From: Oryzias latipes
Taxonomy: Eukaryota; Chordata; Actinopteri; Beloniformes; Adrianichthyidae
Direction of reading: 5' to 3'
NCBI RefSeq assembly: GCF_002234675.1
Contig: NC_019879.2
Location: forward strand, 12,342,464-12,406,463
Length of the DNA stretch: 64,000 nucleotides
In this document: one piece after another, positions 1-64,000 of the stretch
How the letters are laid out: every line of letters begins with the position of its first letter
How positions within the stretch are numbered: the stretch's first letter is position 1
The notes under the pieces: generated by a model
Databases searched by the model: none
The model's input: only the letters and a program-made list of their open reading frames with translations
Told to the model about the DNA's origin: nothing
Program-made: the position numbers and the translations under genes

Positions 1-184
1 AACCCAAATCCACAGCTCTATTTAAGCTTTTTTCCTCAGTGGTACCATGCTCACTAAAGATCATGGTGTTCTGAGAGATTACAGCCGTGAAGATTAACAA
101 AGGTTGTTCAAGAAGTGAGATGATCAATAGTTTAGTGTGTCGGTTGACATGGTTTAGTGTTTAAATACTTAATACTATGAGCAA

Positions 185-360
185 ATTTTATCCCTGGTCG
201 TAGAAACAATATCGCTGACGCTCTCTAGCTTCAAATTCCAAGAGTTAAATTTGTGTCCGCAAGCCAATCCTCTGTCTGCCTTGCTTCAAGCAGATGACGC
301 TCGACAAGGAGCATCTCCGTTTAGAGACTTGTACTCGTCAGTCTCTAAATGCATGAGGTT
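185..360 (+). mobile_element. Tyrosine-recombinase retrotransposon remnant (DIRS/Ngaro-like), RNase H end
   Basis: Translation gives PGRRNNIADAL and then, after a one-base frameshift, SSFKFQELNLCPQANP. This resembles the RNase H C-terminus and following linker of DIRS/Ngaro-type retroelements, where a PGR-N-ADALSR stretch is followed by a F-Q-F-R-LCPQA-like segment. The frame is broken by the shift and by later stops, so this is a fossil. Sequence to about 760 may belong to the same element but I cannot support it. A Ty3/gypsy RNase H end is the main alternative; the LCPQA tail argues against that. Confidence 0.4.
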
Positions 361-1232
361 CGGCTAAAATACTATTAAAAACCTGTGATCCCCCATGGAT
401 CTCAAATTGTTACTCCTTTGCCAGTATCCAGACACCCCTTTGCGAATTGATATTTCAGTAGTCTGTGCTTTGTTGTCCACCTATTTGAGAACCACTGATT
501 TCAAGTACGAAGCATCAAATCCTGCTGAGCTGCAGTCCAGTTCTACTTGAGATGTTGAACTTCATCTACGAATGCCCTTGGTCCTTGGATACCCTTCCAT
601 TCGCCTGTTCCTCAATGGTCTTCTAAAGGTACGTCCCTCCGGAAAATACTATAAGTCACTTCTCTCTTACCATTGGCACATATAAAATGTTGGTGCTAAG
701 ACTACGTGCAGGTTCCATATTTCACTGTTGATCCTCTGTTGTAATCTGTGCTTCTAATGGCTTTCTAAGGTGTGGTGAATAAACAAATAGAACCTTCTCT
801 TTAACTCACTTCTTGATCTCACTTTCTCTGATTTGTCTTTAAAGAGCACATTTATTCCAGTTACCTGAAACTGACCAGTTCTGCTAAGATACATATATTC
901 ATTGCCAAGACTAATACTGCGTTTGTCTTTTATCCATGCATCGTTTCCTGAGCCTGTGACCCCTACTCCCTTGTCAGTACTTCCGTTTCTGGTGGATGAC
1001 ATAAAACCCTTAACAAAGTAGGCTGGCTTCCAAGTTCCACAGTCTCTGCTCATCCTGCGGCCTCCCTCCTGATCGCGCCCCCTGCACTCCTTGAGAATTG
1101 GTGCCACAACTCCACGTACCTATTTCTGCACATGAAGAGATGGGGCGGTGGACCTCCTCCGCGTTCCAAAGAGACATCAGACTTAAATTGACCAACATAT
1201 TAGCATCACAAAGGAAAATATTTTCTTGTATT
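361..1232. other. No recognisable gene
   Basis: Short frames on both strands (for example 754-1107 minus and 1010-1198 minus) match no family I recognise and have no codon or splice support. The first part may be decayed retroelement sequence continuing from 360. Confidence 0.5.
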
Positions 1233-1445
1233 ATTGATGTTTGAATACTATATTACGCCAGGTGGAAGCCTCAAATTTAGGATGTTACTTAAGCTTGTAT
1301 TATAGTATGCCAGATGGAAGCGTCGAATTTGTGGACGTTAACTTCGTATCATAGTACTTCAGATGGAAGCATCAAAATTGTGGATGTTAAGCTTGCATTT
1401 TAGTATGCCAGATGGAAGCGTGGAATTTATTGATGTTAAGCTTGT
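1233..1445. repeat. Short tandem repeat, about four units of 49-52 bp
   Basis: The motif GATGGAAGC (GGTGGAAGC in the first unit) recurs at 1261, 1313, 1362 and 1411, that is every 49-52 bp. It is followed each time by a TCGAATTTGTGGA-like stretch and an AAGCTTG-like stretch. Units differ by several substitutions, so the array is old. Bases 1446-1776 beside it hold nothing I recognise. Confidence 0.75.
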
Positions 1446-2057
1446 GTCGTCTTACAGGTCTTGGTTCATGGTGGTTTCAATTTATAGTTCTCCTGCTGCA
1501 TCTTTTTGGACGGATTTGCTACACGTTCAATTTGCCTGGCTTTCTTTCTCTTCTATCTAGATAGTATGTTCCCTTTGTGGCGCTGTACTCGAACGGGAGC
1601 GGTCCAACGGTCAATGGTGCCGGGTCACACATAGCAGTTATACTTGTAAGTCTGGAATTTAGAGAATTTCTATAAAGTTTTGCCATATGTGTAATGGAAG
1701 CACAGATTCTCCATCCTTGACTATCATCAGAATACTTTATCACATTTATCCATAAATTATCACTGCACATTGCTGATTAACCCTCCTGTTATGTTTCGGG
1801 TCAAATTGACCCGTTTTACAGTTTGAACATATAGGAAAAATAGTTTAAAGTATTTTTTCAGCATGAAACGTCTTCTGCTTGCCTTAATTAGTGTAATCAA
1901 CACATATTATGAATTTGGTTCATCTCACATATTTGCACCCCCCCCCCCTGCATGTTTACATCACATAGATAATGTTCGGGTCAATTTGACCCAGCAGTCA
2001 AACTGGAGGAAAAAGGATGTCTTATTAATAGTAGTATTCCTTCATTTGCAGCTGTGA

Positions 2058-2079
2058 GACACACACACACACACCTACA

Positions 2080-2113
<34 letters not shown>
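2058..2113. repeat. (CA)n microsatellite
   Basis: About 28 CA dinucleotides with two interruptions, inside the piggyBac-like element. Confidence 0.95.
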
Positions 2114-2119
<6 letters not shown>

Positions 2120-2276
2120 TAGGTGTTATGACTTTTGACAGGAACCATTTATGTTCTCGCGGGAAAACTCAACCCACATTCATTGGACACTCAACAGGGG
2201 AGGGGCAAAACATATGAAAGATTCTCTGCATGGGAGTCCTTCCAACATTACACTCTGTCAGGCAGACCTTTAGAAA

Positions 2277-2562
2277 ATGAGCAACGAAAGCAGAATGATA
2301 ACAGTCCAGGAGGCTCTGGAAGTCATCACTGATCATGATCAGAAGTAGACTATCTTGAGCTCAATTCTGATTCTAATGATTCTGATTTTGAACCAAATGA
2401 GGGAATTGTTATTCCTGTTCCTCCAAGCAAGACATTCATATCAAAGAATGGTGAAATACATTGGTCTTCATCCCTAAATATGCGTCAGACAAACCTGTCT
2501 GCAGAAAACATGATAAAGACAGTGCCAGGGCCCACTAGGATGGCAGTGACTCATGTGACCAT
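2277..2562 (+). pseudogene. piggyBac transposase, N-terminal fragment
   Basis: From the ATG at 2277 the frame reads MITVQEALEVITDHD; a one-base shift near 2336 then gives SEVDYLELNSDSNDSDFEP, an acidic N-terminus typical of piggyBac transposases. It ends in KNGEIHWSSS and then VPGPTRMA, the usual segment just ahead of the DDD catalytic core. No catalytic core follows, because an interspersed repeat begins at about 2566. The product would be non-functional. Confidence 0.75.
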
Positions 2563-2565
2563 ATC

Positions 2566-3014
2566 AATTCATTCAATCTAATTCAATTCAATTCAATTTG
2601 ATTTGTATTGCCCAAATTCACAACAACAGTCGTCTCGATGGGCTTCGCATCGGTAATTGAAAAAGTAAAACATAAAATCAAAAGGATCATGAATACATAG
2701 AATTCAATAGGAAAATACTAAATGGAACTAACTAAACAGACTAAGCTTAAAGGTCATCCCTTCCCTTAGACCCTCCTTCGCGGTAAGGAAAAACTCCTAA
2801 AAAAAAACAGATTCCGGAAAAAACAAAGAAACCTCAGGGGTGTCCACATGAAGGAGGGATCCTCCCCCAGGATGGACAGGTGGTTTATCAGAACCCATAG
2901 AGAAGAAAAAATGTATCTAACTCTACAACTACATATTTTAAGTCCAGACGAGGTTCATCCAGATGGATTTGGGGGGACGGCTGGGGGCGCGAGTCGAGCC
3001 GGAGACAGGATCCA
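2566..3014 (+). repeat. Teleost interspersed repeat (AATTCAATT family), copy 1
   Basis: It begins with reiterated AATTC and TTTGTATTGCCC, then contains CCTCCTTCGCGGTAAG, AAAAACTCCTAAA, GGGGTGTCCACATGAAG and GGGGGCGCGAG. The same blocks appear in the same order at 20505-20945, so both are copies of one dispersed family. Its class is unclear: a LINE 3' tail or a SINE-like element is likely. It sits where the piggyBac catalytic core should be. Confidence 0.7.
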
Positions 3015-3150
3015 GGTCAAGACAAGCATGACTTCTGCGAAATATGCAAAATTAATTTGCACAAAGCACAGTGTGATGACTGGTCACTCTTGTGCTGTGT
3101 ATATGTACAGAAACACACACAACTTCATATTGCAATTTCTTGTCTGTTGT
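3015..3150 (+). pseudogene. piggyBac transposase, cysteine-rich C-terminal fragment
   Basis: The frame reads ICTKHSVMTGHSC, preceded in a neighbouring frame by FCEIC. This matches the spaced Cys/His pattern of the C-terminal cross-brace zinc finger of piggyBac transposases. It lies at the correct end of the TTAA-flanked element, on the same strand as the N-terminal fragment at 2277. Confidence 0.55.
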
Positions 3151-3550
3151 ATTGTGATTTTGTTTTTTTCTGGTTTACAGTGCATGTATGTAAAACAAAA
3201 TTTCAAGAGTATGTTTCAATGTTTTGTAAAACTATTGTATTTTATATGTTAGTCTTTTAAAAGTAATACAGTAGTGAAAAATTTGAAACAAGTTTGAACA
3301 TGTATATTTTTAAGAAAAACGAGTGAATTATCTAATAATTGAACCACTACCTGTTAGAGGTAAGGAACACCATTTCACTAGGTTTTGATAGAATAATTAG
3401 TAATAAAGTTAGTAATGAAATATTCACACTGCTTGTTAGGATTTTTTGGGTTTCAGACATCTTTTAATTAATAAAACATGCACCGGGTCAAATTGACCCA
3501 GGGAACATCATCTCTGTTCCTCACAAATGAACATAACAGGAGGGTTTTAA

Positions 3551-4404
3551 GTAAGGAAAATTGATAGTTTAATAATTGCCATTTGAGAACACTTTAACAT
3601 CATTTCTTTTAAATTACGCATCACGCATCAATTATAAAAACAACATTGATCATCAGAAACCATTGATTATTTGCCATCACCCTGGTTCCAACATTCTATT
3701 GGAATTAGTTTAAACACCCCACGCCGTTTAGTCCTCCCATCTCCATATTGTGGCACAAAAATGTCTTTGTACATTTTCTTGAATATATGGATTTGTGAAT
3801 ATTGTTATTATCAAACATGTCTAACTTGACCCAAGGAAGAAAAGCCACGAAGCTGAACCAAAAAAAAACCCACACATGCATGCTTACTTTGGTTCAAAAG
3901 TAACACTTTTCAAATGCTTGCACAAGTTGTTGGTGATTTTGCAGACTGGTTGGTAATGCAGCTTAAGAAATAAACAATTTAGGATTTAGAGTGGCAGAGA
4001 TCACTGAGCCATGGAGAAGATTTCCCGCTCCTAGACCATTCGCAGAAAGCCCATAAAAGAAGAAGGCTGGAAATAGAGCTTGGATTTGGACCCCGTTGGT
4101 GTGTGCTGCACTTAAGCCATCTCGAAGAACATTATCTTCCCCGCTGCTTGGGGCGCTGCTTCTCCACCTGCTCTAAAGGGTCGAAAGTTATTTAAAATTA
4201 CACTCATGCATGCTCTCAGAGTTGTGCAGAGAGGGTAGTTAGATGCTCACTGAACATGAATGGAAATGTGAACACAAATACAAATAGAAAATAGTAAGAG
4301 AAAAGAGGTCATGGGGATCATAAACATCCCTACTTCTGTTTTGGTCAGATTAGCTTTCAAATAGCTTTATATTTAACTTTTAAAATTAAATTATAAACTG
4401 AAAA
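3551..4404. other. No recognisable gene
   Basis: AT-rich intergenic sequence with no convincing open frame, splice-bounded exon or TE terminus. Confidence 0.6.
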
Positions 4405-5619
4405 TGTCTATGAAGACTCTCATTCATCCAGGTTGGTTCCATTGTAGTAGGTTTAGGGGATGTCATCTGGACTTGGTTTTAAAGTTGGAAGACGTTTCAC
4501 CTCTTATCCAAGAGGCTTTGTCAATTCTGAAATAGCTGGTCTAAGAGTTGGTATATATGCGCTCATGGGGGAGGAGACAGACCTGAAACTGGAGGTGTTG
4601 TCCACTTAGCCTACGTGGTTTCGGGTCGTTAATAGTCCTTTGTCCTCAGCTGGGTGTTGGGGAGTCAGTGACTCCCTCTCCAAATGGTCGTCTCTTTCAG
4701 CGGTTAATGACTCAGGTGGAACTGGTTTGGTTTGTTTAGGTTTCAAAACACTGCCGTAGAAGGATGGAAGAATAAACCTGAGACCACCATTCTTATTAAG
4801 AGAAGGTTTATCCTTCTTGACAAAGATGGCTTCTTTCACTCCTCGCTCAAACCATCCTTTCTCTCTGGCTAGAATTTGGACTTCACTGTCCTCGAAAGAG
4901 TGGTTTGTGGCCTTCAGGTGGAGATGTACTGCAGACTCAGGTCCACTTGGGTTGGCTCTGCGATGTTGGTAAAGCCGCTTGTGTAGCGGTTGTTTGGTTT
5001 CTCCTATATACTGTTCATTGCAGTTCTCTTTGCAGTGGATAGAGTACACAACATTACTCTGTTTGTAGCTGGGAATTTTGTCCTTTGGATGAACCAGTGT
5101 CTGTCTGAGGGTATTGACTGGTTTGAGATGAACTGGGATGTTATGTTGTTTGAAAATCCTTTTAAGTTTTTCAGACAGCCCTGAGATATATGGAATTGAA
5201 ATACTGTTCCGTTTCGTCTCTTGTTCCTTCATGTCTTGTTTTCCTGTATGTTGGGATCTGGTGAATGCCCACTTGGGATATCCACAGGTTCGGAGGGCTT
5301 GGTGGATATGTTGCTCTTCCTTCTTCTTTCCGTCAGAGCTTGTGGGGACCTCCTGGGCTCTGTGTTGTAATGTCCTGATAACGCCTAGTTTGTGCTGTAC
5401 AGGGTGGTTTGAGTCAAATAACAGGTACTGATCTGTGTGAGTAGGCTTTCTGTACACTTCAACCTGGAGCTGTCTGTCCTCTCCAATGATCACAGCACAG
5501 TCTAGAAAGGCTAGGGTGTTGTCCTTTGTGTCATCCCTGGTGAACTTGATGTTCTTGTCTACTGCGTTGATATGATCTGTGAAAGTCTCCACTTCCTGGC
5601 TTTTGATCTTGACCCAAGT
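4405..5619 (-). mobile_element. Penelope-like retroelement, 5'-truncated
   Basis: A long minus-strand frame carries the C-terminal reverse-transcriptase region and a GIY-YIG endonuclease, the combination that defines Penelope-like elements. On the minus strand the 3' flank runs to about 4405 and includes GAGGTGAAACGTCTTCC, a segment I associate with terminal repeats of fish Penelope-like elements. Similarity starts abruptly at 5619, so the 5' side is missing. Confidence 0.85.
4606..5619 (-). pseudogene. Penelope polyprotein: RT C-terminus plus GIY-YIG endonuclease
   Basis: The open frame starts formally at 5700, but its first 27 codons are unrelated flank; element similarity begins at TWVKIKSQEV (5619). 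Counting from 5700, residues 28-150 are the RT C-terminal part (FLDCAVIIGE, EVYRKPTHTDQYLLF). Residues 216-305 are the GIY-YIG nuclease: VVYSI (217-221), the Cys pair HCKENC, YIGET (231-235), Arg242, Glu290 and Asn302 are all visible. In intact relatives the segment before TWVK ends in the catalytic Asp-Asp, so truncation fell just after the active site. The nuclease looks intact; reverse transcription is impossible. Confidence 0.88.
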
Positions 5620-5700
5620 GTAAATCAAATAACACAGCAAATCACACAGCGTTGTGTTAGTACAACAACCATCAAACAGATAACTTAGATGCACCATCAA

Positions 5701-7664
5701 GGGTTTTCTATACCAGTTGGCAGCTTGAACAGAAACTCAGCCAACATTTCAGTTTTTGGGGTTTCGTGCGGTTCAGTTGTTAGATACTATTTTTCACTTA
5801 CAGGTTTTCTAAAAATGTTCTAAAAGAAAGTGGTACACTTTAACTGTGGTACACCCACAGCGCGCTTCCATCTGCGCCTTTCTGCATTTGCCTGTGACAA
5901 AGAAAGTGGCCTGGTCCTCATTTCTGGTTATTGTTTAAATGAACATCAGCAAGATGGGTGCAGCTATACGGTGCAATCTTCTCAAATGCATTGCAACTCT
6001 GATAAGTTTGCCTTTTGGAACAAAGATTTCAGAACACGTTGAAAACAGGAAAAACAGGATTTTCATCAGAGTGGGTCTTTAACAGACTCTTTGGGTAATA
6101 CATTTTTCTCAAAAAGTTTGGCTTTGTTAACTTTTTTCGTTTTAATGAGTTTTATGTTCCATGTAATTAACACTTTGACAGATGTGACTTGGACTTAGCT
6201 TTTCCTGTGCCATTGAGTATATTATTTTTCAACTCAGACTTTGGGCTGTGGTTAAACTTTCTAAAGTTACACTTGTTTTTTACCCTTTGACCCTATTATT
6301 CAGTAATGAATCTGATGTGTGTGTATGTGCACACTTTTATGTGCATTTTGATTTATGGAAATTTCTGCCCCAAAGAAAAAGTGAATGTTTTTCTGGTTTT
6401 CCTCTTCTTTTTTTTATCTCCTACAATTAAAAACATCTAAATCCAGCGGCACGAAGGAAAAATTCAGTCGAGTTAAACTCACGATTTGCCATGTTTCTCT
6501 GAGATTTTGATTTTGACCTGTGAAAACCACCAATTAAATTTCTCTGGTTTTGATGTTTGGTTGGGTGTCCTGTTTTTGTAAGGATATCAAGGGTGTGTGT
6601 TTATGGTGAACCCAAAAGCAGGGTAATGGTGAATAGAATCTTTTTTTTCCAAATAAAAAATAACCCAAAACTAAAGAATAAAATAATAAAAATGCTAAAA
6701 ACAATTATTAATCATGAATAAAATGGAAACATGCAAATGCAAAAGGGTCTGATAAGGAACATCATTTTATTGACTAAGGTCACTGAAACTCTGTGGTCCT
6801 CCAAACTTCCTCCTATTGTGAACATAATAATTGGAACAGCAAGCATGGAAACAGAAGAGACCAAAACTAAACATAAACTAAACTAAACTTATGTCACAAA
6901 TCCTATTATTTTTATTCCAAATCCAGCTAATCTTCCATTAATGGAAAATCTTCACATCTGTGGATCTGTCTTGTTTGCTGACAGACTGAAGTTCAGCTCA
7001 AAACAGTCAGCAGCCTTTATAGGAGAGTCTTCTATTTGTGAACTGAGCCTTTAAGGATTCACTGGGTCTACAAGAGATTAGACGGGAGAGCAGCAATTAA
7101 ACCATGACACGACTCTCCATCACTGCCCCCCCTCCCTTCTTACCTCATCCTACACTCACACAACCATAGGTTGCTATGGAAACTGCATTCCCCTTCCCAC
7201 TTTTCATCTCTTCCTTCCTCTCACTTGCTCTTGCTTCCTCCTTTCTTTACCTCCACTCTTACCATCTTACCATTCAGTCATTAAAAGGTTCTGTGTTTCT
7301 TCATTAAGAATTGTCCTTTAATATTGTCATCTTCAACATCTAAATTTATTTGACCACAATTACATTGTTTTAAAAAAAATTTAAATTGAATTTCATATTG
7401 GATAATGATTGAAGTGAAAATAAAGGGAGAAGTGGGAAGACGACGCATCAGAGGGAATGTGACAAAGAAGAAATGTGGGGAAACAAAAAAAAAAAGAACA
7501 AAGGATAGACTTACATTTTTTTGAAGCTGGGTCACACCTTGACGTCTTCTGAATATGCAAAGTTATTATTACTGCATCAACAATTTTTAATTTGCTGATT
7601 AGCCACCGGTGCTCAGATTTTCTCAATTCACTGCATCCCTCTAAAACCAAAAACATGGCCTTTG
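5701..7664. other. No recognisable gene
   Basis: AT-rich intergenic DNA with a pyrimidine-rich tract at about 7100-7270. Open frames here are short and composition-driven. No TE terminus with a target duplication was found. Confidence 0.6.
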
Positions 7665-7666
7665 TA

Positions 7667-7874
7667 ACCCTTGTGCTATCCTAGGCAATTTAACATTGGG
7701 AGTTGGGTCATCTATTCTAGACCCACTGTACAGTGCTCTGAACCATTTTTCTTCAATGATTTGTGATCTTCACTGGTGTCCATGGATTACATGAAATCTT
7801 TCCACCTTTATCCACCTCATGGTAGGAATAACACGTCAATGTAAGGGTGGGGTCATCTAAGATAGCACAAGGGT
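7667..7874. mobile_element. TA-flanked MITE (ACCCTTGTGCTATC family), complete copy
   Basis: Starts ACCCTTGTGCTATCCTAGG after TA (7665-7666) and ends GATAGCACAAGGGT before TA (7875-7876). Length 208 bp, with no coding capacity. TA duplications and short inverted ends point to mobilisation by a Tc1/mariner transposase. Relatives are at 34109-34309, 59159-60159 (interrupted), 56721-56900 and 58037-58121 (both partial). Confidence 0.85.
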
Positions 7875-7876
7875 TA

Positions 7877-8319
7877 AATCGCTCTTCTCCTCCTCCTCCT
7901 CCCCATGGTTGTTTAAGACAAAGGTTTGAACTTTGTTACGCATCTGTGTTTCAAGCATTAAAGACATTTGTTGAGAGAAAAATACAAATCCCACCATTAG
8001 ACAGGCTGAAATGTATTTTAAAAGCTGTTAAAAAGATAATATCCTTTATCTTATCTTTATGATGATGAGTGACAGAGCTAAATAAATCAACCTCTTCAAC
8101 GACTTGACTCTATAGGTCAGGTATGATCAAACAGAAGAAGTGGACCAGAAACAGCAGAGATCTTAAGGGAAATTCAGACTGGAAATGTCTGTTGGTCCTG
8201 ACCACGACCACTTAATTTGGTCCGGATCGAGTCCTGAACCTTGTGTTTGGTCTGTAGTCAGACTGTTTTCAAGTGGACATTTATGTTTTGAATCAAGCTT
8301 GTGAACAAAGGCATGTGAC
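7877..8319. other. No recognisable gene
   Basis: Intergenic sequence between two non-autonomous DNA elements; nothing supported. Confidence 0.55.
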
Positions 8320-8322
8320 TAA

Positions 8323-9355
8323 GGCTGCATTTACACTGCAGGTCTTGATGCCCAAATCCGATTTTCTGATTATATCCGATTTTTTTGACGACCCGCTTAC
8401 ATCATCTTTTAAAAGTGACCCTTATCCAATTTTTGCATTTACACTATACAATGCTGAAACTATCAAACGTAGACATTCTGAGGACTACGTAGCAGCATTT
8501 CCGTCTTCCGCGGACCTGAGCACTTACCGCACGGATTTAAAAAATTATGAGCGAGCAGGCCCTTAATAATAATTATAACAGTAATAAAAGCACATTTAGA
8601 AGATGAGTGTTGGTCCAAACGGCAGACGTTTAGCATGGCGAAATCTGCCAGAGCTGCTTGTTAGCAGCTTAGCTTATCCGCCCCCCCTTTTTGTTGTGTT
8701 TCTTTTGTGTGAAATGCGGTTGTCATGGAGGCAACGCAGCGACGGAAGGAGGCGTTGCCTTGGGCGCTTCTGGATGAGGCAGGGGGACGAGAAGGGATCC
8801 GCGGGAGAGAAAAAAGGAGGGCTGCTCGGCCGGCTTATGTGCTCTCGCTGAGTTTTGAATGAGGAAGTGTTTGATCCAAGCAAAGAAATAAACGGCTTCT
8901 AGCCTGTTCCAAGCGCTTTCCCGCTTGATTAGTTACTGTTTGCGTCCCGATCGGGACCGGACCGGAAATAACAGCGGTTTCCGACTACGGTCTGAAGCCT
9001 GAGGCTGAAAGGTAACACGCTGATGGGGGTCCAACTGTCCTCGAACAGCAAAATCAGCGCACAAAAGCACCTTAATAAGTCATGTGATCTCAGTTGGTGA
9101 TGTCCTGAGTTGACATCACTGACGTACGACTTGCATTTATTGGGGAATATCCAATTTGTCTGCTTACATGGCAGACGCACATGCACGTATCTGATTCGTA
9201 TCCGATTTATTTCCACATATGAATGAAGCCTGAGAAAATCAGAATCCATGCACTTTTTTCCTGCGTACACGTTCACCGTTCACATTCATTTCCGATCTCA
9301 TGAGAGGAAAAAAATCGGAATTGGGTCACTTGAACCATGCAGTGTAAATGGGGCC
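8323..9355. mobile_element. PIF/Harbinger-type non-autonomous element, 1033 bp
   Basis: Ends are GGCTGCATTTACACTGCA at 8323 and TGCAGTGTAAATGGGGCC to 9355, inverted copies of each other apart from a few bases. Both are flanked by TAA (8320-8322 and 9356-9358). A 3-bp TAA target and GGC-starting ends fit the Harbinger superfamily. The interior is GC-richer and has frames on both strands (8603-8851 plus, 8929-9276 minus), but none resembles a Harbinger transposase or its Myb-like partner. Confidence 0.75.
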
Positions 9356-9659
9356 TAAAGATCTCTTCAATCTTTGGGCAGGAATTACCCAAAGCAACAA
9401 GAGAAAGAATCATGGAAGTCCTTTGCTTTGCAATGCTTGTCAGGATAGTTCACTTATTTGAACTTTATATTTTGCTGACCAATTTTGAACATCTGTATCA
9501 ACCTCAGGAACAACACTTTTTACTGCTGCTTTGGTACAGCGTAGGCATGCAGGGTGGTTAGTGAGGAAACAACAGCTAAGAACGTTCGCTGATAAGTGTT
9601 TGTGACATGAAGATTGTTGGGAAAACAGTGTGAAAAGCAATGCGTAACACGTTAAAAAT

Positions 9660-9905
9660 GATTTTCTACTTTGTTTACATCCTGGCTCAAAGTTTTCAAA
9701 TTTTCATTTGAAAACACCCAAGCGGATCCAAGTCCAGGACCAGAAACCGCTCTCTGGAAACGAACCGAGAGCACCTCGAAAGACAGGTCAAAGGGACACA
9801 TGGTTTGCTCTGAGTTTCATCAGTCGACTCTATGTTTGAAATGAAACAACTGGACCAAAATGGTTATCGTGGCCGGGCATCATTTTAATTAAGCGACAGA
9901 ATAAG
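9660..9905. repeat. Dispersed DNA-transposon-like repeat, copy A
   Basis: Contains blocks CACCCAAG, ACCAGAAACCGCTCTCTG and CAACTGGACCAAAATGG that recur in the same order at 17400-17640 and 34440-34690. The termini are not clear, so the class is unassigned; Harbinger- or hAT-type MITE remnants are possible. Confidence 0.5.
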
Positions 9906-11301
9906 AGATGTTGAAGAAGAAAAAGAAAAAGCAGTTTGGCGGATTGCTTTTTCTTTTTAAGTTTGAGTCAACAAATGCAGCTTCATTTTGAAAATGAAAA
10001 AGCATTTCTGGTTTTGACTTTTATTTTTAATTATGCTCCAGAAAAACTTCCATATTTAAACTTGAGGGATGCATGCAGAATACTATATATATTTTTCAAA
10101 ATATTGGATTTTCCTGTGACTAACGTGCTTTTCTGAAAGACAGGGTCCTAAGGTACAACCATACTAAATTTGGTGTTTGTACCACAAAATGTATGATTAT
10201 TTTCATAACCAGCTCCACTTTAGCTGGAGGCAGTTTAAGGATGTCTTAACAAATGTAACCGAGGTGCAGAGTTTCTTGGGGTTAAAATCCAATTTTACAG
10301 CAGGTGCCTTCTGAAGACAGATATTACTCAACTCTTGCAAAAACGTGGAACTTAATGTGCATGAGCTCTGTCAAAAATCCTTTAACCAACTGCAGATTAG
10401 TTTATCAACAGTCCAGTTTTGGTTTATGAAGGTTCAAGAAGGTTAGTTATGAAACTGACGTTAGCAATATTATCCTGAGGAGACGACGTGTTGAGAGGTG
10501 AAGCATGTGCTGAGCCTTAACATGGTAAACGTGCCGATCTTCCCGTTGTTGCTGCACGTCGGAGGCTGTGAAGGAATGTGTATATTAAGAGGAACAAACA
10601 AATTACGAGACTTTTTCCCGGCACACAAAGTTTGCCTCCACAACTCAGAGTCTTTTGTGTTGTATTTATAACTCCTCTGTGTCACCACCTGCTGCTCTTC
10701 AGAAAATCCCTTTTTTAAAAGTTGTGGTAACAGGAGGTTGGCCTTTTCTGACTCCCACCCCCTTCTGCTGACTTGCCCTTTAAGTTGCCTTGATGTTGCT
10801 GTGGGACAGCATTCCACTATGCCAGAAATCAAGTGTTAGCAGGGAAGCTCGTCACTTTTGATACAATACCTGCACTGCACGATGAAAACTAAAAAGAACA
10901 TTTAAAAATGTACTTATATAGGGGTGTTGACCCGTACGGCTGCTGCAGGTTTTTGGGTTGTTCGGGCCTGTGGAGAATCGTAAACAAGAGAGAGAAACTG
11001 CATCTTAAGAGGAGTGCAGGTGTGTCTTGCAGTTCCCTTGAGGTTCATCTGGCCACCTCAAGGGAAGATGTGCACGTGATACAGAAGTAGGACACCTGTA
11101 GGATGTTCACACAAACTACACGTTGATGATCTCATTTCTTCATTTTTTACAGGGCATTTGTGACTAAGGCTTGAATGGAGCTGTTTCAGTGCTGTAGTTT
11201 TCTCACAGGATGTCAAGTCAGATGGCATTCTACGAAAAACGACCTGTATATTGACTTTTAATGGCTTTTTAATTAACCAGAAAAAGCTTTCACAAAGTAT
11301 G
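9906..11301. other. No recognisable gene
   Basis: Intergenic sequence. The minus-strand frame at 10470-10832 and the plus-strand frame at 10908-11090 have no recognisable domain. Confidence 0.55.
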
Positions 11302-11613
11302 TACCCACACTCACCGGCCACTTTGTACACTTCTTTCTAGTTAGTACCAGATTGGACCCCTTTTGCCTTCATAACTGCCACAGTCCTTGGTGGCATAAAT
11401 TCAACAGGGTACTGGATCCATGCTTTCATGGTGACGCCAAATTCTGACCCTACTATCGGGTGTGGTCTTCTGCTGCTTTAGTCCATCTGCTTCAATGTTT
11501 GACGTGTTGTGCATTTAGAGATGCTCTTCTGCAAACCTCGGTTGTAACCAGTGCTTATTTTTGTTACTGCTGTCTTTCTATCAGCTGGAACCAGTTTGGC
11601 CATTCTCCTATGA

Positions 11614-12950
11614 CAGGGGTCGGCAACCTTTTTTACTCAAAGAGCCATTTGGGACCGCCCCTAATAAAAAAGAAAGCACCCGGAGGCACAACCCGTTTTG
11701 ACATCATTATTTATATTATGCCTGTATATATTATTCAAAGGTGCTCATTACGTCGATCTTCAATGAGTGTAGGTCGCGGGCCAGAAAAGATTAAAAAAAA
11801 AAGTACTTCTTTAAAATCCACCAAAGTCCTCACTGAGAAGTACGGGACTTGATTGACATGTAGATTGGCCAATCGGACATCGTCTGAAGCATACGTCGCT
11901 GCAAATGCACATTATGTTCTTTAAAGGTTGATACCGCGGCCGCTTGTGGGAGGAGCTACTGGTTCTGGTCTGTTCGCTGCATGGAGCGATGTGTTTATCA
12001 ATGCATGGTAGACACGGAGAATGTGGAGAGATCAGGTTTATTATTTTGAAGAGTTCTACTTGGTAATCATGTTTCCATGTTTGAGTTCATAAAATCATCC
12101 CAGAGAAAGTCTCTGCTTCAACTCCCGCAGGGAAAGCTGCATCTCAATCTGACGCCCGTGTTTTCATCTCTCTGACAGAGTTTGAAGCCAAAGCCCCTCC
12201 TCCGCCTCTCTACCTGCTTTTCCTCTCTACCTCTTCACCTGTTCATATCCTCTGCAGCTGAGATTTGTTTCCCCCGCGCTCCTCAGTGTGTCCTACACAG
12301 AGAGCGCAAAATACGATAGTAGTCAGGGCGCTCCAGCACAAGGATGAAAGAGCCGGACGCAGGTTATAGCAGGGATAGAGCGGGTTAAGAAAATGAATGG
12401 AAGAAGGCGCTCCGTTGAAGAAATATTCAATATTGTACACATTTTATTATTAGTCAGAACTATCTTTTATTTAGAAAAATCGTTTATTTTATCAGTCCAG
12501 TACGGAAAAAACATCAACAAAAGATGTGTTGGGCGGTTTTTGGCTGTGTCTGCCGGTTTTCAGATGACTTTTCGGCTGGAAAACTGTGACTCTATCTGGC
12601 AACGCTGGTGCGAACTCTCAGTCTGTAATCAGCGAGTTGGTCTCTGCCCCGCGGTACGTCAAGTTCCCGGCAGAAGATCAGAGTGTTTATTGAAGCCGCC
12701 CCGCGTGTCTCCTCCTGCTATCAGCTCTGCAGGTCTCGCCCGATAGATACGAGCTCATTACGAAGCTGTTTTTTACGTGGCTCGCGCTTCGTACAGAGCC
12801 ATCAGCGCCTTTGAAATGCCATGAAAAATGAACACACTAATAAAATTTAATTATTATAAAATACTCATTATTTTCCAAAGTCACAGGGAGCCACAACAGA
12901 TGGATGAAAGAGCCACATGTGGCTCCGGAGCCATGGATTGCCGACCCCTG
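11614..12950. mobile_element. hAT non-autonomous element with 8-bp target duplication
   Basis: It starts CAGGGGTCGGCAACC and ends GCCGACCCCTG, flanked by perfect direct repeats TCCTATGA at 11606-11613 and 12951-12958. An 8-bp duplication and CAGGG ends are diagnostic for hAT. The 1337-bp interior has no transposase-like frame. Removing it with one duplication restores continuity of the surrounding Tc1 fossil, so it inserted later. Confidence 0.92.
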
Positions 12951-12981
12951 TCCTATGAGCTCTGGCATCAACAAGGCATTT

Positions 12982-13188
12982 CTACCCACAGAACTGCAAC
13001 TCACTGGATATATTCTCTTTTTTGGACCATTCTCTGTGAACCCTAGAGATGGTTGTGGGTGAAAATCCCTGTAGATCAGCAGTTTCTGAAATCCTCAGAC
13101 CAGAACGTCTGGCACCAACAACCATACCGAGTTCAAAGTCACTTAAATCACCTTTTTTCCTCATTTTGATGCTCGATTTAAACCGCAA
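12982..13188 (-). pseudogene. Tc1 transposase N-terminal helix-turn-helix fragment
   Basis: The frame includes KKGDLSDFELGMVVGARRSG and then ISETADL and SPTTISRVHREWSKK, the paired-like helix-turn-helix that binds Tc1 inverted repeats. The N-terminal half is readable, but the rest of the gene is interrupted and deleted. Confidence 0.85.
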
Positions 13189-13315
13189 CAGATCTTCTTG
13201 ACCACGTCTGCATGTCTAAATGCATTGAGATGCTGCTATGGGATTGGCTGATAACAAATTTGATTAAATGAGCAGGTGAACAGGTGCGCCTAATATTAAG
13301 TGGCCGGTGGGTGTA

Positions 13316-14799
13316 TGTTTTATTGAACTCCTTTACCTTTTAAAGGGAAGCTTCAAATTTTTTTTTTTTTACCCCAAATTTCATGTAGCATTTTTTCATA
13401 CAGTATGTCCGTGAAAAGATTTTCTGGAATTGGAGTGGTCTTTGTCTTGAGTCCCACTGATGTTTTGTCTCAAATGATGTTCAAATGTTACATTCCCATG
13501 CACATGTACCTGTGCTCTCTGTTCAGAATGATCTTGCACATGATGTTAAAGAGAGCGACAGAAACAATAATCAACACCTTCGGTTCACTCACAGTGGAAC
13601 AAAAACATCAGAAGAAACTCTGATCTGGAGTTTCATCAGTTTGTTTTGCTCAGAAACTGATATTCAGGTCAGCTGGGGGAAGAAGCTACTGATTATTACT
13701 GTATGTAATTTAAGAGTTCAAATCAGCACAGTCAAAACAGCCTCTGTTTGTGCATGCAGGTTTGAGTGGATGCTGTCTGAAAGAAATAAGCTCACATGCA
13801 TGTATGTCTGTCATTGGTGTCATGAAAAGAGCTGTGTTTTCCTACCCTGTATAACACCACACATGTCTGGATTACATGGAATCTACAAATTTTGATCTGC
13901 AAAAGGGAGTGTCTTCATTTGGCCAAAAATTCTCCCATTTTATTAAACACATTTCCGACTGACTTTGACTGTTAAGACATAAATGTTAGATTTTGAAGAT
14001 TTGTTGTTAAGAAAGTGTTTCACTCAAAAAGAGAGATAAAATAACCAACCTTTCTTGTCTCTTTATAATGCTGCTTCAGGATCCAGTGACCTGCTTTTTA
14101 CCTGTGACCTCAAACCAACAAAACAGGGAACCTGTGGGGTGCTGTGACTGCAGCAGAGATAAGGATAGAGGCAGATTACTTTGGAATTTGGGGCTATATG
14201 TCGAAACTTCTCTGCTTCCAAGGCTTGTTTTAAGCCCCATCCTTGCCTCACTCCATAATCTACTGGGTTTTTCCTCCATGGGTACATCTGTGCCTTGTTA
14301 ATTTATAACAGAAAAAAAAATCATTAAAAGGTCATTACAGTTTTTTTCCTTTCATTGTTTGATGCCCTACACATGCAAAACAGTCTTTATGTATTTCAGC
14401 TTTGTTCTGCATGTCTAAAAAAGACAAGCAAATCTGTAAAAGGAGCACATTTTTTGAAGGTAAAAAAATGTCGATCCCAATGGTCTTTGTGGTAGCATAT
14501 AAAATCAGATCCTGTTGGCTTTCCATCTTTATGACATGGCGCCTTTTCCTGCTAGCAGTAGCCATCAGAAGAGGGCTCTGTAAGATGGTTGACACATTCA
14601 ATGTTCTTCTGCTGTCATGAAATGCTGCATGTCCAAAAATGATACTATGAAGTGATTTGTACTCCACTTTCAGGTGAGTCTAACCCGTAGCACAATTCTT
14701 ATCTCAACAAAGTTGTCTTTTTCAGGATCATCTAAACTGCTGAGTGCTTTGGTCTTTGTTTTATCTTCTCCAGCAGTTCAAATAACGTATTTTCCACAC
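13316..14799. other. No recognisable gene
   Basis: Intergenic DNA. Frames at 13485-13895 (plus) and 14335-14667 (minus) show no domain and sit in AT-rich sequence. Confidence 0.55.
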
Positions 14800-15140
14800 T
14801 ATACTGGATTACACAGTGGTGCTCAAACCCTGGAAGAAATTATGATTTTGTGGCATTTGTGCAAAAAAAGCTTTCTTCAGGCGACCCAACCATGCAGGCA
14901 TTCTCAGTTCCTTGGATATCTTCTTAAATCCCTTTCCTGATTTGTACAGTTCAGTTACCTTTTCCCGAAGATCTTTTGACAGCCCTTTGGCTTTCTCCAT
15001 GACTCAGGATCCAGAAATGTCAGTGCAGCACTGGATGAAGGATGCAAGGGTTTCTCTGTTGGGAGTCCAGAAACTCCAAGACCTTTTAGAACAAAGTCGT
15101 CAAGTTATGTACACTTTTGAACAGCATCATTTGGGAAGTT
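14800..15140 (-). pseudogene. Second Tc1-like fragment
   Basis: On the minus strand, MEKAKGLSKDLREKV begins at 15000. This is the start of a Tc1-type helix-turn-helix domain (LSKDxRxKV...LYKSGKGFKKISKEL). After about 35 residues it jumps to sequence ending QNHNFFQGLSTTV, which in full-length relatives lies near the 3' end. It is therefore a heavily deleted, non-functional copy, and not the same family as 11302-13315. Confidence 0.7.
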
Positions 15141-16994
15141 TCTGTTGTCATTAGGATTGAAAAAGGGTAAACATAATTTTTTGATAATAAATGGTTTCAC
15201 CCAACCACTAACTGAGTGGAAAAAAGTGTTTGTGTTATCATTCATATTCTCTGAAAAACAACTTCCAGGGTATGTCAATCGCACTGTAGATGATTGGTCT
15301 ATTTTTCAAGTTGTGTCATGTATCCGGCACACCAAACTAGAAGGTGCCTCAAGCAAAACAAAAGAGTCAGAGATAAGTCATACTTCAGTCTGACTTAACC
15401 AACTGTATTCACAGTAACTCTAGAATTTGTTTGTAACACGCACCGTTTGCTCAAATCGCGCCGCAGGACCTCAGATTGCGTTTGTACCATTGACTTACAT
15501 AAAAACTGGCCATCTCTGCTGCGCAAATCGCATTTGCTGTTTAACCCTAACCTGTAATCCTAAACTTAACCCTTCCTCTGGGTTTTTAAAAAGAAAGTTC
15601 TGCACTGACCACACATATTTCATTTCATTTTATTTGCTGTGCAAGTAAACTCAACAATTTTCACAGTTTCTGAGACTGTCAGTCAGTGTCGTTTGTGCCC
15701 CCCCCCTTTGTCAAGCTCTCCATGTATGCAATACACAGCTTGCAGAAAAGGGGGATCGAAGGTGGAGCTACTCAGCTCAGCACCCCTTTAGAGGAGATTT
15801 TGGCAACAGAGGCTTCAGATAAACATGAAATATGGCTTTTTAGGACATTTAAGTTTTGGGATTTTGGTTAAAAACTTTATAATCATAATTAAAACACCAC
15901 TGGGAACATTTAAAAAAATTGTCATAGGTGGACTTTACAGACCTTGTTGCGTGTTTAAGCAGAGCACACAGACAGGCCTCTTTGCTTTTTCTATTCTTCT
16001 TGTGAATCCATGTGACGGATTGTCCCTATATTCTATCACTGTCTATAATTTTTTTGCCCCTTAAACTGTTTATCATCTGCCTTCTGCTTAAAGAGCAGCC
16101 ACACGTTCCTATGATTTCCGCTTATGGAACACAAATACTCCTGTGGTGTGCCAAGGGAACTTTCGTTCAAAAGTAGCTTGAAGTCTTTTTGGTGGCTGAT
16201 CTACAGATTTTAGTTTTTTTGTTTCACCTTTGACGAGTCTAATGTAGGCAATTTCTGACGCCCCACTAGTCCTGGAATCATTGATGTTCAGCATCTTAAT
16301 TGGCGTTCCTTTGTATTAGTGCACGAACAACTGTTTTCTCTGTCGTTTCAGCTGTTGAGGACATTAGTCAGAGCAGGCAAAAGTGCAAAGAGTTAATGAT
16401 GTGTGTTCTGTTGGGTCAGAGGTGTGGGGGTGGATTTTTGATCAAGTGATGGCTGAAGGTCAGAAATAACTCTGTCTCTGCGAGGCTAGAGGAACAGAGG
16501 GGACCCAGACATGACAGGGGTCAGTGATAAGCAGAGAGGCCACAGGGCAAAGTTATGGACCAGTATTAGAAGCTACTTGTAGCCATGGCAACAGATTTCT
16601 CTTTTCCTTTCGATCACGAATAAGCCTGATGAAACTAATATAAAAAATTCAAGACTCTGGCTTTCTCGTCCTGTGATCTCTGACATAAATATCCTGATAT
16701 TTTTAGCTATGGAGCAAAAATTTCAATTGCCAGGGGCTCCTTCCTTAGTTTGGATTTTTACTTAGGATAAAATTAAGTCAAATCTAAATGTGCAAAACTG
16801 AGAATGTTTATTTTTAACCTTTCAGATTTGAAACCCTGCGGCTTGAAATTTTGGTGTAGCATCTTTATTTCTTTTTTTTAAATCTTTCATAAATCCAGCT
16901 TATCGTGCAAACTTTTGCTCTGACAATCAAAAATCTGGACTCAGCTCACAAATACTTGAATTGAAAAATGAATTCAAGCTTTGACTGTAGATTG
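15141..16994. other. No recognisable gene
   Basis: Intergenic sequence with short unsupported frames on both strands and no clear TE terminus. Confidence 0.55.
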
Positions 16995-17320
16995 TCATGA
17001 TCCTGCACTGTGCACTGCCTGCAGCACCCTCAGGTACTTGGCCTCATGCTTCCCACCTGTTTTGCTGCCTACTTAAACAGGTGAATTCACTCAGCAGCTC
17101 TCTGCCAGATAGTACTCCTCCTTGTTCTCCTTTTTCAGGTTTTTTTTTTTAAGCTCAGTATTTTTGAGGTTTCTAGAGTCTGACCAGTGACCACACTGTC
17201 CTACTGAGCACAGCTTTTTCCGTCTCCTGTGAAACTTCCTACAGTGGGACTTAAAATAAACACTTTCTAGTACTTCTAGAGGTTTTATTTTTTATTTATT
17301 AAATGTTCCTACTGTCATGA
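16995..17320 (+). mobile_element. Possible solo-LTR remnant
   Basis: Begins TGTCATGATCCTGC and ends near ACTGTCATGAC. An AATAAA polyadenylation signal lies at about 17255, in a position typical for an LTR. TGTCATGA starts resemble the LTRs at 46135 and 48734. I could not define a target duplication or a clean CA end, so this is tentative. Confidence 0.35.
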
Positions 17321-17399
17321 CTCTTGATAGAGGTTCATATTTGGGATGCTTGGACATGTGGGACAAATCCTACCCCAGTTTCTGGACTATTGACTGTAT

Positions 17400-17640
17400 C
17401 TGAGGGTGCATTCAACGGCACACTTTTGGTTCTCTTAAACTGAACCAGAGTTTGTTTCCCCCTATAATCCAGAAGAAATTTGCTGTTAGAATGCACCCAA
17501 GTGGACCCTGTTCTAGGACCAGTAACCGCTCTCTGACCCATCTTTCGAAGTGATCTCAGTTTGTTTCCAATTGGACTGAGCTTCAGTTTACTCAGAGCTT
17601 CCCTGTCTGAATATACTTTTTGTAGTTTTTGTAAATTGCC
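17400..17640. repeat. Dispersed DNA-transposon-like repeat, copy B
   Basis: Shares TGAACCAGAGTTTG, CCAATTGGACTGAGCTTCAG and GACCAGTAACCGCTCTCTG blocks with 34440-34690 and 9660-9905. The first part contains a small inverted pair, GGGTGCATTCAAC and AGAATGCACCC. Confidence 0.5.
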
Positions 17641-17724
17641 CTAATGCAAGTGTAACTTTTGGAAGACATTTTAACAGAAATGATTGAATGAATTCAAGTT
17701 AAAACATTTTGTATACGAGATTTT

Positions 17725-18170
17725 ACTTTGGTATTGTCACAAGAACAGGCAAACGGCTGGATCCAAATGCAGCAGGCTTATTAGCTCAGCTGAAAGTCCA
17801 CACAGCTGAATCAGGATTAGGCAGGCAGGGGTAAATAAGGAGCATAGGAGCATCAAAGGAGAAACAGGAGAAGTCAGGGTCCAGGTGAGATTCGGGGCAG
17901 GCAAACAAAGTCAAATACAGGATAAGGAGCCAGAAGATCAGGCCTTGACATACCTGCTCAGTAAAAGAAAGGCAGAGTGGCATAAACTACTTCCTACGTA
18001 GTGAAGCTCAGTCCCGTGCTTAAGTATCCTGTTATTGATTGAGTGAATGAAAGTCAGGTGTGCGGCCTCAAGGACGTGTGCGCTGGGGTTGCTGGGAGAT
18101 GTAGTGTGGTTAGAACTCTGGAGATGGTTCCCGCTGGTGACCAGAGAATTTGTCACCAGTGATTTGTTCT
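17725..18170. other. LTR-retroelement-like non-coding sequence, uncertain
   Basis: Purine-rich stretches with reiterated CAGGCA and AACAGGAG motifs, bounded by TTGTCACAAG and TTTGTCACCAG. This composition is common in LTR and leader regions of fish retroelements, but there is no primer-binding site or gene to confirm it. Confidence 0.25.
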
Positions 18171-18601
18171 TGTTCATTTTTAGGTTTACATGGAGTTTAA
18201 CAGATTGTAGGAAAGAATCTCAGGCTTGAGTTCTACAAAAGCATCAATCAACACAAATCCCGACTCATTGAAATATTTTGTTCAAAGAGGGGCAAAACTG
18301 AACAGTTGTGCCAACTTTCAAAGCAAACTAAGGTGAGCACTTATTAATGAGGCTTGAAAGTAACAAATTCTCAAAAGAAGGAATAAGTAAATCACTTTGA
18401 AAGACTAAAAATCTCACAATTATTCTCAAGTATTGTCTTTCGGTTAACACTACCAGGCCTTGTTGCCATCAAGAAACACATAGAAAAAAATGTATTTTCA
18501 ATTCCTTTAGAGTATTCTAAACAGTTACCTCTGGTTTAAGATTTTCTTTATACTTACTAGTTGTCTCATTTCTCCCTAATTTCTTGTTTTTTGTATTTCA
18601 G

Positions 18602-19690
18602 ACTAAGGAACCGACTGGTGCTGAGAGGAATTTCTGTTCAACTCAGGGACAACTTTGATTTTTACAGTGCATACTCTGTAAGTAGAAATTTACATCGACA
18701 AAGGATATTAATCGGTCCTTCCAGAATTTTATGATGATACAATCACACCAATTCTGCAAAATTAAATAAATCCCACAACTTTTTCTCCAACACTGCAACT
18801 TTGGCCAATCGCTCTAATTTTAAACAAGTTCCACCCTAAAGCACTCCTCAAACACGTATAGAGGCTCAAACATAACCACTCAAATTAGCCTTTTTTTAAT
18901 TGGGGTTACATAAAACTGCACTTAAAAGAAATGGGAATAAAGTCTCTGCTTAGAAATGAATATGTCCTCTTACAGACTTAAAACAAATATAACTTTAATC
19001 TTAATTTTTTGTAAAACTGTCTAAACGTCTGGCTTTTTGTGGCACAGCATACATGAGAAATGGCTGCAAGATCCTAGAGATATTGAATAATTAGATCTTA
19101 ATGAAACAGAAGACATTTTTACCACGGTCTGAGTTTTTTTTTACATGCTATATATTAGTATACATACAGTATTGCATGTGTCTATTTAAATGGGAAATAG
19201 TTTTCCCTTGAGTGGTTCTGCTGCTTTACCTGATATTTAAGTCCACTTGACTGGATTCAGGTTTTTATAGAATTCAATGACATCTGGTTGTATTTTAAAC
19301 GTAGTGAAATAACTGCAATCAGTTATTACAACTTAAATAATTTTTCCAATTTAGACTGTTTATTCTAATTTGATGAATTATAAAATTTGTTTTTTGCCTT
19401 CTGTCATTAGGGCAATGACTCTTTCCTGAACCTGATTTGGGGATCCTCTATGTTGAACGGGAAGGGTGTTCTGTTGCACCTCTGTTCACATCATCATCAA
19501 GAGAGATAAAGCAAAGAATAACAATGAAGACTTTCCAAAGGCTGTCTATATGGACTGCATCTCAACAACCCAAAGTCAATGAAGAACGCATTCCAGCTCA
19601 TCCAAAAGGTACTGCTCATTTTAGGACACAATGAACTTAAACCAAGAATCCAGAGACTAAAAAAACCAGCTGACTCCATCAGTTCACCTG
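18602..19690 (+). pseudogene. Decayed copy of a fish multicopy gene (C-terminal exons), tentative
   Basis: An exon-like block at 18602-18678 is bounded by TATTTCAG and GTAAGT and is open in one frame (LRNRLVLRGISVQLRDNFDF). A second block from 19411 follows an ATTAG acceptor; it contains, in shifting frames, DFPKAVYMDCISTTQS, KNAFQLIQKVLLILG and LKPRIQRLKKP. The last pieces resemble the C-terminal end of a large family of uncharacterised teleost proteins that close with a YP..L..TFE.IQK...LDG.KL..K-like segment. Stops and frameshifts make this a pseudogene at best. Assignment is inference from memory. Confidence 0.3.
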
Positions 19691-20504
19691 GTTTGCATCA
19701 TGGTTTTTTTTTTTAAAGAAAACATTTATGTTTTGTGAACGCATATAAAACATACATTAAAAATACTAAAAGTGCAGTGTTTATTTCAGGAAAAGATTAA
19801 ATTCCTCACTCTAAACTACTACAGTAAGTTATGCATGCATCCTAGTTGTTTCAAATGAAGGACTGAAGTGTTTAAAGCTGCATTTCTGCATTGTTCCTGT
19901 GAACGTGTATGCGGTAAAGTAAACATTGGGGTATATTCATTTAATTAAATGAAAGGACTTAAGTAAATTAAATGTTTGATTTACACCTACATATGGGGCC
20001 CCATACACCTACAAACCAAAGGTTGTTTTTGTATATAATTTACTTGTTATTCTAGGTTGTTATAACTTTACTGGATGTGTAAATTCTAAACTGTTTTTTG
20101 AAAAAAGGATGTACTTATGGTTATATGTGAAGACTACTATTTTATTAAGTAAACAGTACTAACAACTATGTTAACTCACCGTTGTGAGTTCATTAAACTA
20201 AACTTGTCTAGTTTTGCATCTATGTAAAAACTTTTTTTAAATAAATTTGGCAATCTGCTTCTATTCTCTGTTCTGGTAAACTCAACTAATCCAGGTTCAG
20301 AGTACCGGTAATAAAATGTTATTCTGTTAATGTGTTTATTATCTGTTTATGGCTGTTTATTTCTCTATAGAAGTTCATTTGATTTCAGCGTTTGGGGACC
20401 AGTGGGTACTTCCTGTTTGGAAAGAGACGGGGAGGGGTTCACTCAGTCCATTTCTCATATGCAGTCAATGAGCCTTGCATACACTTATAAGAAAAGGAAA
20501 TTCA
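19691..20504. other. No recognisable gene
   Basis: AT-rich intergenic DNA; nothing supported. Confidence 0.55.
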
Positions 20505-20945
20505 ATTTCAATTCAATTCAAATTTATTTATATAGCCCATTATTACAACAATGGTCGCTTCATACCGGTAATTGTATATTAGACATAAAATCATAACAAA
20601 CATGAAGTCATAACTCAGTAGGTAATGGCTAAACTAAATTAAACAGACTAAGTTAAACTGGGCATCCCTGCCCTCAGACCCTCCTTCTCGGTAAGAAAAA
20701 ACTCCTAAAGAAAACAAATTCCGGAAAAAAAAGAAGAAAATTCAGGGGTGTCCACATGAAGAATGGAGGCGATGTACCAGAACTCTTAGAGAAGAATTAT
20801 CTTATCTAATCCAACAACTACATATTTAAGTAGTCCAGCAGATGACCTTCATCCAGATTGGTGGGGGGACGACTGGGGGCGCGAGACGAGTCAGAAGTAG
20901 GGTCCACAACCAAGTGTAGGAGCAGGAGCAGAGACGAGCCGAAAT
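20505..20945 (+). repeat. Teleost interspersed repeat (AATTCAATT family), copy 2
   Basis: It shares with 2566-3014 the AATTCAATTCAAATTTATTT opening, TCCTTCTCGGTAAG, GGGGTGTCCACATGAAG and the GGGGGGACGACTGGGGGCGC block. Divergence between the copies is visible throughout. Confidence 0.7.
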
Positions 20946-21039
20946 GGATTGGTCTAAAAGATTCTTTAAAGCACATTAACACCTTCTTTTTGGTCTCCTG
21001 TAAAAGTCTATCCAAATGCTTCAGTTGATTCAAACCCTC

Positions 21040-21340
21040 TTTTTTTTGGAACCACTTTTCCCGTACGCATCTCTCCTGTCCTAAAGAAGCATCGCTGGCT
21101 CTCAGTCCATCTCAGAACTGAGTTTAAAATCCTCTTCACTTTTAAAATCCTTTCTGACCTGACCCTTTGTCATGTCTCTGATCTCCTCCAGCTCCAACTA
21201 CTCGTTCACACACTCATATCCTCTTCAAGTTCTCTCCTTTCCACTCCATCTGATGCTTTGTTCACTATGTGGTTAAGAGAGTTCAGCAGATCTGCTCCTC
21301 GTCTACTGGATGACCTTCACGCCATAAATTCACAATGAGT
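21040..21340 (+). pseudogene. L2/CR1-type LINE, reverse-transcriptase C-terminal fragment
   Basis: Plus-strand translation gives PVLKKHRWLSVHLRTEFKIL and later FSRSAPRLLDDLH-like pieces. This is the C-terminal extension seen in L2-like LINEs, where LHWLPV...FKILLLTFK is followed by PRLWN. It is short, frameshifted and 5'-truncated, as expected for a dead LINE copy. Confidence 0.6.
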
Positions 21341-21404
21341 GTTTAAATTAAAACCTTTTAGGTGGCTTGAGATGAAAAAGTATCTTCTTAACTTTTAGAC
21401 ATTG

Positions 21405-21600
21405 GAATTTATTTGGTTCAGTTGGATGGGTGTTGGACTGCCAAGCATGAAAAATAGGTTCACCGTCCAGGGAATGCAATGAGCCAAAACCCAATGTAGG
21501 TCCTTGGGCAAGATCCTTCGTGCTACTGCCTAAACTATGCAGCCACAAAGACCCAAATCTGGGTTTCCCTGTTCCTGTCCCCAGCCCAGACAAAATACAG
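21405..21600 (+). repeat. SINE-like fragment
   Basis: Contains GGTCCTTGGGCAAGATCCTT and CTACTGCCTAAACT, which parallel the GGTCCTTAGGCAAGACCCTT and CTACCGCCTCCC body of the SINE at 22580. No A or B box is preserved. Confidence 0.4.
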
Positions 21601-21604
21601 ATGT

Positions 21605-21953
21605 GCTAAACTAATAGCCAAACCCATGTCTACTAAACACACAAAACAGAAAGCACTAAACCTGAATCAACAAAACACGCCAAACAGAAAGTACGAAATC
21701 CACGAATACTAAATGTATGAAAGGACAAATCAAAAGCACTAAATTGGCAACTACTAAAAGAAAAACCAAAAGACCTAAAAGCGCAAATACTAAAACCGAT
21801 AAACAAAAAGCACTAAACCAGCGACTACAGAACACAGTAAATGAAAAGCACAAACCCGTGACTAATGAACACATTAAACACAAAGCACTAAACCAGCGAC
21901 TAATGAAGGCGCTAAAAAAAGCACTAAACCAGCAAGTACTTGTGGCAGGATGA
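21605..21953. repeat. Minisatellite, about 38-bp unit, left part
   Basis: The core AAAGCACTAAACCAGCGACTA recurs about every 37-38 bp (for example near 21810, 21848, 21886 and 21924) and degrades toward the left. The lysine-rich frame 21717-21953 is produced by this repeat and is not a gene. The array resumes at 23413. Confidence 0.75.
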
Positions 21954-23412
21954 GCTAATTGAGGCACAGGTGTAGTCACTTTTCCTGGTGCTGCTGATGA
22001 GCACCAGCCAGCTACAAAAGAGGACTGAGCTGGGCTACGGGCTATGACTGGTCACTATTCTAACCGTCACAGACTTCCAAGATCTGTGGAAGGTCAACAT
22101 GGGGTAACCTCTCAGGCGGTGTCTGTGGTCTTTAGGCCATGGACATAGTTTATTCCAATTTTTGTTGTTGTTTTTTTCATTGTCAGGTCGACGATGCAAA
22201 CTGTAGGGGTGGATTGTGGCAGGATGAGCTAGTCACTCATCCTTGTGCTGCTGATGAGCACCTGGACAGCTATTAATGAGGACTGAGCTGGCTCTCCCTC
22301 AGTTCCTGCTGAGACCGCCTCCTGTTCTGGGTTCCTGCTCCTGTCAGGAGCCGGGACTTGCTGCATGCACATTCTTCCTGTTGGTTGCTGCATTTGTGGT
22401 GTCCTGTTTTTATTTTACTGCAATGTTTGTCGTAATCTCTCGTCACACAGCGTATCTGCGTGTTACGGGAAAGGGCGAAGTGGAACGGAGCGCATCACTC
22501 CCTGCCCCTCCCTTTAGGTGCAATCAGCGCTAATCGGTATGTGTGTGATGTGTGCCTCTTCACCCTGCATGTCCTCTGGTTGCGGCTGAGTAGCTCGGTT
22601 GGTAAGGTGAGAAGCTACCATGCAGGAATCCAGGGTTCGATTCCCGGAGGGGAAGAAACAATGGTACTGGGGGCAATTACCATATTAATGGCGAGCAGTT
22701 AAACATCACTCAGTGAGGGTCCTTAGGCAAGACCCTTAACGCTAGACCCTTAACGCTACCGCCTCCCGAGCGCAGTTCAGTTGCAGCTCACCGCTCCCCC
22801 AGGGGATGGGTGAAATGCGGAGAAGAATTTCCCCATTGAGGGATAAATAAAGTATCTGAAGTGATAAATAAATAATGCCCTGCTGCCCGTCTTCTGGTTT
22901 GCCTCCACAATGTTGTTTGGTGGAACCCACTGCTGCTGGGACAGGTTTTTGGCCCCTCTGTGGGAGTGTTTCTACAGGTGTTGTTCACAGTTCCCCTTCA
23001 TCCACTCCGTTGGTCCGTCGTCCGACGACTGCGTCTCCTCCCCAACCTCGCCTGCGGCCGATCACGTGACTTTGCAGGTGCTCCTGGGAGTTGGAGGCCT
23101 GTAGGGACTCATGACCACCTACCCCTTCCTGGCGACCTGTAAAGAGGACTCTGGTACACAAGTTGGGATTCACTTGTTTGTTGTGTTTGCTTGATTTGCA
23201 CCATATACACTTGCATGTGACTGGGGTATTTTTGTTCTGTCTTCAGTTTTGTTTGTGTGTACCACCTGTACGTACAGGTTGGCTTGTGGCCCTTCTTGTT
23301 TTTATTGTTCTTAATTTTTCATATTACAAATATTTTGTAAGTTGGAACCAGGTCTCCAACTGGTCGAGTGCTCAATTTTTTTAGTGTGCCTGAACCGATT
23401 GTGTTGCCACAT
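21954..23412 (+). mobile_element. LTR-like element inserted in the minisatellite
   Basis: Starts TGTGGCAGGATGAGCTA and ends GTGTTGCCACA, so TG...CA ends with an inverted TGTGGCA. It is flanked by TACT on both sides (21950-21953 and 23413-23416). The opening is repeated at 22217 (GTGGCAGGATGAGCTAG, then GTGCTGCTGATGAGCACC), so two terminal-repeat starts lie in tandem. No gag or pol is present. The minisatellite continues directly after it, confirming insertion. Confidence 0.6.
22580..22875 (+). repeat. tRNA-derived SINE
   Basis: An A-box-like TAGCTCGGTTGGTAAGG and a B-box-like GGTTCGATTCCCGG lie about 30 bp apart. They are followed by a body containing GGCAAGACCCTTAACGCTA and CCAGGGGATGGGTGAAATG, then GAAGAATTTCCCCATTG and a GATAAATAA tail. 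This is a pol III SINE, not a functional tRNA gene. The body and tail match the SINE at 45500-45715. Confidence 0.85.
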
Positions 23413-23482
23413 ACTGCAGACGCTAAACAAAAAGCACTAAACCAGCGACTACTGAAGACGCTAAACAAAAAGCACTCGCAAA
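23413..23482. repeat. Minisatellite, about 38-bp unit, right part
   Basis: Two further GCACTAAACCAGCGACTACT-like units (GACGCTAAACAAAAAGCAC), continuing the array that ends at 21953. Confidence 0.7.
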
Positions 23483-24344
23483 ATCCCACTAGGGGTGTGG
23501 TGATTTAGTTTAGCTACGATTCGATTTATATCATAGTTGGGGTTGACGATACAGTTTATGGTCCATATAGGTTCACTGACCTCAAATCGATCCAGGACAT
23601 CTTTAGCCAAAACTTTAACCAGTGTGACTCAGAGATAAACACCTGGGTACTGAACAATGCAGGTGAAGCTTTCCACAATCCTAGTTTTTCCTACAAGATA
23701 AGTGTAAATTAAATATCTGCACAGTGAACAAGAATTAATGGCAAATCCATTTACATATTGGTGTCCTAAAGTTTAGCCCACTGCTGTTTTTACACATTCA
23801 AATAATCCAAAGTATCCGCACTGTATGGTCACGTCTTTGTTAAATTTAAAGTGTTTCTACACATTGGACTGGAATGATGGTCTCATAAGTTTTTGCTGTT
23901 GTCACATCTGTGTTGTCCGCTGTGATGACACTTGGTCATTTTTACATTCTAGTAATATAAACCTACCGTGTCTCAATCCAAATGGTATTTTACAGATTGA
24001 TTGCAATCAATTTACCCGATTTTGAAACTATTTTAATAGTGTTTTATGTTCATGACAGTCGAATCCAAAAAGGTAATCAATGAAGGAGAATCAAGAGCAC
24101 CCTGAGAAGATGGAGAACATGATCATACAGATTTTAACGTTTTCGAGCAAAGCCTAATAAAGTTTCTGTTTGGAAGGTACATGTTTCCACAGCAGTGAAA
24201 AGGGGTTGTACACTGTGTTCAGAAAATTGACAGTTTTACGAGTGTTCGGTCTTTTTAGTTTTTGCTTGGTGTATGACCTTTTAGTATTACTTCTGGGTTG
24301 CCACAGCAAATCAGCTATCACTGATTCACAGGTGGTTTCGCCAA
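23483..24344. other. No gene; possible hAT-like end near 23490
   Basis: CTAGGGGTGTGGTGATTTAG followed by CGATTCGAT-type sequence resembles the end of a hAT-like element and parallels the mirrored end at about 33640. No partner end was found here. The rest is AT-rich and unassigned. Confidence 0.3.
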
Positions 24345-25113
24345 GAATTTTGTGCCGGATGCCCTGTATCACCAAGAGTCCTGAAAGCCTGCACAGAGCA
24401 GCTAGCAGAGGTATACACAGACATCTTAAACCTCTCGCTATCACAGGAAACTGTGCCCCGAATCTTCAAGTCTTCAGTGATCGAGCCAGTCCTGAAGAAA
24501 ACACACGTCACAACAATGAACGACCTGAGACCTGTGGCTCTCACTCCTGCAACGATGAAGTGCCTGGAAAAGCTGGTTCTGTCAAATATCAACACCTTGG
24601 CCGCTGAATCAGTAGACCCCCACCAGTTTGCCTACCACCCCAACAGATCAGCAGAAGACGCGGTGGCCCTGGCACTTCACTCCACACTGCAACATCTGGA
24701 CACCAAGAACACGTACACCCAGTTACTGTTCATGGACTATAGCTCTGCCTTCAACACCATCAGGCCCCTGAAGCTGACTGCAAAACTCACAGAACTGGGA
24801 ATACCAACACCCACCCGAAACTGGATACTTGACTTTCTCACTGACCGACCACAGGTGGTGAATATAGGGAAAGAAGGTCTCTGCAGAGCTGAGAGTCAGT
24901 ATCGGATCACCACAGGGGTGTGGTGTTCCTCTGAAAGGTTGGGATGCTGCAGTATTCACATTCATTTATATTTATATTTTATACGTTGTACTTTTGTTAT
25001 CTAATTTTATTCTCTTTTTAAATTGTCTTTTTTATATTCACCCTGACCTGAGAGATGCCAAAGAGAAATTCTGATGTGCTGTATGTGCAAACGGCAATAA
25101 AACCTTGAGTCTT
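24345..25113 (+). mobile_element. CR1/L2-type LINE with internal deletion
   Basis: The frame covers the linker before RT (LKACTEQLAEVYTDILNLSL) and the RT N-terminal half: NDLRPVALTPATMKCLEKLV, HQFAYHPNRSAEDAVALAL and motif A LLFMDYSSAFNTI with its catalytic Asp. It continues through LDFLTDRPQVV and then, at about 24945, jumps into a 3' untranslated tail with AATAAA at 25096. Motif C and the rest of RT are deleted. The open frame 24453-25004 is the readable part; the element is dead. Confidence 0.85.
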
Positions 25114-27284
25114 CCTGACACAACCAGTACAGTATTTTATCCTGGCTGGGGACCGGCACTGAAGGACCCAGACTTGGGCCCCCTTAGGGCCACATAATAG
25201 GCAGTAGCACGAAGGGCCTCACCGAAAGACCCACACTGGATGAAGCTCATCGCCCCCTGATTTCCAATGTGCCAGTCCTGTACTTAACCAAACTAACCTG
25301 CTCAATTTCTGTTTGATGACAGTAAATTTGAAGCTGCATATTTCATGAACACTGATCTCTTTTAAAGATATTTATCATCTTCTTTAACACATGTCTGCAA
25401 GCTCAGCATGTCAGTTCATCCATAACATAATGAAGATATTCAAGTAGTGAATGTCCTTACGCTTTTTTCCCTTGTTGACTCTATTGTGATTTAATTTAAG
25501 AAATTCATTTATTCAGAAATGCTGACTCAACAGGTTAGCAGATGTGATGATGCCTTTCATTCCTACCTTGAATCTCTGTGCACACTCACACATGCACACA
25601 CATGTTTCCATCTCCCCCAGCAGATGAGTTCCCTCGCTGGGTCTGCAATGAAGTGGAATAATCTAATAACACTGCGTGCTCAGCTTTGATATGATGTGAT
25701 TTAGCCAGGTTGCTGTTTGTAGAGACTAATTTAGAATTAACTGTGATTAGCATTTTTCACCTTCTAAGGTCTCTAGTGTCTGAATGGATCCTCTCGACCA
25801 GCTGGCGCTTAAACAGCGCTCTACTTGAGTGTTTATGTCTGTGGCTTCATTTCATGAAAGTTTACCTGTATAGATAGGAGACTCGCAGGAGTCTCTTTTG
25901 TAGTGCACACAGAGGAAATGAGGACCAGTTTACAAGAAAAAGGGTTTTCGGTTTCCAGGGCTTTACTTTTGCTGGTGTCAGTTCAGATGGAAGGATTAAG
26001 ATTCAGCAAGCTTCTTTTCACTCTCCTCTCCTTCTCCAGCATGCGGTAAATTGAATGTTTACCTCAGTTTTGTTATTCCTGCTGTGTTGGGCAGACTTGT
26101 GTGAAGAGAGAGAGACACACTCTAAAGTTTATGTAATTTTGGTTTGACTATCTTTCCCATGCACCATTCAGTATCACAGCTATCTGTCATGTGTTAATGT
26201 TAACCAAAGGCTTTTTAAACTTATATAAAAAAAGAATCACTAAAGAGTTTTTTTTAGACAACTGTATTTTTTCGTCTTTCTAAATTGATTGCAGCAGTAC
26301 GTGCTGTGGGGTCTGGAATCATAAGCCATGAGTCAAAGCCCCTCGCCCCTTTAGGGTCAGACAACCTTCACATCCTCTGCAGTTGCAAGTTGGTCAAGCT
26401 GACATAGGGGCACACTAACGGATATTTTTATCAACTTTACATGGAGATGTACCTTTTAGTCTAAAGGAGTGTATGAGACTGCTCTCTGGGCAACCGTCGA
26501 TATTGCCGGTAGAACCTCCATCGAGACCTTTATTCAAGCTAGGGATCACACTGATATGGTATAGTTGATGTAATTGTTAGAACACTTGCCATTACATTCA
26601 CAGTATTAAAGTATCACTAATAGTTTCAAAAACACAGCCTCTAAGCTGCTTTGCAGAGTCTGCAAAACAAGCTAGCTATCACTCAAGCACGATGCAAAAT
26701 GACTAATTTGCTGGCTAAAACAAAACCACGAGGCATTGTACTGACTAGTAACTTTGTGGTCCAATGTCAAAACATATTTAAAAGATTATATTAAGGTTAA
26801 AGCACAAATAGTTCGAAAACTTCACTTACCATAAGGCAGATCATGTTCTTCCACCCGCTTCCTCTTCAATCTGCACCTAAAGCCAGGGACGGACGCGCTT
26901 CTGCTCCTAAAATGGCGGATGCATTGAGCGCAGATCAGGTGATGTCATTACAGACTGGATTAACATAATTTATTTTGGTTATATTTACAAATTCAATAAC
27001 CTTTTTAAAAGGAAATAATATGCGTTTGAATTACTTAAATTAATTAGCAAGAATGAAAAATGTCATAAAATGTCATAAAATAATCAAAATGAACTAAAAC
27101 ATATTTGAAGCATTTACAGGCCAGAATCAGCTTTCTCAGTGCAGGTTACATCAACACTTGGAAAATGTAGGTGGGGCCTTAGACTTGCTGTTGTTGTAAT
27201 AACTCTGAAAGAGTCTGATCAGTTTGACAACGAAGATATGACACTGGGGAATTTACTGTGTACCTGCTACAAAGGCGTTTAGTC
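25114..27284. other. No recognisable gene
   Basis: Intergenic DNA. At 26912-26938 ATGGCGGATGCATTGAGCGC is followed by CAG|GTGATG, which could mimic a first coding exon, but nothing else supports it. Confidence 0.5.
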
Positions 27285-27292
27285 ACCTCCAG

Positions 27293-28196
27293 CAGTGTCG
27301 TGCGGTCAGATGAGGCAAGTGAGGCACAGCCTCACCTGTCATGATTGTGATGAACTAGAGTAAATAAAGGTAAGGTAAATAAAGTTAATATTATTTTCCA
27401 TGGATCTGCGTTGAAGATCCATTTTCAGTTGACTCAACACCTTTTCCGCAGTTTATGAGGTTAAAATAGCAGAATTTGAATTGTTGCTCGATCACAGACG
27501 GAGCGGAGACTCCAGGTGAGGCTCGGGAGTGCTGTGCTTCATGTCTGATGGCAGGACTCAATGTTAATAGAGACGTGCGGTGAGAACGCTGCTGTATGCT
27601 TGCAGAAAAAGCAGCAAATGAAGCAGGCCTCACCAGCAGGGGGCAGACGTGAGCTGACAGCTGCTTTGTAGCTACACTGGTGCAGACAGTAGAAACAGAC
27701 TAAGGACAGAGCTTTTTGTGGAGAAGGATCGGCGCATGGACTCAAAAAATAAGGCCACACATGTTTTTCAATTTTTGTTTAAAAAAAAAAACATGGGAGT
27801 AAGTGGGAATTTTTTTTGAGTAAAACTAAATTTTAGGCCCAAAGAATTCTTTTTACGATCATTTTCACAGACATCATTTGATAACATTAAAGCACCAGAA
27901 TTTGAACTTGGAAAAATACTATAAATAGTTACTTGAGGTAGAAATGAAAAGTGTGCCGAACACATCTGTATACTTTAATTTGTTTACAGTATACATGAAG
28001 AATTTATACACAAGAAGAGTGTTCTATCCATGTCTATAAAAGAAATATTCTCTGTAGGACAAAGATCTTCTGGTGTGTATCTTATATGTTGTTACCTGCT
28101 GTTGGATGAATTGTGAAATATTTAGTTCTTTCATTGTAAATCTGACTCCAGAGGAGTCAGTGCCTCACCAACCATCAACCTCACCGCACGTCACTG
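27293..28196. mobile_element. hAT non-autonomous element, 904 bp
   Basis: Begins CAGTGTCGTGCGGTCAGATG and ends CTCACCGCACGTCACTG, flanked by perfect 8-bp direct repeats ACCTCCAG at 27285-27292 and 28197-28204. Subterminal GAGGCA..GCCTCACC motifs are mirrored at the two ends. No transposase frame. A fragment of the same family end lies inverted at 57106-57165. Confidence 0.9.
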
Positions 28197-28206
28197 ACCT
28201 CCAGTG

Positions 28207-28490
28207 CGTCTCTTAATGGTGCATGGCGGATACTTATATAGCACTTTTCTACCTCCCTTGAAGGCCCAAAGCGCTTTGCAGTCATAGTCCCATTCACCCA
28301 TTCACACACACATTCACACACTGGTGGTGGCTCCTCTGCAAAACACTGGCGCCAACCTTCCACCAAAGGCAAGGTGGGGTTCAGTGTCTTGCCCAAGGAC
28401 ACTTCGACACATGGGCAGGCAAGGTGAGAATCAAACCCGCAGTCTTACGATCGTGGGGCAACCGCCCTACCACTACACCACGGCCGCCCA
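28207..28490 (-). repeat. tRNA-derived SINE, minus strand
   Basis: Read on the minus strand from 28490 it starts GGGCGGCCGTGGTGTAGTGG (A-box region) and then GGGTTTGATTC (B box). A body with GGCAAGACACTGAACCCC follows, and it ends in an AAAAGTGCTATATAAGTATC tail. This is a well-known SINE layout in fish; the tRNA-like head is not an active tRNA. Confidence 0.8.
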
Positions 28491-30369
28491 GTACCAGATA
28501 AATTACCAGATAATAATCAAAACAGTTCTGTCCAAGCAGAACCCACTCTCACTGCCCACTGTCATTCACCCTCTGCACCTTTAAATACCTTCTTTTCTCT
28601 GTTTTGCCTCACTCTCTTTTGTGTGTGAGCGTTGACAAAGTGACTGATGCAGGTCATTACTAAGCTCTGATGACTCTTCAGTGCTCTGTCAAATCCACCA
28701 GAAGTCATTCGTCAGCTAATGCTCCAGAGAAACGAAAGGAATTTTTGTGTAACTTTAAAATAGCAATATCATTAGGCTGGATGGTAATGGCCTGGTTTGT
28801 TTCAAAGGATATCATCTTTTGAAGTTTATTTGTTGCCTTCATGGAATTTGTTTCACTTTTTGAACCGAAAATGTAAGCAAAAGCCCATAGAACAAAAAGG
28901 CCATCAGAAAACTCCTTGCAGAACACTTTAAGGAATTCTTTGCTGTGTGAGATGTGAAAAAGCCGTTCCTCTGCTTTGTTCTGTAAAAACGTCACAGTAA
29001 AACGCTTTCTAACTTAGCATCAACTTGTGGTTTTCCCTTTTATGCAAACAAACACTAACTTTTTCCATCAGTAACCAATGTTGGAAACATGGTTCTCTCA
29101 TCCAGCCAAAGTCAAATGTCTTACATGAGCTGAAGCTGTAATCAGTCAAGGATCTGGCAGTAAATCTCACCAAAGTCCCATCAGCCCAGAACAATAAGGT
29201 CCAGAGCCCGCAGCTCTGTGCGAAGGAGAGGCTCTGAGCGTGGCCAGCTCAGCTGAAGCAGGATGGCTGCATTCTGGCTCTCTGGTTCACGCAATGCCTG
29301 CTGTTGAAGCCAGTGGGGAACAAGAGCCGGTGATTAGTCTCCTGCTTTCAATGTAATGTCTAACTGTGAGCCATAGGTTTCAAAGGCTGCTGAGAGCAGT
29401 GGAAATGTGCTCTAATGGCACCAGAGATGCAACAAAATTTGACCAAATCTGTTTATTAGCAAAGATGTTTTTGATTACAGAAATGTAAAAAAGTCCTTTT
29501 GACCTCCAAAAGGATTGAGCTCCAATGACCCTTAGTCATCCCTGCACTCACGGGTGTTTGCCAATCACAGCGGTTGTTTACAATGATGTAAGAATAACAC
29601 CAACCTAAATGGTTTTCATTCAAAATTTAACTTGAAGGTTTCAAAAAAGGTCTGAGCTTTGAAATGTCTGGTTTAAAAATGGTTTGACCTCATCTTTGCC
29701 TTATTATTTGGGGAATTGAACGTCTTTTTTTATTTTTTATTTGAAATGGTTTAATTCAAGCAATCAAATAATGATAATACACAAATCATTACAATCATCA
29801 GTTGTACATTCATACAATGACGTATCAACTTAGGATAGTTAGACATAAAATTAAATATCGCTTAAAAGATTGTGCAAGGACGCAAATTTGTATAATCCCT
29901 CCCCTGTTTTACCGTAACCATTTTTATTACATGATTTATCATTATCCGGTTCGTAATTTTTTATCAGACAGAATTAAGCATCCTTACGTATCAATATAGC
30001 TCATAACAAAGATGACTTACTTAAATTATTATGTAAAAAATAATAATAACTGTTTAAGAAATCAACATGGTAAATGCAGATTAGTTATCTAAAATATGTA
30101 CAGATTATCATGTATATGATTAAAAAAATAAGACTATATCAGTAAAGTGAAGTGATATACTAATTAGAGATCAATCACTTTAACCATCTCCAATAACTGA
30201 TTAAGCATTATTTTTGATTTTTTTATTGTCATGAGGTAATGCTGTGAAATTAAAAAGGGTCCATATTCTGTTGATTGTTCAAGGTTGGTATTCCTTCTTC
30301 TGCTGATTAACGGCCATTCTTCTGGGTTTAAACAGTTTGTAATTCTCTTTGCTGTTATGTCTGCAGACG
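28491..30369. other. No recognisable gene
   Basis: Intergenic DNA, increasingly AT-rich after 29690. Minus frame 28705-28995 and plus frame 29802-29999 have no recognisable domain. Confidence 0.55.
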
Positions 30370-31170
30370 TTAGATAAAGGTACGTATCCTTCTGCGGCAG
30401 CGGCGCTGAAAGTTGAGGTCAAGTTGTCTGGAGGTCAGCACTCTGCTGAAAATCAGGGTCACTGAGACTTTTAGAGAAAGTGCTGATCCCAGGCGTGTAA
30501 TTTCTTGAAATTATAGTTGGCTCTTTCATTTATTACTGGATTTGTGGCTTCAGACGACCGCGATCAAACACTTATCCAAGTCCTTCATGTTGTTAACAAC
30601 CTGAACCAGTGGTTTGACGTAAATCTTGCAGCCTTCAACCCAAGTCTTCTCAATCTGCTTACGCTTCCTGAGAAGCCTGGCATGTTTGGCGATTTCAGCA
30701 TTCCTTCTGGTCAGATGGTTGTTTAGATAAGCAGCAGATCCCTTCAGATTCCTCCTTTGATTCATCAGAGCTAGCTTGTGTTTTTGATTCACAATCCTGA
30801 TGAGGGCCGCTGGTTTATCCGTCTCCTTTCTCCTGGGAAGCGGGTGGCAGGTCTCGATGGTATTTAGATCCTCGGAAATACCTTTAGACGTGAGAAATTA
30901 TTTCACTTAATGTTCCAGAGACACTCCATAGCTCCCTATTTCAGAAGAACTTCTAGCAATGCTAGTGCCATTAACATTAGCAATGCAAACTCGTGCTGCA
31001 TTTAGCTTTGCCAGAAGTTTGATCTGTACTCCGATGAGAATGACATTTTTCACCCGTGTTTCTTGTTCCACATTGTCCAGTCTTTTCTCCAGATTGTCTA
31101 AGGTCGTTGCTCGTTTTGAGCTCAGAGTCTTCTGACTCTTCCATTAATAACGTAGCTTGGATTTAATCAA
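30370..31170 (-). pseudogene. Retroelement ORF1-like protein remnant (coiled coil plus FP/ORF1-like C-terminus)
   Basis: On the minus strand, a heptad-like stretch LDNLEKRLDNVEQETRVKNV is followed, after stops and a frameshift, by ETDKPAALIRIVNQKHK and LKGSAAYLNNHLTRRNAEIA. Then come ARLLRKRKQIEKTWVEGCKI and YVKPL. The order of coiled coil, then L.G...YLN.HLT..N..IA..AR.L.K....TW...CKI..K, resembles ORF1-type nucleic-acid-binding proteins and the baculovirus FP-like domain found in many TE-associated proteins. The last 80 codons (30550-30792) are still open. Confidence 0.4.
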
Positions 31171-33539
31171 GAATCATTTAACTGCCATCATAGTCACCTG
31201 TTGCTTGGTTTTTCTAAGGTGCCATGGTCAGATCCCTTGAAGAGCGTTATAGCCGCCGTGAGCCACACGTGGCGTCCGTGCTGTAACCCACTGAACCGGA
31301 AGTAAATTATATCTATATACTTTTGATCTTTGCCATATAAAAAACAGTTTGGTCCTTATTTTTGCAATACAAAAATGACATTACCACTTGGAATTGAGTT
31401 ATTCATACAGTTTAAGTTTTAATTTGGAATTTCTAGGTAACATAATGATAAAAAATAGAAGTGTGGGAAAGAAAAGGGGTTAAGCTAAAAAGGTGGATGT
31501 CAAACATTGCCACAAAACAAAGGAAAATGATAAGAGGGAATTGTAGGAAAAAATGCTTAATAAGGCCACAGACTATTAAGAGTTAGTAAAAAAAAAAAGA
31601 AAAATGTAAACAAAAGCTGTTGTTCAAAATTTGCTTAATCTCACCCTTGATATGTGGATTAAAATATTGATTCCCTATTTATGCTAAATAGTTGCATCTT
31701 GCAAACACTGATCTTGGATTAGACAAGATAAAGACTGGGAAAAACCAGGCTAACTGACATTTCTCTGTGTGTGATTTGCACTAAAATCCCCGATAAAGAA
31801 AAGGATGTAGTCTAATTCCCTTATGCCTTTTATATTATCTTTTTAAAATGTTTTTGCAACCTTTTTTTTAATCTTCCTGAACAGAAAGTGAAGTGGTGAT
31901 CGTGCCTGCTGACTTTAAAAATGACAGTTCAAATTCAACAAATCCAGAAAACATTTTCTTGATGATTCAGCTGAAACACACACACAGTGGTAGACTAGTA
32001 GATCCTAAAAACCACCAGACGAAACAAAAACCACCCGAAATAGTGATTCATTAGCAGTAATTAATCATCCATTATTTATTACTTCCTGATTTCTAATTAT
32101 ATGCAGTCAGTCAGAGCAAAACATGAAATAATGGACTCCTATTGAACTTTACTAACAACCACTGATGTTTTGCTCAAATATTAAGAACAATCGGACAAAC
32201 AAAAAAGGAAAGAGAAAAAAAAAACCAAACAATTAAACACTATAGGAGTTCTAGTTTAACGTATTAGCCTATCATCAACAGAAGTGGAAATTCTTCTAAA
32301 ATAAAACTAAATATCCTGTGAGACGTAATAAAAGAGAGTTTAATTCCTAAAAACCTGTTCTTGTGAATATAAGATGTACAAGTATTAAATAGAACATTAA
32401 AAACTACATTTAAATATCACCTGAGTTCACTCTAAAAAGTAATTTTTGTTTTCTTTAATCATGTACGAAAAGGAATCCTCCCAAAAACCTATATGCATAC
32501 ATAAAACAAATGATCTATCGATTGCATTTATATGAAAAAAAACTGTTGTTTTCTGCCTCATTCTGTCTTTTCTAGTGCAGCTTCACGTCCGATCTGCTGT
32601 AAAACACATGACCTATCATATAAAAGGGACGACATGGAAATAACATTTCTAGAATGGAAAAAAAAAGAAAAAAAAGCTCCACATTATTAGCCTACCCTGA
32701 GTAAACTAAAGGAACACCCAACCCGACTTCACATAGGATTGCGTAATCTCTCGTGCAGCTGAGCTTGCAGCTTTGCGCTAAAATTAGACAGGAAATACGC
32801 AAAAAAGTTATTTTCGAGGTTAAAAATGATTAGAATCAAACATATAAATTTAATTTATGGACCAGGTTAGTGTGAACACACATTTAATTTTACTATCAGT
32901 AGGCTGTCTACTGAATCTAGAGTCACTAATTCTTTCCAGGAACAATAAAGTGTGATAATAAAGCAGCATGACAGGGTGAAGGAAAGTTCCTTTAATGTGA
33001 CAAAGATGCTTTGTTTACATACTGTACTGCACCGCTGCAGCCACGTTGCAGCCACGCTTTCTCACGCGGAAGTAAACTAACGCTGATTGCCACGATATTT
33101 TAGGGCGTTGTACACATCACCCTGATTGATCAGGTCGCTGAACTAGAATCCATTGCTGGGAGGTTCTGCGGAACTTTGGCCTGCTTTGCAGATAGCATTT
33201 TGGTTGATGCTAAGTGCATTAGCCTATTAGCTGCTGTGCAGCTGCAGTACTTCACTCATTCTTATCTGAGTCCGCTACAAAGCACAGCAATCTGAGTTTT
33301 ATATGTTGCTGGCAGCAACGTGGCACATAGTTTCAGTTCGGTACCCAGCCCAAGTAAAAACTAAGTAGTTCATGTCTCATAACAATGAAAAAAGCTGCCT
33401 CGGGCTGAGGTCTTCCTGTTGTTTTGTGCATAGTAGAGCTGCTCAAAGAGGCTCTGTGTGCTCTGCTGCCAATTAGTGGTAGGAGGGTGAAGTGGAAAAC
33501 AAGAGTCAGACACTGAAGGACACTCAGAACTAATTAAAT
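31171..33539. other. No recognisable gene
   Basis: AT-rich intergenic DNA. The GC-richer stretch 33000-33350 belongs probably to the DNA element whose end lies at about 33645. Confidence 0.5.
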
Positions 33540-33645
33540 AAATATTTTCCTGACAGCATTTTGACTCGATACAAGTATCGCGAAATGAACTATCGCGATA
33601 AGTTGCTGAATCGATTTTTTTTCTAACACCCCTAGCGAATACAGA
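33540..33645 (-). mobile_element. End of a hAT-like DNA element
   Basis: On the minus strand the end reads CTAGGGGTGTTAGAAAAAAA followed by ATCGATTCAGCAACTTATCG and CGCGATAC-type sequence. This resembles the terminal region of a class of fish DNA elements with TAGGGGTGT ends. The opposite terminus was not located. Confidence 0.35.
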
Positions 33646-34106
33646 AATAACACAGATGGGGTTGTTAACCACAAAATAACATTAAATTCATTAACACAGA
33701 AAAAATAAATAAAGAGAAAGTAGACAAAGAAGACAACAAATAAATAGAATGAAATAGGTGAACGGATATGACAAAAAACAAAAATGTATCCAGAGTAGTG
33801 GTGGCAGCTTTGATTGTCTAAAAGCCATGATTTTATCAGTTTGCTGAATGGGGTCAGAGTTGTCAGTTGTTTTATTGTCATGGGAATTTTGGAAGCCAAT
33901 TTAAAAAACCTTACTATTTGCTCTTTCAAAATTAGTTTTTCTACCAATTCCAAATTGTAAATGCCGATTAAATAAAGCCGGTCCGATTTCAGCATGCTCT
34001 TCTCCTGCCCGAGCTCTTTATGAAGATGTGGTAAAACTTTCTTGAAAGCTAAATTGGATGTAGGAAGAACCATTGAATGTAGGAAGAACCCCCTGCCAAG
34101 GGGGGT
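33646..34106. other. Unassigned, with an open frame on the minus strand
   Basis: A minus-strand frame of 228 codons (33534-34220) spans this stretch. It contains HLHKELGQEKSMLKSDRLYL and KLIKSWLLDN, then a hydrophobic tail, and overlaps a MITE at one end and a TE end at the other. I recognise no family; it may be the tail of an unknown LINE or chance. Confidence 0.3.
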
Positions 34107-34108
34107 TA

Positions 34109-34309
34109 ACCCTTGTGCTATCCTAGGTACTTTGACATTGGGAGATGGGTCATCTATGCCCCACAAGACAGTGCGCTGAACTTTTTTCTTCAATGATTTG
34201 TGATCTTCACTGGTTTCCATGGATTACATGAAATCATCTCCACCTTTATTTGTCATGGTAGGGAAAACACGTCAATGGTCATCTTGACCCCATAGGATAG
34301 CACTAGGGT
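34109..34309. mobile_element. TA-flanked MITE (ACCCTTGTGCTATC family), second complete copy
   Basis: ACCCTTGTGCTATCCTAGGT follows TA at 34107-34108, and the right end GATAGCACTAGGGT precedes TA at 34310-34311. 201 bp, colinear with the copy at 7667-7874. Confidence 0.85.
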
Positions 34310-34439
34310 TACAGGAGCTGGAGAAAAAGTATTTCAACAACACACTGAGGAGCACACACTGCAGCAGGACATCCCGAAAAAGAGAATAGAAAAGCATGTT
34401 AATAAATGACACTGCTACAAGGAGGAACATCAGACTCAG

Positions 34440-34690
34440 GGATGAGTCCAAGGGTGTTTTCAGACTGAACACATTTGGTCCGCTTTGAGTGAACCAGAGT
34501 TCGCTTCCCCCAATAAACTGGAGCAAAGTTTCAGTCTGAATACACCTAAGCAAGGAACCGATCTCTGATCCATCTTTGGAGGTGGTCTCAGTTCGTTTCC
34601 AATTGGACTGAGCTTCAGTTCACTCTCAGATTCCTCAGTCTGAATTCAGAGCGGAACAACTGACCCAAAACGGTCACCGTAGCCAGTCGT
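34440..34690. repeat. Dispersed DNA-transposon-like repeat, copy C
   Basis: Shares GTGAACCAGAGTTCGCTTCC, CCAATTGGACTGAGCTTCAG and CAACTGACCCAAAACGGTCA with copies at 17400 and 9660. Termini and class undetermined. Confidence 0.5.
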
Positions 34691-34934
34691 CACCTGATAT
34701 AAAGAGATTTGGAAAGAAGCAATCGTTGAGCTGCAGATAAACATAAAACAACGATTGTCAGGCTTTCAAACAGAAAAAAGGGTCCAACTCCTTACATTTT
34801 TTTTTAACACCGGTGAAAACGCTTCTTGCATGTTTTTCTATGTCTCATTACACGGCACTGCATCATGCTAAAAACTACTTTGTAGTACCTTAACAGAATG
34901 ATCTTTTTTTCCCTTTTTTAACTTCCAGCTGAGA

Positions 34935-35026
34935 CGGCAGATCAGAGCTGAAGACCTCTAAACAGGTGGGGAGAATCAGACCTGACGAGCAGCCACTGCG
35001 AGGGTGGGGCGGCTGCTGTCATGACA
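34935..35026 (-). mobile_element. Truncated 3' LTR of the gypsy element
   Basis: On the minus strand TGTCATGACAGCAGCCGCCC continues through GCTCGTCAGGTCTGATTCTC and CCCACCTGTT, nearly identical to the LTR ending at 46135. Similarity stops at about 34940, so most of this LTR is missing. Confidence 0.8.
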
Positions 35027-35030
35027 GTCT

Positions 35031-35392
35031 CTATGAAACCGGACAATCAGATCAGGGTCAAGGATAAATTGAGCAGGAACCCAGGAACATTCCTCAGGAC
35101 CGTACCCTCCCAATCCACCAGGTAATGCAAGCCCGGTTCCTCACGGTGGTGAGGAAGGAGCAGGTGCCGCACTGTTTAGGTCGGACCCCCGTCAATAAAC
35201 CAAGCTGATTGTGGAGTTTGGCAGGAGGAAGAAGAGGACTTGTCTTGACAGGCTTCACCATGGAAGGATAGAAGGTAGGGTGTATACGGAGAGTCCTGGG
35301 TAGACGCAGGCAAACAGCAAGTGGATTGACCCCTTTGGAGATGGGAAAGGGACCAACAAACCGCGGAGCCAATTTCCTGTTCTCAACACAAA
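35031..35392 (-). pseudogene. Gypsy integrase C-terminus and chromodomain remnant
   Basis: [20 protein letters not shown] and [19 protein letters not shown] form the integrase C-terminal barrel region typical of sushi-like elements. Then, after a frameshift, YLVDWEG appears, the hallmark of a chromodomain, but it is followed by decayed sequence. The gene continues at 42342 on the other side of the inserted LINE and foldback block. Confidence 0.8.
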
Positions 35393-36301
35393 AGTCAAAG
35401 TCAAAGTCAACTTTATTGCCAATTCTTCACATGTGCATCACATACAATGAATCGAAATTCCGTTTCTTACTCTCTCGTCTGTTCAGGAGAAGAAAAATAA
35501 AAACAAAGTATACGTTTAAAATAAGATGAATAAGTAAAAAGAAAGAAAAAAATTACAATATACAACATTGGCAATTTGCTATAAAAGTGCGAGTGCATTT
35601 ATGGCAGTGTCAGGTGCAGAGTTAGATCCTGGGGGGAGGGGGGCGTTTTCTGTGGGTGTGTGCTGTTTAGTCCTTCAAAGCGTGAAAAGAAGCTGTTCAG
35701 GTTGTTGAGAAGGGGGGTGTTGTTCTCACAGCTCTGCGGTGCAGGCTTGTAGTCTGTGATGGCCTGGATGCCCTGCCACAGGCTCCGTGCATCTCTGCTG
35801 TCGTTGAAGTTGGAAGAGACTTTATGCATATAGTCCTTTTTTGCTTTCCTGATGCCCCGGGACAGGTTGGCTCTTGCTGTTCTTAGGCCAGCTTCATCCC
35901 CTGCTCTGAAGGCATTGTCTCTGGCTCTCAGTAGCCCTTTGACTTCCCCTGTCAGCCAGGGCTTCTGGTTGGCTTGAATGATGATGCTTTTTGTGTGTGT
36001 CACATCATCGATGCACTTTGTGATGTAGGAGGTTACTGTGTCTGTGTACTCCTCGATGTCTGTCAGGTTGTTGTAGGTGGCAGTTTGTTTAAACATTTCC
36101 CAGTCTGTTGTTTCAAAGCAGTCCTGAAGGGCAGAGGATGCACTCTCTGGCCAGACTCTTATTTTCTTCAAGACTGGTTTTGCAAGTTTCACCCTTTGTC
36201 TGTATGCAGGCGTTAGCATAACACTAATGTGGTCTGATGTTCCGATGTGGGGGAGGGGGTTGCTCTGTAAGCTTGTTTGTGTAGATAAGCAAAACGAAAA
36301 T
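35393..36301 (-). mobile_element. LINE (CR1/L2-like), 3' part, inserted in the gypsy integrase gene
   Basis: The minus-strand 3' end is GGCAATAAAGTTGACTTTGA with reiterated GACTTT, a common LINE tail. The frame 35599-36219 (206 codons) carries the end of the endonuclease (SDHISVML, containing the catalytic Asp-His pair of apurinic-type endonucleases). The linker before RT follows: KPWLTGEVKGLLRARDNAF, RKAKKDYMHKV and DARSLWQGIQAITDYKP. It stops at LTLHLTLP and joins straight to the 3' tail: reverse transcriptase is absent. The 5' part lies at 42262-42341, beyond the foldback block. Confidence 0.75.
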
Positions 36302-36307
36302 AAACAC
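36302..36307. repeat. Target-site duplication AAACAC, left copy
   Basis: AAACAC immediately precedes the foldback block (36308); the same six bases follow it at 42256-42261. Confidence 0.65.
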
Positions 36308-37135
36308 TATGGTGTCAAAATAGAGCCTAAAGTATTGCGCATCAAAACAGTAAAACCGCGCATCAAAACCCCAAATCTGCGAATCAAAATGCATAAATTG
36401 AGAACCAAAACCCACAATTTGCAACCAAAGGCCTTTCCCCAAAGCACAATCCTATTTCTCAGCTGCCGATTTGTTTTCTCGCCATTCTGAAATCCTGTTT
36501 TTGAGTTGCAGTTTTATTTTGAAACTGTCTTTTTGAGTTGCGCTTTTATTTTTTGCGGTTTTGATTCTAAAACCTGTCGACACGTAAAAACAGCGACATG
36601 TCAGTCAAGGGGAGGGGAGGCGGGACATCCCTGATATCCAGAAGCTCATTGGCTACCGAATAAGACCGAGTCTTACGTCAACAGACCAGTTTAGAATGTG
36701 CCGGTAAGTTTCTCATGTTTTTCATATCTTTTACTATATTAAAAGATCAAAATTGTACTTTATTTAACCAGAGGACGCCAGCACATTCAGATGAGGAGCT
36801 CCACCAGTAGCTGCTAGTGAAAAAATATGTTAGAAAGTTAGATGTTGCATGAAAAACTACCACCATTGTTCTCCTGTGTTAGCATGCTAGCTAGCTCAAT
36901 GCTAGCGGGGTATCCAGCTCTTCTCATGACTTTTGTGGATTAAACAAAGTACATTTTTTACCACAGTGTCAGGATCGGTCATGTCAACCTGGGAATAATT
37001 GCTCGTGGATTGTCACTATGGTTAATCAAATAGTTTTTTAAGAAGTACATTCATGTATATATAAGGTTTTTCAATATTTCCTTAGGGATTACACAGATGG
37101 ATTGAACAACAAAGCAACATATTGCTGCAAGAAAG
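36308..37135 (+). repeat. Foldback unit 1, left arm
   Basis: Inverted relative to 38385-39196. Identity is high to about 37035 (CACAGTGTCAGGATCGGTCA and its surroundings). It then weakens but continues through a CTTAG|GGATTACACAGATGG splice-acceptor-like segment that matches TTCAG|GGTTTACAGACAG in the other arm. Confidence 0.8.
36590..36710 (+). promoter_or_regulatory. Promoter-like segment and splice donor in the foldback arm
   Basis: AAGGGGAGGGGAGGCGGGAC resembles clustered GC boxes, and CTCATTGGCTACC contains an inverted CCAAT box. About 50 bp further, ATGTGCCG|GTAAGT is a consensus splice donor (GT at 36704). The same block is mirrored in the other three arms (minus donor near 38819; also about 39614 plus and 41812 minus). 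I infer that each arm drives a transcript into the centre; this is not shown directly. Confidence 0.45.
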
Positions 37136-37361
37136 CGACACCTTTCCTAGTTTGGGATCAAGTTAATCCCTATTTAAAATAAATAAATAAAAGAAACACA
37201 ATTTTTATTTGAAGTACCAGAGCAAATTTCCCACAGGTGGGATCAATAAAGTTTTTCTGATTCTGAACTGTATTCCAAAATAATTTTCTGAACCTTAAAG
37301 ATTGCAGGTTAACACAGGAAGTTACCTTTCACAATATGCAGCTACTGAGTAGCAATTAAGG

Positions 37362-37410
37362 TGTGTGTGTGTATATATATATATATAAATATATACACAC
37401 ACACACACTC
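37362..37410. repeat. (TG)n(TA)n(CA)n microsatellite in foldback unit 1
   Basis: TG repeats pass into TA repeats and then CA repeats, a self-complementary microsatellite. The equivalent in unit 2 (40272-40372) is about twice as long. Confidence 0.9.
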
Positions 37411-37448
37411 ATTTTAACTGTCTTAAATACATTTTTCTTTGTGTGCAG

Positions 37449-37607
37449 GATGCTGTGGACATTGGATGACAGACTAACTTAAACCAGGCAGAGCAGGAAA
37501 CTGTTGGAGTTGTTGTTCCCTCTGTGGCTTGTCCTCTCTCCTCTCAGACCTGTTCAACCCTTGTGGACATCAGAAAACCATGGCCAAGACATTAACATTT
37601 ATGTACT
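37449..37607 (+). pseudogene. Exon-like open segment of foldback unit 1, disabled
   Basis: Follows a good acceptor (TTTTTCTTTGTGTGCAG). It corresponds to the open segment of unit 2 at 40407-40568, but carries a TGA where unit 2 has CGA (at GGATGACAG) and lacks one G in the CTTGTGGGACATC stretch. Whether it was ever coding is unproven. Confidence 0.35.
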
Positions 37608-38384
37608 GATCTATGCATGTCATCACAGCAGGATGTAACAAAAACTAACAATGTGAACAGATCTCATCTGCCTTACAAAATACTGCCCCCCTTAAGAAAA
37701 TAAATGGCTAATAATCACCACTGGTATTTTGTAAAGCTTCATTTTTTAATGATTGACCATTGAATGTGTTTTGTACAAAAGACTGATGGTTTTGCAAATA
37801 TCTTTGAAACACATAGTCAAGTGCATTAGATTCTGTGAAATTCTGAACCACAATTCAGAGAAATTAAAATAACTGTTTTTAAAACTCCTTAAAAGACTTG
37901 AGGTGGAAAAGTCACTGTTTTCGTACAGGCACTAAGAAATGGGAAGCAGACAGTGTGGTCGAAATGGACAACTATTTTAAAGGCTTCTCTTTCAGTTGAC
38001 AGGAGATGTCTGTGAGCCTGCTGGACAGCCTTTGCATCACACTGGGACGTCTTTGGGGCCTGCATCTGGAAAGAAACAAAAACAGATTAGATTACATTTT
38101 TTTTCATTACCTTAAAGAAGATGTAGACATCCACGTCGTAGCTGCCTCAGTATTCCTGCCTTTTTTGTTATGGTATGCATAACAACGGCCCTTATAGAAA
38201 ACAACAAACATTCAGCAATAGTCAATTTTAAAACCACCACCCAATTAAATATACTAATAATTCTATTGATGTCTAATACTGGAATAATTTTAAGTGGAAT
38301 AAAACACGTTTTTGCTGGTCTGCTACAATTTACTCTGCTCTGGTTCACTCGAATACCGGACTTCTGCCAGTCTGCATAGTGCAG

Positions 38385-39196
38385 ACGCATACATTTTGAA
38401 TAATATGGCACAGCAATATTGTTTCTCTGTTCAATAATTCCCTCTGTCTGTAAACCCTGAAAAATATTGAGAAACCTTATAGGTTATAACATATTTGATT
38501 AACCTAGTGACAATTCACGGACAATTATTCCCAGGTTTACATGACCGATCCTGACACTGTGGTAAAAAATGTACTTTGTTTAATCCACAAAAGTCATGAG
38601 AAGAGCTGGATACCCCGCTAGCATTGAGCTAGCTAGCATGCTAACACAGGAGAACAATGGTGGTAGTTTTTCATGCAACATCTAACTTTCTAACATCTTT
38701 TTTCACTAGCAGCTACTGGTGGAGCTCCTCATCTGAATGTGCTGGCGTCCTCTGGTTAAATAAAGTACAATTTTGATCTTTTAATATAGTAAAAGATATG
38801 AAAAACATGAGAAACTTACCGGCACATTCTAAACTGGTCTGTTGACGTAAGACTCGGTCTTATTCGGTAGCCAATGAGCTTCTGGATATCAGGGATGTCC
38901 CGCCTCCCCTCCCCTTGACTGACATGTAGCTGTTTTTACGTGTCGACAGGTTTTAGAATCAAAACCGCAAAAAAATAAAAGCGCAACTCAAAAAGACAGT
39001 TTCAAAATAAAACTGCAACTCAAAAACAGGATTTCAGAATGGCGAGAAAACAAATCGGCAGCTGAGAAATAGGATTGTGCTTTGGGGAAAGGCTTTGGTT
39101 GCAAATTGTGGGTTTTGGTTCTCAATTTATGCATTTTGATTTGCAGATTTGGGGTTTTGATGCGCGGTTTTACTGTTTTGATGCGCAATACTTTAG
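38385..39196 (-). repeat. Foldback unit 1, right arm
   Basis: Inverted copy of 36308-37135. It ends ...GCGCAATACTTTAG at 39196, directly against the TATGGTG start of unit 2. The outermost 19 bases of the terminal module are missing at this junction. Confidence 0.8.
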
Positions 39197-40045
39197 TATG
39201 GTGTCAAAATAGAGCCTAAAGTATTGCGCATCAAAACAGTAAAACCGCGCATCAAAACCCCAAATCTGCGAATCAAAATGCATAAATTGAGAACCAAAAC
39301 CCACAATTTGCAACTAAAAGCCTTTCCCCAAAGCACAATCCTATTTCTCAGCTGCCGATTTGTTTTCTCGCCATTCTGAAATCCTGTTTTTGAGTTGCAG
39401 TTTTATTTTGAAACTGTCTTTTTGAGTTGCGCTTTTATTTTTTGAGTTGCGCTTTTATTTTTTGCGGTTTTGATTCTAAAACCTGTCGACACGTAAAAAC
39501 AGCGACATGTCAGTCAAGGGGAGGGGAGGCGGGACATCCCTGATATCCAGAAGCTCATTGGCTACCGAATAAGACCGAGTCTTACGTCAACAGACCAGTT
39601 TAGAATGTGCCGGTAAGTTTCTCATGTTTTTCATATCTTTTACTATATTAAAATATCAAAATTGTACTTTATTTAACCAGAGGACGCCAGCACATTCAGA
39701 TGAGGAGCTCCACCAGTAGCTGCTAGTGAAAAAAGATGTTAAAAAGTTAGATGTTGCATGACAAACTATCAGCATTGTTCTCCTGTGTTAGCATGCTAGC
39801 TAGCTCAATGCTAGCGGGGTATCCAGCTCTTTCTCATGACTTTTGTGGATTAAACAAAGTACATTTTTTACCACAGTGTCAGGATCAGTCATGTCAACCT
39901 GGGAATAATTGCCCGTGGATTGTCACTATGGTTAATCAAATAGTTTTTTAAGAAGTACATTCATGTGTATATATAAGGTTTTTCAATATTTCCTTAGGGA
40001 TTACACAGATGGATTGAACAACAAAGCAACATATTACTGCAAGAA
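39197..40045 (+). repeat. Foldback unit 2, left arm
   Basis: Near-identical to the unit 1 left arm, with one extra CTTTTATTTTTTGAGTTGCG module and scattered substitutions. Confidence 0.8.
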
Positions 40046-40271
40046 AGTGACACCTTTCCTAGTTTGGGATCAAGTTAATCCCTATTTAAAATCATTAAAT
40101 AAAACAAACACAATTTTTATTTGAAGTACCAGAGCAAATTTCCCACAGGTGGGATCAATAAAGTTTTTCTGATTCTGAACTGTATTCCAAAATAATTTTC
40201 TCAACCTTAAAGATTGCAGGTTAACACAGGAAGTTACCTTTCACAATATGCAGCTACTGAGTAGCAATTAA

Positions 40272-40272
40272 G

Positions 40273-40329
<57 letters not shown>

Positions 40330-40372
40330 ATATATATAATATATATATATATACACACACACACACTCATTT
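40272..40372. repeat. (TG)n(TA)n(CA)n microsatellite in foldback unit 2
   Basis: Expanded relative to unit 1 (37362-37410). The apparent Tyr/Ile-rich start of the frame beginning at 40275 comes from this repeat. Confidence 0.9.
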
Positions 40373-40406
40373 TAACTGTCTTAAATACATTTTTCTTTGT
40401 GTGCAG

Positions 40407-40568
40407 GATGCTGTGGACATTGGACGACAGACTAACTTAAACCAGGCAGAGCAGGAAACTGTTGGAGTTGTTGTTCCCTCTGTGGCTTGTCCTCTCTCCT
40501 CTCAGACCTGTTCAACCCTTGTGGGACATCAGAAAACCATGGCCAAGACATTAACATTTATGTACTGA
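40407..40568 (+). other. Exon-like open segment of foldback unit 2
   Basis: After the acceptor CTTTGTGTGCAG the frame reads DAVDIGRQTNLNQAEQETVG and continues to a TGA at 40566. An AATAAA follows at about 40659. I recognise no domain. A candidate opposite-strand exon starts at about 41024 after CTTTCCAG and is open for about 60 codons. These may be pieces of two convergent genes or of non-coding transcripts; neither is established. Confidence 0.3.
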
Positions 40569-41389
40569 TCTATGCATGTCATCACAGCAGGATGTAACAA
40601 AAACTAACAATGTGAACAGATCTCATCTGCCTTACAAAATACTGCCCCCCTTAAGAAAATAAATGGCTAATAATCACCACTGGTATTTTGTAAAGCTTCA
40701 TTTTTTAATGTGTGACCATTGAATGTGTTTTGTACAAAAGACTGATGGTTTTGCAAATATCTTTGAAACACAGAGTCAAGTGCATTAGGTTCTGTGAAAT
40801 TCTGAACCACAATTCAGAGAAATTAAAATAACTGTTTTTAAAACTCCTTAAAAGACTTGAGGTGGAAAAGTCACTGTTTTCGTACAGGCACTAAGAAATG
40901 GGAAGCAGACAGTGTGGTCGAAATGGACAACTATTTTAAAGGCTTCTCTTTCAGTTGACAGGAGATGTCTGTGAGCCTGCTGGACAGCCTTTGCATCACA
41001 CTGGGACGTCTTTGGGGCCTGCATCTGGAAAGAAACAAAAACAGCAAAGTTAATTAACCAAAAAAAGAAGAGAAAAATTAAGATTAAATTTTTTTTCATT
41101 ACCTTAAAGAAGATGTAGACATCCACGTCGTAGCTGCCTCAGTATTCCTGCCTTTTTTGTTATGGTATGCATAACAACGGCCCTTATAGAAAACAACAGA
41201 CATTCAGCAATAGTCAATTTTAAAACCACCACCCAATTAAATATACCAATAATTCTATTGATGTCTAATACTGGAATAATTTTAAGTGGAATAAAACACG
41301 TTTTTGCTGGTCTGCTACAATTTACTCTGCTCTGGTTCACTCGAATACCGGACTTCTGCCAGTGTGCATAGTGCAGACGCATACATTTT

Positions 41390-42255
41390 GAATAATATGG
41401 CACAGCAATATTGTTGCTCTGTTCAATAATTCCCTCTGTCTGTGTAAACCCTGAAAAATATTGAGAAACCTTATAGGTTATAACATATTTGATTAACCCT
41501 AGTGACAATTCACGGACAATTATTCCCAGGTTTACATGACCGATCCTGACACTGTGGTAAAAAATGTACTTTGTTTAATCCACAAAAGTCATGAGAAGAG
41601 CTGGATACCCCGCTAGCATTGAGCTAGCTAGCATGCTAACACGGGAGGACAATGGTGATAGTTTTTCATGCAACATCTAACTTTCTAACATCTTTTTTCA
41701 CTAGCAGCTACTGGGGGAGCTCCTCATCTGAATGTGCTGGCGTCCTCTGGTTAAATAAAGTACAATTTTGATCTTTTAATATAGTAAAAGATATGAAAAA
41801 CATGAGAAACTTACCGGCACATTCTAAACTGGTCTGTTGACGTAAGACTCGGTCTTATTCGGTAGCCAATGAGCTTCTGGATATCAGGGATGTCCCGCCT
41901 CCCCTCCCCTTGACTGACATGTCGCTGTTTTTACGTGTCGACAGGTTTTAGAATCAAAACCGCAAAAAATAAAAGCGCAACTCAAAAAATAAAAGCGCAA
42001 CTCAAAAAGACAGTTTCAAAATAAAACTGCAACTCAAAAACAGGATTTCAGAATGGCGAGAAAACAAATCGGCAGCTGAGAAATAGGATTGTGCTTTGGG
42101 GAAAGGCTTTTGGTTGCAAATTGTGGGTTTTGATTCTCAATTTATGCATTTTGATTCGCAGATTTGGGGTTTTGATGCGCGGTTTTACTGTTTTGATGCG
42201 CAATACTTTAGGCTCTATTTTGACACCATACTTTAGGCTCTATTTTGACACCATA
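41390..42255 (-). repeat. Foldback unit 2, right arm
   Basis: Inverted copy of 39197-40045. It ends with two tandem 25-bp terminal modules (42206-42230 and 42231-42255, each CTTTAGGCTCTATTTTGACA plus CCATA). Confidence 0.85.
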
Positions 42256-42261
42256 AAACAC

Positions 42262-42341
42262 AGACACGCGCACTGAGAGAGCAAGGGGCCGCTGCGACTG
42301 CTCGCGCTGCACGCACGTTTACTAACTAACTAACTACTTAC
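42262..42341 (-). mobile_element. LINE 5' end fragment
   Basis: The segment between the foldback block and the resumption of the gypsy integrase. Minus strand: TAAGTAGTTAGTTAGTTAGT and then a GC-rich stretch (CGTGCAGCGCGAGCAGTCGC). It is probably the 5' untranslated start of the LINE whose 3' part is at 35393-36301. The interrupted gypsy gene resumes at CTCTTTG (42342 side) and TTTTGTG (35392 side), giving a shared TTTG as the likely short target duplication. Confidence 0.5.
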
Positions 42342-42830
42342 AAAGAGGCAGATTAGTAGTAGACAGCCAAACCCTTTGACCCACTTGATAGGAGGGAACA
42401 GGAATCCTTCGTCGGTTTGCAGTGGTGCGGTAGATCTCCACGGTCCGTAGGAGAGTCTGCCGGGCCTTGCGCTAGGCCTGTTGACATCTCCGAACGAACA
42501 CATGGGCAGACAGCACAGAAACCTCCCCTTCTTGGGAGGTAAAGAGAAGGGGGTGGTAACCAAACACAACCTGGAAGGGGATAACCCTGTGGCAGACAAA
42601 GGAAGAGTATTATGAGCAAAATTTACCCAGACCAGATTACGGGACCATGACGTTGGCTCACGGGCACAGAGGAAACGGAGGCTGGTTTCCAATTGTTGGT
42701 TGAGGCGTTCTGATTGGCCATTTGACTGCGGGTGGAAACCAGGGCCTTCTAGGAATAGACAGAGGCTGCAGTAACCCAGCAGGTGGGGATGTGGTTGCTT
42801 TGACCTGGGCACATTCTGGACAAGCAGACA
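42342..42830 (-). pseudogene. Gypsy integrase with catalytic-core deletion
   Basis: Minus strand: zinc-finger remnants before it ([20 protein letters not shown] at about 42850-42790), then [18 protein letters not shown], the region after the second catalytic Asp that carries the conserved Glu. The sequence continues with AHNTLP and, in another frame, [10 protein letters not shown]. In full elements about 150-200 residues with the first two catalytic Asp lie between the zinc finger and GFHPQ; here they are absent. At least one frameshift is also present. Confidence 0.75.
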
Positions 42831-43045
42831 ACATTGATGTTCAAAACATACGTGAAGTGTGAAACCATTGAATTACTCTGGCTCTGAGATTAACAGGTAC
42901 ATAGAGACATCCTACGGGTTAGGCAGATGGATATGGAGAGTCCTGGTTAACTGATCTTACCTCCTCTTCTATGTCAGTGCTGAGCACAGCGAGTCGAGCA
43001 GAGGTAGGCAGGATGAAGTTGGGAAAAACTTCCCTCGAAGGACAA

Positions 43046-43447
43046 TCATCTACGGGACAGCGCATCAGCCTTCACGTTTCGTGACCCTGGTCTATAGGAC
43101 AAACAGAAGGTAAAACGGTTAAAGAAAAGGGCCCAGGGATCCTGGCGAGAGTTCATCCTTTTGGCAGTTCTTAAATACTCCAGGCTCTTGTGATCAGTGA
43201 ACACAACAAAAGGAATTTCAGCCCCTTCCAAGCAATGCCGCCACTCTTCTAGCGCATCCTCGATGGCTAGTAACTCTCTACCTCCGACGTGGTAGTTTCT
43301 TTCAGCGTTGGACAGGTGGCGGGAATGGGAAGCACATGGATGTATCTTGTTATCCAAACTATGTTGGGATAGAACTGCACCGATCCCAACGTCAGAAGCA
43401 TCCACTCCCACAATGAACTGTTTACTGGGGTCAGGTGTGACCAACAC
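43046..43447 (-). pseudogene. Gypsy RNase H domain
   Basis: [18 protein letters not shown] (first catalytic Asp), [16 protein letters not shown] (Glu), [15 protein letters not shown] (Asp) and [16 protein letters not shown] form the standard Ty3/gypsy RNase H order. The frame is open but is offset from the RT frame by a frameshift near 43440. Confidence 0.85.
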
Positions 43448-44150
43448 AGGAGCTGATGTAAAATTGGTTCTTTAGATCTTGGAAGGCAGATTCAGCTTTC
43501 TGGTTCCAAGAAAATTTCTGTTTGGATGATGTCAAGGCATGTAGAGGGGAAGCGATCTTACTGTAATTCTTGATGAAGCAACGATAGAAATCGGCAAATC
43601 CTAGAAAACGTAATTGCTTACGGTTCTCAGGTTTAGGCCACTCCAACACTGCCTGGACTTTCTCAGGATCCATCCTACATCTGCCCTCAGCGATGACCAG
43701 ACCCAAGAAAGAAGATGTAGTGACTTGAAATTCACACTTTTCAGCCTTGACGTATAGCTGGTTCTGGAGCAGACGTAGGAGAACCTTGCGCACATGTTGA
43801 ACATGGTCAGCCTCTGAATGAGAGAATATCAGGATATCGTCCAGATAAACAAACATGAAGCGGTTGATTATGCCCTCTAACACATTGTTAACCAAGTTTT
43901 GAAAAACTGTGGGAACCTTGGTCAAGCCCAATGGCATGACTTGGTATTCAAAATGACCTGAAGGCCTGTTAAAAGCCGTCTTCCACTCATCTCCTTCCCT
44001 GATCCGGACCAGATAGTAGGCGTTGCAAAGATCCAGCTTAGTAAAGATCCTGGCCCCCTGAAGGAGTTCAAAAGCAGAGAACATAAGCGTAAGAGGATAA
44101 CGGTTACGTTTAGATACGTTTAGGTTTAGATACGTTTACGTTTAGACGAT
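43431..44150 (-). pseudogene. Gypsy reverse transcriptase
   Basis: Open from the ATG at 44084, but similarity begins earlier, in a stretch corrupted by reiterated ACGTTTA motifs (44100-44150). [20 protein letters not shown] carries motif A Asp, [13 protein letters not shown] is motif B, and [14 protein letters not shown] is motif C with the Asp-Asp pair. The thumb/connection [20 protein letters not shown] follows. Catalytic residues are intact, but the polyprotein around it is not. Confidence 0.88.
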
Positions 44151-44442
44151 AGATGACCTCGGGGGGGAGAAGTACCTGGGAAGAGGTCAATGGGACAATA
44201 TTACGGACAGTGAGGAGGTAAGGTGGTGGCTTTTACCTTGTTAAACACTTCCTTACGGTCGTGATAGAAGGTGACTATTTTAGAGAGGTCTGGGTACTTT
44301 TCAATTGAGACTATGTTCTGCCCAGGGGTTGATGGAGTTTCTATCGCACCGAGGCAGTTTCTGTGGGAGTCAGTACTCCAGGTCAGGAATTGTTATAAAT
44401 GCCAATCAACCTATTTATTATGACGTTGCAACCAAGGCAGGT
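44151..44442 (-). pseudogene. Gypsy protease/RT-entry region, frame lost
   Basis: Lies where the protease and start of RT should be. No frame with a DTG/DSG protease motif is readable, so the region has decayed. Confidence 0.45.
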
Positions 44443-44652
44443 CTAGGATAACAGGAAGGTCAATATTCTTGAGGAGGAGGAGAACAGAGAAAGGCTCACA
44501 TGTCTCCTCCTTTCGTGCTGAGCCTGGGTTTTTACTGGACAGTTATTGAAATGACTGAGAAAACCACAGTAAAAGCATAGGTTCTGCTGGAGACGCCGAT
44601 CTCTCTCCTCTTTGGAGAGTCGAGTGTGACCTAACTGCTTAGGCTCCTCCAT
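44443..44652 (-). pseudogene. Gag CCHC zinc-knuckle region
   Basis: [20 protein letters not shown] precedes [15 protein letters not shown], the Gag C-terminal knuckle context of sushi-like elements. The knuckle is C-x2-C-x4-H-x3-C, one residue shorter than the standard x4 before the last Cys, so it is probably damaged. Confidence 0.75.
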
Positions 44653-44781
44653 ACTGGAACCTGAAGAGGCATACTGCTCGAGGCAAAAACAGGATTGGTG
44701 TTCATGAGAAAATAAAGGACGTGGTTTTTGTGGTCTCTCTCTTCCTCTCTCCTGAATACGTCTGTCAATGCGAGCTGCTAG

Positions 44782-45420
44782 TCATAACAAGTTTTTGATG
44801 CGACTTGGGAATTCACGCGCTGCTAGTTCATCTTTGATGTTTTCAGATAGACCTTCATAAAACCTCTCGTAGAGAGCCTCATCGTTCCACTTGCTGTTAC
44901 TTGTGATGGTCCGAAAACGTATGATGTAATCATCGACTTTCTCTTTACCTTGACATATCTTGGTTAACTGCCGGGCAGCTTCTCGATGGAGTTTCACTAG
45001 GTCGAAAATGTCTCTGAGCTCCTCTGAAAACCTTCTGTATGAAGAACTGATGATCGAATCACGAACCCATTTTGCTGTCGCCCACTGAGCTTCTCGACCA
45101 GTTAGCAGAAAGATGACATAGGCAAACTTTGATCTTTCTGATGGAAATGATGACTCCTGCAGAGAAAAGATCAATTCACATTGGCAGAGAAAAGTCCGAC
45201 ATGAAGCAGGTTTTCCATCATATTTTTCCGGTGGATTCATTTTGGGTTCGTCGATGGGTTGCACAATGATAGAGGGTGGTATTCCTTGTGAAACGCTCAT
45301 AGACGTGAGTCTTTCGGTTATTTCACGCAGATTGAAAGAGAACTCGGCCATCCGCATATCATAATTCCTGAGCGCTCCCTCTACCTGGGACTGGAAATCC
45401 TGAGCTGTCTTTGGGTCCAT
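44782..45420 (-). pseudogene. Gypsy Gag, N-terminal and capsid-like region
   Basis: The frame is open from 45480, but the start at 45420 (MDPKTAQDFQSQVEGALRNY) is preferred because sushi-like Gags start MDP and the upstream codons are leader. PPEKYDGKPASCRTFLCQC, FPSERSKFAYVIFLLTGREA, REAARQLTKICQGKEKVDDY and YEGLSENIKDELAAREFPS are the retrotransposon-gag signatures. The frame ends early at 44782, before the zinc knuckle. Confidence 0.85.
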
Positions 45421-45499
45421 TTTTGGCCGGAACGTTCTGGTAGAATAAGATCTTGAGGACCAACCAAAAACGACAGACACAGGAATGCAGGATCTTGAT

Positions 45500-45715
45500 A
45501 TTTGATATGGGTGGCGGTTTAGCTCAGGTGGTAGAGCAGCAACCGAACGGTCGGCGGATCGATCACCACTCTCCCCAGCCAGCTGTCGGCCCCGAGCGCG
45601 GCTAGTCTGCAGATCACCGCGCCCCCCAGGGGATGGGTCAAAATGTGAAGAAGAATTTCCCCATTGTGGGATAAATAAAGTATCAACTATTATTATTATT
45701 ATTATTTAGTAACTG
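45500..45715 (+). repeat. tRNA-derived SINE in the gypsy leader
   Basis: GGCGGTTTAGCTCAGGTGGT gives an A box and GATCGATCACC a damaged B box. The body CCAGGGGATGGGTCAAAATG, GAAGAATTTCCCCATTG and GATAAATAAAGTATC match the SINE at 22580. It ends in (ATT)n. It lies between the 5' LTR and gag. Confidence 0.85.
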
Positions 45716-46135
45716 AGCAGACTGAGGAGCTGGAACTTGTAGTTTGCAGAATTGACACCAGAGGGCGATGCAGGTGATGTGAGCAGCCAGCAGACGGTGA
45801 GAGGAGGAAGGCGAAAACTCAGTCTCTTAGAGAGGAGCGGCAGGGGGGCAGCGTAAATCTTGAATGTGGAGGTTCTCTAGAAACAGTGCTTGGGATGGCA
45901 GAATCTTGGAGACTTGACTTGAGAACTCGGAGCATTTACACAGGCAGGAAAGACGAGAATAAGCTTGAGATCATGAACATAGCAAGTGAGTGTGGCTGGT
46001 AGTCAGGCAGAAAAAGCTTGACGTTCCGGCAATGACAGAAGCTGCGTGGCAGTAATTTATACTGAGGTGAACAGGTGGGGAGAATCAGACCTAATGAGCA
46101 GCCACTGCGAGGGCGGGGCGGCTGGTGTCATGACA
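45716..46135 (-). mobile_element. 5' LTR of the gypsy element
   Basis: Minus strand starts TGTCATGACACCAGCCGCCC. A TATAAATT box lies at 46061-46054, about 75 bp in, a normal U3 position. The 3' edge is hidden by the SINE. Confidence 0.7.
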
Positions 46136-46624
46136 GCCACACATTCCATCAAGCGAGTTTTGTGTAACATTATTTAAAACCTGCAGCATAGATGCTGATG
46201 TTGTTGGCTGATCAACAGAACTATCTTCAGCTATTAATATTTTAAACAAATAGTACGGTAAATAAAAATAAAAAACTGCAAAGTAGCAGCCATCCATTCA
46301 TCTTCAGAACCCATTGAATCCCTTTTGGGATCACATGTTTGCTGGTTCCAATTCAGCTACAGTTTGTAGCTTGACTGGCTGAATTCCTGTTCTTTTTGGA
46401 TTTTTTCAGGCCCTGAAAATGTCCCTATGTTTATTTTTTATTAGTCTGAATTAAGTTATTATATTTCTTTTACAGAAAGATTTTTGCATGTTAAGTCTGT
46501 TTTAAGGTTCTTTTTACAAGCTTTATGCTTTGTGGTTGTTTGTGGTAAAAGCATTCCACACTTTAGATGAGGTGCTGCAAAATATTTAATAGACTGTAAT
46601 AACAAAGTTAATTAATACATTTGT
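46136..46624. other. No recognisable gene
   Basis: AT-rich intergenic sequence. Confidence 0.55.
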
Positions 46625-47190
46625 TAAGCCTGTAAGCAGTTTAGTAATTTGGATTTTGAAGACAATGGTCTGACTTTAGATGTTAATAAATCTTATTAAC
46701 AATTTCAGGTATTTGCAAGATATCTATAATGCTCCTAAACATCTTTATAGCATCTTATGCACTTATAGAGCCTATTAATTTGTTAAGTTAGTTAATAAAA
46801 CTTAATAAGCTGATTAACACATAGGCTTGTGTGGGATATATAATGCTCATAAATGTCTTACTAGAACCCCAATCAATAAAAATACTTCTTAATTTGTTAA
46901 CAAAAGTTGTTAATAAATCTTATTAAGCTCATTAACACTGACAAATTTGTTAGGAATCTATAATGCCAATAAATGTATCATTAGCATCTTAAAAACATCC
47001 TAATAATAATGTTTGTAAATGTGTTAACTTAGTAATAAATAAATATATATAATAATAATAAATAATAATAAACCTTATTAGACTTAATGTACTAATAAAT
47101 CTCTTACTAGTACCCTAAAAATTCCATTACAATGCTTGTTAATGTGTTAACAAAGCTTGTTAAGGAATCTTATTATAAAGTGTTACCAAC
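46625..47190. repeat. AT-rich tandem repeat, about four units of 111-125 bp
   Basis: The core TCTATAATGC..(C)AATAAATGT..T(C)ATTAG..C recurs at about 46729, 46840, 46961 and 47084. Each is followed by TTTGTTAA..GTTAATAAATCTTATTA blocks. Units are diverged. The array closes with TTATAAAGTGTTACC, a common end of dispersed fish repeats. Confidence 0.65.
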
Positions 47191-48525
47191 TTTTTTTTGC
47201 AAGACAGAAAATAAGACAGTTTTTTTTTTAAAACAAAGCTCTTTTTTACTGTCCTAAGATTCTGTTTTTGCAGTGTGGACATCATAAATATGTTATCTAG
47301 AATACCCTGGCTGTGTTTGGAGCTAGAATGACTGTGGTTTGGGCCGGTTTATGAAAAATAAATATCACCTGAAAAAAAAAACTGGACTTTTTCAGCATTT
47401 GATGACTCAGCAAAGTAACATTAAACGCTGAACTTCTGTTTGGTTTTGTTCTTCCCTTCAGTTGTAACCAATGCCGACTCCTGAGAAAAATCAATCCAGC
47501 AACGGCAGCAATTTCAAAATGTTGGTTTTTGGGCTTATGGATAGCTAGCAACGAGTTACAAGTCCACAAACACAAGCCGCAGAGTCCAGTTTGACAAATT
47601 GGGAAGCAAGCTGACCGATTCAAACCACACCAGGGTGGGGAGCAGAGGCAGGTTCAAAGAGGAACACAAGTATGTAACACACTTAATCTAGCAGCTGCCC
47701 TCACATGTGTTAATGCCCTGATAACATGAGTGTGAACAGCAACATCAGCACCAGCCTGTGAGGATGCTGCTCCCTGTGCTGCAGCTGCAGCCTCACCATT
47801 ACACAACCCCGGTGGAGGTACGCAGCAGGGACTGAAAAGTCTTCACAGTGACTAAACCCGGTATGTCAATCTGGGATTGGACGAGCCTCTGGCTATCACA
47901 GCTCACGCGGGCAGTGATGACAGCAACATGAGTGCCATATGTCAACCAGCAAAAGCAGCCTCGAGACAACATGACTAACCCCAGCTGTGGATTAGTGTGA
48001 CAGCTCCCCCTTCACTCTGCAGACCAGAACATCAGGACCCAGAAATAAAGATGAGTCTGAATGACACACTTTCATTATGTTTCACAGCATATTGAACTGT
48101 TTTGGCGGTTGCAATCTGCCCTCCTGTGTTGGTGTATGGTACTGCAGCAAGACATGGTTCGCTAACTGAAATGACATTTTTACAATGCAGAAGGATAATG
48201 TATGAGTTTATTTGTAATAAAGTCTTTAGTATAGATCTTACAGATCTTTCAAAAATTGTCTGCCTCTTTCTAAGTTTTCTTATGTTCTTATGCTTGATCC
48301 TTTCAAATGGTAAATTTCACAAGGGTAATTTTATAGCAGGTAACGTTTATTGGATCTGTCGAGCAGGTAGGAGTTCTGACACTTGTGCTGGATGACATTT
48401 TGGAGTTCTTTTCATCCTGAAGATACTTATTAGGCTTGATGAATGCTGTCCAGTTATTCAAAACCATTACAAACTTTACGGATAGCGCTTCCGGCTCTTC
48501 TTAGGGGAAAACCTGTAGAAGTTTT
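47191..48525. other. No recognisable gene
   Basis: Intergenic DNA. Frames at 47297-47623 (minus) and 48102-48395 (plus) lack domains. Confidence 0.55.
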
Positions 48526-48529
48526 AGTA

Positions 48530-49935
48530 TATACAGTATGGAAAGTATTTAGATCCCTTTAAATTTTTCACTATTTCTATCATTGCAGCCATTTGCCAAA
48601 AACAAAAAGTTAATTTTATTTTTCAATAATGTACACTAAAGGGTCCACATTGACAGAAAATCAAGTGAACAAATTTCTGCTAATCTACAAAAGAAGAAAA
48701 ACTGAAAAAATCCCATCAGTATTCAGAGCCTTTTGTCATGGTTTCAGTTTGTTGTGTCTTGTTTTTCGCTTTAGTTCTTGTCCTGTCTTGTTTGGTTCTG
48801 TTTCCTGTTTTATTTTGAAAGGTTTCCTGTCTTGTCATGTTTCTTGAGTTTTACTTCCCTTGGTCCCCATCTGCCCTAATCGTGTTCACCTGTGTCTTTT
48901 GTTTGCCCTGTCTGTATATAAGTCTTGTCTCTGCCTTCCTCCTGTGTTGGTCCATTATTCCTGTCTGGTGTTCATGTCATGCCATGTTCCTCGTCACGCC
49001 ACGCCACGCCACAGTGAGCTTTTGTTTTTGTTCTGACATCCTGCTCTGCAGCGCTTTTTGTTTGTTTTTTGTGAATTAAACCCACTAGCCCTGATCCTCA
49101 TGCCTCCGCCTCTGCGTCTGGGTCCAACCGGCTCTCGAGCCTCCCTCCACCATGACACCTTTGCTTTGACTCTCATATTGAACTCATGCTGTCCATTTCC
49201 TATGATTTTCTTAAGGTGATTCTACTTCCTCATTGGAGTCTAGCTGTGTTTAATTAAACCGATTGGACTTGCTTAGGGAGGCCACACACCTTTCTGTAAA
49301 AGACCCTTGTCTTTGGTCTGATGTGACCAAAATTAAACTTTGTGGTGTTAATTCCAAGCGGTATGTATAGAGAAAACCAGGAAACACTCCACTCTCTCCA
49401 ACAGGGAAACATGGTGGTTTCAGCATCATGGTTTGTTCCAACAAGACGATTACCCAAAGCACACCACTGAAATAACAAAGGAGTGACTTCAGCACAACTC
49501 CGGGACTGTTCTTGACCGGCCCAGCCAGAGCCCCGACCTAAAGCCAACTGAGCACCTCTGGAGAGATCTGAAAGTGGCTGTGCAGCAACGTTCGCCTTCC
49601 AACCTGATTGAGCTGGAGAGGATCTTCAAGGAAGAGTGGAAGAGGATCCCCAAATCCAGGTGTGACAATGTTGTTGCATCATTTCCAAGAAGACTCATGG
49701 CTTTACTAGCTCAGAAGGGAGCTTCTACTCAACACTGAGCTGAATATTTATGACCACATGTTATTCTGTTTTTCTCTTTTATACATTTACAGAAATTGAA
49801 ATTTACGAAACAATATTTTTGTCAAAACAGGGCTCTCAGTGTACATTATAGAGAAATAAAATGAACTTCTCTGATTTTGGGAAATGGCTGTAATTATACA
49901 AAGAGTGAAAAAGTCCTTACAAATTCTTTGCATCT
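48530..49935. mobile_element. Tc1-like element, internally deleted
   Basis: The left end GTATGGAAAGTATTTAGATC, then CCTTTAAATTTTTCACT, matches the terminal repeat of a common fish Tc1 family. The mirrored right end GAGTGAAAAAGTCC occurs near 49915. The interior retains Tc1 coding debris on the plus strand, such as CAACAAGACGATTACCCAAA and CATGGTGGTTTCAGCATCAT, and AGCCCCGACCTAAAGCCAAC-type sequence (the SPDLxPxEHLW segment). An LTR lies inside. Confidence 0.75.
48734..49158 (+). mobile_element. Solo LTR with 5-bp target duplication
   Basis: Starts TGTCATGGTTTCAG and ends CACCATGACA (TG...CA), 425 bp, flanked by CCTTT at 48729-48733 and 49159-49163. A 5-bp duplication and a TGTCATG start fit a Ty3/gypsy LTR. 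GTATATAAG at 48914 is a TATA-like box and GAATTAAAC lies near the end. It inserted into the Tc1-like element. Confidence 0.88.
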
Positions 49936-51181
49936 CTCGGAATTTCTCTTGTGTTTAACTACCACTACATTTATAGCAAAACACAAAATTACTGGGTAAA
50001 TTGCCCTGAGGATGATGGCTTTACTGCACTCTTCCTCCTGCTGCTGTTGCTTTTGGCTTTGCATTATGGGTAAAGATTACCCGAGTTGACTTTGTTCGAT
50101 AAAATCCCAAACTATATTTTCAACATTGCATTTTACCAGTAAGCCACTTTCTCTTTACCTAAAAATGACATAAAAAAGAAAGGCATTAAAAAAAACAGGA
50201 ATAAATACATATTTAAAAAAAAAAAACTGAACAGACTGTAAAAAGCAGTACGGCTTAGTTAGATTTTTCCCATTACTTGTCCAGTAACTTGTGTTTTGCA
50301 ACAGATTTACTGCCCAAAATTAAGTCTTAAGGAAAGACTGTGAGGCATTTAAGGATAAAAAAAGCTGTTAACATAATTGTTGCTTGTTGTTGATTGGCAA
50401 ATGCTAAAAGCTAAATACCACAAACATGTTAAAAACAAATATGTAAACACCGTTTGCATAAAAGAGAAATACCTTTCAGTACATATGTTACAGAAGTTTT
50501 GTTCTTTTATTTTTGCTATAATACACAAAAAATGTAAAAGTAATACCCTACTGATGTAACACAATACAATTTACAAGACTAGTATTGAAAGGCAAGGGAT
50601 TTCTTTTGAACAACATTAATAAGTAATTTGTAATGTAATACAGCAGAGCACTTTTTAAAATGATTTAATTGTAACTGTACAGACGGGAATTTTCTTTGTG
50701 TCACTGTTATAAACTAAGGCGAGAAGTTAGAAGTCAAATGTTTTTGAGGTGGCATCAAAATTAGCCAAAAGTGCTCAAAACAAAACAACACATTTGATTT
50801 GCACATCTCATATGAAAATCAGAGAAACAATCTTCTTTAACGTGTCTTAATGTTTATGGCCCGCAGCGGCAGTCACTGACTGCAAAGACCTATTTGTTTT
50901 TGCCACGAGGGTCAAACAATCAAAACGCTTCAAAACGCCAAAAAAACATGTCAGAAGTCGTCAAAAGCCCAAAACGACATGATAGATGTGTAGCACAGCA
51001 AAAAATACACTCACACACACACATCACCACAAAAGCGTCCACATTGTTATAGCAAAAATGACGAAAAAACACAAAGTTTCAAAAAGCCCTCAAAGGAAAG
51101 GTATAAGCCCAAAAAGACATGAACAGTACATAGTAAAAGAACAGTTGCATTGAAAGACATTGCCATCCCAACCACAAATAG
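49936..51181. other. No recognisable gene
   Basis: AT-rich DNA. Reiterated CAAAA(C/G)GCCC-type motifs at 50920-51110 suggest an old low-complexity repeat. Confidence 0.5.
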
Positions 51182-51397
51182 GATTTTGGTCTGATGATGT
51201 AATCTCTGGTGACACGATTAGCTCTTTTATGATGACATCTTATGATATATCATCATGTGATATAACAGGATGATGTCATTTGATATCATCCTGATATATC
51301 AGCATGATATATCAGGATGATATCATTTGATGTCATTTGATGTCATCATACAAGAGCCGATTGGTGTGACCACAGATTACATCATCAGACCAAAATC
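51182..51397. repeat. 216-bp palindrome (MITE-like) upstream of the pseudokinase-SGNH gene
   Basis: The left arm GATTTTGGTCTGATGATGTA and the right arm TACATCATCAGACCAAAATC are exact inverts over 20 bp and continue, with a few mismatches, for about 57 bp. The centre is made of nested GATATATCA and ATGATATCAT palindromes. TA dinucleotides flank both sides, consistent with a TA-targeting MITE. Confidence 0.8.
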
Positions 51398-51405
51398 TAT
51401 ATATA
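51398..51405 (+). promoter_or_regulatory. TATA-like box
   Basis: TATATATA directly abuts the right end of the palindrome, 150 bp ahead of the ATG at 51556. Position and orientation suit a core promoter, but transcription is not shown by the sequence. Confidence 0.4.
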
Positions 51406-51555
51406 CCGGTAGGAGTCAGGTTAGTGTTTATTCTGGTCTTTCTTAGTAAAGAGTGATCACGTTTGAAATCTTTACGTTTTCAAAAACTCAATTCAAGAAC
51501 CAGAGTATTTTTTACCAAGCAGACTATTTTTACCTTTCATCAAATTTAAACTAAA

Positions 51556-54120
51556 ATGGATTGCATCACAAATGACCAACCGGAAAAATGTTCCCTTTGG
51601 AAACTTCTTCACACAAAAGAAGTTTCTTCTTTTAAACTGAATCAGATCAGATCCATTCTGCGTCGAGTGGCAACTGCTTTTCAGGACCCTCAATACGCTG
51701 ATGGAATTCTGACGCCAGAAAGAATTCAGTTGGTTGTTAAAAGAAACCAGAGACAACAGGTCATTTCAACTAAATTTAGTGGAGTTGAGAATCTTCCTCT
51801 GGATTCATGCCAACATTTCAGGTGGTACATGGCCCCAGAGACACTTCTTGGTTTAGAGACCACTGAAAAATCCCATGTCTGGTCCCTTGCTTGCATTGTT
51901 GCTGAGATGTTCCTTGGCTCTCCTTTCTACACTGCCAATAGTGATTTTGAGATGATCAGGAACATAACAAAAACTCATGGCCGCTTTCCAGACCATCTCT
52001 TAAATGCTGGATCCAAAACCAAAGATTTTTACTTCAAAACCTTGAAAAAGCAGTGGCTTCTGAGGACACCAAAAGAAGATAGAAACAGGATCCTTAAAGA
52101 TGTCAGCTTTGTTTCAGCAGATGACTTCAGAAAACACCAACAGAAGTCGGGAATCTGTTCAGAAACCAAACAGATGAAACTGGAACAATTTATTGGTCTG
52201 TTCAAGAGAATGCAGTTATTGGATCCTGCAAACCGTATTGCTCTTCATCAGGTGCTTCAACATCCATTTGTAGCAGGTAACATGGATCTCCCAAGAAGCT
52301 CTGTAGGAAATGTTACCAGTTTTACTGGCCAGCAAAATCTGTCTTCATCAGAACAGATAAAAGAGAAAGACACACCATGCCATTCTGGTAAAGAAAGAAA
52401 ACTGCCTACGGTCTGGATCATGGGATCAGAATATTACATCAACGGAGCACAAAAAACAGCAAATGAATGCTATGGAGAAAACTTTGGACTCGATTCAAAA
52501 ATAAATTGGATTGGAAAAGTAAACATGCGCTGGAGGGATGTATTCGATCATTTCAAAAGTGAGGTTTCCCAACAAAGGAGTATACCAGACATTTTAATTC
52601 TCCATGTTGGCAGCAACGACTTGGGGAACACAAATGTGTCTGATCTTCTCTGTCAAATGGTGAAGGACTTGAAATGGCTGCATGACAATTTTCCCACAAT
52701 GAAAATTGGGTATTCCTTCATAACTCCAACGTCAACACGGGGAATAGAGAAAATAGATAAGGACAGGATCAGGATCAACAAAACAATTCAATCCAGCGTC
52801 GAATTATTCAATGGCTTTGTGATAGAGCATCCAAGACTGATACCATTTAGCCATCTGTTTAAATCGAATGGAATACATTTCACCATAGAAGGATTTGAAA
52901 TGTTTGTAAGCTCTATCTATGACACGCTTGAGCAAATTCTCAACTCGACCTTTTCAAGAGGCCAACCTCAGTCAACCTCAGTCCCACACATCCTTCCAAA
53001 GGTGCAGGTACCAACACCAGAGAAAGAAACCCCTTCAAAAGAGTTTGTCAATGGAATGTCTGCAACAGTGAGACAGCTGGAAATGGAGACATCCTTGCCA
53101 AAGCACAAAAAGTGTAATCTGAAAAGGAAACACATTTCAGAATCAGACTTAGAAAGCTACTTACCTGCACCAAAGATAATAAGAAAGATTTGTCTGAAAT
53201 TCACAACAGAAAATGCACAGTCACCACCTGAGGATGAACACTGGCCTAACAAGAAAAAGCCTTTACTGAAGAGAAAAAGAAGTTCAGAGGAACCCCCTTC
53301 CCCAGTAAAAAAGATCAAGCTAATCTATGAAAATGTCTCTGAGGATGAACTGGGTTTTGAAAGTCCTTTTGCCAGTTCACCAGAAACTGTGATCCAACCT
53401 GAGGAGATGGAAGAGGACACATGTAGCATTACATCGGACAGCTCACCAACAACCCAAACACATCATTTAATAGGAGCACCTGATGTCTGGATCGTAGGCT
53501 CACAATACATTACCAATGCAAAGCATGCAGCGGTTGATGAGTCCTTTGGAAAAAGCCTTCATTCCAACTCCAATGTTAAGTGGATTGGAAGTAAACACTC
53601 GGCCTGGAAGGATATTGTTAAAGCAGTCCATCAAACAATCTCTAAGGAAAGTGGTCCCCCTGAAGTTTTGGTCATTCATACTGAAGGTGAGGAATTAGGA
53701 ACAATTCCTCCAGCGGTGATTGCAAGTCAGATGGCAGAAGACCTGAGGGTTCTAAAAGAAAAGTATCCTCAAATGAATGTAGCTTTATCCCTCATCATCC
53801 CAAGAAGACATTGGAGATTTGGAAATCCTGCTCATATGAATAAACTCCGGACCTCTGTCAACAAAATGATCAAGGAGTATACTGACCTGTTCGATGTGGT
53901 GGTTGAACATGAAAATTTGGTTCCAGCTGAACAGAACATTTATCTACCCGATGGAGTAAATTTAACCAAAAGAGGGAGTCAGGTATTTTTAAATAACATT
54001 TGGACTGCCATCAAGACATTACTCCCAGAAGAACAACCAGACTTGATCACTTCTTTTCTTGATGATTTTAGTGAGAGCGATTTTCTAAATTGGGTGAACC
54101 AAATGATCACAGGAGATTAA
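51556..54120 (+). CDS. HIPK-like pseudokinase C-lobe fused to two SGNH-hydrolase-like domains (854 aa, intronless)
   Basis: The ATG at 51556 has A at -3 and G at +4, and an in-frame TAA lies three codons upstream, so it is a sound start. Residues 12-240 match the C-lobe of HIPK-family kinases from helix D on: IRSILRRVATAF, YMAPETLLGL (91-100), SHVWSLACIVAEMFLGSPFY, IRNITKTHGRFPDHLLNAGS and LLDPANRIALHQVLQHPFV. The N-lobe is absent. The HRDLKPEN loop reads DGILTPER and DFG reads KFS, so catalysis is not expected. Residues 284-463 form SGNH-like domain 1 (WIMGSEYY; HVGSND at 350-355; NGIH at 438-441) and 643-823 domain 2 (WIVGSQY; HTEGEE; DGVN at 799-802). A Lys/Arg-rich linker (515-600) suggests nuclear import. 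No signal peptide or membrane segment. SGNH-like domains of this type occur in fish transposons, so a mobile or domesticated origin is likely; function unknown. Confidence 0.85.
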   Translation: MDCITNDQPEKCSLWKLLHTKEVSSFKLNQIRSILRRVATAFQDPQYADGILTPERIQLVVKRNQRQQVISTKFSGVENLPLDSCQHFRWYMAPETLLGLETTEKSHVWSLACIVAEMFLGSPFYTANSDFEMIRNITKTHGRFPDHLLNAGSKTKDFYFKTLKKQWLLRTPKEDRNRILKDVSFVSADDFRKHQQKSGICSETKQMKLEQFIGLFKRMQLLDPANRIALHQVLQHPFVAGNMDLPRSSVGNVTSFTGQQNLSSSEQIKEKDTPCHSGKERKLPTVWIMGSEYYINGAQKTANECYGENFGLDSKINWIGKVNMRWRDVFDHFKSEVSQQRSIPDILILHVGSNDLGNTNVSDLLCQMVKDLKWLHDNFPTMKIGYSFITPTSTRGIEKIDKDRIRINKTIQSSVELFNGFVIEHPRLIPFSHLFKSNGIHFTIEGFEMFVSSIYDTLEQILNSTFSRGQPQSTSVPHILPKVQVPTPEKETPSKEFVNGMSATVRQLEMETSLPKHKKCNLKRKHISESDLESYLPAPKIIRKICLKFTTENAQSPPEDEHWPNKKKPLLKRKRSSEEPPSPVKKIKLIYENVSEDELGFESPFASSPETVIQPEEMEEDTCSITSDSSPTTQTHHLIGAPDVWIVGSQYITNAKHAAVDESFGKSLHSNSNVKWIGSKHSAWKDIVKAVHQTISKESGPPEVLVIHTEGEELGTIPPAVIASQMAEDLRVLKEKYPQMNVALSLIIPRRHWRFGNPAHMNKLRTSVNKMIKEYTDLFDVVVEHENLVPAEQNIYLPDGVNLTKRGSQVFLNNIWTAIKTLLPEEQPDLITSFLDDFSESDFLNWVNQMITGD

Positions 54121-54195
54121 ATGATGAGCTTATGTAATCAGAATTTTTTTTCGTGTGGGTTATTATTTCTTTATCGTAAGGACATGTTTGTTTGG

Positions 54196-54201
54196 ATTAA
54201 A
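54196..54201 (+). promoter_or_regulatory. Possible polyadenylation signal ATTAAA
   Basis: ATTAAA lies 75 bp after the stop of the 854-codon gene. It is the commonest variant of AATAAA; no better signal was seen before the minisatellite. Confidence 0.35.
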
Positions 54202-54384
54202 AAAGACCTATACTTTAGGTTCACAATGTTTAGCTTTTCTTGTAGCACTTTAGTTTAATGGGGATTCTGGAAGTGACTTCAGTCTTTTTGTATATAAAAA
54301 AAAAGAAATAGTGAGTTTAAGTTTATAGGTTCATGACTTTTTTTTAATTCTATTCTGTGAAATTTTTTTCTTGTGTGAAAATGA

Positions 54385-55640
54385 AAATTGGGAGTTGTCC
54401 CCCACACACATACTTTGTAAATTCTTAAATTTTTATTTATGTTATTGTTTTGTGTAAATATTTTTTTCTGGAAAAAGACAAGGTTGTATTTTTTCTTGGG
54501 GGGGGGGGGGGGTCTTCATGAACTCTGCCCTCCCCCTAGACACACACTTTGTACATTTGTAAATCCTTTTTTTCTGTAAAACCTTCACTTTGTAAAAAAA
54601 AACACACACACACACACAAAAAATACTTTAGGGGGTTTCTCCAGGGACTCTAGTTCCCCCCCATGCTTTGTAAATTCTTAGGTTTTCTTTTATTCTTTTC
54701 TGTAAAACCTTTACTTTGAAAAAAAAAAAAAACTTTAGGGGTTTTCTCCAGGTACTCTGGTTACCCCCCCATGCTTTGTAAATTCTTAGATTTTCTTTGA
54801 TTCTTTTCTGTAAAACCTTTACTTCGAAAAAAAAAATACTTTGGGGGGTTTTCTCTAGGTACTCTGGTTACCCCCCCATGCTTTGTAAATTCTTAGGTTT
54901 TATTTTATTCTTTTCTGTAAAACCTTTTACTTTGAAAAAAAAAAACTTTGGGGGGTTTTCTCCAGGTACTCTGGTTACCCCCCATGCTTTGTAAATTCTT
55001 AGGTTTTCTTTTATTCTTTTCTGTAAAACCTTTACTTTGAAAAAAAAAAAACTTTGGGGGGTTTTCTCCAGGTACTCTGGTTACCCCCCATGCTTTGTAA
55101 ATTCTTAGGTTTTCTTTTATTCTTTTCTGTAAAACCTTTACTTTGAAAAAAAAAAACTTTGGGGGGTTTTCTCCAGGTACTCTGGTTACCTCCCCATGCT
55201 TTGTAAATTCTTAGATTTTCTTTTATTCTTTTCTGTAAAACCTTAACTTTGAAAAAAAAAAACTTTGGGGGGTTTTCTCTAGGTACTCTGGTTACCCCCC
55301 ATGCTTTGTAAATTCTTAGGTTTTCTTTTATTCTTTTCTGTAAAACCTTTACTTTGAAAACAAAACAACTTTGGGGGGTTTTCTCCAGGTACTCTGGTTA
55401 CCCCCCCATGCTTTGTAAATTCTTAGATTTTCTTTGATTCTTTTCTGTAAAACCTTTACTTCGAAAAAAAAAACTTTGGGGGGTTTTCTCCAGGTACTCT
55501 GGTTAACCCCCCCCCCCATGCTTTGTAAATTCTTAGGTTTTCTTTTATTCTTTTCTGTAAAACCTTTACTTTGAAAAAATAAAATAAAAAAACTTTAGGG
55601 GGTTTTCACCAGGGACTCTGGTTCCCCCCCACACTCAATT
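54385..55640. repeat. Minisatellite of about 105-110-bp units, roughly 9 good and 2-3 degenerate copies
   Basis: Core ATGCTTTGTAAATTCTTAG recurs near 54662, 54771, 54878, 54984, 55089, 55194, 55299, 55409 and 55519. Each unit has GGGGGGTTTTCTCCAGGTAC, a C-run, TTCTTTTCTGTAAAACCTTT and an A-run. Degenerate versions occur at 54395-54640 and 55620, so the array grew from the 3' flank of the neighbouring gene. Frames inside it, such as 54797-54994, are repeat artefacts. Confidence 0.92.
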
Positions 55641-56718
55641 CTTAGGCTGTCTTTTGTGTTCCTTTGGAAATATCCTCTTTCCTTGTAAATGTTCATTTTT
55701 TTGTAAAATCTTTGGTTTCTTTTACTGTATTTTCAGTTTCAGTTTCCTTATTTCAAACACAAATGAAAAAGTAAACACAGTAGTTTAAAAAAAGACAGAA
55801 AATAATACAGTGGGCTTGAAAAGGAGTGGGTTGAAGAGAAATCTTGTCTGATCCCACCACTTGTTTTACAACACCTGATGATGCATCTATTTCTATTTAC
55901 AGATATTTACAGAACATTCACATTACATTCTGCATGCCATCTTTTTCTTTTATTAATCATATCTTACTCCATAAAGTTCTATTAGGGAATTATTCTAGGT
56001 TTTTTTGAATACATGTACATTTTTGCTTTGTTTTAAACCTTCATCCAATCTGTTCCATAAATCCACACCACAATTTTATAAAAACATTTTGTTTTTTAGT
56101 ACAAATTCACTGCTTTTTGAAATTCAGTTGGTTTCTTAGATCGTAACTCCCGTCTCTGACTCTGAACATTTGCTATATGTTTATTGGAAGTAAGTTGCTT
56201 CTGGCTTTATACACAATAAGTGCTGTTTACAGTTTCACTAGTTCCCATAATTTCAATAAACCCAACTTTAAAAACAATACATTTGTATGTGTCCCATAAT
56301 CCACTCCATGAACTATTTGAATGGATTTTTTTGTAAGATGTACAAACACTCTAGATTTGTTTTATAAGTATTTTAACAAGCATGTGATACAAAAACAGGT
56401 AATGTGTGATAGTTTTTAAAGTTAATAGACTAACAATTATTCCAAATGTATTCGATCATTTAAAGTCGCATACCGGTTGGACTGCAGGTTTTGCTTTGCC
56501 TTCCATGTTCAGTCAAAAAAACAAAGGCACTGGTAGATGGTACTCTGGCTTCAGCTAGACGGGGTTCAACTCCCTGCAGTGTCCTTGAAAATTGTTTGAC
56601 TTTGACATGAAACATCAAAGTAAATAATATTCCAAAAAAGATTATTCTAAAGTTTTAAAGATTATTCTAAAGTTTTAAAGATTATTCTATGTTGATAAAG
56701 AATAGTTTAGGATTTAAT
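55641..56718. other. No recognisable gene
   Basis: AT-rich DNA. A short triplicate of AAAGATTATTCTA(AAGTTTT) occurs at about 56636-56692. Confidence 0.55.
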
Positions 56719-56720
56719 TA

Positions 56721-56900
56721 ACCCTTGTGCTATCCTAGGCACTTTAACATTGAGAGTTGAGTCATCTAGACCCACTAGACAGTGCTCTGAACCTTTTTTT
56801 CAATGATTTGTGATCTTCACTTCAAGGATTACATGAAATCTTTCCACCTTTATCCACCTTTGTCATGGTAGGGAGAACACATCAATGTAAGGGTGGGGTT
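56721..56900. mobile_element. TA-flanked MITE (ACCCTTGTGCTATC family), right end missing
   Basis: ACCCTTGTGCTATCCTAGGC follows TA at 56719-56720 and is colinear with 7667-7874. It stops at GGGTGGGGTT, about 25 bp short of the right terminus. Confidence 0.8.
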
Positions 56901-56984
56901 GAAATACCAATTGGACATGTATGTCATGTAAATGTATTCTTTTTTTCTCAATTGGTTGCATTGGTTTGTATTATGATGGTTCCA

Positions 56985-57080
56985 ACCAGTGTTGCCAAAT
57001 AGTGTCACAGTTTTCCAGCCCAAAAGTCATCTGAAAAACCGCCAGACCTAGCAAAAACCTGCCCACCCTTTCATGACCGC
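56985..57080 (-). repeat. Repeat segment shared with the hAT at 11614-12950
   Basis: On the minus strand, CAGATGACTTTTGGGCTGGA and AAACTGTGACACTATTTGGC match 12560-12605 (CAGATGACTTTTCGGCTGGA and AAACTGTGACTCTATCTGGC). Chance frames in both places give similar peptides, but this reflects shared repeat DNA, not a gene. Confidence 0.6.
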
Positions 57081-57105
57081 GGACCACAGGGGTTGGGGGG
57101 CATTG

Positions 57106-57165
57106 AAGTGCGGTGAGGTTGATGGCTGGTGAGGCACTGACTCCTCTGGAGTCAGATTTACAATT
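57106..57165 (-). mobile_element. Terminal fragment of the hAT family of 27293-28196
   Basis: GTGCGGTGAGGTTGATGGCT, then TGAGGCACTGACTCCTCTGG, is the reverse complement of the right end of the 904-bp hAT (28130-28190). It is truncated on both sides. Confidence 0.75.
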
Positions 57166-57501
57166 AGGTGTTAGAGAAAAGAAGAGCACAGATAGACAGC
57201 AAGTGGGATTGTGGGTGTTGGGGGTGGGGGTGTTAGAGGGGTTACTGATGAACCTGACTGCAGTGGGAGCTGTTTTTGAAGTGGAGAGGCTGGTCTAACC
57301 TGAGAACAGCTCCTCTGAGGATTCTCAAGTTCTTACTGATGAGCTTTTGCAGCCCTCTGATGACCATAGGGCGCAGACTCTGGGAGGGGGGAAAGAGCTA
57401 GGGGGAGTTCCAGGGCCAAGGTTGAGATTTATTTCACCACCATGTCACACTTTATGGGCCAAACCTCACAAGACGGCCTCAAATGTTACTCTCCTCTAGA
57501 G

Positions 57502-58036
57502 CAGTGATCCCCAACCTTTTTAGCGCCTTGACCCGGTATGACGTCACACAAAGTTTTCACGGACCGGTCTTTTTTTTTTTCTAATAAACTTTACTGCACA
57601 TTTTTCAATTTAACGGACCGGTCTTTGAGATTTTGGCGGAGGATTACTGTAGCAACGCCACACAGAAGGAGGAACAGATACGTGACAACACAAACCCAGA
57701 GCTTTAATATTGACACGCATGGATACAACATCGCACAGGAGTCATCATCCTCTCCCCTTGCCACACTCATGGTGCAAAAAAGAAGTACTGTCTATTAAAT
57801 ATAACTTTCTTTTTTTGGAAGTTGAAGGTTCTTCTTCTGTCTTCTGGCTGGGCCAGAAAGAAAGACATTTGTTTTTTACTCATTTTGCTAGTTCCTGGGT
57901 TTTATTTTAGTGGTAACCTATCACGTGACCGAGAAGAGCGTGATAGGTTGATAGGCGTTACTGGTAACATAGACAGATGTGACAGAGAATCGGGCAATTT
58001 TTCAAAATAAAACTGCTTTCAGATTCCGATTTAAAT
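57502..58036 (+). mobile_element. hAT-like element, left end and uncertain body
   Basis: CAGTGATCCCCAACCTTTTT followed by ACGGACCGGTC(TTT) repeated twice is the start of a common vertebrate hAT (Charlie-like) group. The matching right end GGTTGGGGATCACTG is absent, so it is truncated; extension to about 58036 is assumed from the lack of other features. No transposase. Confidence 0.5.
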
Positions 58037-58121
58037 AAATCTTTCCACCTTTATCCACCTTTGTCATGGTAGGGAGAACACGTCAGTGTAAGGGTGGGGT
58101 CATCTAAGATAGTACAAGGGT
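58037..58121. mobile_element. TA-flanked MITE, right-end fragment
   Basis: AAATCTTTCCACCTTTATCC through GATAGTACAAGGGT and TA (58122-58123) is the right part of the MITE family. It overlaps by about 65 bp the part already present in 56721-56900, so the two are not simply one split copy. Confidence 0.8.
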
Positions 58122-59158
58122 TAAGACAAAAAACAAACTAAAAAAAGGAAACTGGATAAGAGTTTTCAAATACTAAAGCTTTTATAAATATCTTGAGTTA
58201 CCCGATATACAATCAAATCAAATCAAATCAAATTAAACTTTATTTATAAAATAGCACTTCTCATGCATTTGTGCAGCTCCAAGCGCTTCAACATTAAAAA
58301 CAGAAAACACACAATATTAGAGTAAAAACCCAACCCACCCTTCATCCTTCCCACTCCCCTCTGCTAAAACATATGACCCATGGCCCCCATGTACAAAGAA
58401 TAATGACTATGTAACTGTAAAACTCAATTAAAAATAAATAAATAAATAAAGAAACAAACAAGTAAGGCTTGGCTCTGCAGTGAGCAAACAGTATATGGGA
58501 GTCTCTTCATACCAAGAGCCAGCTTGACCATGGGAGCATCGCCACAGAGCCCACCCAGACTGGGACAACAACGGGGTCCACTTCACAGCCGTGAAGCTGC
58601 AAAGTTAGACTTCAGCTGCCCCAGGAAGGGCGACGACCACTGCAACAACCACCGACCAAGCCGGCGAGCCCTGGAGGAAAAGATCCCCACAAACACTGGG
58701 GCTAAAATCATAATAAGATACTAAAATTAAAGACACAAGATGTATATAAAAACATAAAATTGAGATTAAGATGCATAAAATGAAATTCAATACATAAAAT
58801 AGCCTATACTAAAACTAATAGAATAAATTAGCAGTTAAAATCAAGTAAAAGCTAAATTAAAAAGGTAGATCTTGAGCCTCTTCTTAAAAACCTCTACAGT
58901 CTCTGCGGCCCTGAGGCTCTCTGGCAGGCTGTTCCACAAGCGAGGACCGTAATGGCAGTACTACGCCTCACCATAAGTTTTGGTCCTCACCTTAGGAACA
59001 ACTAAGAGGCCAGCACTGGAGGACCTCAGGGTCCGCAAGGGCTCATATTTTAACATAATATATCATTTGAATAAGAAGGCCCAAGACCATAAAAACATAT
59101 ATAAACCATTAAAAGTATTTTAAAATCAATCCTGAAAGGAGCCAATGCAGCGACTTTA

Positions 59159-60159
59159 ACCCTTGTGCTATCTTAGATGACCCCACCCTTACATAGACGT
59201 GTTCTCCCTACCATGACAAAGGTGGATAAAGGTGGAAAGATTTCATGTTATCCATGGACACCAGTGAGGTTCACAAATCATTGAAGAAAAAAGGTTCAGC
59301 GCCCTGTCTAGTGCAGGGGTGGCGAACACGCGGCTCTCGGCTCATGCGGCTTTTGGCCAACAAGCATGCGGCTCTCATCATATTTTCTATATATATTGTG
59401 CCTCATTTCATAATTTTTTCCCTCTTAAACCACACTCAAACCATCAGAGGGTATTAAAAATAAATACTAAATAATACTAAAAGTAATTTGGCAGTATGAG
59501 TGTTTGATGCCGCTCCTGACACATAAGTGACCGCCAATCATTTGCACAGGTTACGCCCAGTGCCGGAAAGATGGGGGTTAGCCCCGCCTTCAGCCTCTAA
59601 GACTAATGGGTAGTGGGGAATCTTAAGTGTAAAACCATAAGCCAGGGAGGAATGAGCAGAAGTGACTTGCATGCCGTTTGGCTGTTTGTGTGTGTGCTTA
59701 AGTTAATGTGCTCTCAATGTGGATTTTGGGGGGGGGGGCGCAAATGATGTAGCCAGTTTAATGGCAACTTAGCACTTGTTTGCTAACTACGTTGAAGGAT
59801 GAAATGAGTCTTTGCAATGTATTAACATTTAATAAATTATTTGCTTTTGATGCAAAAAGTCAGTCATTCAATTTCAAATAAAAAAACATATAAAAGCAAG
59901 ATACTCTAATGAAGGTAAAAATCAATTTAAGTGGCACACAACTGAAATGTAATGTATTCAATGTGTTATGGAAAATAATACGGCTTTAATTGCGTGTTTG
60001 TGTGTGTGTACGTCTTGGCAGGTCAGTGTGTGGTGTGGCTCTTTAAGTCTCACAGTGAAAAAATTCGGCTCTTGCTGTCAAACTTGTTCGCCACCCCTGG
60101 TCTAGTGGGTCTAGATGACCCAACTCCCAGTGTTAAAGTGCCTAGGATAGCACAAGGGT
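59159..60159. mobile_element. TA-flanked MITE inserted in the LINE and split by a hAT
   Basis: ACCCTTGTGCTATCTTAGAT follows TA at 59157-59158, and CCTAGGATAGCACAAGGGT precedes TA at 60160-60161. Without the 786-bp hAT and one target copy it is about 207 bp, like the copy at 7667. It is oriented opposite to that copy. Confidence 0.9.
59314..60099. mobile_element. hAT non-autonomous element nested in the MITE
   Basis: CAGGGGTGGCGAACACGCGG to TTGTTCGCCACCCCTG, 786 bp, flanked by perfect 8-bp repeats GTCTAGTG (59306-59313 and 60100-60107). No transposase frame. This is the youngest layer of the nest. Confidence 0.93.
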
Positions 60160-60465
60160 TACAACCGGTGTAATGTGTTCCCGCCCTCTGGTCCTCGTCT
60201 GAATTCGTGCCGCTGAGTTCTGCAGTAGCTGTAGATTTGAAATAGACTTTTTGGATAAACCAGAGAACAGGGCATTACAATAATCTAAACGACTAAAAAT
60301 AAAAGTATGCACGAGCACCTCTGTGCTGGGAAGAGAGAGGAACGGGTGGACTCTGGTAATGTTTTTGAGATGATAAAATCCTGTCTTAACGACATTTTTA
60401 ATGTGTGGGATAAAATTTAGCTCTGAGTCAAAAAGTACACCCAGCTTTCTAACACATTGAGAAGG

Positions 60466-63400
60466 TTGAAAATGATGAATTAGCGATTATTGAATCATAT
60501 ACAGAGTAATCCAACATTGTAGCAAATGGAGAAGAAGCAGTCACAATATGATGGGAGAAAATGAGATAGAGGAAAGATGCTTGCTGTGTAAAAGCCAGTC
60601 CACTGTTTCTCAACATGGAGCTTAAAGGCATGAACATAGTAGAGGCATGAACCTAAGGTTAAAAAGGTTCAGAGGGTCTTAGGGATACACAAAACTCCCA
60701 AATGAATCTGGTTATTTGCTGCAAAGTGTTCAAATGAACATTTTAATCAGATTTCCACTACTTTCAAACAAAGAGAAACACATGATGAACCAAAAACCAG
60801 ACGATTAAAAGGGTTTATTTCACTTTTTTTTTTCTTGAACATCGTCACCAGCTTTGTTGTGGGGATCAAAGACGTCAAAGAACAGGTCAAAGGAAAAACA
60901 GAAACTCTCTGGGATAATATCCCTTACAAGAACCCACTCAATGATGTTCTAGAGTGACTGAACTCGCTGTCTAAAGCTGGCTTTGAGTTAGCTGGAAAGA
61001 GCAGACAAGCCAGTGTGAGTTAGGAAAGATTGAACTTGTGGAGAGACACGCTGAAGTCACCCAGAAAGATGCACAACAAGGAGAGACACTGCAGTCACAA
61101 CACAACACCAGGGTTTCTTTACCTGGAGTGACTAGTTTGATCACTCTAACAGTCAGAGCTCTGTTACTCCTGGTTGGTGAGTAGTTTTTAAGTCTGGCTT
61201 TACCTGAGTTTGTTGCACAGAGAGGATTTAACTCAGGTAACAGAGGGGACATCTAGAAAGGAAACTTCTGGACTCACCAGTGAGTGGGGTCTCAGAGGTC
61301 AGACATCCCCTGTTCACCGAGTCACTTCAAAAGCTAATGACTTGCTCTATCTCAGCAGAGACAGAAGGGCAGACAGTGTGAGCGGAACACAGGCACTTGA
61401 GAAAAATGATCAAACACCATGATGTCCATTAAGGCACAACAAATACACTACAGTCACAAACAACAGGCGGCAGGGACAAAAACGTAATTCTCTCTGTGAG
61501 CACACACAGACATCAGTGTACAGATCTGCAGACAAAATCACTCTACGGTTACAAAGAAAGATTTCTACAACAACAGCTGACATTTAACACCAAAGAGCAG
61601 GCTGGATGGTGGCTTTTTCTGTACTTTAGGAGCCAGATGAGACTTTTCTGCTGCAAAATTTAGGCTTTGTTGCACCACTTTGCCCTTTCCCTGGGGAAAG
61701 TAATACTTAGGATTATATACAAAATAAAAGTTACATCGTGTTAGAAGAAAGAGCTTAAATCTTTTTTTTTAATCAATAACACAAAAAGAAGAGAACATAT
61801 ACTAGGAATAGCATTTACTATCTCATTAAAAGTTGAAGAACAGATTGTCCTAAAATGGCTTTTTATTAAAAGTGAAGCCTCACTTTTAACATGCTTACCT
61901 GGTATAGTGCCCTCTCACTGTGCAAAGTCATGTTTTATAAAGTTTTGAAAGTTTAATACAGAAAAATTAAACAACTAAAATGCTACGAGGAAACATTTGA
62001 AAAGGAAAAAAAGCCCAAAATACTAATTTACCAACATAAAATGTGTGATTTATTCTGATGAATAGCGTTCAACAAAACAAATATCAAGCAATAAACATAC
62101 AAACTAGCTTTCAAGCACTATTTCTTCACATCAAAACAAAGATTTGACTTATTAAACAGCAATTTTTATTTTTTTTATTTATCACTGTAAACAACTCCCA
62201 TGAAAACTGAAGACAGACATGTTTCCGACAGCAGAAAAAAGTCCTTCATTAGCTACTCTTCACATAACAAAAGATTTTTTTATGGTACACAAGTTTTCAA
62301 TGAGCTTTATGATGGCTTTTCTTTGACAGGATTTGATCCTATTTATAGTTCCAGTGTGTGTTCAGTCAGTATGTTAATATATTTTTTTAAATACACATCT
62401 TTTCCTTGAGGATGGTTTAAGTTTTGGCAAAGTCTCCAAAGTCTCTGCATCATTAAGTCATTGCCATCCCAAATTCTGCAGGAAAATGTTTGTTTTGCTT
62501 AAATGGATCCACAAAGCCAAAATTTTACATAAATGGCTAGTTTGATCTTGTTTGTACATTATGAGCTTTTACATTAGGTCCTCAAATATTTAGAATTCTG
62601 TAAATATGTAAATGATCTCGCGTATTGCTGCTATCTGCTAGCTTTCCGCTATCTACAAGATCTGGAAGTGAATGTGTGCTGTTAAACCCAAAAACAAAAT
62701 CTCAATATCTCGGCCTAATCTTTAATTAAGACTATAATTGATTCAATAAACAATTATTTGAAGAAAAATGCAAAATGTCAGCATATTTATTAATGTAAAT
62801 GAGTAAAGAATGACTATGAATTTAGGCCATTCGTGGTTTATTATAAAGAACTCACTGATAATAGACTTTTTCTTTCTTTCTTTCTTTTGTGTTTATTTGA
62901 AATCTGCAACTTAAATCACAAACATGGATTCAAACACAGCCTTGAATGGAAAGAGTTGAGGATAATAAAGTTAGCATTGTGTTTAGCAGCTGGGGTTCTG
63001 CCTGCCTTACAGTCATGTGGAAATGCTTTCTGTAGTGACTGTTTTCATGGGATTTGTTGACACTTGGTTATAAACTGACCAAATATGTCATCCTTTCAGT
63101 TTAGCCTCTGCTGTGATTGTAAGACAAGCTACTGTAGGACAAACACGGATGATTCTGCGTTGGCTCAAACATTTACAGCCTTTTGTCTGAAGCCAAAAAG
63201 CAGCTCAATTCTGCAGAGCTAGTCATCAACACCAACACTGTGTGCACTTCTTTGACAAACGCACATCCAAAGCAGAGTATCAATGCATACGTACAGTCAA
63301 AGCCCACACATACACAGCAAGACAAGATCAGACAAGGACATGTATGAAAAATATGAATGTCATTGGCATTTCATGGAAAGTGGCTTCTCCGATTCTTCCT

Positions 63401-63719
63401 ACACCGTCAGGTTTCTTCTTTCATGTCTTTCCAAATTTGACTCGTTGATTAACTTTTGACTGATCTATTTGCTCCAATTCTCAGTGTCATTTCAGCCCAC
63501 TACTGCTCGTCTCTCTGAAACCTCATGTTTGCAGAAGTGTTTGCATCAGCTGAACTGCGTCTCTCATGAAAAATCGATAACAAATCCTCCTAAACGTTAC
63601 ATTTTTCACTACTTTGTAGCTCAGGCCTCAAAATAGTGCACCAGAGGGGTGAGAATACAGTTCATATGGAGCTCTGTCTGCTTAAGACACAGACGACTGA
63701 GAGAACGGATGCTGGGGGT
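60466..63719. other. No complete gene; includes the 3' flank and probably the 3' UTR of mao
   Basis: The mao stop codon is at 63720-63722 on the minus strand, so its 3' UTR must run leftwards from 63719. Several TTTATT (AATAAA on the minus strand) occur, for example at about 62838 and 62892, and the true end cannot be chosen. A (CTTT)n tract is at 62866-62888. A minus-strand open stretch at 61120-61252 (MSPLLPELNPLCATNSGKAR) ends at a GTAAAG donor-like site but is unrecognised. Confidence 0.45.
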
Positions 63720-63875
63720 TTAACTGTGGGGCAGAAGGCCTTTCTTGTAGGCCACAAAGCCGGCTGCTGCGGCCACAGACAGGAAGCTGGAGACCCCCAT
63801 GAACCTCAGCAGACCGCCGACTGAAGGCAAATTCCTCTCCCAGAAGGTGGTGTGGAACGGAAGTGCTGGGACGTC
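63720..63875 (-). CDS. mao: Monoamine oxidase, last coding exon
   Basis: After the acceptor CTTCCCATGCAG (63887-63876) the exon encodes 51 residues from [20 protein letters not shown] to the stop. It matches the C-terminus of vertebrate monoamine oxidases: DVPA...[14 protein letters not shown], then a hydrophobic helix ([19 protein letters not shown]) and a basic tail KKGLLPHS. That helix anchors the flavoenzyme in the outer mitochondrial membrane, where it oxidises serotonin, dopamine and other amines. The tail FWERNLP...LLP-S is closer to MAO-A than to MAO-B; fish generally have one mao gene. Phase-0 intron at its 5' side. The catalytic and FAD-binding exons lie beyond the right edge. Confidence 0.95.
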
Positions 63876-64000
63876 CTGCATGGGAAGATCAGCAAAGTTA
63901 GGTTGAAGGTTTTTCTGCACTTTGAAAGGTAAAACTAAAAATAAAGTATTCAATTGAATGAATGGACTTTTACATATTAACGTGGCTTAAAAACAGAGAT
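63876..64000 (-). other. mao: Intron of mao (partial)
   Basis: Sequence between the acceptor at 63876 and the window edge; no further coding similarity. Confidence 0.8.

Follow-up and report, generated by a model that had tools for sequence, protein, structure and literature searches.

The window, a 64,000-nucleotide stretch of medaka (Oryzias latipes) DNA at C21:12342464-12406463 of the assembly searched (734 Mb, 25 contigs), contains an intact intronless open reading frame at 51556..54120 on the + strand, with its genomic copy at G000:C21:12394019-12396580. The frame opens with ATG and runs for 854 codons with zero internal stops and zero introns, and the single intact reading frame described in the first-pass annotation was thus confirmed. 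An in-frame stop (TAA at 51547) lies 9 nt 5′ of the ATG, which has a good start context, AACTAAAATGG. For comparison, across 40 base-shuffled versions of the window the longest ATG-initiated frame reached 183 aa, with a mean of 123. A TATA-like sequence, TATATATA (51398..51405, + strand), is found about 150 nt 5′ of the ATG and an ATTAAA polyadenylation-like signal lies at 54196..54201 (+ strand); both are consensus matches only. Immediately 5′ of the TATA-like sequence there is a fold-back element (51182-51397) with 34-nt inverted ends (94%), and at the corresponding site another copy of the gene, L003, carries about 2 kb of other DNA.

The encoded protein begins with a HIPK-like kinase C-lobe (residues 13-248; 51592..52299, + strand). 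Its match to Pfam PF00069 (E 8.4e-12) enters the profile at position 155 of 263, so the 854-aa protein does not contain a complete bilobal kinase domain. The best PDB matches over residues 13-248 are HIPK2 and HIPK3 chains (E 4.6e-26 to 1.4e-24), 12-14 orders of magnitude ahead of the best DYRK1A chain (E 2.2e-12). A tblastn search of the window, using a single full-length HIPK-like protein (P0009) as query, found no N-lobe and no upstream exon, and a missing exon carrying the N-lobe was set aside on the result of this single query. These data bear out the original description of a HIPK-type C-lobe that starts at helix D and lacks its N-lobe, and by sequence the kinase part is a HIPK-derived pseudokinase fragment whose nearest solved structures are HIPK kinases. 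Active-site residues were read by alignment to a medaka HIPK-like kinase (L040) in 15 medaka kinase domains of the family. No Asp is present at the HRD position in any of the 15, the catalytic-loop Lys is replaced by Thr and the Asn by Arg or Lys in 15/15, and the DFG Asp has become Lys, Gln or His, again in 15/15. All 15 domains therefore fail the residue pattern of an active kinase; the APE Glu and a late Arg are retained in the same alignment.

Two SGNH pseudo-hydrolase-like domains follow, SGNH1 (residues 284-465; 52405..52950, + strand) and SGNH2 (residues 641-825; 53476..54030, + strand), which are 27% identical to each other. The Pfam GDSL match for SGNH1 is weak and under the curated cut-off (18.2 bits vs 32.9), and SGNH2 searched alone against Pfam gave zero matches. 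A profile built from the family reaches solved SGNH esterases, namely an acetyl esterase (E 0.0006) and the ZfL2-1 ORF1 esterase 4c1b (E 0.003). Moreover, a medaka SGNH protein on C15 (L037 2595-3194), a single frame of about 200 aa with one domain that keeps S, G, N, D and H, matches SGNH1 and SGNH2 with single-comparison E values of 2e-21 and 1e-23. By the profile and by the C15 protein, both domains are sequence homologues of the SGNH superfamily, as had been proposed at the outset.

With the C15 protein as alignment reference, none of 35 family domains (18 SGNH1 and 17 SGNH2) keeps Ser, Gly, Asn and His together, and so none has the four-block residues of an active SGNH hydrolase. In SGNH1, Glu or Gly occupies the Ser position in 18/18, and Asn and His are kept in 14/18 and 11/18, respectively; in the window gene G, N and H are retained, with Glu aligned at the Ser position. 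In SGNH2, Asn and His are gone in 17/17 and Ser is retained in 7, the window gene having Gln for Ser, Glu for Asn and Asn for His. A Ser directly precedes the aligned nucleophile position in every family SGNH domain, and the reading of SGNH1 as inactive therefore depends on the alignment register.

The linker between the SGNH domains (residues 466-640; 52951..53475, + strand) was modelled with low confidence and is probably disordered. It contains basic clusters (KRKH, KKKP, KRKRSS and KKIKL) that resemble nuclear-import signals as motif matches only, and the relatives P0004 and P0005 of O. melastigma contain PKKRKV. The C-terminal tail (residues 826-854; 54031..54117, + strand) is helical in the model with pLDDT below 50. 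The AlphaFold2 model from 16 sequences has three folded regions with low-confidence linkers between them, and in both SGNH regions strands and helices follow the alternating beta/alpha order. Ten-residue pLDDT means span 41-92 over the kinase part, with the minimum near residues 61-80, 53-88 over SGNH1 and 51-85 over SGNH2, and stay <50 over residues 467-640. Three regions are thus predicted to fold, at modest confidence (mean pLDDT 61.5, pTM 0.36).

The gene had initially been taken as a lone locus, and genome search corrected this to a multicopy family, which was invisible from the window alone. A six-frame search of the medaka genome returned at least 66 matches, including other HIPK-like kinases and the C15 SGNH protein. 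Among 30 loci fetched, some of which overlap each other, at least 14 are separate open copies with the kinase, SGNH1, linker and SGNH2 in full (L001-L004, L006-L012 and L015-L017; 758-855 aa). Three further open frames of 531 aa (L022, L023 and L025) have both SGNH domains without the kinase, the frame of L013 stops at 574 aa, L014 and L019 are shorter open pieces of 373 and 345 aa, and further copies have decayed and contain stops. Open copies with both SGNH domains are located on C9, C10, C18, C19, C20 and C21, and pieces of the family on C2, C4, C5, C7, C13, C16, C22 and C23. In L014 (1408-2529) a start resembling that of the kinase part is fused with linker and SGNH2, an arrangement that an in-frame internal deletion could have left. 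The second C21 copy, L002, encodes exactly the O. latipes protein P0001 (UniProt A0A3B3H4X1), by which P0001 was ruled out as an allele of the window gene, and L006 encodes exactly P0002 (A0A3B3HPS6).

At least five related proteins are present in O. melastigma (P0004-P0008), and the gene models of P0007 and P0008 are without SGNH1 and most or all of SGNH2. In an SGNH tree of 13 rows, built without P0007-P0009 and the SGNH2 stretch of P0005, SGNH1 and SGNH2 split with full support and O. melastigma members fall in each; in the kinase tree, P0007 clusters with the C10 line (98/95). By these trees, the tandem duplication of the SGNH domain, and with it no fewer than two lines of paralogues, predate the split of O. 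latipes and O. melastigma. Outside Oryzias, protein searches that required shared exact words found no relative with the same architecture, and wider presence is possible; a similarly word-limited profile search for SGNH relatives elsewhere gave one O. latipes protein.

Selection on the family was estimated with a codon model on the 14 long copies, with L013, the copies without a kinase, the shorter pieces and all matches not fetched excluded. The family omega was 0.665 (kappa 1.77), and the likelihood was 18 log units worse when omega was fixed at 1 (lnL -9895.1 vs -9877.0), with kappa tried at 1.2, 1.8 and 2.5 only in the fixed fit. By part, omega over the 14 copies was 0.53 for the kinase, 0.67 for SGNH1, 0.72 for the linker and 0.70 for SGNH2. 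The clades differ in this respect. In the four copies of the window clade omega was 0.53 (SGNH2 0.28, SGNH1 0.77), in the seven copies of the C18/C19 clade 0.61 (SGNH2 0.79, SGNH1 0.40), and in the three copies of the C10 clade 0.92, which is indistinguishable from 1; strong constraint on SGNH2 (0.28) is limited to the window clade. Purifying selection therefore acts on the family as a whole. The suggestion of "selection or recent origin" made for this gene stands in its first part, by omega, and fails in its second if very recent origin is meant, because the architecture was already present before O. latipes and O. melastigma diverged.

In neutral simulations without stops, run at kappa 2 and thus near the fitted value, every pair except the two closest had a mean NG86 omega of about 0.83-0.88. 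The observed omega of 0.43-0.54 for L001-L003, L001-L004 and L003-L004 was reached in 2, 4 and 1 of 200 neutral runs, and that of the deep pairs L001-L006, L001-L009 and L006-L009 in 1, 0 and 0 of 60. For L001-L002 and L009-L016 the values were reached in 14/200 and 15/200 runs, and L009-L012 (42/200), L006-L007 (73/200) and L009-L022 (143/200) were not unusual. At kappa 4, above the fitted 1.77, the first three of these pairs were reached in 10, 21 and 0 of 200 runs and the deep pairs in 19, 2 and 3 of 60. Flanking DNA gives a further comparison. Mismatches over the 2562 coding positions numbered 23 for L001-L002, 103 for L001-L003, 121 for L001-L004 and 99 for L003-L004, and in the near flanks 24/521, 42/495, 53/512 and 55/506, respectively, so that near flanks diverge more than the coding sequence in all four pairs compared. 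The synonymous distance of L001-L002 (0.016) is itself under their flank distance, and gene conversion between copies is possible, which would complicate omega. The amino-acid replacements that separate the window gene from its relatives are barely more conservative than neutral ones. A fair reading of these data is that the family is constrained as a whole, weakly, and evolves fast.

Two O. latipes proteins, P0002 and P0003, differ at 26/180 positions in SGNH1 and 5/183 in SGNH2 (p 5e-5), and of the three C10 copies compared with P0003 the closest differs from it by 41 residues, its exact counterpart not being among them. Diversifying selection on SGNH1 was considered and dropped, as the window protein and P0001 show no such excess (4/182 vs 2/214).

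The same measurements bear on the idea that these are functionless, neutrally drifting pseudogenes in decay. Many copies do carry stops, catalytic residues are lost, and the C10 clade taken by itself, with its omega of 0.92, remains compatible with drift. As an account of the whole family, however, this is quite improbable and was rejected: neutral simulation to 60-66% identity left 17-20 stops on average and never zero (100 runs each), in contrast to the 14 open copies, and both omega and the difference between coding sequence and flanks argue against it.

The DNA around the gene was examined for a carrier. Comparison of four copies, with about 6.5 kb of flank each, delimits a block common to the window and three other copies on C21 and C9, which in the window spans approximately 50044..56712 (no strand assigned), with gaps and insertions. 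Just 3′ of the gene, a tandem array of 106-bp units (54618-55631, 9.4 copies) is found, and repeats matching it adjoin the three other copies compared. A dispersed repeat at 56711-56900 has more copies at about 7665, 34106, 58037, 59180 and 60100 and is absent at the equivalent point of L004. Seven other frames of at least 150 aa occur in the window: one with a GIY-YIG match, two with reverse transcriptase, one with gag and three Pfam-negative. The GIY-YIG frame (4606-5700, - strand) is, we assume, reminiscent of Penelope-like elements, and the reverse transcriptase and gag matches at 43431-45480 (- strand) are presumably pieces of a Gypsy-type retrotransposon. A viral origin was also considered and, for the SGNH part, set aside: of the 69 pattern stretches that the SGNH profile picked out in viral contigs, none was confirmed.

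Spread as cargo of mobile DNA, whether carried by a transposable element or multiplied through repeat-driven duplication, with frames still open mainly since they are young or useful to the element, would explain why copies lie on many chromosomes, partly clustered, among many fragments with stops. Such a role has been proposed for the SGNH genes of Helitrons and for the ORF1 esterases of retrotransposons. In its favour, the left limit of the common flank is identical in two copies, with the break of the window copy 72 bp inside, and SGNH domains are known as cargo of Helitrons (texim, PMC4021074), of CR1-type elements (PMC3905857) and of Ngaro elements (PMC9210276). However, the right limits differ among the four copies compared, without a common right end in about 6.5 kb of flank, and besides the gene no frame of at least 150 aa lies in 45.5-64 kb of the window. 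Further, the 10 frames scanned with Pfam among the 30 other frames of at least 75 aa in 46-64 kb contain no element domain, the one weak match there being to Y_phosphatase2 below the cut-off (E 0.026), and omega is below 1 across the whole family. We consider this explanation doubtful, yet it deserves to be kept in view.

Likely parent kinds of both parts are still present in the medaka genome. L038 and L040 each encode a HIPK-like kinase in one frame, with the kinase domain and its catalytic motifs complete, and L040 is 32% identical to the family C-lobe over 155 aa. At another locus, L039 (1689-3500; G000:C9, minus strand), an open stretch of >600 aa contains a full HIPK-like kinase domain in tandem with an incomplete second one; in the genome search the open frame listed for this locus is 1276 aa long. 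HIPK-like expansions have been reported in flatfishes, with 14 genes (PMC8618825), and of four fishes compared elsewhere only O. melastigma is reported to have a particular Hipk1 family (PMC7493909). As for the SGNH part, the C15 protein used as a genome query gave 49 matches, itself and 48 in the kinase and SGNH family, and it is the only non-family genome match found to the family SGNH domains. We suggest that an intronless HIPK-like kinase gene, of a kind still found in medaka, may have lost its ATP-binding lobe, and that the truncated kinase would then have been joined to an SGNH domain that was duplicated in tandem. Since the parent kinase would already have been intronless, the intronless fusion would need no new retroposition. 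A mobile source of the SGNH part is plausible, because SGNH domains are documented in retrotransposons and Helitron-linked genes.

Taken together, we tentatively read these genes as a multicopy Oryzias family of three non-catalytic enzyme folds, of intronless HIPK origin, whose protein would act as a nuclear kinase scaffold or decoy with SGNH folds for ligand or partner binding, a joint reading whose chances we put somewhat short of even. With catalytic residues lost and weak selection still keeping the family open as a whole, the protein probably acts by binding and not by catalysis. HIPK kinases have a nuclear role. Because catalytic residues were lost under constraint, the linker has basic clusters and HIPKs act in the nucleus, a nuclear, non-catalytic binding or decoy protein appears most likely from the sequence. 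In such a protein, the basic linker would carry the molecule into the nucleus, the kinase C-lobe would retain the HIPK surface that holds partners or substrates and serve as scaffold or decoy without phosphorylation, and the two SGNH folds would bind a ligand or partner without cleavage, in principle like the non-catalytic SGNH domain of Oskar, a protein that shows the fold to be of use without hydrolysis. The SGNH pair may even have a role of its own, because the kinase is lost in three open copies. In addition, many fast-evolving copies could point to a partner that keeps changing, as might be the case in conflicts involving, for instance, the germline, the genome or pathogens. The stronger version seems to us rather unlikely. 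In it, these intronless, fast-evolving and multicopy genes would be a new family of vertebrate conflict genes, in which a host kinase C-lobe and an SGNH domain, duplicated and inactivated, became a nuclear decoy or restriction factor directed at transposons or pathogens in the germline, and copies would have been reshuffled as some lost the kinase or SGNH1.

What is described here is a new gene in a standard laboratory vertebrate, in which enzyme folds were joined, catalysis was lost and selection kept the product in many copies. Gain of function by pseudo-enzymes thereby becomes testable, with at least 14 natural variants to compare and with likely parent kinds, a HIPK-like kinase and an SGNH protein with catalytic residues intact, in the same genome. 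Medaka offers inbred strains and routine gene editing.

No paper was found in the open-access literature that combines HIPK with SGNH, or the full kinase name with GDSL; the parts are of known kinds, and their combination and inactive state are new against the literature searched. Compared with HIPK2/3 and the intronless fish HIPK-like kinases, the C-lobe sequence is alike from helix D up to where the kinase domain ends, and the family differs from HIPK kinases in having no N-lobe, in the loss of the catalytic Asp, Lys and Asn and the DFG Asp (15/15), and in being joined to SGNH domains.

For the SGNH half, the nearest comparison in fishes is texim, the Helitron-linked SGNH genes of PMC4021074, which are likewise multicopy in teleosts. 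It could be asked whether the window gene encodes a working SGNH esterase of this group, given the SGNH relationship by profile and model, the copy number in fish, and the placement of medaka texim copies in that report on chromosomes 10 and 21, which share their numbers with two of the contigs bearing our family. The same text gives 15 exons for platyfish teximYa and teximYb, in contrast to the intronless gene here, describes the four catalytic residues as kept, whereas none of 35 domains here keeps all, and mentions no kinase part. By its account the two texim copies of medaka resemble each other very closely, but in our family identity between copies on C21 and C10 is 65-68%. We regard membership in texim as highly improbable and set it aside, the separation being drawn from the description of texim and not from its sequence.

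The SGNH fold is also common to our family, ZfL2-1 ORF1p (PDB 4c1b, PMC3905857) and Ngaro-like elements (PMC9210276). As those sources present them, these are element proteins; in contrast, no attached element genes were found for the window gene, and the catalytic residues of the family are lost. The C15 SGNH protein is 28-29% identical to both family SGNH domains, and differs from them in its single domain and its intact S, G, N, D and H. Oskar is given as a non-catalytic SGNH protein in PMC3905857. Its OSK domain likewise retained the SGNH fold after hydrolysis was lost, with another domain partner and in another lineage than the Oryzias family.
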